From assembly GCF_003144195.1 (NCBI RefSeq), contig NW_020290036.1, forward strand, positions 1 to 64,000: a stretch of DNA of 64,000 bases, written 5' to 3'. Shown in pieces: positions 1 through 64,000 of this stretch; positions within the stretch are counted from its first letter, which is position 1; each line of letters opens with the position of its first letter. This stretch comes from Ceraceosorus guamensis (taxonomy: Eukaryota; Basidiomycota; Exobasidiomycetes; Ceraceosorales; Ceraceosoraceae). Under the pieces are notes generated by a model that did not search any database, was not told where the DNA came from, and saw only the letters and a program-made list of their open reading frames with translations. The position numbers and the translations under genes were made by a program.

Positions 1-1706
1 GCAGATATGTTCATGGCGTGAACAGCTAGCTGGCAGATCAAAACTGGTCCATTTAGATTCGGACTTTGCGTCTCTCACTGCTTCACTGCCACCAGACATT
101 CCGCTCGGTCTTTCGTACCCTTCCTGTCGATCCAACAGCTGATCAAGCGGGCTCAATCACAATCTTGAATGTGAACACGTTCAACACCAATCCATCACGC
201 TCAAGAAATAGAGAAGGCGCCATTTTGAAAAGCCTCCGCTGCTGCTACACACTGCGCGCGCGCTGATGGGATGCATGCAAGCATCCATGCACATTCCGCT
301 CATGCGCAAAACGGTGCGCCGCGCGCGTCAGCGGCGAACCCATCTATTCATCTTTTGACTTTTGGCCCCTTTTCTGTACAGCACCACCATCGTCCTACTC
401 ACGATCCGAGCTATTCACCGATCGTTCGAGAGTTGGCTGTCATGAATCGGCTGTCATAGGGGGCTGGGCTCATCCGATATCCTCCGAGCGCCTCATTCAA
501 CATTCAGAGGTTGCGGTCCGATGAAGATGTCACATGTGTCATCACGTGACTCATGCAGCTCCTGAGCGGGAGCACAGAACAGTCAGAAGAGTCTGCAGGT
601 GAAGGCGTAATCATGCTTGGGCGTTGGCGCAATTTTGGAATAGCCGTAGCCGCACGCGGGCACTTGATCGGTCCATGTGGATCGTGTTTGTTGAAGCCCG
701 CCGCCCACTTGCCATGAAACCGCGCCGAAGGTCCACCATTCAAGATTCTCGTCCTGCCCTTGAATTGCAATACACATTGAGTGGTCTTTAGCAGAGACAA
801 GAGTCCGGAGAATATTCAGTTAGAATGCCCGGTCTCGATGTCTTTCTTGAGTCATATGTCGTGGGCTAACATTCGCAGGGCGAGGCTCATCTGATCTGTG
901 ATTCAGGAATCAGCGATCGTTGCGCGGTGAACGTCAGACTGAACTGTGCCTGAAACCCTGAATCACGAATCAGTGAATGTTAAAGGTGGTGGGTGGTGTG
1001 GCCGTGGCGGGCCCGCAAAAGCTCAGCGCTGCTTATACGCGCGCGCACGCACGCACGCACGCATCAAGGGCCAGCCAGGCGGCCAGCATGAGCATGATGC
1101 AGCGCTCGGGGCACCTCGCTCGCGTGACGAAGCGCTCACGCAGCTGTTCGAGTCCAGAGTCCAGAGTCACAAGTGCATGGAGCAGGTGACAGGCGCAGCT
1201 TTACCAGCACGGCGGTGCTGTGCCTGTCTGCGTGGCGTGTTGTGGGAAGAAGGGCATGAATGCTGGCACTGGAGATGTGCCTCGGGATATGCTGGTGCCT
1301 CGGGGCTGGAAGCAGACCCCATCGAGCTTGCTCATGCTTCTCGATCAAAGTTGGGCCAAATCCGCTTGCTTCCCGTCCAGCAACAACAAGCCCAAGTCCA
1401 ATAGCTCATCGATAAAGAAGTTTTGTTCACTCGCCCTTGTCAACAATCAAAAAGTCAATTCTCGCTTGCCAAGGTAGCGCTCAGTCAATCCGTGGTTGTT
1501 TCGTCAATCTTCGTACGCCACCCCGTCCCCAATCTGACCAGGTAGTCCTGCAGTCAACAAGTCAGGCTGTTGAGGTCCAAAGCTGGATATCGCAAATCGT
1601 ATCCCAGCATACCAGACGAAGAGAGCTGCAACCGAGAGCTCCACATCACATCGCAGATTCATTCAGCTCGTGTTCCCGCCAGCCCCCTCCCGCGCTCATA
1701 GCCAAG
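1..1706. other. intergenic DNA and 5' UTR of the RRM gene
   Basis: No open frame here resembles a protein I know, and no splice-consistent exon chain could be built on either strand. The stretch holds CG/CA-rich simple sequence (alternating CGCGCG near 255 and an ACGC run at 1037-1062) and several GTGACT/GTGATT-type words typical of the intergenic DNA of this contig. The last 150 bases are pyrimidine-rich and probably form the promoter and 5' UTR of the gene starting at 1707. Confidence 0.6.
1037..1062. repeat. (ACGC)n / CG microsatellite
   Basis: A short alternating CG tract runs directly into about four ACGC units. It is a simple-sequence repeat in non-coding DNA and nothing suggests a function. 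Confidence 0.8.
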
Positions 1707-3252
1707 ATGGCTGCCGACTCTGCCAACATTGCCACCCAGCCTGCTGCTGCTGCGCCGGCTCTTGCTGAAGGTACTGCAGCTACCAACAATCCTTTGCAGG
1801 CTAGTAGCGAGAACCCGGCTGCAGCCGCTGCTGGCGCTCTTGCTGCCGACGACGACAAGAAGGTGAGTGACGCTACTGGTCAAGCCAACCAGCTTAGAAT
1901 GGGTCTCGAAACTCCGCATATCGACGCGCAGAGTCTGGAACACGATAGCGACCACCAATCCTTGGCTGTCTGCTGACGCAGTCGTCAAACCTCATGCTCT
2001 CATCTTCCCCTCTGCAATTGTCACAGGCTCAGCAGGTCTTCGCTGGTGAGTAGATTAGTGCATGCATCGTTTTCGACTATATCCAACGCATTCATGCTGA
2101 CACTAAAGGTTCTCGCTCCTCTTTTTTGCCCAGGCAATCTGGCATTCGCCACCACGGAGGACGAACTGAAGCAGCTCTTTTCCGAGGCTGGTACAGTGTG
2201 AGTGCGAGGGCCATCACCGTCTCGAGTGAGGTGCAAGCCGCCAACGCTGAACTGATCTTGCCGCTGGCCTTAGTACAAGCGCTCAAATCATCACTCGCGG
2301 CACTCGTTCCCTCGGGTACGGATTCGTCACCTTCACGACCGAGTCCGAAGCCAACAAGGCTGTCACACTGTTCCACAAGCGCGAGATTGCGGGCCGCGAG
2401 ATCAACGTGGAGAGCGCCAAGGCTCGCTCAGCTGCCAGAGCTGCTGTGGAGGCAGCTCAGAAGTCCGATGCCGTGGATGGCGAGAAGAAGGGTGCCAAGT
2501 CAGCTCGTGGACGAGGACGCGGAGGTCGCCGTGGAGGCGTGAGTAATTTGCGAGAATGATGAGCAGCAATGACATGAGATCCTTACGCTCACTAGGTCGC
2601 GTTCGTCTCTTCTCATCAGGCAACCGGACGTCGTCCTCGTACTGATGAAGGCGAAGAAGGCACCGCAGAAGGCGAAGCCACCACTGCGGAAGAAGCAACC
2701 GGAACAAAGGCGAGCGCGCCAGCAGCTGCCAAAGCTTCCAAGCCCAAGGGTAAAGCTGGTGTAGCAGGTGCCGCGAATGGCGAAGCCAAGGATGGCGCTG
2801 CAGCAGCTGAAGGCGGCAAGAAGGCGAAACCCGCAAAGAAGCCTCGCGAGCCCAAGGGAACGCCCGAAGGCACTCCGAGCAAGACTTTGGTCTTCGTTTC
2901 CAATCTGCCCTTCAACTTTAGCGATGCTCAGCTGCGCGCCGTCTTCGATTCCGAGAGTGCGGGATTGGGCGGCAAAGATGCGGTGAAGAGCGCCAAGGTG
3001 GTCAAGAGGCCTCACACTGGCAAGACGAAAGGTTTTGGATTCGTCGATCTCAAAGATGAGGCTACGCAGACTTTGGCGCTGGAAAAGATCAAGGGCATCA
3101 CGGTTGAGGGAAGAGAGATTGGAGTCAAGGTGGCTGTGCAGACGGAACGCAAGGTGGCAGAGGGTGGAAAGGACGATGCGGCAGCGGTGGCTGCTAGCGC
3201 TATTGAAGCCAAGCCTGAGCCCGATACCGCTCCTTCTGCACCTGGCGTCTGA
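1707..3252 (+). CDS. two-RRM RNA-binding protein with an RGG-type linker
   Basis: Predicted RNA-binding protein of 378 residues. Five exons close in phase: 1707-1862, 2027-2045, 2134-2197, 2274-2538 and 2620-3252; exon 2 is only 19 nt. The first RRM spans exons 2-4, with an RNP2-like VFAGNLAF at about residue 56 and an RNP1-like LGYGFVTF. It is followed by an arginine/glycine patch (RGRGRGGRRGG) and a long Ala/Lys/Glu-rich low-complexity linker. A second RRM in exon 5 has LVFVSNLPFNF as RNP2 and KGFGFVDL as RNP1. The order RRM, RGG, acidic/basic linker, RRM is seen in nucleolin-like and general mRNA-binding proteins. Direct RNA binding follows from the motifs, but the target and compartment cannot be read from the sequence. 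The start was chosen because the ATG lies in a CAAGATGG context and opens the only frame that splices into RRM1. The N-terminus is Ala/Gln-rich and probably disordered. Confidence 0.9.
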
Positions 3253-3422
3253 GCGGGTGTTCCCCTTTGTTTTTTTCCATACATCAGCTTTTGACTTCTC
3301 AGCTTTGTGCGCCCCTTCCCGCTGTGGCGTGCGTGCCGAGCGAGCTTCGAAATGCTCTACAACGTATGAAGCACGTTTCTCCATCGCTCTTCATACTCGA
3401 CTTGCTCTTCACCTTTGTCCTT

Positions 3423-3435
3423 CCCCCCCCCCCCC
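3423..3435. repeat. C13 homopolymer
   Basis: Thirteen consecutive C residues in the 3' flank of the RRM gene. The length may be unreliable in short-read assemblies. Confidence 0.85.
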
Positions 3436-4040
3436 ACAAGCAAGCCTCGCTGAAGGGGAAATGTCACAAAAAAAGTTGCAGAAAAATGAAAAAGAATGAC
3501 GCTGCTGCTGCATGGGCCCTTCTTTGCGCTTTCTCTTCTGCCCTGAAAACACGCATCCAATCCCGCGGCGAAATCTTGTCCCCTGTCTTTCTTGGTGCGA
3601 AGAAAAGTTGAAAGTGCTAAAAGGCGCGAGGCCATCGGGGGGCGGAAACTCATCTTGCATTCGTGACTGCCTGTCAGTGTAGATAAGGGGGCCCCAAACG
3701 ATGGTTGGCAAGCTGGGCACACTGCAAGGCATCAAACCAGAACGTTCATTGAAATGCCCCTGCACGACACCAAAAAGAGGGAGCTTCGAACATTGGTGCA
3801 AGTTGCGTACAGTGTGATTTCGCCCTTGTCGAGTCATGCCATTCATGCCGCTCAGACCCCAATCAGAAGAAGGAGGGGGCGAAGGAAATGTTTGGGAGGG
3901 AAAAAAATCTTCCGGGGCCTTCCTTTGTGCTCTTTGCCCACAGCATCTAGCCAACACGATCGTGTCAAAAGGAAAAAGGAACCAAGAGTCTTTTTTGCGA
4001 TTGAGAGGCGAGAGTGCGCGAAAGTTTGTTGAGACCGCAA

Positions 4041-4057
4041 GAGAGAGAGAGAGAGAG
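4041..4057. repeat. (GA)n microsatellite
   Basis: About eight GA dinucleotides in the convergent intergenic region. Simple repeat without visible function. Confidence 0.85.
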
Positions 4058-4229
4058 CACTGCATTCAGGATGGTGGAGCTTCGCTCCGAGGTTTGGAGA
4101 CTACCTGCAGGGAACCTGAGTAGGGAGAGAGCGGCCCGTGTGCGTCAGCTTTCGCTGGTACGGGGACATTGACGGAGTGGGTAGGCAGGTGCGACGAGCG
4201 CCTCACGCCTCCTCATGCACGCAGAGGGC

Positions 4230-5201
4230 TTACCCGCCCCTTCCCTCCACTCTACTCCCTCTTGCCTTTCGCTTGATCGTCCGCTGCGCAACATGGCGTC
4301 CTAACCGCCCGCTACTGCCATACCGCCCTGCACCAAGTTGGAACGCTGATGCAAACTCACGATGTTGGATGAGGATGTTGGTTTGGGCAGGAGCACCTTC
4401 CCCACCCTCCTCCTCCGAACCTGGCAGGCGAGAAATTCTGAAATCCGCATCCACGAGCACCTGGAAGCTGTTGTGCCAGTGGGCGCCGCCGCCGGCGCGC
4501 ATCAAGAACGACCAAAGTCAAAAGTCAGCACTGATCAGGCGATCCACAACGACCAGAGGCAGAATACGTAAAAGAGACCGGAGCAAGCGTCGTCGATCGA
4601 TTTCAAGGAGGAGATTGGACACTTACCCTTTCTTGACGTTTTGAAGACGCTGCACTGCGTTGTCCCCAAAGGCGAAGACCTTGTGGTAGGAGGTGGTGGG
4701 TGGAGGACGCTCTGGTTTTGAAAGATGAGCATGATCAGCACCTGCCGCGATGAACTGGGAGACGCTTTCGGTCCACATGAAAGATACAGGGTTCATGTGG
4801 CCTCGCGAGATGCCCAAGGCCCCGCAAGGACAAGCCTCTCGAGGCATTCCCCACTCTCCACTCCCGCCGCCCTCTTGCGTTTCTTCCCCTCCCCATGCCC
4901 CCCACCCCCCTCCCTCTCTCGGATCCGAACGGCTCCTTCGCTCGGCACAAATCACAATCTAGCCCTTCTCACCTCCATTCTCGTCGGGAGGTCCAAGAGG
5001 ATCGGTAGTGGCTACCGTGTACCTAGCATATTCCTTTCCAGCCTTGGTAGGTCTGATTTCCGGATCAGCCGTCAACCTGCCCAACAGTTGCATGCGAGCC
5101 AAATCTCTCGCTGTCGCGCTGGACGAGAAGCATGCTCGAGCGGGCATTTGCTGCGAAGCCAAGGAGCCCGCAGAGCTTCGAAGAGCTGAGAGGAACGACA
5201 T
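4230..5201 (-). CDS. RIM1: mitochondrial single-stranded DNA-binding protein (SSB/Rim1 type)
   Basis: Single-stranded DNA-binding protein of the OB-fold SSB family, expected to coat replicating mitochondrial DNA. Exon 1 (5201-4973) encodes a Ser/Ala/Arg-rich N-terminus that looks like a mitochondrial presequence, then MQLLGRLTADPEIR and the strand motif YTVATTDP. Exon 2 (4711-4627) carries TTSYHKVFAFGDNAVQRL, matching the family's W/YH-V-FG region. Exon 3 starts at 4467 with QVLVDADFRISRLPG and ILIQHRE. The first two junctions close in phase. The 3' end is uncertain: exon 3 can read through to a stop at 4230 (183 residues), but a good GTGAGT donor at 4360 suggests a further short terminal exon. 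The ATG at 5201 was chosen because it directly precedes the presequence-like stretch, although the frame is open much further upstream. Confidence 0.85.
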
Positions 5202-6685
5202 GATTGAGGGAGCTGAGCTGAAGCGAAGCGAAAGCGCTGGCTTTTGATGCGTGCGATCAGGGGACTGGGTAGGTGAGATGGAGGGCGATGGACGTAGGGA
5301 TTCAAAGCGTCCATCTCCTCTTTGCAAATCGTGAATCGCCCTCCCTTTTTGAATCAAAATGCAAAGTAGGGACAAGATCACACTCGTGACTACACGGCAC
5401 ACATGTGACGTGCGACGACGTTTGCGCCCCACAGCGACTGCGCGTACGTGCATGGTCTGTGCAGTCGCGGCGCGCGGTCGCGCTGCGAAAGCACAACGGA
5501 AAGGCGATCTCTCTGCGCGGTGGAGCGAAGCGGTCGCGACGCGCCCAAATGAGGACAAAGGGAAAAGAAAGCGAGCGAATTAAAGTGCGCAGATGCGCGT
5601 GCGACTGACACAGCAGCAGCGCCATGCGTGCGTGCATCCCGCACTCGCCGAGGCCATCCATCCCATCCCATTCACAATCTCCATCGCCATGCACATGCTG
5701 TAGCGATTCGTGAACAGAGCTCTGACACAGAAAGGAGGAGGACAATGTGTGCGCTCGCTCGCTCGCCCGCTCGCGACTAGATTGTGGGCATACCATACCA
5801 GCTGCCATGCATGTGGATCAGCTCGTGATTGAAAAGCCCCTCCTCTCCGAGATTCTGCACCTCGTGATGCTTGCCCAGACGAGGGCCTGCGCCAAGCTCA
5901 GCAGCAAGTTCATCAACGATGACACTCGGGATCGACGAACCGTGCAGACGCTATACGCGTACACACCCCACTCCCTCTCATCAAAGGCTGAAAGCTGGGC
6001 CCACACTCTGAGCGCCAATTCTACATTTTGGCTTTTTTTGCTCTTGAACTTTTCCTTTGCTTGTTGAACCTCCCTCCGTCGGCGATCTGCCATTCCATCT
6101 TGAATTCGTGGCCCCCCTTCCCGAAACCCTCGACGGAGAAGCTGAAGTCATCTCTTCGCGGTGCCCTGATCCGCCTCAGACAGCATACGACGCGAGGCGC
6201 ACGGTCTTCGCGACGATGAGCTGAATGACACGCGTGACATCAAACAAAATACTAGAGTACATGGTCTGGCTGCTTTGCTTTGCTTTGCTTTGCAGCAGCA
6301 GAGCAAAGTCAGGCAGCATTGGGCTTGTTGCGGCTTAGATCCGGTGTTTTGCCCCGCGTTAGATGCAGCATACGATCTTTCCGTGATAGCTTGTCCTTTT
6401 GCCTGTGCGATGATGCAAAGCTGCGAAAATGGAACGATGGAGCGGACTGGAGGCGAGAGCTACTATTACAATCCTTGGTAAGTCATCCTGCAATCGTCCA
6501 TAAGTCAGTAAAGGCAGCAGCGCCTTTTGGGGCGTACAGGCCAATCCTTGCATGATTGACCATTTGACTTGCGAGCAGAATCCGTGGAGGACGCTGACGT
6601 GCGTCTTGCAAGATCCATGTAGAGTGCGCTTCTAACCCGCGCCCATCAAGAAAGGGGTACTTCTTTTTTGCTGCTCGCATGCAGC
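5202..6685. other. intergenic DNA, no supported gene
   Basis: The segment lies between the start of SSB and the end of the G-patch gene. It contains the SSB promoter, GCTC-rich simple sequence near 5755-5770 and a TGCTT microsatellite at 6271-6293. Two minus-strand stretches (5777-5950 and about 6020-6165) have protein-like composition, but I could not join them by legal splice sites in a common frame, so no gene is called. Confidence 0.5.
6271..6293. repeat. (TGCTT)n microsatellite
   Basis: Four TGCTT pentamers followed by TGC in non-coding DNA. Simple repeat. Confidence 0.85.
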
Positions 6686-8095
6686 TCAGCGAACGCTCAG
6701 ATTGATCTGCACCTCTCTCGCTCTGTCCCAAACACCTCCCTCCTCCCTTTGCTTCTTCTTGACAATCTCCGCTTTGCGTCTCATGAGAGCTCTGGTGAGG
6801 TATTCCTGCACGCTCAAGTTGGACACTCTCATTCCCGCCCCAGGTTCGAAGGAGGGGTCGACCGTGACCGCTTGTGCTTCTGTTCGAGCTGCAGTGGAAA
6901 TCCCTCTCGTCTGCGCGTTCGGCAAGCTTGATGATGATGATGATTCGCCACTTGGACGCTTTGAATTGGCCGCGGATCGAGACGCCGATTTGGGCGCGTC
7001 GACAAGAGGCGTGCTCGTCCCACTTTGCGATTGCTGAGGCGTTGCGCTCCCCGAAGGCGAAGAGACGATTCCCAGTATCTCGTTCACGCTGGTCTGGTCT
7101 TGCCCCACCATTCTCTTTGCGCGCAGGTACTTTGCTCTTGAGCTGTCACGTGCCATCATGATCATCAACAAATCCTGCTATTCAGCTTTTCTTTTCAAAA
7201 AGATGATTAGGCGCACAGGCTTCGACGACACTCACGCTCCTCGAATCGGAAGGTTCTTCTTGATTTGCTCCACCGCTTCGGCCTCCACAGTAGTATTACG
7301 CGCACACCCCGCATCAGCCTTTTCAGCCTCCTTTAACCCCCTCTTCGCAATCTTTTCCGCCTGTTTGCGCTCTTTGCGTTCCTCCTTCGTCTCATCCCTT
7401 TTTCTCTTCTTGACCTGCCCACCAACTTCGTCCTTCGCTTCTCGATGCTCCTGCTCGGGCTGCTGGTGCTGCTGCTGCTGCTGCTGCTGGATGCCAAAAG
7501 TGTGCTGATTGAGTCTAGCGAACAAATCGCCCAGATCGTTCGCTCCCGCCGGGTTCGATGCGATCCATTCGTCTCCACCCTGCTTTGCCTCCCTCTGAGC
7601 TCTCATCGCTCCAATACCTCCCTTGTCCAACTTCAATATGACGCTATCCGCCACTGGGCCCTTTTGCCTCCCCTCTATCAAACTCCCGATCCCCTGACCC
7701 GCTTTCCATCCCATCGAGCTCAACAGCTTGTGTCCCGGCAAAGATTCGTTCAAAGACCACTTGGTATTCTTCTTGCTTGCCGATCCCACCAGACGCTGTT
7801 TTTGTCGCCCGCCGCTTATGCGCGTGATGCTGCCGCCAGATGAACCTGCCACCAAGCTGGGAACAGCAGGCAATGGCGCTAGAGAAGCGCTCGCAGTGCT
7901 CGGAGCCACAGCTACGAGACGTCGAGGCGGTGTGTCCGTACAGGTCGAGAGGCCCGGCGTTGGCTGAGCGGGCAAGGAGCGCTCAATGACGGAGCCTGGG
8001 GCCGACCGCTCTTCTACCCTGGCCTGATCTGCAAATGACTCCGCTTGTTCTGCGCATTTACAGGCGCAAACGGTGAGATACGGCTTGGTCAGCAT
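6686..8095 (-). CDS. PXR1: G-patch nucleolar protein, PXR1/GNO1 (PinX1) family
   Basis: Predicted nucleolar G-patch protein of 438 residues. The yeast relatives activate the DEAH helicase Prp43 in rRNA and snoRNA processing, and PinX1 in animals also binds telomerase. Exon 1 (8095-7236) has the hallmark NTKWS near residue 110, followed by the G-patch core (MGWKAGQGIG) and a conserved region around IGAMRAQRE and DLGDLFARLNQ. Exon 2 (7142-6686) contains SRAKYLRAKRMVGQ and VNEILGI, the short C-terminal motif of this family. The 93-nt intron (7235-7143) closes in phase. Between them lie a poly-Gln run encoded by CAG repeats and a Lys/Arg/Glu-rich charged segment. Family members usually begin only about 15 residues before NTKWS. 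Here about 110 residues precede it, so the true start may lie in a different exon, and the ATG at 8095 is provisional. The gene lies 225 bp downstream of the LYAR-like gene on the same strand. Confidence 0.85.
7468..7489 (-). repeat. CAG repeat encoding poly-Gln in PXR1
   Basis: Seven uninterrupted trinucleotides (GCT on +, read as CAG on -) encode a glutamine run in the disordered middle of the G-patch protein. Such runs are commonly length-polymorphic. Confidence 0.85.
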
Positions 8096-8320
8096 CCAAG
8101 CAGGACGACAAGCGGACCAAAGACACGCCTCTTGCGCCCAGTCGTCCGCCACATTAACTTCATGTAATTGCAAGTAGTCGAGGTGCTCTTGTGGTCAAAG
8201 CATGATCAATGCTTGATGCTTTATTTGGGCCCCCTCTCGGCTGCCAGACAATGTGTGCTGCGTATGCTGGCACCCCCACAACATGTCCAGCTCTTCCAGC
8301 TTCCCACCTCCCTGAGCGCC

Positions 8321-9184
8321 CTAAGCATACTCACCGCCAAGCGCTTGTGCCGTCTGAGCCTTCTTTGCCTTCTTTACATTCTTTTCCTCCTTTCTTTTCC
8401 TCTTCTCTTCCTTTCTCGCCTTCCTATCCTCCTTGCTCTCCTTTGCTTCCACGCGTGCCGTAGCGGAGGTCGGTGCTTCGTCTGCCACCCGTGCATTCGT
8501 GACGCTAGTCGCTTGCAACTGCTCCCCACTCCGCTCTGCTTCCTTGGACAGGGCCTTGGCCGCTCTGCGCGCCGCCTTCTCTTCCGGCGACTCTATCGAC
8601 TTGTCCTTCTTGCTCTTCTTTGTTCGGTCGGCCTTCTGCTCAGCTCCAACCTCTTCCCCCGAATCGCTCTCTTTGCGCTTTTTGGACTTTGGGCTCTTTG
8701 TTGTCTTCGAAGCGGCTGCAACCTCGCTAGCAAGTTCCGCTGCGCTGTCGCTCCCTTTGGCACGAGATGCGGACTGGACATCGGCTTGAGCTGAAGCATC
8801 ACCACTCTTCCTCTGCGCTATGACCGCAGGGTTCAAACCCTGTTTTCTTTGGTCTTGTTCCTGAGGCTGCGCCTTGCCTTTTCCCTTCCCCTTGCCATTC
8901 GCGTTGCCCTTGTACACGCTCCTCTCATACTTTTCAGCTTCAGAGATGCACGTAGTATGCGGTTTCCAAGCTTGGGGAGAGTTGAAGACGGTAGAACAAT
9001 CCAAGCACGTAAAAGGAGCTTTGCATCTCTGATGATGCGCATCCAATTTGCTAAGAACAAGAAGCGAGCTTAGTGTTCAAGAGCAGGCTGAGTGGAGCCA
9101 GATGAAAAAGGGGGCAGCAGACTTTTACACCACTCACGGTTTCTTGATCACGTCGAAACATCCTTCGCAGTTGAACGAGACCAT
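8321..9184 (-). CDS. LYAR-type C2HC zinc-finger nucleolar protein
   Basis: Homologue of LYAR (cell growth-regulating nucleolar protein), 258 residues in the model. Exon 1 (9184-9138) encodes MVSFNCEGCFDVIKKP. Exon 2 (9050-8321) continues with LDAHHQRC, FTCLDC and WKPHTTCIS. Together these give the two Cys/His zinc-finger units of the LYAR N-terminus in the right order. The split codon at the junction gives proline, and the intron (9137-9051) is in phase. The rest is a long Lys/Glu/Ala-rich tail with nucleolar-localisation-like KKRK and RKEEKRKRKEEK stretches. LYAR proteins act in pre-rRNA processing, so the role is taken from the family. The model stops at 8321, but a consensus GTGAGT donor lies just before that stop, so a further C-terminal exon is possible. 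Same orientation as the PXR1-like gene downstream. Confidence 0.85.
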
Positions 9185-10398
9185 GCTGAAGTCGGTCACG
9201 CAGTCTGAGCACCTCTGGTGACCTTGCCCGGGCGCGCTTCCAGTCCGAACACCAGCACTAGCCACCAGTGCCAGCGCTCTATCCGTCCGAAAGCGTTTCT
9301 GTAGCAGACGTGCGGAGGGCCTCGATGCTCAGCCACGCAAATTGCTCGTGGGTAGCGATCAGGGCAAGCAGCAAGATGAGAATGTGGGGCGGTGTCGAGG
9401 AAGGTACAGGATGCGCGAGAAAATGCTCAAGTCGTGGAGCAGGGACGTTAGTTGTGCTTCGGAAGGCAAGTCAGCAAGCCGGAAATCAAAAGAGACTTGA
9501 TACAAAGATATCAAAATCAGAAAAAAGAGAGTCAACAGTCAAGAGTCAAGAGTGTAAGTCATAAACAAGTACGAGATTCCCCTTTCAAAGACATGGGCAA
9601 GCTCAGCTTGCTTGCTGCTGATGCTTCGTGCATCACGTTCCGCCAGGCTGACCTCGTGCCTGTGCAACAGCAGAAAAATCAAAAAATGAAAAAACAAGGC
9701 ATTCCGGGTTGACAGAGCACGTGATTCAATCTTAGGCCTCAAAGTTTCGTATAGCAACGTCACGTGCCCAGCTCAAACGCCGTGCCCGACGATCATCCTG
9801 TTGGTCCTTTTTCGTACATGATGCAAGGTCAATTAATAATCTGAATGTTGTAAACGCCATGGGCATGGGGTTCAAGTCTCGCCAAGGAAAGAAGTGATGG
9901 TCAAGAGTGGGGCGAGTCGAAATTCGAGCTCGTTCCACGGAAATGTGGGAGGAGCGCGTGGAGTGTTCATCAAGATGGAGCAGAGCGAACAGCGAGGGAG
10001 GATTCACCATTGTCAATCAAAAAGTCGGGAGTTTCAAAGGTGGGTGCTTCCCTGGAGCATGTATCTATCCAAGAATCTCGGCCCAGGTCGAGAGAATGCT
10101 CCACTCGATTCAGATTCCCGCACCGTAAGATTGGGAAATATCAGGCTTGGCGAACGAGGCCTTGACCAACGACCCTGCGCCAGATTATATAAAGCCATTG
10201 TTGGTTTTGCATCCAACTGATTTGAATTCCAAATGCACTGAAGGCACACATTGTGCATCTTACATGCTCTACATACCACTTCCCTTGCCTTCGCATCTCC
10301 TCTCTCAAATACAGCACCTGGGTAGTGCGATCTAGTTTGCAGTCTCGTAACCTGTCACGAGCGACATCGCGCGTGTCGAAAGGCGTGATGTCAGTCGA
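9185..10398. other. intergenic DNA between LYAR and GAL10
   Basis: Contains the LYAR promoter side and the GAL10 3' flank. A TTATATAAAG sequence at 10185-10194 has no gene attached to it. Several GTGATTC and CACGTGMC words occur near 9718-9765. No coding segment was recognised. Confidence 0.55.
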
Positions 10399-12296
<1,898 letters not shown>

Positions 12297-13524
12297 CTTG
12301 ATCGATGAGGCGGAGGGATGAGGTGGGTTCCAAGCAAATGGTGGATGAGGTGGATGGTGGTTCGAAGTGCTAATCGATGCTCCAGCTCTGGTAGCAAGAG
12401 CAAAGATGGCCGAGAAGCGGTGGGCAGGTTATCGTATACTGTGATTCGTGATTCTAGCTCATGCGGAAAGCGACGACTGCCGTCAGACTCCCGCTGCTTT
12501 GCTGCTGCGTTCGGAACAATTTGAGACAAAATTACGAATCTGAATGCTTAGCTAGCTTGCGCACGCACAGAAAGCCTCGCATTCGTGCTGCTGCTGCTTG
12601 CCGCCACTCGTCGCGACTCAAGACTCAAGACTCAAAGATTCGCACTCGGGGCTGCTGCTGCATGCTTCCTCATCGTGATGCATATGCTGCTGCAGCACAT
12701 GCACATGCGTGATGGGTGCTGCGTGATCGCGCAAAGTCGCGGTAAGGTGGTGCGGCAGGAGGCGCACGCCAGAAGCAACGCGCGCTGCCTCGCCCAGCAT
12801 ATGATGTGCAGGTTGGCGGACGATGCTCATGGACGCATCGCTGATGCTGCTCTGCTGCCCTACTCCCTAATCAGAATGCATTAGGTGCACGCAAATCTTG
12901 ATGTCTGCTCATTCAGATTCGTGATTTTCGGACGCACGCTGAACTCTGACTGGACAGGCCGGGCTGCAGCAGCGCACGGTCCTGCTGCGCACACCCACGC
13001 ATGCAGCATCATATAGCCCGTCCAGAGAAGCGTCCGCCTACGCATCACAACAGACTCTTGACCGCACCTCCTCCACTCGTGACTTACACGACTCGTGACT
13101 CTTCTGATTCACCTTCTGATGATGATTCGTGATTCAAATTCAAATTCTTGATTCGCATGCTTGAACTTTACTACGAGCACGTGATGCCCGTTGTAGGGCC
13201 TAGATTCCAGATTCTCGATCCGAACATTCACGATTGCTGCCTTTAGTCTTGAGAGCATCAGAGGCAGCCTTCGAGCGAGTCGCTCAAAGTCATTCGTCGA
13301 CGTAGGCGTCAGTATGAATCAAGAAAGAATGGCCCCGACACACCGCTCGAAAGGCTAGGAGAGTCATGACTCTATATTCACATGACTTCGAATGACAAGC
13401 TGCGTCAAGGTCTGGGTCTTCGAGCAGGTTCGAACCACGTATCTCTGTAGGTCATGATTGGATCGAGTCGCGTCAGCTACAACCACTTCGACCGCGGTTC
13501 GTGGGTGAAGCATCATGCGCGCAC
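12297..13524. other. intergenic DNA rich in GTGATT/GTGACT words
   Basis: Upstream region of GAL10 and 3' flank of NAA20. It is dense in ATTCGTGATT- and ACTCGTGACT-like decamers (near 12447, 12918, 13076-13100 and 13123). A GGTTCGAACC word near 13428 resembles a tRNA B box, but no tRNA can be folded around it. No coding segment was recognised. Confidence 0.6.
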
Positions 13525-14422
13525 TCACTCGGGATTGACGACTACAGTTCTTCCCTTCTTACCATCTCGAGCTGTTTCCCTCTTCTTGTCCCTACTGAGC
13601 GCTTTTCTCATATCTGCAAAGACAAGGGTTCGACACGAAAAGTATGTGCCACTTCCGCGTCAGCATGCCCGTCTCTCCTCGACGGCTCTCATTGGTCGAC
13701 GCTACGCCCGAGTCCAGCGAGACGTGATGGAGAAAAAACGGAGAGCACTCTGCAATACTCACCCCATCCGTTCTCGTCAGTCCCTCCTGCTCCTCCTCCA
13801 GAGTAGTATTTGTCTACCGTGCGGTACACTTCATAACCCAGCTTTTCGTACATTGACACGGCGAGGTTGTTGGAAGGTCTGACGAACAAGTCTACAAAGT
13901 AAGACTGCAAAAGGGGTGGCGCGTCAACGTGTTTCAATTTCCCCCATTCTCATTCCGATTTTGCTTCGCACCATACTACGTCCCCGTTCCCCAACGCATC
14001 CATTCACATTCGCGTTTGAGCTCACGACTCACATTGTACACCTTTTCACTGGCATCCTCCAAAAGATTCATCAGACCCTTGGCCACTCCCAACCGTCTAA
14101 ATTCGGGCGCGACAGTGATAGCAGTAACGTGACCATGCCTCTCCTTGACCCTTTCCATGCCTGTATCTCTTCCTTCCGCTTTACCGATCACATATCCCAT
14201 CATCGATGCGTGGCCCCCTTCAAGCGACGCACCGTTCCGAGCCGCAGACTTGATATTGCAAGAGCCGCCACTGCTGCTGCTGTACTGAGTGTAGCATAGC
14301 TCGGGCCACTTGGAAATGTAGGTGAGGTAAAAAGATAGAGAATAAGTCTCTGTCCAATGATCTAGGTTAATCTGGTTGAACTTGAATAGGTCTGTTGCCC
14401 TAAAAGGCGTCAACAAAGACAT
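13525..14422 (-). CDS. NAT3: N-terminal acetyltransferase B catalytic subunit (NAA20/Nat3)
   Basis: Catalytic subunit of the NatB complex, which acetylates nascent proteins starting Met-Asp, Met-Glu or Met-Asn on the ribosome together with NAA25/Mdm20. Exon 1 (14422-14033) starts MSLLTPFRATDLFKFN and contains NLDHWTETY and FYLTYISKWPELC, all NAA20 signatures. The GNAT acetyl-CoA loop is RRLGVAKGLM, preceded by VTAITVAPEF. Exon 2 (13904-13763) has VDLFVRPSNNLAVSMYEKLGY and VYRTVDKYY. Exon 3 (13613-13525) has DMRKALSRDKKRET, the conserved tail. Phases close (206 residues). A serine-rich insertion follows TQY in exon 1. A GTGAGT donor overlaps the stop, so the last few residues may differ. The gene is divergent from the ATG10-fusion gene, with about 565 bp between the starts. 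Confidence 0.95.
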
Positions 14423-14987
14423 GTCTGGACGCCTTGTGGGACAAAGATGTGGGTATGTGCGCTTGTGTTCAGTAGCTGCTGGATGACGGCGAAGAGGGTG
14501 GGACACGTGTGTGCGTACGCTGCGATGAGAGCGCCTGAAACAGCACGAGGTGAGCAGAGAGCAAGTTGAATGGCGTGGCGTGGCGTGGCGATGATGATGG
14601 TGATATGGGTGATTGCCTTGAAGAATGATCCAGCGGCAGTCGCTAGCACAGATCAATAGAAGATGCTGATCGCCATCTTGGTCGGATCGAGCCTCACGTC
14701 ATGAGTCTTGAGTCAAAGTGGAGAGGAATGCATGGGGACTGTCACGTGGTGCGTCTGCCGAGCGCTGCAGTCAAGGATCGAGTGCGCACGGACAGAAGGC
14801 AGGAGGGCTTTCGCGCGGAGCATGGCGCGGCCGGTGTAACTCCGAAGCTCATCCGGAGCAGTCTCGCGCCTTATTCCATGAACAGGTGCAAGTCAGGGCA
14901 GAAGCTCTTTCCTTGCTCACCCTCATCACCTTTCTCCACTCTGCTGCTCCGCCTCAGACACAAGCTCATCTTGCCACACTTGCGAGC
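14423..14987. other. divergent promoter region NAA20 / ATG10-fusion gene
   Basis: Both neighbours start outward from this 565-bp stretch. It holds a (TGGCG)4 microsatellite at 14571-14590, an ATGATG run and a CACGTG E-box-like word near 14744. No further gene is visible. Confidence 0.6.
14571..14590. repeat. (TGGCG)4 microsatellite
   Basis: Four perfect TGGCG pentamers in the divergent promoter region. Confidence 0.85.
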
Positions 14988-17497
14988 ATGACCGAGCCCA
15001 TCAAACTACGCATCGGCTATGTTCCCGAGCATTTCTCTTCTCCCTTACTACAGCTAGGTCGTTCGTCATGGGGACTTGCTCACCTAGAACTCGTCTCACA
15101 ACCCAGCGGCACAGGTCAAATGCTCTCCTCCCTCTCATCTGATCAGGCCATGCAGCAAGAACAGAAAATAGATGTGGCTGTTGCGCTTACAGAGAGTCTG
15201 ATTGCTGCACTTGCCAAAGGAAGAGAGGATTTCAAACTTGTGGGGAGTTACGTCAAGAGCAGCTTGAATTGGTGAGTCTGGCGCTCCGGAGCGGTCTGCA
15301 GCGAGGAAGTAGAAGGCGCGGAAAGTCGGAGTGAGAGCATTCATCCTGATTGCTGAGTGCTGTGCTCGCTGCATGGAGCGCACCAAAAGTTGAGAGCGAA
15401 TCATCACTCCGACTCATTGCAGGGCTGTCATTACGGGTACATCGCCACATGCCGAGCGATACCAGAGCATTGAGGACCTCAAGGGAGAGAAGATTGGCAT
15501 CAGCAGAGTAGGCAGCGGTAGCATGGTCATGGCCAGCGTCATGGCCCTGCTGCAGTAAGTGATGCTGAGCTCTACCACACGACAGCGAATCTAGCCACTA
15601 ATCAGCACGACCCTTTTCACCCTGCACCGCTCGCAGAGGATGGACAGACAAGAATGGCAAAGCGTCAGAGGTGCACTTTAAAGGTAAGAGTGAAGCTAGA
15701 AGAAGGAATTTGCGCTTGTATGCTGTCGAACTACAGGGCAGCTGCTGAATTGTCACGATATCACGCCCAACTTCTGCCCTTGGTCCAGTGCAAGATACGT
15801 TCGAAAACTTGCGCAGAGGCGTCAACTTTCCCCCCAAACAAACTTCAGGTCCATCGGCGTCATCGCAGTCAGTCTCTTGTCTTCGATGCGCATGCCAACA
15901 GCAAGCGCAGCAGAGCGCAAGAGATCTGAATTTGCTCACACTTGCATCGTCTTCTTCGCCCCCAGCGCGCCTGTCTCCACTGCAAGTGGACAAATCAGTG
16001 CCGAAGACTTCGCAGATTCTGCCGAATCGTACGTGTCTAAATACTCCGACGGCTCTTCTCAGCCTTCGCTAGGAGCACACGTCTTCTCGGAAGGATGGAA
16101 GTATAGTGCTGCGCCTGTTCCTCTACTTGAACGCTCTTTCGATCTGCTTGCCGATCCAGCTAGACAGAATGAGGAGGCTCGCAGGACAGTGTTGCGCGTG
16201 CAGCAGGTCATTGCTAGGAGCTCTACTTGGGGCACACCGGTGCTTTATTTCAGAGCGAGCACAGCGGGTAAGCTCAGCTCTCATTCGGTCGAATTTACGC
16301 TCGCTTTTTGACATGTATTGCATCGCTTTGCTGATGTCGCGCGACCACAGAAGGAACATTGTTGACTCTACCGGAAATCGAGAGCTCCTCATTGCTTATT
16401 CGAAATACGGGCGAGAAGAGCAATACCACTCTCCCAATCCACACCACTTCCGCACCGACAGGCCTGGACGCAGATGCTCGGAATGCACCTTCAGAGTGGG
16501 CGTCGTTGTCGCTAGGCAACCATCCAGTGACGGACGAAACATGGATCATGCTTCATCCTTGTCAAACAGCTCCTTGGATCTCCCTTTTGCGCTCCAACGA
16601 CGCCTCGTCACAAAGTTCTAGCAGCTCGAGCGGCGTGCAGTACATCGAAGCCTTTATGAGCCTATGCGCTTCGGCCGTGCAGATGAGGTCTGATCAGAGC
16701 AGACCTGGTGCTGAGCAGGGCCCATCGCATCGTTCTGAGCATGGCCAATCAGTGGAGAAACCGGAAACGGCTGCTTTCATGTGGGAATGGTTCACCACGA
16801 AACCTTTTGTGGACTCTGGAGAGGTGAGTGAAAGCGCCGCTGGGAGTCAGGATGGAGAGAGATGGGTGCACGAAGGCTACTGACAGGCACGCCTCTGCTG
16901 ATACTGCACACTGCGCACTTGATGCTACAGGTGCGCTTCATCGGAAACGTACCGACTCCCTGGCCCAGCTGGAGCATAGCCGCATCCGTACCCACCGTTC
17001 TCTCCAACGCTTCATCGTCTGCCTCCTCCTCCGACTCTTCAAAAAGTCTCACCAAGCTGCACATCCTCAGCGACTTTCTCCATCGTCTTCAAGCTCAAAT
17101 CGTTCAGTTCACGTCGGACGAAGACGAAGCATTGCGATTCGTGCAGAGCGAAATGGGCTACGAAGCATCGGATGTGAGGCTGTGGTACGAGCGTGTGCGC
17201 TGGGTAGGAGATTCGCGTTCTTCGCTCGAAGAACAGCATTCTGTTCATTCGTCCAGCGTCGCTGCAAGCCAAACGCACAAGGGGAATGTGAAGACGAAGC
17301 AGACGGGACAAGATACTTCTACCAGCACAGTCTCCAAAGAGACGCTCTTGAGCACCCTACAAACCCTCCTTCGAGCCGGCGCTATCCCGGCGCCCAGCTC
17401 AGACGCAGACGATACGAACGACGCAGCCGCGTGGAATGTCAAAAGCTTCGTCCAGGCTTTACCCGGCCAGGGTGTCCAGTCTGGCTTGGTCGATTGA
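14988..17497 (+). CDS. periplasmic-binding-protein-like protein with an internal ATG10 E2-like domain
   Basis: Seven exons close exactly in phase: 14988-15271, 15423-15554, 15637-15683, 15789-15867, 15966-16267, 16351-16823 and 16931-17497, giving 627 residues. Residues 1 to about 170 are the first part of a type-II periplasmic-binding-like fold (Ca3427/NMT1-like): KLRIGYVPEHF, DVAVALTESLIAAL, KGEKIGISRVGSGSMVMAS and DTFENLRRGVN. The matching second part resumes at about 422 with AAFMWEWFTTKPFVDSGE and FIGNVPTPWPSW. Between them, at about 185-395, lies a complete ATG10: a GWKY segment, then TPVLYFRASTAEGTLLTLPEI, and SLGNHPV with IMLHPCQT. Cys352 matches the catalytic cysteine of ATG10, the E2-like enzyme that joins ATG12 to ATG5. 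The C-terminal YIEAFMSL segment also fits ATG10. No stop separates the ATG10 end from the resumed binding-protein domain, which lie in the same exon. The intron 4 donor (GTCAGT at 15868) is the weakest boundary. Family assignments are by motif recognition. Confidence 0.85.
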
Positions 17498-17975
17498 AAA
17501 AATTTCAATCATATATGTTCACGATCTTGCATCATCCATCTTCATCGCTTGCCACACCTCCCTGTCATTTTGTTGATCAACTGACGCCCACTTCGTGACT
17601 TGCCGCATCTCACTATAAAGGACGAGCCGCGTCCGCTGGCGTGAACGAGAAACATGAGCTGAGGAGACTTGCAAGCCGTTTTTGTAGGGACAGCTCTCGC
17701 ACCCATTCTTCGGCAGCGAGCACACTCGTGACTTGCCGCTCGCACCATCGACGTTTGGGAAAAAAGGTTACATTTCAAGTTGAACCACGCTCAGACGTGT
17801 GGGCGTGTTCGAAGACTAGCTAAAATGATTTTGGCTGCGGCGAACCGCCCAAACAAAACGCCGAAGACTACCATGCTCAAGGTCGTTCCCTCTGCCGACA
17901 AGGTGGCCAGACAGCAGCTCGAAGTCCAAGGCTCATCATGTCGTGGCAAATTTAGTAGAGCAACTGCTGCAGTAG
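17498..17975. other. convergent 3' region
   Basis: Shared 3' flank of the ATG10-fusion gene and CRM1. An AATTTCAATCATATATG segment just after the first stop may serve 3'-end formation. No coding segment was recognised. Confidence 0.5.
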
Positions 17976-20900
17976 TCAGATCTCCTCGTCTTCATCCTTG
18001 GTGATCTCAGATGGCTTGAGCATACCAGGCACAGCTGCAGCCTTCTCTCTAGCTTCTGCAGCCTCAGCAGCAGCCTTCTCCGCCTTGTCATCCTGAAAGA
18101 GATCCTGATTATCTCCCTCCGAGCCGGCCAGCTCACGCGTCGTGAGCAGAAAGTCGCGCATGAGAGAGCTGTACGAGAAACTACCATGGTAAGCTTGAAA
18201 GGCAAAACAGCACCAACATTGCTTTGCAAACTGACCGGAATTGAGAGTCACGACCGTTGAGGTCAGAGTGGTAGGCTTCGTGCATGTTGAGGTCGCGCAG
18301 CTCAGCCTTGCGGAAGGTCAGTGCGCGCATGGTGGGATCTTGTGAGACGCTGAGCTTCGACAAGCCTTCGAGGAACGAGTCTACATATTTGGGATCGACG
18401 TGCGGAAAAGCAGTCTTGAGCCTGTTGAAAGATTGTAGAACAATGTCAGCATCTGCAGACACCCCACTTTAAGGGTCCCAGTCACTTACAAATTGGAGCA
18501 GTACTGCAGCAGGTACGAGTGGTTGTCCGTAACCCCTTCTGCCAATGGCACAGAGACCTTTTCGAACGCAACGGTTGCAAAGATCCGAGCCAGAAGCATG
18601 CACTGCAGTCTGAAGCCAGCTTTATGATCTGGCTCTGTCAGAACGAAAAAGACATCTTGCACGACTGGCAAAAGGTATTGCTGGTAGAAGCCTGCACTGA
18701 CTTCCGCGCTTTCCTGAGCGACATTGGCAAACAGCTCCAGCATGGTGTTGAGTCCCTGCTCGGCAACATCGCGTTGAGCATGCTTGAAAGCCCATACGAG
18801 GGCATCGACGAAGAGCTTGAACTTGGATGGGTCCAAAGAGAGCATCGCTGGGAAGCACTGTGCATTGATGGCGCGCAGCAGCTTGAAGAAGCCAACACGA
18901 TGCTCTGGGTACTCTGCAAAGTCTCGGTTGATCATGCCTAGCGTGGGCTCAAAGACTGCATCGAGTATCGGCGAGATCTTGTCGGTGAGCAGTGCACCGA
19001 GGCGAGCGGTGATAGTGGTCATGACGTTGAGCACCTCAGCCTCTCTCGCAGGCGGCACATTGTTGTGATAGTCCCCGAGAATGGCGTCCAGAAGAGAGGG
19101 GATCAGATTGACGTTCACCTGCTCCAGGTCTTCGGCGCGCTTGACGTAAGTCTCGACCAGATGCAATATGTCCTTTTTTATCGTGCGCAAGCCGCGCACC
19201 AAAGGAGTCTTTGTAGCGATGAGGCCGTCTGATTCCACCTTGGCGCTGATGACTCCGCTCACGCTTCGGTAGAGCGCGAGCATATCGAGATAGATTCTGC
19301 CGATTTGTGGTAGGAAGTAGGTGCCGATGGAGAAACAAGCCGAGACATTCGTCTTGAGGACATTCGACAGAATCTTGATGTTTTCAGAGTTGTTGAGGAC
19401 GTCAACATTGCTGTGTGCTTGGGACATGAGAGAGTCCCAAGCACTGTTTGGCAATTCCATCAGCTTGCTGATCAAGCGTTCCTGAGTCGGCTTGTTCGGT
19501 TGTGCAGCAATCATGTATCCGACCGCTTCGTAGAAGGTGTGGACTTGATGCGCTTGAAGATCAACAGTGATGCGGTGCAACGTACGAAGGATCTCGTCGA
19601 TGAAAGGCTCCTGTTCGTCCTTTTGTTGCATGACGAAGTGTCGCCTACATTTTTGAGCGATCTTGATGAATGTGTCGCACGCCATGTCCTGCACACCCTC
19701 GTGGGTCTCGTGCATGAACTCGAAATTCTTGTTGACCACTGTCTTCAGGAATTTCCAGTGAGCTTTAAGGAAGCGTGGATATTGGCCCACTATATACATG
19801 ATGTTCGAAGCGACGACCGCCTTGTTGTCTTTTCCGCGCTTCATCTCGCAGAGGCCCAGGAGATCCTTGATGACTGTGACCAGGAACCGCTTCTCTGCGT
19901 CTTCGCCTGTGGGCGCAGCCAGCGATGCATCAGCAGCGGCACGCCTTCTCGCTCGCTGAGTCGAGATGGCGACTCACTCATTGCACCCGAGATACTGCCG
20001 ATCGCCCAACACAATGTATTGAGGTTGCCCCAGCTCCATTCGGATCCGTCTACTTGCTTGGACAGCTTTTGTGTCATGATCTCCTCCGTGTCGAGGGTGT
20101 CTAGATGCGTCAAGTAGACCAGCACCTCTCTCATGGATTTGTACAACACGATGGTATCGCTCTCTTTCATGAATTCTCGCACGATCTCTCCTTCGTCGTT
20201 CTCCACCACCAGGACCTGGAGGCGATTCGCGCATTTTGTCAGCAATGGGAGCTGTCCAGAGGCTGTCATAGCCACCAAACTCACCTCTTCAGGCTTGACC
20301 ATGCGTTCGATCATGACTAGACGCAAATTGCTGAGAATCTGGCCGTACGTGTGCTTCCTCAAGTCGAGCGAAGCGGCAGCGCCAGAGGACCCGTTGCCCA
20401 AGCTCAGCCCAATAAGAGGATTCATTTCTGCCATGGGAAGCGTTTGCATCTCCTCGTAAAGCTGAAGCCAAGTGACGCAACATTTGTCAGTGCAGCGACA
20501 CGACGCGCTTTGCCCCAGTACACTCACAGACGCGACGAGCTTTGACCAGTACTCGAGACAGATCTTAAAAATCTCTCGTTCCGGCACTTGAGAAACTTTG
20601 ATCAGGTAAAGGTGCGCATTGAGAAGGACCTCACGATTCTCCGCATTTTCCACAAGGTGCAAGCGCTCATTCAGGAAGTTGCACAAAAACAATGCCAAGT
20701 TGAGAATCAGCTCTTGGTCATCGTTTGACGAAGACTCGTACGCTTCGGCGAAGTCTGTTCATCACAGCAGCCAAGTGTCAGCGAGGAGCGCGACTTGAGC
20801 AGTGAGATCTTCAGTATTACGACTCACTCGTGCTTGGAGGGATCATGCGATTGACCGAGGTCATGACCATGTTGAACAGGACGACGAACTTCTCATCGTA

Positions 20901-22217
20901 CGAGTTAGTCTTGATCTGAAGGCCAGCGATCTCCGACAAGCACTTCAGTGTCACATTGCGATACTCTGGTACTTCGAGGAACTGTAGTGCAGAAGATGGG
21001 CGTCAGTCGCAAATCGCACGCGAATCACAAGTGGCCATGTATACTGCGTCTCCCGCGATTTTGACTAGCCCAGGCAATCCCTGCGTCGATAAGCGCCACT
21101 CACCCTGTTGATCAGCTGATCAATCACGTTGGTCTCAAAAATGTAACCCAAGGGAATCCAGTTCAAGAATTTGAGCATAGTTTCCAGAGTGGCTTGGATA
21201 AGGCTGGGCCTTTGAGCCTTCTCGAGGACCTCGGTGCACAACTGAAACACCTCTGCAAACTCTCCGCAGATTTGATTCTTGAGATTTTGGGTTTTTGTCG
21301 TGGTCATCTGCTCGGGCGAAAAGTCGAAAATCTCCTCCGACAGCAAGCGCAGAATAGCCATGTTGTTCTGGCAGATGGATAGAGAGGTGCGTGACGACGA
21401 GACGATGTCGGAAATAAATGTCGGCCATTTGTGGGGCCACTCCTGCTTCAGGATTTGCACAAGCGTCACGTTCAGCTTCTTGAGATAGGTGCGCTGTGCC
21501 CTAAGCGAAGCCTCATCGGACGAAACACCAATGATCGTCTCGACGATGAAGTTGCGAATGCCTATGAGACGGAATCAACAGCTGAGTGTCAGCAGCTCGC
21601 CCAGCTCGCGTTCGCCAAGGCAGTACTCACCTTGCTGCTGATCCTCGGCCAGAGCCTTCCACTTGGTCAGAATCAGTTTGTCAAGGATTTGCAAAGCGAT
21701 GTACTGGGAGCAAACGTGCAAAGACCCGAGATCAGCTCAGGGAGTGTGCCAGAATAGGTGAAGCCTTTGCTACGTCCAACCACATCGCTCCTCAAGCCAC
21801 GTTGATCTCTGAACAAGCGCGTTGAGGGACTCACCTTTGAGTGTTCGCTCGAACTTTGCTGAAGAATGGCGGGAACCCGCTGCCACGCCTCCGGATGCTC
21901 CTGGAATTGAGCAAGAACTTGTTGCGCCATACGTTGCTACGGCAGTGAGATGATACCCGACCAAGGATGAGCTTCCTGAGCTCCGTACCGAGCATTGATC
22001 GCCGCGAAACGCTAGTGGCGTGGAGGGCACTCACGTCTTCACGGGCGCTGCCAAACATGGCGCCGACGACCCGGTCCAGCAGGCTAACATCAAGATCCTG
22101 GCTGAAATCGAGAATGCCCTGCAAACAATACAGTGTTCAGCATGAATGTTGAAAAGGTCAGCACGTGTGCTGACGATAGGAAAGAGCCTCGGGCGGTGCC
22201 TCGACACTCACGTCCAT
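17976..22217 (-). CDS. CRM1: exportin-1 (CRM1), nuclear export receptor
   Basis: HEAT-repeat karyopherin that exports leucine-rich NES cargo with Ran-GTP; 1104 residues in the model, close to the usual size. Twelve exons close in phase: 22217-22212, 22118-22035, 21936-21835, 21703-21631, 21561-21104, 20981-20828, 20754-20528, 20461-20285, 20215-19978, 19906-18490, 18421-18236 and 18168-17976. Exon 1 holds only ATG-GAC; the protein then runs [16 protein letters not shown]. The importin-beta N-terminal region follows ([13 protein letters not shown]). The highly conserved NES-groove region is [34 protein letters not shown] and [17 protein letters not shown]. Cys526 equals human Cys528, the leptomycin B target, so the protein is predicted to be drug-sensitive. 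The C-terminus carries [16 protein letters not shown] and an acidic tail. A stretch of about 35 residues between SKLSVSQD and SLMRDFLL is longer than in most CRM1 proteins, so the exon 11/12 boundary deserves checking. Confidence 0.95.
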
Positions 22218-25200
22218 GGTGCGTGGGTTGAGGCTCCAGCGGAGCTGTATAACTCGAGGTGTAGCGCCTACCTGGATGACAGACTGTTGGTTAACTCTTG
22301 CCCGACTCGGACTTCGATACGCGAAATCCTTGACGGAGCAGATCGTCAAGATGGCCTGCGTGTGAGAGTGATTTGAGGATGAGGGTGTGCGAGAGTTGCA
22401 TGTGCACGAGTGGAGATGGACAGGTGCTGCTGCTGGTGTGAGCATGCACCTCGATGCGTGCGCGCGACGAGACGCGCCTGATGCTCGCGCTGAAATTGGT
22501 GCGGACGCTTTCGTACGAAAGAAGCGCGACAGACCCTATATGCTGTATATGCTGTATACTCATCCGGCTCACCATTCGTGACTGCTGCAACAGGTCGTGC
22601 TCACCTTCACAGAGCGATGATTACCCACAATGTCACACGATCCTACACGCCTCAGTCACACGCTTGTATAAGGCAGCTCCTAGGGCGTTGTAGATGCCGC
22701 ACTGCGCATGTCCTAGGCTGAAATGCTAGTCAGCCAAGAACGACATCTTCGTCCTACGACCGACCATTAGCTTGGCGTTGTGATGGCAACGAATGGGGCG
22801 AGGATGGAGCGGCGGCGGCCTGATGCGCCCTTATGCCACAAGTGCTACCTCAGTGGTTCCAGGCGATTTCGTCTCTCATATAAAGTCCGCTTCATCAGGC
22901 TGCGGGAGGTGTGAACGCCTTTCTCATCAATCTGATCAGACTTCAAGACCGCAGCGTTGGGTCCAAACCCACAGATTGCCAATCATGAGTTCACACTCAA
23001 CTCGTCCTCCTCTGCCCAGGTGGCTCACACTCAGAATTTGGAACGCGATGCGAGGGCTCAGCAGGTTGCCAAGCTGACACACTCTCTGATTCACCGTCCA
23101 CCTTTAGTTCCACGTGAACGGGACAGGCGTCATCCAGCACGCTGCAGTCTGAGTCGTGATTCGTGGTGGTACTGAAACAGCCCGTGAACATGGCCTTTGA
23201 GCATCCTCGAAGTGACCACCCACACTGACGGACTAGGGGCTATGATTTCTATCGTCACGCTCCTCATCGCAAAGACGTCTCCGAGAGACACCAGATCCTC
23301 AATCACGAACGTTGAATTCCGCTTCCAATAGTCCTGGTGAATACCGCGCACAATCACCAATGATTGACGCTAGAGGCCAACAAAGATAGAGCCGTTGCGT
23401 GTATAGCCTCGGCCAGCGCTCCAAGCTGAGCGGCTCATTAATCAGACGCTGAAATATTAGTGCTACCTTGTGGTCATGCGTCGCGGAAGGACCTTACAGA
23501 CACCAGGTGATGATCGCGAATGGCCAAATGGCAAGCCGTACAGGGTAGAGCAGCAACGGGTCAGACAAGCGTCGGAGTCATGTATTGTCCGTTTAGATTG
23601 CTGCGTGACTCATCAGTCAGGCACCCCTCTCAAAGGAGAATGTGCAACAAGCACACTCACGACTGCGGTGCGAACGTACGGAATCAGCGCTTTGTAGCCG
23701 ATTCATGTCACGGATTTCGTCATCCAGACATGCGAGCCAATTTGAATATTGCCAATAATGGATGGGTGCACCAGAAGCCGTTGCTGCCACAATCCCTGAC
23801 CGCGCAGCAATCGCGAAGTCTGTGCAGCCCTGCTTCCGTGGTCGGATGCGCGGACCGCGCTCTTTTTGCTTGTATAGATGTTCCCCACTTTGACCAAAGT
23901 CATTCTGGCCAATGGGAGCGGGAAGGCATGCGGATACGGCGGGGAGGTCAGGTGCTCTGCTGGAAGTCGGATCAAGATCGATAGGCTTGCCCAGGAGACT
24001 GCGGGTCCAGCGAAAGTACCACCCCATAATCCGCAGCGTTTCGTGACTCGTTGCGCTGCCTGCCTTGCATGGGCTCGTGACTCGTGACTCGTTCCACCCG
24101 GTGAGATTCCTTGATTTTTGCCCTGAACCCACGCGTCCAACGCGCAAAAGAACCTGTGCTGATGGCTTCCTGCTGCGCGCTTTCCGTGCGCAGGCGCAGC
24201 AGTCGCGGTGCACTGAGCAGCGGGACTCAGCACGCATGGCTAGCGCACTGGGCCCATCGAGCACCTTTTACGACGACAGCTTCTTGATTGGTGTCACGAG
24301 TCGTACCCCGGTGATCTTTGGTCAAACCGCTTGAGCGCTGCGCGAAGTCAACAATGGATGAGAAGCCTCTTGATTCGGCGAAGCGATAAGGGCCGAGGGA
24401 GCTGCGCATGATCGGCTGCATGGCGCGCCGCAAGCGTCTCAAGAGATGACGCGGTTCAGAGACAGGAGACGCAGGAACGACGTTAGTCTGAAGAGGGAGT
24501 TGGGTGTCCGCTCCCCCCTTCTCATGCCGCAGCAGCATCGATACTCGTGACTCACACTAAGGTCAAGCCCCTTCCATCTAGATATGCAAGCCATCCCGAG
24601 CTGCACACATGAGGCCTTGACGAGCGAGTCACTAGCGAAATGCAAGACAGAGTCATGGGAAAGTGATGCTGGGTTCAGGGCGGAAACCTGATCGCAAACG
24701 TGGGTGCTGCGATGGCCTCTATCTCTGCTTTGGTGGTGGTGTCTAGCGCGCGTCAGACGCGACGGTCGTTGTGGTCGCTCAGGTCAGGTCAACCATCGCA
24801 TGAACGCTACCGCTACGCACGTATGGGACTCAGCACGGAGAGCTCAGCCAGGAGAGGCTGCTTCATTACGCACATCCTTCCCTTCTTTCTTGACATCAAG
24901 TATCGCAGCTGTCCCATCCATTCGGAGGAAAGGGCCTCGGCTCGGCATTCCTGCGTTCCTGCATGCTGCTCAGCAATCTTCCGTCGCCTACGGCCTTGAG
25001 TCATCAAGGCGCTCGGGACGCCCGAGAGCTGACGTAGATAGAGCCCGCAACGTTTTGTAGCAGGAGCTCTCCAACCCTGGCGCGATTCGCGTAGCACCAT
25101 TGGGCTCAGGGCACAATTCCACCTTACGCAATGACAGATCAGTCGAGCGAACACTCATGTCGATCGCAGCCTATAAGATGCGTGATCGAAGAGAGCTCCT

Positions 25201-27345
25201 CGCTCCCAAAACTCACCGCATCTCAACCTTACTGCAGTACACAAATCGATATTTTGCAACGCTTCAGCCCATCCCACCACACATAACTGTCGAAAGTTCA
25301 GATTCAGGTGATCCAGCCTTCGCTACTCAGTCCTTTAGCTTCAGCTTAAGCATGATCTTTGCAAGAGCACCTTCAAGCATGACCAACAAGCGCTCCATCA
25401 CGCCGCCCGGCTCCTCTTCAAGCCCGCCAACGCTCAGAAGAAAAAGGAGAAAAGGAGAAGCACGGAAGAGGAAGGCGATGAGGCAGGCGCATCGACCAGT
25501 GGTTCATCCACACGCAGCCAAGGCGGCTCAAGCAAGGGGTGGAACATCTTCCGGAAGACATAGAGAACGAAGTCGCAGTCGTACTTGAAAGAGACTACAT
25601 TCGCCCTCTCGGGTCATTGGTACCGAGCCACTCGTCGCTGTTCAACCAAGTCAAGCAGAAAAGCTCAGAAATCGCAACTGTCACCATACTCTTGATGCAC
25701 TGTGTCACGACCGTGACCATCCCGAGTCCGCCAGAGCCATGCCAAGACTGCGTCGCGCTGCTGCCTCCAGGTCCTCCAAGTCTGAAGACCTTCCGCATCG
25801 ATGGCGACTGAACGGTAACCAGCAAACAGGCTGTCACCACTCACGGGCTGTCACCTCCCAAAAGGACAGCCATCCCAGAATCAATTTCTGGATCGCCTGC
25901 CTGGCATGCTGGGCTCCTTTGCTTAGATGGACAAGCGCTTCCTCAAAGCTTGCCTGATACGCTCCCGATATGCGTCTTTCTTTCATCACTCGCTCCTACC
26001 ACTCCAAGAGCGTCTCCCCCGATCCGCTCTTCATCTCGGCCGCCGTCCTCCCATCCAATTGTCTCCCTCGCTGTGTTCGATCTGCTTTCGCCTTGGACCT
26101 CAAACGCTCGTAATGAATTTCTGAATGGATGGGTATCACATGTGTAGCAGGATTTCTTCTTTCAGCACCGTCGCGCTTGAGCGCTGATGAGCGAAAGGTT
26201 CCGGCATTGAACTTTTGACTCACTCGTGACTGATGATTCAAGATTTTGATTGTGATTAACGAGCCTGATGAAGCGCGTGCAGCCAACATTTTGCATGCCA
26301 AGTCGAGCGGACTCGGACGAGTCGACGAGGCAACGATTTGAATTGAATGTGAATCAAAATTAAGAACAAGAAGTCGCAAAGGATTTGATTTCGAATTTTG
26401 TTCGCCCTGAAGATTTGAGCGTCGGCGTGTGGACGATGCCTGTGAAATTCGGCGTGCAGCAGGATGGTCCGAACGCACGGACGCAAGGTTTCACATCAGC
26501 AGCATTTGCGCGGTTTTGCGCGCGCACGCGCACGTTCTCACCGATCAGCGAGCATCAAGAACCGTCTTTGGGGGGCACAGCAGACAGCACCGACTTTGAC
26601 AGCCGCGTCTCCTCTCGCGAGGCTGCTTTTCCGCAGGGCAGCGCACAGTCGACCAGCGGTGAAAGAAGGTTTGCTGCTGAGCTGGACTGAAGCCTCGTGC
26701 AAGAGTCGTAATCGAGTGCGGGTGAGCCTTTTGTCCGTCAGAGTCGTGAGTTGCGATTGCTTGAAAGGGCAGCGCAGCGCGCTCGCGCGTTAACGGCTTC
26801 TCGCGCGTGCGCCTTAGCGTCAAAGCAAGCCGATGGAGCGGGACGTACGTAGTACGCGCGCGAGACGCATAGATGCACCTTCTGTGATGCTTGTAGGGGA
26901 CTTGGGGATCGTGTTGGAAGATTCAAACAATCCTTCATCACCTCCCCTCACCTCAGTCAGCCAGCATTCCATCACCAACTTGAGAGCTGAAGTGCGAGCT
27001 CTCAGACAAAGCAACTACCCGCAGCGAGGTCAGAGCTCGCACTCATCATGACAGAGGCTTGCAGCAGCTCCTCTTAGGACATCTTCATCTCGCGTTGGGG
27101 TCCCATTGTCCATCTCGAGATCGCCGACTTTTCGTAGGCTCACCCTCGAATTGCGGTCTCTGGAAAAAGTGTCTTCTCACAAGAATCTGCTTGCCCTGCG
27201 TTTTCTTAGCGCTCTAAAGTCGGACATTCTCAAGTCTACCCCGTTGGACACGTGGGGGCACGAGACTAGGCAAGGCAGGACATTTGGGTACTCGGCTGCA
27301 CATCGAAACATACAGCGGACACTAGGGCAAGCCTAGCTTCGCAAA
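22218..27345. other. 5.1-kb gene-poor region
   Basis: No gene with a supported exon chain. It begins with the CRM1 promoter and ends with the PHO81 promoter. Open frames are short and mostly overlap on opposite strands. Three weak coding-like islands are noted: minus 23703-24110 (words resembling the NodL-type O-acetyltransferase hexapeptide region), minus 23170-23360, and plus 25339-25563 (a 74-codon exon-like frame after a TTTAG acceptor, ending in a Ser/Gly-rich tail). None could be extended. CTCGTGACT-type repeats occur near 24066, 24545 and 26218. No reverse transcriptase, integrase or transposase motif was recognised. Confidence 0.55.
27249..27256 (+). promoter_or_regulatory. Pho4/NUC-1-type site CACGTGGG upstream of PHO81
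   Basis: CACGTGGG (followed by further G residues) lies 90 bp before the PHO81 start codon. In budding yeast, CACGTGGG is the high-affinity Pho4 site, and PHO81 is itself a Pho4 target; the Neurospora NUC-1 site is similar. Conservation of this feedback here is inferred from word and position. Confidence 0.5.
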
Positions 27346-30300
27346 ATGAAGGTGGGTAATATAGTAGCAGCCGTTGACGCTCCGCGGCGTCACATGTCGT
27401 CTTTGCCATCGCCTCGGTGCATGCTCCGCATCTGTGCTGACAGTGGGTCCCTCCTCATCGCACCTCTCCGATGCATAGTTCGGAAAGCAAATCCTTGGAC
27501 AGCAAATCTCGGGATGGGGCCAATATTACCTGGATTACAAGAGTCTAAAGAAGATCATCAATTCGCTGGAAAAGGGACGCCTCACAGACGCTGCGCTTTT
27601 CGCATCCGGCATCCGGCCCGCGTTCCCTTCCAATGGTGAAGTGATACAGGAAGGCCGCGAGGCATCTTCAGCAATACCGCTTCACGCAGAGACCAGTCCC
27701 GCTCTCCACGAGACGGCTGCTGCCGATGCATCTGCTCAGACCGCCGCTGCTGAAGCCCAAGAGGCTGCCAAAACGGTGCTCGCGAACGGAGGAGCCGGCG
27801 TTTCCACGGCCGCAGACTCAAGAGCAGACGCGAGCGCTCAACTTATCAGCTCCAGCATCAGTAATGGGGGAGCCAAGAGCGACGAGCTGCAGATCCACAA
27901 GGCTGCATTCTTCTTCAAGCTGGAGAGAGAGCTGGAAAAGATCAATGCGTTTTACCTGACCAAGGAAGCTGAGCTGAAGGCGAGGTTGAGGTCGCTGGTC
28001 GATAAGCGCAAGCTCATTCTGTCCAGGAGAGGTCCAGCGAAGCTCAATAAGGACAGCCCAAGCTTCTATGCGCTGCACGAAGGTTTTCGATATTTCGAAA
28101 AAGACTTGAGCAAGCTGCAGGTAAGTGCCTCTACTCGCAAGCGCACTGCGAGAAGCCGTCACCATCGCTGACATCCCATCTGCATTGCAGCAATTCATCG
28201 AGATCAATGCCACTGGGTTTCGAAAAATCTTGAAGAAGTGGGACAAGCGCTCTAAGTCGCAGACCAAGGAGCTTTATCTGGCCCGCCAGGTCGAGGTGCA
28301 GCGTGAGTCGGCTTTGGCGTGATGGTGACAACGAGCATGCTGCTCACAGATGATCGTGATCCCCCAACAGCTTGTTTCAATAGGGAATTCATTGCTGAGC
28401 TCAGCGACATTGCTGCAGCAAATCTTCTCGAGCTAGAAAACATTGCGGAGACAGGTCGGGGTCGAAATGGGGACAAGGCGACGGACGCAGATGCCGCAGA
28501 TGAGTTGACACCTGAGAAACGTCTCGACTTTGCGGCAGCCAGGAACCAGGAGGTGGACGTGCTATCGGATCTGGAAGAGAATCTGACAATTGCAGTCAAG
28601 GCGGGCAGAGCAGCTGCTGCCAGCGAGATGGCAAGACTCGCTTCGCAAAGCGAAGACTCCACAAGCGTCCAAAGGATCGTATGGAGGGCTCTACTGCACG
28701 CTAAACCGCAGGCGGTTCAGGCGGCTATGAACGCACAGCTTCCCGACTACCACTTTGTCGATGACATCAACTCAAGAACGTCTCTTCATGAAGCAGCGCT
28801 CGCAGGCAAGCTGCAGCTGGTCGACGCGTGTGTCAAGAACGGCATCGACGTGTCAAGTAGGGACATCTATGGAAGAACAGCACTTTCGTACGCTTCGCTC
28901 ACAGGTCATGCCGACGTGTGCACATACTTGCTCTCCATTCCCGCCGTGGACGCGACCACTGCGGACCTGGACGGATTTTCGCCCCTCGTGCTTGCTGTCA
29001 TGAGCGGTCAAGTCGAAGTAGTTCGCATCCTGCTCTCTCACGGAGCGAGCGCAGATCCACAAGGCAATTCGGATTTGATACCGCTGGGCTTGGCGGCGCA
29101 AGGAGGACATGTTGAGATCACCCGCATGCTTTTAGAGAGGAAGGCCAAGATCGTAGCCAATCCAGAGGGCCTCTATCCTCAGGCTTTGGCTGCCCGTGAG
29201 GGACATGCCGAATGCCTGAATCTCCTACTAAATTCCGGTGCTGATCCGGACGCACCGGAGAAGGGCACGCTGTGGACTCCAATCTTCTTTGCGGCGGAAG
29301 GTGGCCACGCCGACTGCGCGCGAGTCCTGATCGCTGCTGGTAGCAAAGTCACTGCTGCTGACGAGAAGGCTAGAACGCCTATCTTCTACGCTGCATGGCG
29401 GGGTCACATCGACTGCTTGCTGTTGTTGCTGGATGCCGGCCGCAAGGCTGCTGAAACGCTTGCTATCGATGCTGCGCAGTCAGCGTTATCGACAGGCGCC
29501 AGGAAACGACCAGATCAATCGCAAGCGCAGCCTTCGCCAAAGCCCAGGAAAAAGAGCAGAGGCGAGGAAGACTTGCCGGATCTGGATCTAGACGGAGAGA
29601 TCGACGGTATCCCTTCCCTCTCTCTACCGCCTCCTATCATCCCATTCAGGACGTACGGTCACAATTATCTCGACAAAAGGGCGCTGGTCACCGTAGCCTT
29701 GACGGACTCTTCGGTAAGGCTCTACAAGCTGCAGGATCCAAATCGGCCCGAGCAATTCGCCACTTCGTCCTTGAAGCTGGTCATGACTTCGCGTCCTGAT
29801 GCTTCCACCACTACCATTCCTCACACAATCATTCTCCCCCTAGCGGATGAGCGAGAAGTCTTTTCGTTCCAAGTCGAAGCGGTGGAGAAATTCTGCCTGG
29901 AATGGGAGCTCATGCCTACCTTCGGATCCAAGGTGATCGGAAAAGCCGTCGCACTTCCCTCGTCCCTCGAAGGTATGACGGATCGGAAGAAGTTCGTCTT
30001 GCCATTGCAAGACATGTATCTCAAGGTTGTGGGCGAAGTATCGTTCGAGCTGGACTTTGTCAAGCCGTTTGATGGAGTGCAATTGGAGATTGGTGGTAGG
30101 GTTGAGACGTACTGGAAAAGCACTCTGCCAGCATCCGGTGCTGTGACTGCAGTCGCGAGCACGACAACCAGCGGAAACAGGATGACGCCGACGAGTCTTT
30201 CGGTGGCAAGTCCAGCGCCTGCTACAATTTCTACCAGTAGCAGCGCAGCCAACGCCCTGGCTGCCGAGTCTTTCGTCACCGCTTCGTCTTTGTCGGGCGA

Positions 30301-31399
30301 GCATCTCCGAGTGGTGGTGCAAGTGACCAAGGATGGGGTCGCAGTGGTCTATCCCGCCTTCACGCTTCCGATCGAGGGCTTTGACGTGTACGTGGGAAGC
30401 GTGACTGCTCAACAATTTTTAGCTCTTGCCACCACGACGGGCCAATTGCTCAGAATCGACGATTTGGAGCGTCGGCAGAGCATGGGTCTCCTAGAATGGA
30501 AAGCGGCGCTGCAGAGGTCTATGGTTACTCTTGAGGATCTGCTCGAGATGCTGCCTACCTCCATAGGCATCGACCTCGACGTCTTGTACCCCTCTTCCGC
30601 CGACGTCAGGGGCAATCCTGCCCTGCCCAAGATCGAAGTCAACCATTTCGTTGATGCCATCTTGCATGCAGTGTATCGAGCTGGCACCCACCAAGGAGGC
30701 ACGGGCAAATCAACGACATCGCAGCAGCAAAGCAGAAAGATACTCTTTTCGAGTCGAAGTCCAACGGTCTGCACAGCTCTGAATTGGAAGCAGCCCAACT
30801 GTGAGTCATGTCGATAGGATACGGATCACCTACACATCTGATGCTGATCCCTCGCGATGATATTTTTCCTCCCAGATGCTGTATTCTTTGCTTCGTACTG
30901 CGGCTTGGCTAGGACAGCCAACGGAGACACCATCTTGGCCCCTTGTGATCGTGGCGAGCCGGATCCAAGAAGGAACAGCGTCTGCGAAGCAGTCAGGTTT
31001 GCCAAATCGAACAATCTGCTCGGCATCATGGTCGACGCCGTCATTCTTGTGAGTAGGCGCTCAGAATGGGCTCCTATTGTCATGGCTTGTGGTTGTCACT
31101 GCCATGCTATGATGCTTCCAATGTTGACACGCTCTTTTTCACATCTCATGCAACAGAATCATGTGCCAAACTTGATCCACAGCATCAAGGCTGCCGGTCT
31201 GCTGCTCATCACCATTGGTCAATTCGAAAGCGGAGTGGCAGACTCGCTGCATGCCAGCGCGGCCAGTGCCCCAATCTCCGCTTCGAGCACCTCTTCCTCC
31301 TCCTTTACTTCTGCTGCAAGCAATGCTGGACTTTCCGACGCTCCTTCGCCAGACGCGGTACCCGATGGGGCGGTCAGGGATGGTATCGTCTCTTGCTAG
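27346..31399 (+). CDS. PHO81: PHO81/NUC-2: SPX, ankyrin-repeat and GDPD-like phosphate-signalling protein
   Basis: CDK inhibitor-type phosphate sensor of the PHO pathway; in yeast Pho81 restrains Pho80-Pho85 when phosphate is low. Six exons close in phase: 27346-27351, 27479-28120, 28191-28302, 28371-30800, 30876-31048 and 31157-31399; 1201 residues. Exon 1 is just ATG-AAG, so the SPX start reads MK then FGKQILGQQISGWGQYYLDY. The SPX domain covers about 1-290, interrupted by an Ala-rich linker, and ends with FEKDLSKLQ and INATGFRKILKKWDKR. Ankyrin repeats lie at about 385-615 (TSLHEAALAGK, RTALSYASLTGH, TPIFFAAEGGHAD, TPIFYAAWRGH). A basic segment (RKKSR) follows. The C-terminal part contains the conserved PHO81 words ILFSSRSPTVCTALNWKQPN and VFFASYCGL, then SIKAAGLLLITIG, from a glycerophosphodiesterase-like domain that is usually non-catalytic in this family. 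A Ser/Ala-rich tail ends the protein. Confidence 0.95.
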
Positions 31400-32007
31400 G
31401 TGGTGCTTAGCTTGTGCCTACCTCGACGCGCCCATCTTTTTTTCATCTCTGATCTCGAACTCATAGATATCTCTGTAATGCCTGATGATATTCGTGCACA
31501 GACCAATGCTCCACTTTGAACACGCTTTCGGAACCTCTCACTCGAGACGCTTCATTGGAAATGCTTGGTACGGCCTGCGCCAAGTAGCATTTAATTCCTT
31601 GACGAGTCTCGAGTAGTCTTCGTTTTTGGTTTTTGGGTTCAATTACAGACCTGCTGTGAGAGGAGACGAGGGAGGGAACAGCTCACAGAGCTTCTGTGGG
31701 GCGTCGTGAATTGCCAGGGGGTGACTTTGGAAAGCGAGACTGGACGGGCAATGTCGGTGGGCCGGTCGCGAAAGGGCGCGGAATGTACGACTGAAAAGGA
31801 GAGTGACAGAGACTGGGAGTACAAGATGGCTTCGAAGCTGATGGACCTGAGAATGAGAATCAAAACATATTTCTCCTGTGACATGGAATCTTTTTGGAAA
31901 GTGTGCCGAGAATGCTTGCATCGAGCAGCATTTGATCGTCCATTTGATATGCAGCCGTGCAGGACCTGCCTGCTGGGCGGGACAAACTTCGTGCCAGCAT
32001 GATCTCC
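31400..32007. other. convergent 3' region PHO81 / RFX
   Basis: About 600 bp of non-coding DNA between two converging genes, with T-rich stretches near 31436-31446 and 31620-31640. No coding segment was recognised. Confidence 0.55.
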
Positions 32008-34946
32008 TCAGACGGCCAGCATAGGTCCTGCGTCGGCCAGGCGGGTCAGACCGGAATTGTTTGCAGCACCGTCAAGATGCTCTTGGGGGGCAGCGGCCTT
32101 GTTGGGTGTGGCAGCATCCCAGTCCATGTTGGAAGACGTCGAGCTGGCTGGAGAGATGAGTTGGTCAAAGTCTTCATCCCTCTCGCCCTCTGCGTCATCA
32201 TCGCTCCATTTAGTGATGATGTTGCCAAAGCCATTTTCTTGCATGTGGCGCGAGCGAAGGTCCAAGCTGGATGTGCTGCTAGACAGGCTGTAAGACGGGC
32301 TGCTGGCCCCACTGCTGCTGCTATTGCTGCACGTTTCGTTGACGTCGCTTGAGGCCATACTCTCTATGCTGTTGTTGGGCGCATTAAATTGCCAAATCTC
32401 GCTGGTAGCCTCGACGTTGAGCGAGTTGTCAGCACCGCGTGTGGGTGGACGCGAAAGCGAGTAGTCGTCGGGATCCATAGCGCTACCATCAAAGTCGGCA
32501 AAGCGAGCACTGCTCGATTGGTCCAACTGCGCTGAGTCATGTGCGGTAAAGTCTAGCGGAGCTGCAAACCCTTTCCACGCCTCCGAAGCGAGATGGGAGC
32601 GGGAACGCAGCTCGATTACACCGCTCCAGATCGAGCAAATGCCAGCTGGAGGATGGATGCAACCGCCACTAAAATGAGCAGGATGTCCGAAGTCTCTGCG
32701 CAACACAGATGCATGCTCACCTAGACACTTCGACCAACGACGAACGGTCTCGCACTTCTGCTCAATGAATGCATCTGGGAAGCGTGGAGTGGTGTTGCTG
32801 GACGTACGGGCGTGACTCGATGGGCGAGGTCCACCGTCCACTCCGTGCAGACTTGCGTACACCTCGACAGCCAGCGTGGTGGCGAGATCTTGCAAACCAG
32901 CGCACACCGACTCGATGGGCGGATCTGAGATATGAGCGTCGAGAAGACGGAGAAGGTGCTGTAACGCCAGAGTGTGGACAGGCTTGATCAGTACCCGATG
33001 CGCCGTCTATCCAAATATCTGGACTCACCTCGTAAAGCAAAGTCTCGGCGGACGAGACTAGCCCGCACAGCGCTTCGTTGCCCCAGATAGCCCAGGTGGT
33101 GTCGCGGGATGCACCACGGTACTGCTGGACAGCAAGTTGCTTGAACTGGGGCAGCAAAGAGGTGGTCAGATCTTTCGCCCGCCACAAAACTTGACTACTT
33201 CAGAAAACTGAGAACTCACCATGGCAAAGTCCAGTGATTCAAAAGCCTCGAGCTGCTGCTGGTAGCTTCCCTCCAGCTGGGCCCAGGTGGTGCGAGCGAG
33301 ATCGTCGAGACCGATACTGACAGTGTTGACAGCTCTTGGCCAGTCCGAGATGGCACGAACGCCGCGTCCGTTGATCTTGAGATTGTCCAGCATCTGCTCC
33401 ACTTCAAGAACGCTGATGCTATTTTGACGGCTATGGGAACTGTCGCTGCTGAGGCTTGCACAGCGACTGAGGCGTGCGCATACATCATAAGCTCGAGCGC
33501 ATTTTCGTGGATAGTGTGAGCCTTGCGCACTCACTCGAAGGTGCCGTCGAGAGACGACTCTTCGTCGCAGTCTGAATCTTGCGCATGCATACCCGCCTCG
33601 CTTAGGGCATACTTGTTCGTCGGGGCCGACGCGCGACGCTCAGCGTCCATCGCATCATACACAACACCGAGCATGTGCTCCTCGTGCGGCGTCAGAGCTT
33701 TCAGACCGAGATCTGAGAGGAATGGCGCAGGTTGGTCTGAGCATTAGCACAGCACGAAGCACATGTGTGTCGAGGCTAGCGAGTGAACTCACAATGCCAC
33801 ACGCTGCAGGCGCGCGATCCAAGACGACGGTGTTGCAGTCCTGGAAACGTCGACTTGAGGATTTTGCCAATTACGGAAACGCTGAGAGGCGCAACGATGC
33901 CATATTGGGCGCACGCGAGCTGGTACGACCGAGCAATAGCGCTACGCCGGATCGGCGCAGTGGGTGTGGCGGCGCTGGCAACATATGAGGACTCGAGCCT
34001 GATTCGGATTCAAGAGGTCGGTGATGAGCAGGACAACGTACCACTCTCACCAGCTTACACATTCCGATACTCACCATGCTCGAGCAAATTTGTGAGATGC
34101 CGTCTCGAATTGGGCGCGGCGATGAGGCTGCGAGTGGGCTTCGATGACCTCGCAGGCGAGCTGCATCAGAGTCGCGTCAGGCTTCCAGTGAGATATGCCC
34201 GAAAGCGGGGGGTTCGTGGTTGCTTCAGACTGCACCACGTTGGATGCGGAAGTAGGCTGGACATGGGTCGTGTATGCCATGTCAAAAGCGCCAGAGAGGC
34301 TGTTCGACCTGGTGACAGTGTCCGAAGGAGCCAGCCTTCGGGGCATCAAGCTGCCATCGTAAAGTGCGCAAGGCTCAGCACTGAAATTCTCGCCAAGCAC
34401 AGGAGCGGCTGACGCAGTGTAGGCAGCAGGGATGGACACGGCGCGCGGCGTTCTAGCTTCGTCGTAGTAGCCTGGTGCGCTGTGAGAACGGGATCGCGGC
34501 GTGGGTACGCTGGACGTGTCGACGCCGAGCCAGCCTCCGGCACGAGCGCCTGTTGCAGCGCGCGGAATGCCCAAATCTTGGTGACTCTGAAATGCTTGAG
34601 CGTAGCTAGCAGCCGGTGCAGAGATGGTGGATCCTCGCGGAGGTGCGTTGAAATCTTCGAGGAAAGACGGGGACAAGTCGTCGAGAGACAGATTCGCACC
34701 GCTCTGCAACCATTTGTTGGTCGGTGGTTGAGGTTGCGCTTGGACTTCGCGACCGTAGTCTTTGGGCGAAGCGACGATGATGTTGGTACTGGGAATGGTG
34801 GGCGCCAGAAAAGAAGCTGGATCGGGAACAAAGGAAAGCATGGAAGGTGGTCGCTTTCTGGTGATACGGCGAGTAGGATCGCCCCGGCCGGACAGCAGCG
34901 GCTCTCCACATGAACCTAGACGCGGCGAGCCCAGCTCGGATTGCAT
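32008..34946 (-). CDS. RFX-family winged-helix transcription factor (divergent)
   Basis: Predicted nuclear DNA-binding protein of 845 residues. Six exons close in phase: 34946-34075, 33941-33793, 33736-33535, 33466-33220, 33145-33029 and 32958-32008. The RFX DNA-binding domain straddles exons 1-3: WKPDATLMQLACEVIEAHS, then YQLACAQYGIVAPLSVSVIG, then GKILKSTFPGLQHRRLGSR and SVWHY. This matches the RFX pattern (PLN-ASFGKLVR-FP-TRRLG-RG-SKYHY). Fungal relatives (Crt1/Rfx1, Sak1) control DNA-damage response and cell-cycle genes, but the target here is unknown. The N-terminal 250 residues are Ser/Pro-rich. The middle (DNLKINGRGVRAISDWP, then TWAQLEGSYQQQLEAFESLDF) may correspond to the extended RFX dimerisation region. 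The C-terminal 300 residues are Ser/Asp-rich and look disordered. In the recognition segment the usual G-N/E-SK-Y residues read A-C-SV-W, so DNA specificity may differ. The frame is open upstream to 35216; 34946 was chosen because the upstream part looks like UTR. Confidence 0.8.
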
Positions 34947-37900
34947 CTTGGCGTTGATCGAGGTGGACGATGAGAAAGAGCGGGAAATCAGGATGGACGA
35001 CACGCGGCAAACGACGTTGTGGCCTTGGCGGATCAGACGAGGAGACGACTGTCGAGCAGTGCAGATGTACCTGACGGCGGTGCCAGCGTGCAGAGAGTGT
35101 CGAGAAATTCTGCGATTGGAGCAAGCTGAGAAAGCTGAGAAAGAGTGTGTGTTTGCTGTGGATGATGCGTATATGTAGCTGGATAGCAGAGTGACTTTGA
35201 TGTTGCAAAATGCCACAGCGTCGGATCACGACGCCGCTCCTTTGTAGAAGGTCTACGAGTCGAGTGAAAGAGTCGAAGCCGTGGAACAACGTTCGGGAAA
35301 GATGCTTGGGAGGGGTCTGTGTCGCACCGACTTGCTCGCAGAAGGCGTAAGTCGTATACCGGTACTGACTGTGATACCTGGCAAGGGTGTGGCGGGCGAG
35401 GATGAAGAGGTGGGAGTGGCGACCTGCTTTGTGGTGGCGAGCTGAAGAGAAGCGAGCGGTTCGTGGAATCAGGCTGAAATGATCCGGTACGCGCAATTGG
35501 CCAGAGGTCAAGTCAGTTTGAGTGGCACAGTATACTATAGAGCGGCCGGCGAGTTGTTGAAGGCGGGGGCACGGCCCTCGACGAGGTACCGCAAACTGCG
35601 TGGGACTTCTTGCCGGTCTTTGCGTCATTCCGCAAGAGCCGCTCAATTCACGACTCTTCGAGCTGCTGTGCTGCCGGTTGCTGCTGTTCGTCAGCCTGCC
35701 TTCTGATCAATCACGAAGCTTCGAAGCGAGTCAAATAAGTCGGCCTAGGCGCAGCCGCAAGACGAATCAATCCAGAGACTCACGGCTGCATGGCCTACGA
35801 CTAATCGAATTGTGATTCTGACTCACGATTGAGGGTGAGCCCAGAAGTGCATCCGCGGTTTGTGATTTTGTGATTGACGACCCATGAGCCCCGACATCAC
35901 AGACCAGATGCCCGCCATCCCCAGTCGTGAACCGTAAAATGTTGTGAATGCTGTGTGGCCAGAAACAACGCCGCCGCAATCACAGCTGGGCAGCACACGA
36001 AATCAGAATCACAATTGTGGTAAAGGACGCGTCGAGCATGCAGCAGCCATCGGTAGCAGCGAGCGCAGCGGCTCGGCTGCTTGGCTCACGTACCTCCTGC
36101 TGCTTATTGCTGCTGCCTGATGGCCTCGAGCTTGCTTCTACCCCTGATACTCACGACTTGCATGGTTTTGGCGGGCAAAACGCAAGGCTGCAAGGCGCAA
36201 CGTACAGTTGAGTGGGGCTGAAGATAGAGATTCCTTCGTCGTCCCTTGCGGCGAATCCAAAGTAGTACGCGAGCGAAGTGCCGCACTCACGCGACGGTGA
36301 TTCATCAAGGGATAAGGTGTGACTTGTCCATGCTGCTCTGCTGCTGTTTTTGAGTCTGCAACTCGTCAATCGCAGGCCCATTCTCAGAGCCCTATAGAGT
36401 CACATCAGTCACACCCTGATGATTGAAATGTCTTTGGCTGGCTGATGGCGCGTATTTTGGCTGACTGATGGCGCTCTATAGGCGAAGTGAGGAAGGGATC
36501 GCGCACCGAGCCGCCACTCGGGCCGCCTCGACGGAACAGAACGGAACAGAAGACCGGTCCGTCGTCATCGCGGCGTCCTCTTCATTTCGCGACATCTGCC
36601 GTTTATCGTGTGTCGAGACGCTCGACACCGTTCGCTAAGACCGTGAGTGGCTACGCAAGTGTTGTAGAAGGCTCACAGCCATCGCATTTCGAACGCGGGA
36701 GCGGCGGGGGGGCAGCGCGGTACCGGCCGGAGCTATGCAGGTATACACCGCGTAGGCGAGGTATACGCGGTAAGAAAGTCCGGAAGTGATTGATATAGAT
36801 TCAGGGGTATTATGACTGTACCCCCAATCGAGCCCACTCGTCCAGAGCCTCTCTATCAGCTCGCTTTCGCACTCGATCAAGCTGCCCCGATCTGGGCAGG
36901 AGAAGGACTTCTCGGAGCTTCATTCACATCGCCCACAATAAGATTGTACTCACGAAGCTTGACGACGGCGCGAGGCCAGGCACGGGAGGGGTCGGTATGT
37001 GCTCGCTGATGTCTATGACGTTAGCGTTCCATCCGAAGATTCCCGCCGCTCGATTCATGATCGCAAAAGCGGGCTCCGGCATCACCACGGGAAATGGCGA
37101 ATGTGGCAGAAACTGTCATTTTTTGACCGCTGATGTAAGAATCGCACCACTCACAGCCAAGCCTTGCCATTCTGACTACTACATTTCAAGTATTCTGCCG
37201 CAAAATGTCAACGCTTGGCAAGTTGTATCGGCAGGTATAGCGATTCGGATGGAGAAAATTGATTCTTGGCCAAGCTGCCCGAGTTTGACTGCCGAACTGG
37301 CCACAAAGTCCATGTAAGCCGGGCCTACAGCTGTGGTACAGCACTCAGGCACCGCACAAGCTTGCAATGCCGTCGCAGTGGAAAGCCGAATTCAGCAACC
37401 CGCAGCTTTTTGTTGTGGGTGCTAGCCACGACAGGTGAGGTGAGTTCCAGAGTGAGGCAGCGCCTCATTTTGCCTCGGCGGCAGGAGAACAGCCATCCTC
37501 TGCCCAACGAGCAGCCGGACGCCGGGGGTCGAAACCAATCGTGAATGAGAACGAGGTAGCCCATAACGTCCCGCGCAGCTACAGCACCCGCAGTAGCCCG
37601 AAAGGGAGTGGCGACTGATACGAGTGTCATCAGTATGATCAGTCACAGTGCGCGCCCAAGAGGGCGCCCGAAACTTTGCACAACGGTCGGCATTCGTTTG
37701 GCAATTCAAGGTCAAGATGGTCAAGATGAGTGGAAGACTCACGACTGGAAGACGCCTCTGCGCTTCTTGTATGATTTGGTGCAGGAGCGGAGCAAGGCGA
37801 GAAGGCTGCGTGGAGCTTATTGCCCTCGACTGATGATGGACGAGCTTCATTCAAGCCTCAGCCACAATTGTTGCGGCACCGCTCAAGCTGCAGGGCATCA

Positions 37901-39165
37901 CGCAACCGCGGAACCGCTGCGAGCTTTGCGCGCTTGCATGCAGGGGCAAGTCCCGCGTGCGCGCGGGGGGGTTGCGCGCTAAAATCGAACACGGGAGTTC
38001 AAAGGCGGGCCGTGCGCGAAATCGTGTGGCTTGAGCTAAAACCTCCGCATAATATAGGCCTCGCTGTCGTTTGCTCCAGCTGCGAACCGGACTCTCCGAC
38101 AGCTAACAAGGGGGAAGCGACATTTCTTTCATGGCAGCTTGCTCACTCTCTCTGACTCTTCCTCAGTCCAGCAAAGAAATACCATTTTTTTAAGTCGCAA
38201 GAGCGGCCTCCAAGAGGTCATCTCAGACTCGCGGAGGGCTCGAGCGGGCACGCTGGCCGTCCAAGATGAATTACAAAAGCATCTCTTTTCACCACAAAGA
38301 TATCCTTTGCATGACAGCTCGCTCCGCTCGTTGGAACGCCAATTTGAAGGTGACGACAGGTTCACGCTTCGAACACCTCTCTGTCTGCGTTAGGCCCATT
38401 CAGCGCCACAATTTTGACTTGGTCTCCTAGGTCGGCATTCATACAGGCAGCTTGCGCCAGAGCTAAAAGGTTTGACCGCTCGAAAGGCGCTGTGCTTCTC
38501 AATCATCACTCGAGCGTGCTCTGACTAGGCACTATAGCACGCCACTGACGAGGCGAAACGCGATGTTACGTGGTCAGCATCTATACTGCCCGACCAGCGT
38601 GCATCACGATGCCCCTCGTATCTCAACGAACGCACTTGACTCAAGGTTGTTGATGTGTTGCCACTGCGATTTCACTGCTTCCGCCTTGGCGTCGCATCGA
38701 TTGGCTCCCGTCCGAAAGACGATTGCGGCGATGGCGTCACTCGTGCCGAGCTGGTGATGCACAATCACTCAGATGCCCAAAGGCCCGCTACTGTCCATGC
38801 TCAACATGGTTGTGTTACTGCCTCCTGGGACGGTATCGTTGGTCACTGAATCTCAGTGACCCGGCGAGCTTCGATGCGGAAGTCGGACCCCAAGTACGAA
38901 ACGAGATTGCCGGACTCCGGTGCGACGGAGAGCATCCATCACCAACATGACACCAGTGTCCGAGTTGAAACATATTGATGCACAGTCGGCACCACTACTG
39001 AAGCTGACAATCCCATCTCAATTTGTCGCTCAGGCACCACTCGACCCGACAGACACGATGCACAGCCTCGAGCTCCGGCAATCAGAAGAGAGAGGATACA
39101 GCATCACAGCATCCAATACCTGTGCATTCCAATTGCAGCGACAAGTCGCTCGTGCCTGCCTTGCT
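34947..39165. other. 4.2-kb gene-poor region
   Basis: Upstream of the RFX gene and downstream of the small gene at 39166. No multi-exon gene could be supported. A GGCTGACTGATGGCGC-like word is repeated near 36438-36475. The only protein-like island noticed is on + at 36997-37317, listed separately. The rest shows scattered GTGATTC words and no family match. Confidence 0.5.
36997..37317 (+). other. possible remnant or exon of a small secreted-type protein
   Basis: A 106-codon open frame starting with ATG contains GNGECGRNC, then HSDYYISSILPQNVNAWQVV and SWPSCPSL. The spacing recalls the double-psi beta-barrel part of expansin-like/RlpA-like secreted proteins (SDYYISSIS, then CPSCPS). There is no convincing signal peptide, several of the usual cysteines are missing, and no flanking exons were found. 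It may be a relic, an exon of a gene I could not assemble, or chance. Confidence 0.2.
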
Positions 39166-39739
39166 CTACTTGTCCCCAAATTTGGAGCTTCCAGAGATGC
39201 CCGATTGCACATTTGCTCTAGTCTCGTTGGCCATGGGGTGGGCATGAGGAGCATGGGCAGGCAAGTCGATATCGTGAGAATGTACCGGAATTTGAACCTC
39301 ATCGCCGCCTCTGCCAGCAGTGTTGAGCTCCGGGTCGTTGGCTTCAGGGTTGGGCATAGTATGCTCGTGACCCTTTGCGTCGGCTTTGGTGTTAGCGAGA
39401 CTGAATTCGCTAGGAAGTGTTTTGCCTAGCTCAGCTGCTGTTGTCTCCTGCTCGGGTCTTCTGGACGCTGCAGCGCCAACCCCTCGGCCAGCTTGGGACT
39501 GTAGTCGATACAGCGACAAAGAACTATTAGCGCAAATCCCAAGAAACCGCTGAATTCAGATCGTAGACTCACCGGGTTGTCAGAGCGGGTGCCTTCGGAC
39601 CCTCCGCCCGCGGTTCCAAGACCGCTAATCTTCTCGCCTGGACGAGGGTCGTCGGCAATGCTCAAATGCGTCAGCGCATCCTCTATGCGTTTCACTAGCA
39701 CGGCATAAGTCTGAACTCACCTTGTGCTAATGAAGACAT
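39166..39739 (-). CDS. small hydrophilic protein of unknown function
   Basis: Not recognised. Three exons close in phase: 39739-39721, 39682-39573 and 39498-39166, giving 153 residues. Exon 1 is 19 nt (MSSLAQ plus one base). The protein then reads EDALTHLSIADDPRPGEKI, a Gly-rich stretch, and a long polar segment with EFSLANTKADAKGHEHTM and a His-rich patch (HSHDIDLPAHAPHAHP). It has no membrane segment or signal peptide and is probably disordered. The support is the three well-formed introns with GTGAGT donors and matching phases, not homology. Confidence 0.6.
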
Positions 39740-41958
39740 GGTGGGAACTGACGATAGCTTGGTGGCGACGTCGAGTTGAGTGGCGTTGAGGGGTATGTGG
39801 GGATGAGAAATGGATACAGGCTGTCTGACTTTTGAGCTTATCAGAAGATCTTTCGAGCCTTCTTCCAGTCACAGTTGTGTCTGGCGAGCCCTGCGGATTG
39901 CTGGACTTTGCCCAGATCAGCTCTGCCAGGTGAGAGGGGCGATCTCAAGCGAGGAGGCCTTCTGACATCAATTGGCTTCCATGCTGCCATATCAAGCCCC
40001 GCGATCTCGCTGGTACGGCGCCGTCCAAGTCAAGCGCAATTACGAGTGCGAGGACGCAACAGCGTGTGCTCAGCGAAAACGCCTTCTGATCGAGAATGTG
40101 AGGGGCGAGATCGTCATCAGGGTCCACTTCTCCACAAGTGAGGGTCGACTTATGCGCGCTTAGTGGATTTCGACGTTTGGATGTGGGTGGGAGGTCGATC
40201 GCTTATTGCTGCACGCGTCAATCGTGGGCGGCGCGTCTGATGACTTTAGCGTCCGGTGCGGCAGGGCATAGCCAAGAGGCACCAGCAGCATCCACGCTTT
40301 GATCGAAGACATTTGTGATTCGGTGCTGTGATCAGAAGCTTCTTTGGCGAGAAGCCGACTTGCATTGAGAGAGCAATGATCGGCCGATGCCCTTTCGTCT
40401 TGAGACAGCGAGCTGGTGCAGCAGCTGGTCATATAGAAACAACCATGCATGATGCGCCTCTTGTCTCGTGACACTCGCTCACAAATCTTGCACGGGCGGG
40501 GAATGAGACCTTGAGTCGAGCAGGACCACACATCCTTTACAGCAAGGTGTTCGTACGATCTCTGTTCGACTCCTTACCACGATTGTCGAAAATCGTGTGA
40601 TGCTACGCAAAGGAACGCGAGCTCCCTCAAAACCTCGTTCCGCCTCTCCTATCATTAGCGGATATCAACGTTGATGTGCTCTCTGCACAGGACTCCCAAC
40701 TCACTTTTTTGGTGCCCATCCGGAAGGCCTACGCATTTGTATGGCGCCGTTACCCGCGCTTCAAGCCTCCCGACTCAATCTGGCACGAACTGAGACAGCT
40801 TCAAGCAATCGCAGATAGTGAAGCTATCCGGCGTGGGTGACTGTCAGGGTTCCCATCGCCGACCCGTCATCAGTCTGCTCAGCCAGGGAGCAAAATCAGT
40901 AGCGAAGCGTGCTTGGCTGGACGCCCTTTCTGACCATGCAAGCGTCTCGCATAGCGAAATCGTTAAAGTTCCTTCTTCCGGTGTCTAGCTGCTCGCGTGA
41001 TCGTGAAGAGAGCGATGGTCTTGTAGGCCTAGTGAGTGAACAACGTGTGCGGAATGGAGCGGCGGTCAGAATGGATGGATGCACCACCGTTGCATGCTGA
41101 GCCAGCTACATGGCCAGCTGCAGGGCCACATGCATAGATTTCAATGATCCTCATGCAGGGACATGTGCAGAGTGCAGCAGCAGGGGGGTTGCGCTTTCAG
41201 TCACGTCAGCTGAAGAGAAAGAGTCACGGTCCAATCATGGAATGCCAAAGAGGCAGAAGAAGAGTGGAGCTGAAGATTTTGTTCAGTGTGGAAGGACGCT
41301 TACCGCTCGGTTGGTCTGCAGTAGATGCGCCGGGAGTTTGCAGCTCGCCCATTCCTCGGTGCGCGCGGCCGCACTGGGCCATGCTGCATGCTGCTGCTGG
41401 ATTGGTGTGTTGGGGATCGCTAGGGCTGCTGTTGACTGTGACTCGCGACTGTGTGAGATTGGGCGCTCGCCGTTTCTGAGTGGCTGCTGCCATTGCGTAC
41501 GTCTGACCTGCATGTATGCTGCTTCGGTGCCTGGAAAATTTGTCCAGAGGTTGAGACTTGAGAGCGTGCCCTCAACGCGACACAATTTTGCCTACAGATA
41601 GAGGTGGTGAGTGGTACGCGCCTCGCGAGGCTGCTGGCTGGCGATTGGCTGCTCCGGCGTCGTGTGAAGGGCGGCAACCAGCCTTTGGGCGTCTGGGATG
41701 CAATCACAATAATGTGTGCACTCCGAACCTTCATCCCTTTTGACACAGAACATAAAAGCCAACAAGCATCCTACCTAGAGCCTTACCCTCGCCACCACAC
41801 AATCAGTCTGAAGTCACGCGAGGAGAATGGTCAGCGGACCTGTAGCTGTGCGCAAGATTCGCGGCTTTGCTGCCTGGCTGCCACAGGCATAATAGAATCG
41901 CGAACCGAGCGACTCCATGGACGTCTGCAAAGCATCCACTAGTCATTAAGGCCTCGGC
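39740..41958. other. 2.2-kb intergenic region
   Basis: Divergent region between the small gene at 39166 and the large gene at 41959. An open frame on - (40160-40531) contains an internal ATG followed by a hydrophobic stretch (AWMLLVPLGYALP) and a short polar tail. It is too short and isolated to call. Nothing else was recognised. Confidence 0.5.
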
Positions 41959-44900
41959 ATGGAGCCGCTCACTTTCGAAAAACGGCCTTTGGCTGGTGCA
42001 AAGTCTCCATCGTCGCCGATCTCGCAGCTGCCAACCACGTCTACAGAGGGCGCCCCTAAGCGGCATTTGGGCGGGGAAGTGCGCAGATCATCGTTCCGCT
42101 CTGCCGAAGAGAACGAAGAGAAACATGCGGCTGTCGCGTCCCCTGTCAAGAAGAGTCTACTGTCAGCAGCTCTTCTTGCGGGTCCTCCATCAACGCAGCA
42201 GAGGCGGGCAAGTGGGTGCGGGATTCTGAAGCGTGCCGAGCACTTCGGCGACGAGCCACAGAAACAGTCCAGCCCTGCATGCACTGCAGGTACGCAAGAT
42301 GCGGCCGCTCACTCACGGTAAGCGTTCTTTTGGAGGGGAGCGGGAGCAGGAGCGGGAGCATGAGCATGCGCCATGATGCGCTGACCTTCGATGTGTTGAT
42401 ATCACAGACACCCTTCACGCGCCCACTTTGTGGAACCTATGAAACCGGCGCGTGATGGCATCCGCCAAACTTCGCTGTTGTCGCCTGGTGTACAGGATGG
42501 CTTGATGGTCAACAATCAGCGTGTATTGCCTGCACTTCCAGCTCGCTCTGAGGACTCTTCCGGACCTAGTAATGGCTGTAAGCAGGCCGAAGCTTCGACA
42601 ACAGCAGGAACGCCTCTGCTTGCGATGCAGCCGGCAGTCCAGATCGAAGGTCGACAGCGCTCACTCGTCTTTTGTGATGCTCCATCTGAGGCTAAAGAGC
42701 GTGCAGCACCGCGAGCGGCAGCCGTCGCTTCCAGGCGCACCAGCGTAAATAAGCTGATGTCTCCCCCGGCTGCAATCGAAGCTGAAACCAGCAGTGATGA
42801 TGCTAGGGTACAGGCTTCGGCATTGACAGGTTCCGACACGGGTGACAGCGAAGACTTGGGTAGTAGCGTGGAGGAGGGTCATGCTACTGCTCGTTCACAC
42901 TATTCTACGGGGCTCACGAGTCAGCCGGCCAGCGGCGCCGAAGCAGAGACCATTGACCGCATACATGCAGTCCAGAAACAGCGGCATCCCTGTGATACTT
43001 CGGACAATGAGCTTTTGCCCGCGCATTCGTTGCGCGCTCCCGCTGGCTCTGCGACTGCGGACACCCGTGGCATCCGTTCGGATCACACACAACCTGGACC
43101 GCATGGACCGCACAGCACGTCTCCGTCGCTGCGCTTCTGCGGAGCGGTAGCAGCAGCCGCTGCGCGTCAGCGCACCCTGAAGTTTGCTTCTTCTCCTCGC
43201 GAAGTGGCTGAGCGTCATCGTCCTCATCGACTTGCGCCTTCCATCCCGGCGGCTAGTAGCAGAGGCGGCCTACTACTCAGCCCGCGATCACGCCCCTCCA
43301 AAATTAGCAAAGTCAGAAGCCCCTCCACGGACGAGGACGAAGCACCCTACGTGGACGTCATCCACGCCGCTGCAAATCAGCGCAAGCCTGTCGTCAGGGT
43401 GTTGGAGCCTGTTTGTCAGCAACCCACCCGAGGCGAGCGGGAAGCACACACGCGTGGCCGCCCTCGAGTATCGACGACAGAAGAGAAGCTGTCCTCGCTG
43501 GCTTCGCTCACAAAGCGCAGGGTATCTCGAGGAAGTCCTGCCCCTTCTGCACTCACCTACCAGGAAAAGGCAAAGGCTCTGAGAGGACCCCACGCGATGG
43601 GTGCTGGATCCCCCGCGCCTGGTCGCCGCCAGAGTCATGATGACTCAATAAGCTCGGGTGCGGAGCTGGCAGCGTCTGAGGAAGAGCGAAACTTATCGGC
43701 GTCCGAGGAGGAAGAGGCCGAGTATGACGAGGATTCCGACGATCTATATTCCGACGATGATGAAGAAGGCAGACAAGACGACGAGAGGGTCAGTGTACGA
43801 GAAGGGTTTGCGGCTGTCACTGATGGTAGAGACGGCCAGCGGCTTGCTCATCGATCATATGACGACGCACAGCTGGAGGACTCTCTCCCTTTGAGCCCCG
43901 AATTTGATGTAGAGACCAAATCTCTGCATTCAAACACCGATCGCTCGCACCAGCTCGGCTATACGTCCTCGAACCATTCTGGAGTGAGCAGGCCAGAATC
44001 ACCGGCCAACGCGATCTCAGCTGCAGACACACCCGCATTACATTTGGCAAGAATACCAAGGTCTTATCCTATCAGCCCGCGGCGCTCGGTCTCCTCGGCA
44101 GGCCCGTCGCCGACGATCGCTTCTACATCGTTTGGTCAAGCTGCTATCCAGTCTCTTGAAGAGTTCGCTCCTCTTCAGGCAGTTCAAAACGCTGTTGTGG
44201 AGAGGACATCAGGTGTCGAAGAAGAGCACTTGCCACCGCACGCGCCACGCGTCGCTTCACCTCACGTGCTTCACTTTGGTCAGTTGCCTCCGCATCGCTC
44301 GCTTCTCAGTGGCGGTCGTGCCTCTTCATCACACAAACTTCCGGTTGGATCTCAACAGCGAAGCTTGAGCACCGGTACCATGACTCGACGTGGAGTGCTT
44401 GTGGCTTCTGTATTGTCGCAAAGCCCAGAGCTCGCGCTACGCAGCCTGGACGCGGACGCTGTACTACCTCTGCTGGCGTTCCGACCAGAAGTATCAGCGC
44501 TGAGCGTCAATGGAGAGCGCTTGGGTAATGCTTGGCATCGACTTCGCCATTGTCTCGACGCAGAGGGGTCCGTCTCGGATGGAGACCTGCAGCGCAGGTC
44601 CAGGATGTCGCCATCCAGCGCCGCTTCTAAATTGTATGCGCTTGCTTCGCGCGCGACAAGCCCTTTTGCGGGACACCGAGACCAGACGAGCTCGAGAATT
44701 TCTTCTACTTCCCACTTTGCTGTGTCGCATGATGCAGCACATTCGTCAGCTGCCCTTACAGGCGCGGCCAAGGACGTCGACTTGCCGACACACGCAGCTT
44801 TCGCAGCCTCTTCCCCGCCTTCCTGCGATTTCGCGCCGCCAGAGGTCATGTCAGCCCCATGCTCTCCACAAAGACGAGCGACTGCATCGCTGCATCTGGC

Positions 44901-45684
44901 GCTTGAGACCGCTCCCCAAAGTGCAGCGACACAAGCAGTGGGCAGCGGCGCGACTAGGTCTGTTCGCGCGCTGCAGCGCACCATGACCGACGTGCACCAA
45001 CCACACCTTCGTCATCGCTCCTTTGGAGAGAAACTGCTCGAGACCATCCGACACGTCAAGGACGCTGCGACAGGTTCTGGCAGTCCCGCGGTGGTGTCGA
45101 CGTCTCCACTCGGCTTCGCACACCGCCATAACGCGAGTGAGGCAGAATCGACACCGAAAGATGCAGACCACCATCATGTTAGCCACCGGTTAGCTTCACC
45201 TCCACCTTTTGCGCTGCCCCCTCCTCTACAAGACGCTCATGCGTTGCGCGACATTCCATCACGATCAAATGCGCTACCATCACCTGCGCACAGGAAGCAG
45301 ACGCCCGTTCAGATTTCGAAACCTTTGCCTAGCGCTCAGGCTAGAGACGACGCACAGATCGTGGGCAAAAGACACGGCGAGCATCCTAGAAGAGCTGAGC
45401 ATCGCAAGGCGGAAGCGCGCTCTCGTCGATGCTCCAGCAGCGGCGGTCGTGCGCCTCGCGAAGATGCAGCCGTTGCGATACCTGATAGGCACAAGGTGCC
45501 GTCTTCTCCTCCTCCTTTCCCGTCCTCCGCTCACGCCCAAGAGCCTCTTGCGCAAAAGTCAAATGCACGTAATCGCTCGACGGGGACACGTCGGCGAAGA
45601 ACAGCAGATGCTGAGCTGGAGTTCGGCTGGGGCACATGCAAGCTTGGTCAGGCTGGGGTCTCAGACACAGTGCACGGCGCCTGA
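41959..45684 (+). CDS. large Ser/Ala/Arg-rich protein of unknown function
   Basis: Not recognised; 1211 residues in two exons (41959-42317 and 42408-45684) that join in phase to give HSRHPSRAHFVEPMKP. The protein is low-complexity and probably mostly disordered. It carries recurring short words built on a basic residue, a hydrophobic residue and F near Ala/Pro: RSLVFCDAPS, LRFCGAVAA, TLKFASSPREV, AHFVEPM. These resemble PP1-docking (RVxF-like) motifs, but that is only a suggestion. A strongly acidic block (EEEEAEYDEDSDDLYSDDDEE) lies near residue 560. The one segment that looks folded is RGVLVASVLSQSPELALRSL, then DADAVLPLLAFRPEVSAL and GNAWHRLRHCLD, in the C-terminal half. No membrane segment. 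It converges on the F-box-like gene. Confidence 0.75.
42333..42366. repeat. GGGAGC/AGGAGC hexamer repeat in an intron
   Basis: Imperfect GGAGCG/GGAGCA hexamers followed by ATGAGC units inside the single intron of the large unknown gene. Simple repeat. Confidence 0.7.
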
Positions 45685-46391
45685 GCAAAGTCGACAAAGG
45701 CAAAGTTTCGTGAAGGTGCCAAAGCATGCATCTCGTTATTTCAAGTGATTGACACGCTACAAGAGCAGGCTCCTCTGCATCATACCCTACGGGATGAGTC
45801 CCTCTTTTAATTGTATTGGTACGGCAACCGCAATAGCACAAATTTGAGTCCAAGTCAACCCTCTATGGCTGCATGCTCTCGATTTGAGACTGCTCTTTGC
45901 TCTTGTGTTGACCGCTTCGAGTGGATTGATTGCTGCCTCTGATGCGCGGCGCTTGTCATTGTTCTAAAGACGCTCGATCTACGTCATCTTACAAGTCAGT
46001 GCTCGACGATTGTCCTTTGACGGCGACGAGCGCAAAAGGGAGTCTCGGGAGGAATCTTTCTCTGGTCTGGAAAGGAGCGGAACAGGGAGTCTCGCGAAGA
46101 ATCTCTGTCTTTGTCTGGAAACGAGCTGAAAGGGGCGTTTCGTGTGAGAAATCTTCGTCTTTGTCTACGGGACTTGCCAGGAAAAGGTGCCTGTCAGAGT
46201 ACGATTGTGTGGAAGAAGTGGGTGGGAGGTGACGGCGAAGTACACGTACGTGGGTTTTGTTACCACACGACCTCCTTGGATTCAATAGCAGAGTGCAGAG
46301 CCCGCGTGAAAATGACTCTGATCTTCCAGGCGCGGACGGCTAGAAGAGAGTGCATACTCGATTTGAGCGCACACTACAAGAAGCGCCTCCT
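45685..46391. other. convergent 3' region with a minisatellite
   Basis: About 700 bp between two converging genes. It holds the 48-bp tandem repeat at 46038-46175, listed separately. The repeat happens to be open in one + frame, but there is no sign of a gene around it. Confidence 0.55.
46038..46175. repeat. about 48-bp minisatellite, 2.7 copies
   Basis: Units begin at 46038 (GGGAGTCTCGGGAGGAATCT), 46085 (GGGAGTCTCGCGAAGAATCT) and about 46133 (GGGCGTTTCGTGTG). Each continues with a CTGGTCTGGAAA- or TTTGTCTGGAAA-like half. Unit length is 47-48 bp and the third copy is the most diverged and incomplete. Confidence 0.75.
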
Positions 46392-49300
46392 CTAGTCTTC
46401 GCCGAGGCTTGACAAGGATGAGCTCTCGTAAGGGTCACCTTTGACTTTAGCCCTTTTCGATGCACGCTTTGCCCGGCTCTTGGCGCTGCTTTCCGGTCGA
46501 AGTTGGATATTCGTTGAGGACTCATCCGCATCTGCATCGGACTCCGATTGCTCATACTTGCGCTTGGGCAGAGACGCACGGGATCCACGGCGCGCTTTGG
46601 GCGATTTGCACTGAGGCGGAAGCTCAAGCGAGCTGTCGGAAGTGGCCTCGCTCTCACTTGAAAGAAGATTGTCAAAATTTGGGTCGTCGTCTTCGTCTGA
46701 GAGGTCCCGTGGAAGTACATAGCCCATGCTGTAGCGAGTTTTGGGACAGCGACCTGTGCGGGTGTGTCGCTCCTTGCTACTCAGGATGGAGCTCACCATC
46801 TCAGGCAAGTCGCGTAGCTTTGCTTCGACGGCAGCTTGCTCTTCCAGGTCAGCCCATAAATCAGCAAGCTCGGCCAGTATTTGTGTCTTGCTGGGCGATT
46901 GCATCTTTTTGGCTGCAACGAGCGCCTTTTTGTAGCGTTTGATACGTTGGACACCTCTTAACAGGACTATCTGGGCTTTGGTCTTGAAGGGTTCTGGTCT
47001 CTTGCGGGGGCTGATCCAACGGGGTTCATCAGTGCTTCCATTTGGCGCGCCGATGGAAAGAAGTATTTTTACACGATGGTTCTCCAGCTTGAGCAGCGCG
47101 TCTAGATGCCTTATCCACAGTTCCAAGCCTTTGAGCAGCTCTGTGCTCTTTGATCTGGGAATGCGAATGGGCTTGAATCAAAGGCAAGAATGTTTTGTCA
47201 GGATCTGTTTGACGACCTCGCCCTGCTGACATATCACACACACTGACTTTATTCTCGAACCAACCAAAGTAGAACTGACTGGTGTCGCTTGTGCTAGAAT
47301 TGAAGCTGCTTGAAGTAGCTGGGTCAGACGCGACGCTCTGGGCTGATGCCTCGAAAGATGACAGCGGTGACTCCCGATCGGCTAAAGAATCGAAGCCGTC
47401 AGACAGCTGCTCGTAATTTTCTTTTGACTCATGAGCAGCGTCTTGCTGGGGAAGAGAGGTCGGCGATGGTTTGATGATGTGCGGTCGCTGAATTCCGGAG
47501 GGCTCGGTGCATGCCCGCTTGATGATGATGGTCTGGTACGTGCCGCTGACCTCGATATCGATCTGCGTCTCCTCATTCTGACTGCTGAAGGCAAGAGCGG
47601 CAATCTGGTCGCGAATGTCGTTACTGATGTACGCATGGACCTAAGTCACTGAATTTTCTTTGGTCAGCATGCATCTTTCGTCAACTCACGAAATATCGGT
47701 CGCCGCTTCTGCGCGGTTGAGAAGCTCGGTGTCAGGAGCGTTAATCGATGCGTGCCAGTCCACCTTGAAGGGGCAGCCTTCGATGATTTGATTGAAGAGT
47801 ACTGCTGGGACCGCTGCACTCTGCAGCATGACTAATTTAAAGTGCTGAAGTGTTACTGGCAAACCGTTGTCGAGCAGCTTTGTTACTGGTCGTCCCTCAA
47901 AGCCATTGCAAACGAGTGAATGCTGCGCGAGGACATCAGCTTCAAGGAGAAACATACGTTGAAAGTCAGAGCGAGATATGTGTTGTCGAACTTTCCAACT
48001 TACCTTCCAGACTCGTCGGATCAAAGAAATCGCATATGGCAGCGCCGATGGATTGTATTACCGAAGGCGCCGCTGCGAAGAGAGGCAGATTGGCCTCCAC
48101 GACACCTTCGCACGTCGCGTAATCCTCACTGCGCCGTGCGAAGTAGTCGCGACGGGCGGCTCTCTCCTGCACGTTCAAGTATTGGATTGGTGACGCGTTC
48201 GCAGCGGCACGCAGCTCGGAAAGAGGTGGAGTTCCATATGGCCCGATGTCGATTCTGCGATCTGGAACCGTCGCACACCTTCGCAATGCATAAAGGGCCT
48301 GCCAACGTGGATCTTCTACAGATGTCTCAGGATGCTCGAGCCATCCTGCGCAGTCGTCACTCCGAAGGTGCCCTGAGTGACAGTCGATACAGATCTTCGT
48401 TGCGCCCCGCACGAGTGTCGCCAGCTTACGAGCTGACTTTACCTCGCGTGCTGAGGACAGGGTCAAGTTTTCTACATCGCCAGCGTAGGCGATTCGCTCA
48501 GTGATAAAGACGTCTTCGCCTGCTGAGGACACCTGTAAGCTTTCGACATCGCCGAAGTAAGAGCTTCGCTCAAAAGGGATGACATCTTCGTCTGCTGAAG
48601 AGAGACCTTGCACCAGAGGCCAATGATGACCATACAGGTCCGGCTCCCCACTGCTTCTCTTCATCCGAAAGAAAAGATCGTTCTCAAGCGCGAGGTATGA
48701 ACTTTGTCCCCGTTGATACTGAGTTGCCGTGTGAGTTGGTGTTTCCACCCCGGGCTCCCATCGCATGTTCAGTCTCCATATTTGCGGAGCTACCTGGGCG
48801 TCGCTCAGACCTAGCAACGAGGCGTCAGGGTGAACGCTGCTCGAGCGCCGTACAGTCTTCCACGCACCGGCTCCTCGAATGACCATGCTCAATGCACTGT
48901 AACAGTCCATTCGACATGCCTCAACGCGGTTCGAGGAATCGCAGAGGTTCCTGAGGTAGATCACCATGAGCACGAGGAGTCTTTGCGGTCGCAGAAGTAC
49001 CTCGCAGTGACTCACCTGAGCAGAGCTCCCTTCATAGTCGGCCAGTATACAGGGATTAGCAATTCACCGCCGACGCTCTTGAATGATTTAGCGCACCTTG
49101 TGGGGTTGGCGAACCAAAAGAGGAAGTACTTCACAGATCAACTTGCGACCATAAGGCTTGCCGAGCTTCGAGTAGGCATACTGAGCTGGCAGTGGGCTGC
49201 GTTGAAAGTTGCCGAGCAGTATCAAACGTAATGTGTCTATTCTGACTAGAGTGCTCCAAGCTGGTGGAAGTAAGTTGCGTTTGCTGCTACCAATTCGCGC

Positions 49301-50984
49301 AACATACCTTCGCGTCTTCCGAGCTTCTCTTGAACCCACGCGAGTGAGCGGTCGTCCTGCTGCGCTTGCCAGAACGTGGTCATAGCTATTTCGTGGGTCC
49401 CATCAATCGTCTCAAACTCTAGCTCCAGGTGCCGATACAGGTGGCCTAGAGTCACGTCTTCAGGTCGCGTTGCAAACTTCGCCATCATCTCCCGCAACAC
49501 TTCGCTTAGGCTGAAGTGCAAGCTGGCCCGATCTTCCAGCATCAACAGAGTTGCGTAAGAAAGCATCTCGCGACCCGACACATCGATGTCCTTCAGAATT
49601 GGCGCAGGGTACTCCTTCAACAGTGGTAGACGCAGGCTGCAAATGATGGTCGCTGCACAAGCGCGCGACAGCACCGCACGCCCTTGGCGCTGAAGAGCCT
49701 ACCGATGAAAGCGCGAGATTAGTGACGCGTCAGTCTTCGAGTGCAAGTCAGAAGATGCGGTCGAGCCACGCACTTCTATCTCCAACACTGGATTAGTCAC
49801 TGTATCGAAAGGTTCGACGCCACTCAAGACCTTGTTGCAGATCCAGTCGCCCAGACGGGTCATGAGCTTTCGTCATGGCGGTGAGTCATCGTAGACGAAG
49901 ATGCATCAGATGGTGGCACAGCTCAGGAAGCAGCAGATGTCTTCTTACATGTGGCCTGAACCCGCGCTGCCGTGCTAAGTGCAGCGCAAGGGCAGGGCGT
50001 CCTAGAAGTGTGACGTATGCGAGCCAATGTCCCTGAGGCGGAGTTCCGTATTTTCCCATAGTCTTTACCAGCCCAGCCCGAACGGCCATGTTTCCGCAAG
50101 CAGGCAGGGGCATAAACTTGGTGGGGCGGTCTGCTGCGTCAACGATGTGAAGCCGAGATTTGAGCGATGCGAAAGCGTGACCCACATTGTAGTCTTCGAA
50201 GAGGTCTTTGAGATCGGCCAACGACTTGGCGGATTGGGCGTAGAGAGCGCCTGTTTGCCAAAGACCAAGAAGCGATTCAGCGATAGGCGATGAAGCTCGT
50301 CAGAGGCTTCTTTGCGCTCACCACAGAAGATGTCGTTATCGCGTGTCTTTAAGTTGACGTTGCTACCATATAGTCTGTAACCTTCGTTCAAGACCGCATA
50401 TACTGCCGGAGTGGACAATTTGGTTCCCCAATGCAGGTTCACGCCGCATTGTTCACTTTTCCAATCGTGCTCGATATGACACACCGACCGGTATGCCACC
50501 TCCTGTACGAGAGCGCGCGACAGCTTCGCACCTCTGTTGAGGAGCGTTCGCAATAGCCAGGCATCAAAGAGTCGTGGTCGGCAGATGCCTTCGTAAATGA
50601 CCTCGTACGCTTCGTAGCGACTGAGCAGCCACTGTGCTCGCAGATCCACCAAACGGCTAAGACTATACAGTCTTTGGCAAGTCTTGACCAAGGAGCGTGG
50701 GTCTTCCACCTCGCACCAGATCTAGAGGAGGAAGCAACAGATGTGAGTCGAAGGCGGGAACTGCGATCGTGAGGGACGAGTCGACGCACCTGAAATAGGA
50801 TGTCATCTGGCATTGCTGGTAAGGTGGGCCCAACATCGCCATGTGTAAGATAGAGATCGCCTGGAAGTCCAACTTTACCGATGTCGACTGGTGTCAATCC
50901 GTTTACGGAAAGGCCGAATGCCTTCGCAGCCTCCAAGTCCCTTGTCGTCGGCCCCGGACCGGTAGGTGCAGGTGGTTCGGCCAT
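46392..50984 (-). CDS. large F-box-like protein of unknown function
   Basis: Eleven exons close in phase: 50984-50790, 50721-50322, 50250-49949, 49866-49774, 49698-49308, 49260-49097, 49077-49016, 48950-48004, 47939-47690, 47623-47248 and 47147-46392; 1311 residues. Residues about 56-85 (AMPDDILFQIW, then DPRSLVKTCQRLYSL) look like an F-box: PDDILFQI, a short spacer, then a cysteine/leucine helix. F-box proteins bind Skp1 and recruit substrates to SCF ubiquitin ligases, so this role is inferred. The next 550 residues are helical-looking repeats with words such as RPRLFDAWLLRTLLNRGAKL and GHWLAYVTLLGRPALALHL. Residues about 600-650 contain a 24-residue tandem duplication (feature at 48450). 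The C-terminal 250 residues are basic and acidic (DLSDEDDDPNFDNLLSSESE and KSRAKRASKRAKVKG), suggesting a nuclear location. I cannot name a close family. Confidence 0.75.
48450..48610 (-). repeat. 72-bp in-frame tandem duplication inside the F-box-like gene
   Basis: Two 72-bp units (48450-48521 and 48522-48593) plus about 17 bp of a third, all in frame. The protein units read SSADEDVIPFERSSYFGDVE and SSAGEDVFITERIAYAGDVE, each followed by a short variable end, then a third start SSAREV. Confidence 0.85.
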
Positions 50985-52092
50985 ACTTGGAGGTGCTAGG
51001 CAGGGCTAGAAGACGCAGTGATAGATTTCTGGAAGGGTTCTGAGTCTGAGCAGGGGCGTTTGCCCAATCTCACCTCTCGCTCTTCTAGGCAAGCGCAGCT
51101 TCGCTTTGTCCTTGCTTCGCCGCATACATTCTCCACGAGTCCGAGATTGGTGATGAGCTGTTTGTGGTGCTGTGGTGTCTGAACTCATTAGCGCAAGGCA
51201 CGCACGGGAATCATGAATCGTAGTCGCATTCAGGAGGTCTGACCTCAGGCGCATCAGCTAGAGTCCTTCCAGCCCCACTTCTGTCGATTGCGGGTCATCG
51301 CCCCCCGCGCAGCTCATGTTCTGAGCTGTTGCTTGTGCCTACCAACAGGTACACGACCGCCACATCGTGAGGGTGATCGGAGAAGCCTTGGGCAGCAGCT
51401 ACCTCACGCTCACAGCACGCCCGCGCGCGTCTATCCATCCACAGCATGTGCCGCGGCGCTGATCGCGTGCGCGCGCGTGCGCGTAAATTGAATCAGTCAC
51501 CAGTGCAATTCACGCTTTTACGCTATATATAGGTACGACTGTCGTGACTTCTTGATGAGTCTCGACGCGATCACAGCGAAGGCGAATGCGCAGGCTCAAC
51601 GCTCAGGATTCTTCGATTTGTAAGTCTCATGGTGACAGTGCCCACTTTGGCTCGGTGCAGAAGGGGGGGCTCGATCATGGTCTATGCAGGTTCAACGCTC
51701 TGTACATTCAAGATTTGATGCGACTTACACCTTTGAGTGTGAGTCACATGACGATTTAGTGCGAGTCACATGACGATTTTGAATTGCATGGCAAGCTACA
51801 TCATCTGTGGCGGTGGGTTGAGACAGATGCCTCACGCGCGAGCAACCCATCACTCTCACGCACGCATGCAGTCGTCAGTCTTCGGTCTGTCCCACGCTCC
51901 GATCAACTCGGCTGCGCACCGTTCGCACCGAGGTTCTGTCCTGCGTGATTCGCGGACTCTTCAAGTCAGAATTGCCTGCCAACAAAGCCATTCCGCTTCC
52001 GCTACCCCTCCGTCTGTAACCTTGCTAGCCGACCAACAGCACGTCGGCCACTGGAAAGTGACTATTGCGGTTCTCGAGCAAACGAAACCATC
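50985..52092. other. divergent intergenic region
   Basis: Separates the starts of the F-box-like gene and the M28 peptidase. It contains CGCGCG simple sequence near 51465-51485, a TATATATAG word near 51524, and GAGTCACATGACGATTT repeated in tandem near 51738 and 51761. No coding segment was recognised. Confidence 0.55.
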
Positions 52093-54936
52093 ATGTCTTC
52101 AGAGAAGGTTGACACGGCGCCTCTTCTGCCCTCGGCTAATTGGTCGAGCCAGCACGCCGAGACGCAAGAGAACGATGCGCCACTGCACTCCGAGTACTTT
52201 CAACGAGCCGCCAAGTCTTCAGCCAAATCGAGGTTGACAGTATTTCTGGCTATCCTTTGCTCAATTCTAGTCCTGACTCAAGGTGGCTTCGCCTCGTGGC
52301 TCTCGCACAACGTCTCCATTCCCGACGACCTGCGCTTCCTACGATGGAGGCCTGGCTGCAATCATCACTCTGCTCCATCGTCCGGAGCTTTTGACGCGGA
52401 CAACTACCGCAAAGCCTTTCGTAACAGGCAGACATCGGCTCTTGAAGCGCTGACTGGACTTCTGCACAACGCCAACGCTGCTCGGCGCGACGGGGCGACT
52501 GTTGCGGCTAGCGCTTCGCCACTGGGCCTCGACGTCGATGCAATCAACAGGCATTTTGAACAGATGTACTTGGAACAACCAAAAGCGGAGAGCGCCAAAG
52601 AGGCACTCAAGCGATACACCAAGGTAACGCACGTAGCAGGCACGGATGCCGACAAGGAGTCCGCTGTGGGCCTCGTGAGCGAGTGGGGCAGCCTGCTGGG
52701 AGCTGAAGTGCCAGACGACCCAACCAAGCTGGTCTTTGATGCTGGTTCTCACGACGCCATCCGATACATGACGTCAACGGGTCGTGAATTTGACCAAACT
52801 CAACAAGCAGAGAGTTCGAGCCACGCACCTCACCGTCCTCTAGGTAGCCCGCGGGTCTGGGTGGACACATACAGCTCCTGGCTGAACTACCCAGTCTCTT
52901 CCAGCCTGAAGCTGCGCAAGGCGGACTCCCAAGAGGCGTACTGGCAGGCCAAGCTCAAAGAGGACGTTGTCGACGAGCTGCCGGAGCTGAATTGGGATGT
53001 GCCTGTGTTTCATGGCTACTCCAAGTCTGGCATCGCCAATGGACCCATCGTGTACGCGGCACTTTGCACCAAGAAAGACTTTGAGGATCTGGCTAGAAAG
53101 GGCGTCAAAGTGGAAGGTGCCATCACGCTCTGCAGGTACGGCGGTCCCTTCAGAGGCTTAAAGGTACGCGCCAGCGCCGACAACGGCGCCGTCGGCACGC
53201 TCATCTACAGCGACCCTGCCGAGGACAATGGCGTCACCGAAGCGAATGGCCACAAGCCTTACCCTGATGGACCTGCTCGTCAACCTTCGTCTGTGCAGCG
53301 TGGCAGCGTGCAGGCTTTGTCCATCGCACCAGGAGACCCATCCACCATCGGGTTCCCTTCTTACCGCAATGCCTCCCGCGAGTCACCCGAGACTGCAGAC
53401 TCGCTCCCCACCATCCCTTCGCTCCCCATCTCTTTTGAAGATGCGAAAGCGCTGCTGCTGGCGGTCCAAGGCAAGGGTGTCAAGGCAGCCGAAGTAGGCG
53501 ACAACTGGGTGGGACAGGTGCCGGGTGTCGAAGAATACTGGACTGGCCCCAGCGAGGACATCGCATCGCTCGACAACCAAATGACCGACATTGGACAGGT
53601 ACACGACATCTGGAACACGTATGCATACATTCCTGGACAAATACAAGATGAAATCGTCATGATTGGCAATCATCGCGATGCCTGGACATACGGTGCGGCC
53701 GATCCGAGCAGCGGTACTGCCGCACTCCACGAAGTCGTCAAGGGTCTTGGTGCTCTCAGAGCCAAAGGATGGGCGCCACTTCGCAGCATCATTGTTGCGA
53801 GCTGGGATGCCGAGGAGTATGGACTAGTTGGTTCTACCGAAGCTACCGAGGATTATGCTCAGTTCTACCAGCAAAGAGTCGTCGCCTACCTCAACTCCGA
53901 CGTGGCAGTGTCCGGTCCTGGTCTATTTACAGGCGCTAGTCCTTCACTTTCGGATCTGCTGATCAAGGCTGGTGCCGCAATCACAGACCCCGATGGTGAT
54001 GGCAAGGAGACGCTCAAAATCGAGCACCCCGGCGCTCTCGGCTCCGGATCCGACTACACTGGCTTTTTGCAGCACCTCGGCATTGCATCTACCGATCTGG
54101 GCTTCAGAGGTGGCATAGGTGCAGCAGCTACGAGCGATTTTGCTTCGCCCGAAAAGGCTGTCGACAGGAAAGCCAAGTATGCGGGGCCAGTCTACCACTA
54201 TCACTCGCGATTCGACTCTTTCCCTTGGATGGAAAAGTTTGGTGATCCCACATTCAAGCACTTTGAGGCTGCAGCCAAGCTTCTGGGCTTGTCGCTTCTA
54301 AGGCTGACTTCCGAGCTCGAAATTCCGCTCAACATCACGGCATACGCCAATGAGCTTGATCGCTACTACGACAAAGTCAACGACAAGCTCGAGACTGCGA
54401 GATCAGACCGTGCGCTCGACATCGCAGAGACGGAAGAAAAGGATTTGGCCAAAACGTTGCGCGGACTTGAGAAGACGATCAAGTCTGTGCAAGCCAATGC
54501 GCGCGGGTTAGATGAGCGCCGAGCTCACCTGAGCAAAGAGATCAAGCACCTCCTCGCCAATCTGCCCGCAGCCCAAGTGGAGCAGTTCCTGAGCACTCCG
54601 CTCAGATCCACATCCAACTCTCGTCGTCCAGGGGACGACTTCAGAAAGCTTTTCCACCTCCTCCAAGCGCTCCAAGTGTCGAACAAACGGGCGACGTACT
54701 TTGAGCGCGGCTTCATTTCGAGAGAAGGACTCAAAGGTAGACCATGGTACAGACATTTGGTCGTCGCGCCTGGAAGATGGCTAGGATATGGTGCGACCAC
54801 TTTCCCGGGCATCACTGAGGCCATCACCCTGGACAAGGGTCAAGGTGCTGTCGCCGAGGTCAAGAGGCTGGACCAGCTCCTTGGCGCCATTGCTAAGCGT
54901 CTTCAAGTGCGCCGCACCCACCGCAAGGCGCACTAG
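52093..54936 (+). CDS. type II membrane M28 metallopeptidase (TFR/PSMA/Vps70 family)
   Basis: Zinc carboxypeptidase-like ectoenzyme of 947 residues in one exon. A short acidic N-terminal tail carrying a PLLPS word is followed by one membrane segment at about 48-66 (LTVFLAILCSILVLTQGGF), with the rest luminal or extracellular. A PA domain lies at about 310-400 (GPIVYAAL, KGVKVEGAITLCRYGG). The M28 catalytic domain has all expected metal ligands: His527 (GNHRDAW), Asp537 (ADPSSGT), Glu574/575 (WDAEEYG), Asp603 (YLNSDVAVSG) and His704 (YHYHS). The enzyme is therefore predicted active, unlike transferrin receptor. The C-terminal 180 residues form the TFR-type helical dimerisation domain. Yeast relatives are Vps70 (vacuolar sorting) and Tre1/Tre2 (Bsd2 adaptors for transporter ubiquitination); I cannot tell which is closer. 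The gene is intronless although most neighbours are intron-rich. Confidence 0.9.
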   Translation: MSSEKVDTAPLLPSANWSSQHAETQENDAPLHSEYFQRAAKSSAKSRLTVFLAILCSILVLTQGGFASWLSHNVSIPDDLRFLRWRPGCNHHSAPSSGAFDADNYRKAFRNRQTSALEALTGLLHNANAARRDGATVAASASPLGLDVDAINRHFEQMYLEQPKAESAKEALKRYTKVTHVAGTDADKESAVGLVSEWGSLLGAEVPDDPTKLVFDAGSHDAIRYMTSTGREFDQTQQAESSSHAPHRPLGSPRVWVDTYSSWLNYPVSSSLKLRKADSQEAYWQAKLKEDVVDELPELNWDVPVFHGYSKSGIANGPIVYAALCTKKDFEDLARKGVKVEGAITLCRYGGPFRGLKVRASADNGAVGTLIYSDPAEDNGVTEANGHKPYPDGPARQPSSVQRGSVQALSIAPGDPSTIGFPSYRNASRESPETADSLPTIPSLPISFEDAKALLLAVQGKGVKAAEVGDNWVGQVPGVEEYWTGPSEDIASLDNQMTDIGQVHDIWNTYAYIPGQIQDEIVMIGNHRDAWTYGAADPSSGTAALHEVVKGLGALRAKGWAPLRSIIVASWDAEEYGLVGSTEATEDYAQFYQQRVVAYLNSDVAVSGPGLFTGASPSLSDLLIKAGAAITDPDGDGKETLKIEHPGALGSGSDYTGFLQHLGIASTDLGFRGGIGAAATSDFASPEKAVDRKAKYAGPVYHYHSRFDSFPWMEKFGDPTFKHFEAAAKLLGLSLLRLTSELEIPLNITAYANELDRYYDKVNDKLETARSDRALDIAETEEKDLAKTLRGLEKTIKSVQANARGLDERRAHLSKEIKHLLANLPAAQVEQFLSTPLRSTSNSRRPGDDFRKLFHLLQALQVSNKRATYFERGFISREGLKGRPWYRHLVVAPGRWLGYGATTFPGITEAITLDKGQGAVAEVKRLDQLLGAIAKRLQVRRTHRKAH

Positions 54937-55184
54937 GATGTGCAGCGACCATCGCTTCCTTTTCACTCCACGAGAACCTCCCCAGCCATGAAGCGAAGTC
55001 CACTTCGCACGCTCTGACTTCCAAGGGTCTCTTTCGCATAAGCTCGCATTGTATGTACATTCTGACCCTCGCGGTGACCAGAGTACACATACACCCGCAT
55101 TAGAATGAAGGAACCGTTTCCATCTAGCAGCTTGCCACTTGAATCGTGCGCGCCGATCGATCACTGCCTTCTGTGATGCCCACG

Positions 55185-58100
55185 TCAGACAGTGGCGACG
55201 ATTTCCTGCGCCTGCTCGAGCGCGGCGATCTGGAAAACAGCGAGGCAGACAGTGAGGGTGTGTTTCCACGCTTGCATACCAGGTAGCCGCCTACTTACCA
55301 TCTTTACGCATTCCTTCCTGCGCGTAACGACATGGTCGCTCTCGCGCATCAGCTCGTTCATTACGTCCTGCTGGTAGAGCTCCTTGAGCAATTCGCGTTG
55401 TAGAGAGTCCTTGGCAAATTTCTATCGACAGCGACAGGCAATGCGCATCAGCTTCTCGATTCTAGGACGGATCTAGGCTCATTTTGAACTCACCACCAAG
55501 TGGAGCATGGTAGCCTTTGGTACCATGTCAATGATCGTTCGCTTCACAATGCTGCAAACAACAAAGCTTTGTCATCAGCATCGCGAGCTGACCCGAGCAT
55601 GGCACGAAGCCAACACTCACTTGAAGTAGGACATGATGAGCATTCTGATGACCTCGACTTCCATGGCTTCTCGGTCTGTGAGCTGTCCGCTAGCTGTAAG
55701 ACTGGGAGGTGGCGCGTCCATCGTAGCGTGCTTAGCTCTTTCCTTTGCCGAAGCCTTTCCGCCGCTGAAGAAGCTTCCAAAAAATCCCTGGTCTTTGATG
55801 TCCACATTCAAATCCTTGTCGTTGTTGATGGTATGCTGCGGCTTCTTGGGATCGTTGGCACCCGAAGCCTGTGCAAAGCGCTCAGTCACGATCGACATGG
55901 CTTTGTGGCCGCCGATGAAGTCCGGGTGGCCAGTGTTCAGGTAACACGCCTCGGATAGGACAATGTCTGTCACCAGCTTGGTAGTTGGCTGCAAACACCT
56001 CTTGAAGAACTGGATCACGACAGTGTTGAACCTTTCTCGGAGTTGCGGGAACCTTCGGAATTGTTGCTGCAAGCATGCAAAAAGAATAGGTAACTTCACC
56101 TTTAGCAAAGTCTCTGAATACTGCCTTGCGCGACGCCACTCACGTTCTTGCTCAACAGCTGAGAGAGGATGCGGACAAGTTCATCGTAGACCAAGCTGAC
56201 GCACTTCAAGGATGGGTCTTCCAGGCGCTTGATCTGCTGCTTGACTATAACCTCGAACGCGGTTGTGCCAACGAACAGTGCCGGGCTAGATCCCGAAGAA
56301 TTGTAGAGAACAGTCCTGATGTACGAGTCCTTCACAGTGTCGAAAGGATCAATGGCCTTGATGCCGTTGCTAAACAACTCGTGAAATACGAAGCTGATCC
56401 TCGCACCTCCCGCCAACTCGTTCACCGACAAATCGTTTGAATTGCCGTCAATGACTGTTCGGAATTCGTTGCAGAATTCGGTAATGATGGTCAGGACAAT
56501 GTTGCCAGAGTTGGTATCGCCTAAAGCACCACCAAGAGATGAAAGTTCGCTGTTGAATTTTTGCAGCTGCTGCTGAATTTTAGCCTTGATGTCTGGAAGC
56601 GTGGTGCGAATGTGATGCATGAGAATCTGAATTCGATGTGTGTGGGCTGACGGAGTCAGTCGCGGTGCGCCGTGCCGAGAATGCTCCAAAGTATACTCAC
56701 AGTGTTGAGCTTTCGAGCGAGGTAAGGCGTACCACAGTACTGAGCCTTGGACCGATAGCTGGGATGGTTGGAGAAGAAGTCCGACTCTGCAGCCAAAGCA
56801 GCGCTGACCAGCTTTTTTTGATCAATGTCCCTCTGCCCTCTGTTCACGACGGGCACGTAGCCCAGGCGCAACGGGATGATGCGGCCTGCTAGGATATCGA
56901 CGACATCTGTGCCTTGGTCCCTGCACTCGGCAGATGTCGGGCACGGTCGTCAGGATTATACCGAAGCGCCGCGAAGCTTCTAAATAGACTCACATCAGGT
57001 CAACCTTTGTCAGCACACCCACAGTCCGCGTCCCTTCCGGATCCACCTCTCTGGCCAGCTTCAGACCATCCGAGTTGGCCAAATCTGTGTTGGCAGCTGT
57101 AACAGCGAGAATCACCGCATTTGGCTTCATGATGAATTTGAGGACCATGTCGCGAATCTGGCGCTCAATGTCTCTGGGCTGATCTCCAACCGGCACCTGT
57201 GCAAGTCGGAGCATCAGGCGTGCAGGCGTCAGCGGCTGCACGTAGTGAGCACGTGCTGATATAGACATCTGTTACGCTTTTCATCCCTTGCGTTCGCACT
57301 GAGACTGTGCTGGGCATCCACGATTCCCAAGGTCACTCATCCAAGCGCACGCACCTTGGTCAAGCCCGGCAAATCGACGAGCGTAAGGGTCAAGACATTG
57401 GGACTGTAAATCCTCAAATTGATGGGCTGGGGGGATATGCCTGCATTCTTTCCCGTCTTGAGTTCCGTATCGCGCACAATCTCTTCCCTTATCTTGTTGA
57501 AGTCGTAAAATTTCTCCCCGGGCAGATGCAAAAACTCTCCCCATTCGTCTACAGTGTGCCACGTATAAGCGAGCGAGGTGTGACATCAGCACAGCTTCTT
57601 CGCACGCATGATCTGACTGACAAAAGGCAGCGCGAGACGATGCTGCTGAAACGGCATGGCCGATACTCACCTTTGCTATCCCCGCCATTCGCACCATTGG
57701 CAGCTGGAGCCGCACTAGCGGCGGCACCAGCACCCTTCTCACTGGCCGCCGCTACTCCACCCTGCGCACCACCTGCAGCAGGTCTGTTGATGAGTTGCAA
57801 CACCAGCGGTCTACGAGTGACGATTCCGGTACCTCGCGGCAGGAAATCCCTGCCCACGAGGTTCTCCAGCACTGATGATTTCCCACTGCGATGGGTCGAC
57901 AAAATGAGTGAAGCATACGCAGTCAGTGCGAGCGCGATGAGAGCTCTGCGAATGTTTCATTCCCTGGTGATGAAAGCCGAACAGCATAGACCGCCGTGGC
58001 CTCAACACCAGAGCTTTGAACCGACCATTGGAGTGTTACCCGCACGGTAGCCAACGCGCAAAGTTCAGACTCACGAGCTCTGACTTCCAAGCACAGTGAT

Positions 58101-58187
58101 CTGAGGCAAATCTATCGGATTTTGTATTCCAACATTATTGAAAGCGTCTTGCAGCTTGTTGACAAGCTTGATGAGTGATTGATCCAT
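55185..58187 (-). CDS. VPS1: dynamin-like GTPase VPS1
   Basis: Large GTPase for vacuolar/endosomal traffic, endocytosis and peroxisome fission; 699 residues, as usual for Vps1. Ten exons close in phase: 58187-58075, 57885-57671, 57548-57355, 57196-56994, 56920-56701, 56626-56144, 56066-55621, 55551-55494, 55421-55299 and 55229-55185. [16 protein letters not shown] starts the GTPase domain. G1 is [17 protein letters not shown], split by intron 1. G2 lies in [15 protein letters not shown]3 is VDLPGLTK and G4 is TKVDLMDQGTD. An Ala/Gly-rich loop follows [11 protein letters not shown], longer than in Saccharomyces. The stalk follows, then a variable insert B ([19 protein letters not shown]). The GED runs from [18 protein letters not shown] to the final [12 protein letters not shown]. 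No PH or Pro-rich domain, which separates it from classical dynamin; the insert B sequence and starting MDQSLI fit Vps1 better than Dnm1. Confidence 0.95.
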
Positions 58188-59136
58188 CCTCGCTCGATCC
58201 ACCTCTTGCCTTCGGCTAGCCGCTCTTGTTTTGTACCTGAAGTCCTAGATCCGAGCGTGAATGTAGCTGTTCGCTATGTTCCTGCTAGGACGCACTACTG
58301 CTGCTTCAGCGCGACTCTGTCGAGAAGAGTGATCGATGATGCAGGTCAAGTAAGTTCCTTCTCCTACTCTCTAACGAGCCACGTGATGCGCAGTCGTGGA
58401 TCGTAAAGAAGTAGATGGTTTGCGAACGTGGAACGGGATGTTTGGGATGATGAGCAGGTGAAGAGAAGGTGTCGGGAGGGTGTGTTCGCAGATGTCTGTG
58501 GTCAAAGCTTCGAGGTACGGAAGGGACAGATACGCGTGTGCGCACTTGGAATCCACAACTCAAGACCGTGACTAGTGACTGTGACTGCTTTGAATCTCTC
58601 TCTCACGACTCAAGCTCGATCGCGACTTGGGATGATGCACTCATCGCACTCACGACTCACGCCTCATCTTGATCGAGCGGGCGGTGCAGCTGAGCATGTA
58701 TGTATAGGCAGCCATCATGCAGCGCTCAGCCAGCCCGCTCGCGGCACCAGTTACCACGACACAAGACCACCAGCAGCAGCACAGCTGCTGCACGATCCAG
58801 GTGCCGCCGCTCTGACTCTGGACTGCACCCACAGCCACGCATGCAAATGTGAATGCGCGCGGACCACCTGGGCGAGGGCCACGTGGCAGTGAGCCTACAG
58901 CCACGCGTCTCACGCACACAACACGCTCGAGCTGCTCGGAGCAAATCCGGAACTTTGACCTCTGGACAATTCAGTTGCTTTGTGTGTGTGTGAGCTGTGT
59001 TGTGTCATTCACCCTCACATACACACCCACGCCTGCAGCCCGAGCTGGACAGCCGGGGAAGCGAATATTTGCGCATCGATGAAGACAGCGGGGTATAAAT
59101 CCTCACTTCGCACATTTGGCCAAGGCGCCGCCCGTC
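58188..59136. other. intergenic region between FSH1-like gene and VPS1
   Basis: Holds the VPS1 promoter and the 3' flank of the FSH1-like gene. CTCACGACTC words occur near 58610-58660 and a short TG repeat at 58979-58990. No coding segment was recognised. Confidence 0.55.
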
Positions 59137-60324
59137 TCAAAGCGAAGACTTCCCAGTACTAGCTCCATCTTTTTGGGCGCCTCTCCAAGCCTCTCTCCTT
59201 TCCGCTTCTGCATCCTCTCTCAGATCGTTCTCCGTCTCAGCTTTTTGGCTTTCCTCTTTGTGCTCCAAATGAGAATCGACCTCGGGACCTGCAATGCCTC
59301 TCCAATCCCCATCGTGCTCATCTCTGAATTGCGAAATGAAATCCAAAAAGAACTTGCGCCATGGACCTCTTCCCGTTTGCATTAGGCGAAGGAGGCGCGC
59401 ATCAGCCATCGGAGACCCTTGTCTAGATGCGTCCTGGAGAACATTCACTTACGTGGTGGGTGTGAGGTGACCTCCATCGTGGTAGACGACTCTAGAAGTG
59501 CTAGCAAACGCGTTCACCAGAGTTCCCGTTCTGTGCTTGTCAGTGATGTAGTCATTTCTGTCTTGCACCGACGCAGAGTCTAGGTGATCAGCGTGCATCC
59601 ACTCTGAATGTCCCGCAAGAATGACGTACCTTCCAAGGACGTGCAGTACAGGAGTCTGGATGCCGCGTTCGGGGAAGAGACTTGTCAAATTCTTGTCTCG
59701 TGCCTTGAAGCCCGACACTGCGATGCAGAATCTCAATCTGCCTTGACTTGGCGGCAGTTTGAAGCCGGGTAACCTGGCAGGATCTTCGAATGCCGATACC
59801 ATGATGCCTGCCATGGTCGTGCCTGGTCGCAGATACAGAGGCAGATTCAGTTCGATTGAGTGGCGCGCTGAGCGAGGATTGGAAAGCTCACCTTGACTGA
59901 ATCCTAGCACTCCGTGAAAGGGACCCTCTGCTTCCACGATTCGATTGACAAGGTCGACCGATTTTTCCAGACCCACATACTTTTGCGGTGGTCCAAAATG
60001 CTCGTCCTCTTCTGTAATCTTGACACTCTTCATTTCCTCCTCTGTGAGATCCGTACTCTTCCACCAGCTCCTGTGCGTATCTTCGATTGGGGTGCTCTCA
60101 TCCTCGATCGGCGGTTCTTGACCTTCTTCGAGGAGCATCGGAGGCACCGTGATGGGAGCTTGAACGAAGTGTAGTGTGGCGACAGGAGCCAGCGTCTTTC
60201 GAAGCGCTCCTAAACGCTTGGAGAAATTGGCAGCGTTGGATGTGTAGCTGTGAAAAGCCAAGATCTTGATTGGTCCCCCTTGCGATTGGATCGTCAGACC
60301 CGACGGGGCCGTCTTGGTCGACAT
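59137..60324 (-). CDS. FSH1-family serine hydrolase (alpha/beta fold)
   Basis: Serine hydrolase of the fungal FSH1/ovarian-cancer-gene-2 family; natural substrate unknown. Four exons close in phase: 60324-59892, 59822-59630, 59557-59453 and 59422-59137; 338 residues. The first strand reads IKILAFHSYTSNAANFSKRL. The nucleophile elbow is GVLGFSQGTTMAG, with the catalytic serine in GFSQG split by intron 1. VLHVLGRNDYIT carries the catalytic aspartate region and VVYHDGGHLTPT the catalytic histidine. After the fold there is an extra tail of about 90 residues (GPWRKFFLDFISQFRDEHDG, then a Glu/Ala/Arg-rich end), longer than in the roughly 240-residue yeast proteins. The acceptor of exon 3 (59558) was chosen because it joins GR to NDYIT in frame. 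The frame stays open upstream to 60429, so an earlier start is possible. Confidence 0.9.
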
Positions 60325-61497
60325 GTTGCGCGCTAGGCTTGGCTTGACGAAGATCGAGAAGTGGTATGTAGTGCTCTGTGCTGCACATACGATAGACATG
60401 TGCTTACAACAACACTGGTGACCGTGCACTCAAGAAGCTAGGAGCTGATAGCCAATTTCACTAGACTTGCTCGCTTTCTCAGAACCTTTAGGCGTGTATG
60501 CTGAGCTCCCTGTGGGTTGACCGAAGCGACTGTCCAGGCACTTCCTCTTTTAAAGACCTTGACTCTGACACTGATGCGATCTACAGCTCTACTCGTGGAT
60601 GCGGGAAAGAATATCGTCCATCGAAGTATTTTGTTCGAGAAGCCCACCCAACGCTGCTCCTCTATCTACACGCTCGCTGTCGGCCTTTATTCATGCATAG
60701 AGATCAGCGATTTCGAGACTAATCACGATTCTGGCACACGATCACATCACAAATTCGCGCCAACATCGCGTCTATACCAGCTGGCAGTCACGAGTCGTCT
60801 ATGAGTCCGGCACCGGTATAGTGGTACCGGTACTCACACTTCGACTCTTCATTGACCCTGACTCGATCGAGACTCTTCTGACTCACGACTTACTCGATCG
60901 CGCAAGTCTCGAGGTGGAGGGGAGCATCCACTACACCGCGGGGGAGCGGACGCGCGGGCCTTCGACCCTAGCTCGTGCGCACCAGCAACTGCTGATGGTG
61001 CATGCTGCAGCAGCAGCCACGATCGCGGCCCGCTCACGAGTCATCTCCGCGGGCGAGTCACACAGTCACTGAGTCAACACATGCAGCAGCAGTTGAGTCT
61101 TTGAGTCCATTGGCCGCTGCTATATATAGTGTGACTCGTGACTCACGCCTGGTCAGGCAGACATGACTCGGTGATGAGCTGGCCCAGAGGTCTGTGAACA
61201 CCACCATTCGTGATTGCACCGACGAGAGCTGCATCCGCCGTAGTTGACCATCCTTGATCCGTACCTTTGCTTCGTAAGACCCAGCATCCATTCAGCATTT
61301 CAACATTCGTGACTGTGGACACGTCTGTCTGCGTCGTGAATCGTTGATGTGGAGGTACAGATCGAGGACCGCGTATAAGACCTCCTGATGATCGATGAAG
61401 AGATTCTGGATGTCCGAGCCCGCACTCATCCGCCACTTTGTCTGACGTCCCACTGGCAGCATTTACATTCGTGAGCGGCCTGTTTGCAACTTTCGCA
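60325..61497. other. divergent intergenic region
   Basis: About 1.2 kb between the starts of the FSH1-like gene and the acyltransferase. It is rich in CTCACGACTT/GTGACTCGTGACTC words (60840-60890 and 61128-61145) and has TATATATAG near 61120. No coding segment was recognised. Confidence 0.6.
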
Positions 61498-63054
61498 ATG
61501 ACCGAAGCTCTGCACTCTCATCGTCGAGATGTTACGGTTTGCCGGACAAACAAGCATGTCGTCTTAGCTGCCCATCCTCCCGCTTCTGGCTATCCCGCAC
61601 GATGGTCCCTCGGTCCTATGGATTACTACGTGGGATTGGGCATTCCTATACAAGCCGTCTTCGTCTTTGAGCCATCGCCAGACCAGCATGACGATCTCAT
61701 TCCTCCGGAACGCCTAATCACAGCTATGAGCGCCTTGCTCGACCATCATCCGCACTTTTCAGGCCGTCTGCGAGTGGACGAGCAGGATCACCAGCCATAC
61801 ATCACCGCGCTCGGATCCGGCGCAGAATTGATCGAAGCGCATTGCGATCAAGCCTTGTCTTCATACCAAAATCTGGGGGACTACATCATCACATCGTTCC
61901 CTAAAGATCTCTTGTCACCCTACGAGCCCACGCCAGAGTACCTCGCCAAGCATCCCTTTTTTGCCATCCAGCACACCCGATTCGCCTGTGGAGGAGTTTC
62001 CCTGGCTGTCCGTGTAGCTCATGCTGTAGTGGATGGAGTGGGCTTCTTCAGCGTAGTCAGAGATTTGAGGGACATTTATAACCAGCTCGGTCGATCAGAC
62101 GTACCACCACCTCGGCTATCCCATACGCCGAGCCTTGCGGGGTACATGTCAGATTGGGCGTGTCGAGCTTCGCCGGAAGAAGTGCGCGATGCTCGGAAGG
62201 TTCAACCTCAGCAGTACCAGCTTGTTCAGGACAGTCTTCCTTCCGGCAGCAACGGCGTGACCTTATCATCAGACAAGACGGACAAAGAAGTCGAGGATGA
62301 CAAGACCCCCTCTATTGCCGAAGCCGATCCGGTGGTAGGCCGAGTTCTGCGCTTCTCCGCAAAGCAGCAAAGCGAATTGAAAAGCTTGGCCATGGACCCT
62401 TGCGCAAACGAGGGAGAGTACATCACGACATTTGATGCACTGTGCGCCTACGTGCTCCAGCAGACTTATCGGGCTCGCACGTCTCCGACACGGCTGCCAT
62501 CCTGCTCGCCGAATAGGTGCAACTTCCTCACTCCGAGCGATTGGCGCAAAGCGCTCAATCTGCCAGCAAATCATACACCCAACACGTGCTTTGTCAACTT
62601 TTGCGATCTGACTCCTGAGCTGGTGCTCGATGGACCAGCGCACGCGATCGCCAGGGCTGTCCATCAAGTGAGCCGAAGTTTGAGCCTTGCCGATGCGAAG
62701 AGTCAACTGCGTTGGCTCTGCGCCCAACCGGACAAGTCCAAAGCTCAATTAGCTTTCTCGTACGGCGATGGCAGTCTACTTCTCAGTTCCTGGCTCAAGA
62801 TGGATTTGTACGACGCCCTCTCCCTCTCGCTCGCTCAAAAGGGACCGGAGGAGCGACGCATCAGACCTACAGTCACCTTCACCCCTTTTACTCAGGTATC
62901 GCTGATTGATGGGTTGGGCTATTTCCTCCCTATTCCACCTTCTTCGTCAATGGACGGTGGGGCTAGCTCCGTAGACCTGGCACTAGCACTCAAGGACTCG
63001 GTCTGGCGAGAGATGGACCGAGTTCCTAGCAATTTGTACACCATCGTAGGTTAG
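61498..63054 (+). CDS. HXXXD-type acyltransferase (BAHD/trichothecene-acetyltransferase-like superfamily)
   Basis: Predicted acyl-CoA-dependent O- or N-acyltransferase of 518 residues in one exon; acceptor unknown. SLGPMDYYVGLGIPIQAVFVF is the typical N-terminal strand, followed by LLDHHPHFSGRLR. The catalytic motif is HAVVDGVGFFSVV with His175 and Asp179. A linker with an acidic Lys-rich patch connects to the second half (ITTFDALCAYVLQQTYRAR, then FVNFCDLTPEL). The second family motif DFGWG is not recognisable: the corresponding region near residue 436 reads LSSWLKMDLYDALSL. The domain ends with FTPFTQVSLIDGLGYFLPIPP. The in-frame open region extends to 61438, but without an ATG; 61498 is the first ATG. 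No biosynthetic cluster surrounds it. Confidence 0.85.
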   Translation: MTEALHSHRRDVTVCRTNKHVVLAAHPPASGYPARWSLGPMDYYVGLGIPIQAVFVFEPSPDQHDDLIPPERLITAMSALLDHHPHFSGRLRVDEQDHQPYITALGSGAELIEAHCDQALSSYQNLGDYIITSFPKDLLSPYEPTPEYLAKHPFFAIQHTRFACGGVSLAVRVAHAVVDGVGFFSVVRDLRDIYNQLGRSDVPPPRLSHTPSLAGYMSDWACRASPEEVRDARKVQPQQYQLVQDSLPSGSNGVTLSSDKTDKEVEDDKTPSIAEADPVVGRVLRFSAKQQSELKSLAMDPCANEGEYITTFDALCAYVLQQTYRARTSPTRLPSCSPNRCNFLTPSDWRKALNLPANHTPNTCFVNFCDLTPELVLDGPAHAIARAVHQVSRSLSLADAKSQLRWLCAQPDKSKAQLAFSYGDGSLLLSSWLKMDLYDALSLSLAQKGPEERRIRPTVTFTPFTQVSLIDGLGYFLPIPPSSSMDGGASSVDLALALKDSVWREMDRVPSNLYTIVG

Positions 63055-63778
63055 CCCCGCCTGCTGTCTGCTAGTCCAGGACCCCATATCCACACAAAAG
63101 TCGCAAATTCGAATTCCAAGCGCAAATTTGGTGCTGGCGAGCTGAGCTGCTTTGAACGTTGTCTTTGTGTTCAATCACTACCACTTCTAGGATGCATTGA
63201 CAGCTGAGTCAAGAGTGTGAATACAGACGTTCGATCGTGCAAGGCATCACGATTTGGTTGCAGCGTGGGGAGTGGACTGTGACTTTGGCCGTTGGATATG
63301 CGGTGTCGCGTGATGCGCGAGAAAGCTTTCTTGAATCTCGCGCGGGCGTGCGCACGCGTGTATACTCTGACTGTTATATGCGGGAGGAGTGGAAATTGAA
63401 ACAACCTTGCAACCGCGCCCGCGCGCGAGGCTCCGTTCCGTAGCGGAGCTGCCGAAGCCTGACTACGTCTCTGCTGGACGCGCAGGAAAGGCCACTTTGA
63501 GTTTGAGTCTGACTCACGACTTGTGACTCGAGGCTTTCACGATTGCATCCTTTCGAACGATAATCCCATCTCCATTCGTGTGACTTGATTGTGGATTCAA
63601 GTGATTGCACTTTGTTTCAGCGCAGACCTTTCGAATTTCCCGTTTCACGTTTCGGACTTAGGCGCTGCGCGCTCAACGTCCCATCAGCACCACTGCCCTC
63701 CTCAAAGCTAGAAGCTAGGGCCACCGCTCGCTTTGGCACACAGCCACGAAGGATCTTTCCGCCGTCTTCATCCCCACC
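63055..63778. other. intergenic DNA
   Basis: 3' flank of the acyltransferase and probable promoter of the gene starting at 63779. It contains a GCGCGCGGGC-type stretch at 63336-63430 and GACTCACGACTTGTGACTC near 63508. No coding segment was recognised. Confidence 0.55.
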
Positions 63779-64000
63779 ATGGTCAGTGCAGGCGCAGCTC
63801 TTCAACGCTCTACACTCACAGTTGTCGAAAGCTCATCGCTTCGACCAATCTTGCCCCTGGCCATCTCTTCGCTTTCGACCAAGCTTAGACCTCTGCCTTA
63901 TCCTCGGTCTTTCAGAAGAAGCTCGTTCGAGAGATCCTCAGCTTGCAAAGACCCAGCCAAAGCGCTGATCAAGGCATCAAAGCTGCGCATTCCAGCAAGC
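63779..64000 (+). CDS. 5' part of a gene cut by the window end, possibly with a mitochondrial presequence
   Basis: An ATG in a CACCATGG context opens a frame that stays open for 74 codons to the last base. The encoded N-terminus (MVSAGAALQRSTLTVVESSS, then LRPILPLAISSLSTKLRPL and PRSFRRSS) is rich in Ser, Arg, Leu and Ala and has no acidic cluster. This is typical of a mitochondrial targeting peptide. No domain is reached before the window ends, so the product cannot be named. Confidence 0.5.
   Translation, partial: MVSAGAALQRSTLTVVESSSLRPILPLAISSLSTKLRPLPYPRSFRRSSFERSSACKDPAKALIKASKLRIPAS

Follow-up and report, generated by a model that had tools for sequence, protein, structure and literature searches.

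Does the gene at 14988..17497 (plus strand) in the Ceraceosorus guamensis window (the whole stretch of 64,000 nucleotides analysed here) encode one protein in which ATG10, the E2-like enzyme of ATG12-ATG5 conjugation, lies inside a periplasmic-binding-protein-like (PBP) fold? ATG10 is known as a small stand-alone E2. An earlier note on this DNA had described the locus as a complete ATG10 domain nested within a binding protein, and the gene model, the two domains, their relatives and the conjugation genes of the genome are considered here in turn.

Gene model

The gene sits on contig C41 of an assembly of 23.8 Mb, between two minus-strand frames, a GNAT acetyltransferase (13976-14698) and a CRM1/exportin (18486-19973). 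Elsewhere in the window, 42400-45681 (plus strand) holds an open frame of 1094 codons with no Pfam match at E<=1e-5. Seven exons join in phase, as the earlier note had proposed, into 1884 bases, that is, 627 codons and one terminal stop in a single frame, and all six modelled introns, of 82-151 bases, are GT..AG. The spliced product is identical in every residue to the C. guamensis protein IE81DRAFT_341972 (P0001). The ex-type strains are MCA4658 for C. guamensis, from a healthy leaf on Guam, and ATCC 22867 for C. bombacis (PMC11687029), and both Ceraceosorus protein records used here presumably derive from these strains. Both proteins are gene predictions, and the fusion is known here solely through gene models.

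Exon 1 (14988..15271) carries the start codon and the N-terminal part of a CA3427-like PBP, including, by match to PDB 2x7p, the ligand residues E14 and H15. The PBP domain continues through exon 2 (15423..15554), where the Pfam match to PF22384 begins, and exon 3 (15637..15683). Exon 4 (15789..15867) ends the first PBP part, by alignment, with DTFENLRRGVN (aa 157-167) and begins linker 1. Beyond intron 4 (15868..15965; 98 bases, GTCAGT..CCCCAG), exon 5 (15966..16267) holds the remaining linker 1 and the N-terminal half of the ATG10 domain, with SAEDF at 15997 and PVLYFR (aa 272-277) at 16237-16254. The C-terminal half of ATG10, linker 2 and the resumed PBP, placed by Pfam, all lie in exon 6 (16351..16823), which contains NHPV (aa 338-341; 16518-16529), HPCQT (aa 350-354; 16554-16568), AAFMWEWF (aa 422-429; 16770-16793), E427 and T430. 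Exon 7 (16931..17497) carries the remaining PBP with its PTPWPSW motif, a C-terminal tail and the stop codon. The ATG10 domain as delimited here (aa 191-395) extends over 15994..16692 and spans intron 5 (16268-16350). The split of the binding-protein fold described earlier is evident in this model: after DTFENLRRGVN the fold resumes only at AAFMWEWF, the ATG10 C-terminus and the resumed PBP share exon 6 with no stop between them, and the catalytic-cysteine motif holds Cys352, as described earlier, encoded from 16560.

Retention of intron 4 would stop the frame at codon 249. The donor of this intron is GTCAGT rather than the usual GTRAGT; the same donor occurs in the splice model of ATG12 from this genome. 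An exon-4 donor at 15848 was tried and broke the phase, and the donor at 15867 gives the 627-aa frame.

Codon scores were trained on ten open frames from the window, each 300 codons or longer (76 training windows), which gave 0.153 +- 0.090 in frame and -0.195 +- 0.112 out of frame. Read in frame, the ATG10 exons score 0.130 (exon 5) and 0.084 (exon 6), near the training frames and above the out-of-frame values. The codon score is nevertheless a weak witness because single intron frames can score high, intron 2 reaching 0.309 in one frame. For the linkers it is uninformative, linker 2 scoring higher in two other frames; linker 2 is also stop-free for about 26 codons, a run that is not improbable by chance.

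The binding-protein part

PF22384 matches the fused protein in two stretches (76.9 bits, Pfam cut-off 27); once the insert is removed these merge into a single match over the full length, with 83.0 bits. The PBP without the insert matches CA3427 of Candida albicans (PDB 2x7p) at E 6.8e-39, and the profile of alignment A1, which comprises 56 of 134 returned proteins, matches the same structure at 8.1e-66. Three designed PDB proteins that matched the A1 profile (1e-4 to 2e-3) did so over a helical stretch only and were taken as chance. The PBP part is predicted to adopt a class II PBP fold, and in the PDB fold searches the best 50 of 724 rows and the 50 entries listed were judged to be PBP-type folds, in part by title.

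CA3427 has been described as a protein of two lobes with a hydrophobic cleft, perhaps for a lipid ligand, and with conserved cleft residues E, H, E and T; the function and ligand of this fungal family were reported as unknown in 2011 (PMC3073944). In the fused protein E14, H15, E427 and T430 preserve the CA3427 cleft residues E11, H12, E164 and T167, and in the 56 rows of A1 the two glutamates and the threonine are invariant and H15 is conserved in at least 90%. The insertion point aligns to about residues 156-158 of CA3427, which places it within domain II (88-183) and shortly ahead of E164 in the cleft, by a few residues.

The ATG10 domain and its linkers

The Autophagy_act_C family (PF03987) matches the fused protein with 56.0 bits (E 6.7e-15, cut-off 24.4) and the ATG10 segment alone with 58.8 bits; no other family reaches E<=1 in the inserted segment. 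The match covers aa 248-392, that is, model positions 78-187 of 193, and aa 191-247 are counted to the domain by our reading only. The catalytic part of the ATG10 described earlier is thus supported, but its completeness only in part, as Pfam covers no more than this part. The catalytic cysteine of ATG10 stands in an HPC motif, and HPCQT with Cys352 is present in both Ceraceosorus species.

Structure prediction of the 627-residue model, proposed earlier as a check, yielded a modelled PBP fold and an ATG10 region of low confidence: between residues 174 and 414, where only two sequences were available, 198 residues lie in segments under pLDDT 50. ATG10 is described as an E2 fold with two added strands (PMC12005411). 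There was no ATG10 or ATG3 structure among the rows listed in the PDB fold searches, which says little because the ATG10 region is badly modelled. A PDB sequence search with the ATG10 part returned one chance match at E 0.16, and none with a condensed query. Among 457 candidates for stand-alone relatives of the segment none scored E<=0.001, under a length limit that also shut out fused proteins.

On each side of the insert stand about 24-26 residues of linker, probably disordered. Its 3' edge, ending in EKPETAAFMWEWF, resembles the loop of the relative P0048 (QEPGLETAAFMWEWV).

Occurrence among relatives

In a search with the whole protein, 18 of 7999 candidates of about 345-1097 aa scored E<=0.001. 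Both domains occur together in two of the 18, the C. guamensis protein and that of C. bombacis, which is 629 aa long and 94% identical. The architecture, for which the earlier note had proposed to search smut-fungus proteomes, recurs in C. bombacis, where it is annotated as the same fused product; this recurrence is the main support for the layout. Identity between the two proteins is 163/167 in the PBP N-part, 22/23 in linker 1, 194/205 in ATG10, 17/21 in linker 2, 117/123 in the PBP C-part (one gapped column) and 80/87 in the tail (three gapped); no gapped column falls within aa 168-416.

Between N167 and F424 all 54 other rows of A1 have a loop of 4-10 aa, against 256 aa in both Ceraceosorus rows. 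A pattern search matched 127 of the 132 other returned proteins; their loops measure 6 (84 proteins), 9 (35), 10 (5) and 11, 14 and 19 aa (one each, the longest in P0104). Of the unmatched P0007, P0009, P0017, P0046 and P0134, the proteins P0007, P0046 and P0134 are without a long insert before PTPW. The HPC motif occurs in none of the 132. A search with the PBP alone found PF03987 in none of the 120 relatives listed of 786, under a length limit of <=572 aa that would hide such fusions.

Several other CA3427-like PBPs (P0007, P0008, P0010, P0012, P0013, P0014 and P0015) are annotated with unrelated further domains, including peptidase C48, RNA methyltransferase, tripeptidyl peptidase, 26S proteasome AAA and short-chain dehydrogenase. 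These entries may be merged gene models, which calls for caution with annotated fusions in the CA3427 family. The PBP-dehydrogenase pairing is found in two Wallemia species and the PBP-proteasome pairing in two polypore records, so some of them may be more than merged models.

Conjugation genes in the genome

PF03987 is found at two places in the genome, the PBP-ATG10 gene and a locus on contig C7 (L001, G000:C7) that we read as ATG3; the latter matches the whole family model (169.6 bits). A direct genome search with the ATG10 part found only the PBP-ATG10 gene, and searches with the PBP and PF22384 likewise. The second ATG10 and second binding-protein gene for which the earlier note had proposed to look were not detected, although a very divergent second ATG10 could be missed because the searches read exon by exon.

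The partners ATG7, ATG5 and ATG12 are all present in the genome. In the spliced ATG12 frame (L013, G000:C44:23700-25700) the last residues before the stop are TQAAWG, which preserves the glycine used in covalent conjugation. The ATG5 locus (L014, G000:C3:403400-405900) reads FMSMVKEADF, which we take to be the form of the acceptor-lysine region in human ATG5, and this motif likely holds the acceptor lysine. Species that have lost ATG10, such as Komagataella and apicomplexans, are described with non-covalent ATG12-ATG5 and a dispensable glycine, and a charophyte is reported to keep the ATG12 glycine with no ATG10 detected (PMC6652269, PMC11764061). The glycine argument is thus supportive, not proof. 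ATG10 is described as often lost in evolution (PMC11764061), one source reports no clear ATG10 ortholog in Cryptococcus (PMC6988817), and another calls the ATG10 of S. pombe distantly homologous (PMC3738441). Given the Cryptococcus and S. pombe cases, it is unsurprising to meet a divergent ATG10 in a basidiomycete.

Alternative explanations

The locus might hold nested or alternatively spliced genes, with ATG10 inside one long PBP intron, an mRNA for the PBP alone joined at about 15848-16752 and ATG10 started from an internal ATG at 15886. An in-phase GT..AG join of 15848 to 16752 does give a 386-aa PBP with a 15-aa loop, a length not out of range given the 19-aa loop of P0104, and in-frame ATGs stand at 15886 and 15892 within intron 4. 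However, this intron would be 904 bases long, against 82-151 for the six modelled ones, both of its sites look weak, and the acceptor (AGCATGGCCAATCAG) has no pyrimidine tract. When donors at 15800-15965 were combined with acceptors at 16600-16789, no GT..AG join that keeps RRGVN gave a loop of <=14 aa. A separate ATG10 would have no stop of its own, its frame reading on through the resumed PBP in exon 6 until it stops at about 16883 in intron 6, and skipping of exon 5 shifts the frame. C. bombacis carries the fused annotation as well, with no indel in the linkers. We regard nested genes as unlikely. Still less credible is an artefact of gene modelling or assembly that presents neighbouring or wrongly joined pieces as one protein. 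Merged neighbours do seem to occur among CA3427-like entries (P0007, P0010 and P0012 look like such cases), but here one part is inserted within a single exon frame rather than merged end to end, the records come from two species, and the codon scores of the ATG10 exons resemble those of the training frames. End-to-end merging itself was rejected: a single PBP fold is interrupted by the ATG10 part, and the two have exon 6 in common.

The nature and activity of the insert can also be read differently. PF03987 spans both ATG10 and ATG3, and two pieces of this genome's ATG3 match it alone (positions 1-72 and 57-186), so that Pfam by itself does not separate the two enzymes; ATG3 is described elsewhere with Autophagy_N and Autophagy_Cterm besides Autophagy_act_C (PMC3407069). 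The insert might then be a second, divergent ATG3-type E2 for ATG8, the true ATG10 being lost or undetected. Against this, a separate full-length ATG3 exists, the insert leaves unmatched the first 77 positions of the family model, a stretch that ATG3 does match, and the conjugation residues of ATG12 and ATG5 are kept. The insert also has HPCQT, NHPV and PVLYFR, motifs that we take to be ATG10-like. An ATG3-type insert is accordingly as improbable to us as an artefact, and from these motifs and the separate ATG3 gene we favour ATG10. Somewhat less far-fetched, though still a poor candidate, is an ATG10 domain that is dead or dispensable, with ATG12-ATG5 held non-covalently as in Komagataella and apicomplexans. 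The frequent loss of ATG10 in evolution (PMC11764061) would suit such a fate, as would a divergence so great that none of the 457 stand-alone candidates was recovered. The HPC cysteine is nevertheless kept in both species, as are nearly all residues of the domain between them, the terminal glycine of ATG12 and the lysine motif of ATG5.

Proposed working of the fusion

We consider it quite probable that the locus yields one chain, in which flexible linkers tie both ends of ATG10 into a loop of the small PBP lobe and the domain acts as the ATG12 E2 of the cell. In such a polypeptide the CA3427-like PBP, carrying the insert in its smaller lobe (domain II), would close around ATG10 as though it were absent, leaving the E2-like domain to hang on its two linkers. 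The ATG10 domain would accept ATG12 from ATG7 at Cys352 and transfer it to a lysine of ATG5. This ordinary ATG10 job is its most likely one because it is the only ATG10 found in the genome. The main consequence of the fusion would most likely be that the E2 and the PBP are of necessity made 1:1 and kept in the same place.

The PBP partner may itself hold a long hydrophobic ligand; for CA3427 an acyl lipid or a carotenoid has been proposed. Coupling of the E2 to ligand binding, the tie between ATG12-ATG5 conjugation and small-molecule sensing that the earlier note had drawn, is conceivable, given that the cleft residues are preserved and that the moving lobe is the one with the insert. Opening and closing of the lobes might then change how easily ATG7, ATG12 or ATG5 reaches Cys352, or bring the E2 to lipid, and ATG12-ATG5 conjugation in Ceraceosorus would respond to lipid state. 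We judge such ligand regulation improbable; linkers of about 24 and 26 residues suit a loose tether no less well than they suit allosteric coupling.

Comparison with known systems

Both domains are of known kinds, and their combination as a natural domain insertion in two species of one genus is new to us; no report of an ATG10-PBP fusion was found in the literature searched, judged mostly by titles and the beginnings of abstracts. In these two related fungi the only ATG10 found appears to sit inside an unrelated ligand-binding protein, which is not so in the other relatives examined. Domain insertions into PBPs have been built as biosensors, and the Ceraceosorus fusion would be their natural counterpart. 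It also offers a natural test of how far an E2 tolerates anchoring at both ends and a starting point for work on the fungal CA3427 family. Since no other ATG10 was found, what loss of the insert does to ATG12-ATG5 conjugation could be observed directly.

The fold is continuous in CA3427 (PDB 2x7p/2x7q, PF22384) and in the 54 other aligned relatives, whereas the Ceraceosorus proteins carry 256 residues with ATG10 in the domain II loop. The insert resembles ATG3 of the same genome in its PF03987 match and HPC cysteine, but ATG3 is a separate gene with HPCKH and a match to positions 1-187, whereas the insert has HPCQT and matches positions 78-187. It resembles ATG10 in its Autophagy_act_C score above the cut-off, its HPC cysteine and the presence in the genome of the partners ATG7, ATG12 with its glycine, and ATG5. 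Yeast ATG10 is listed with Autophagy_act_C alone (PMC3407069); in Ceraceosorus, unlike this one-domain layout, Autophagy_act_C is embedded, with PF22384 flanking it on both sides.
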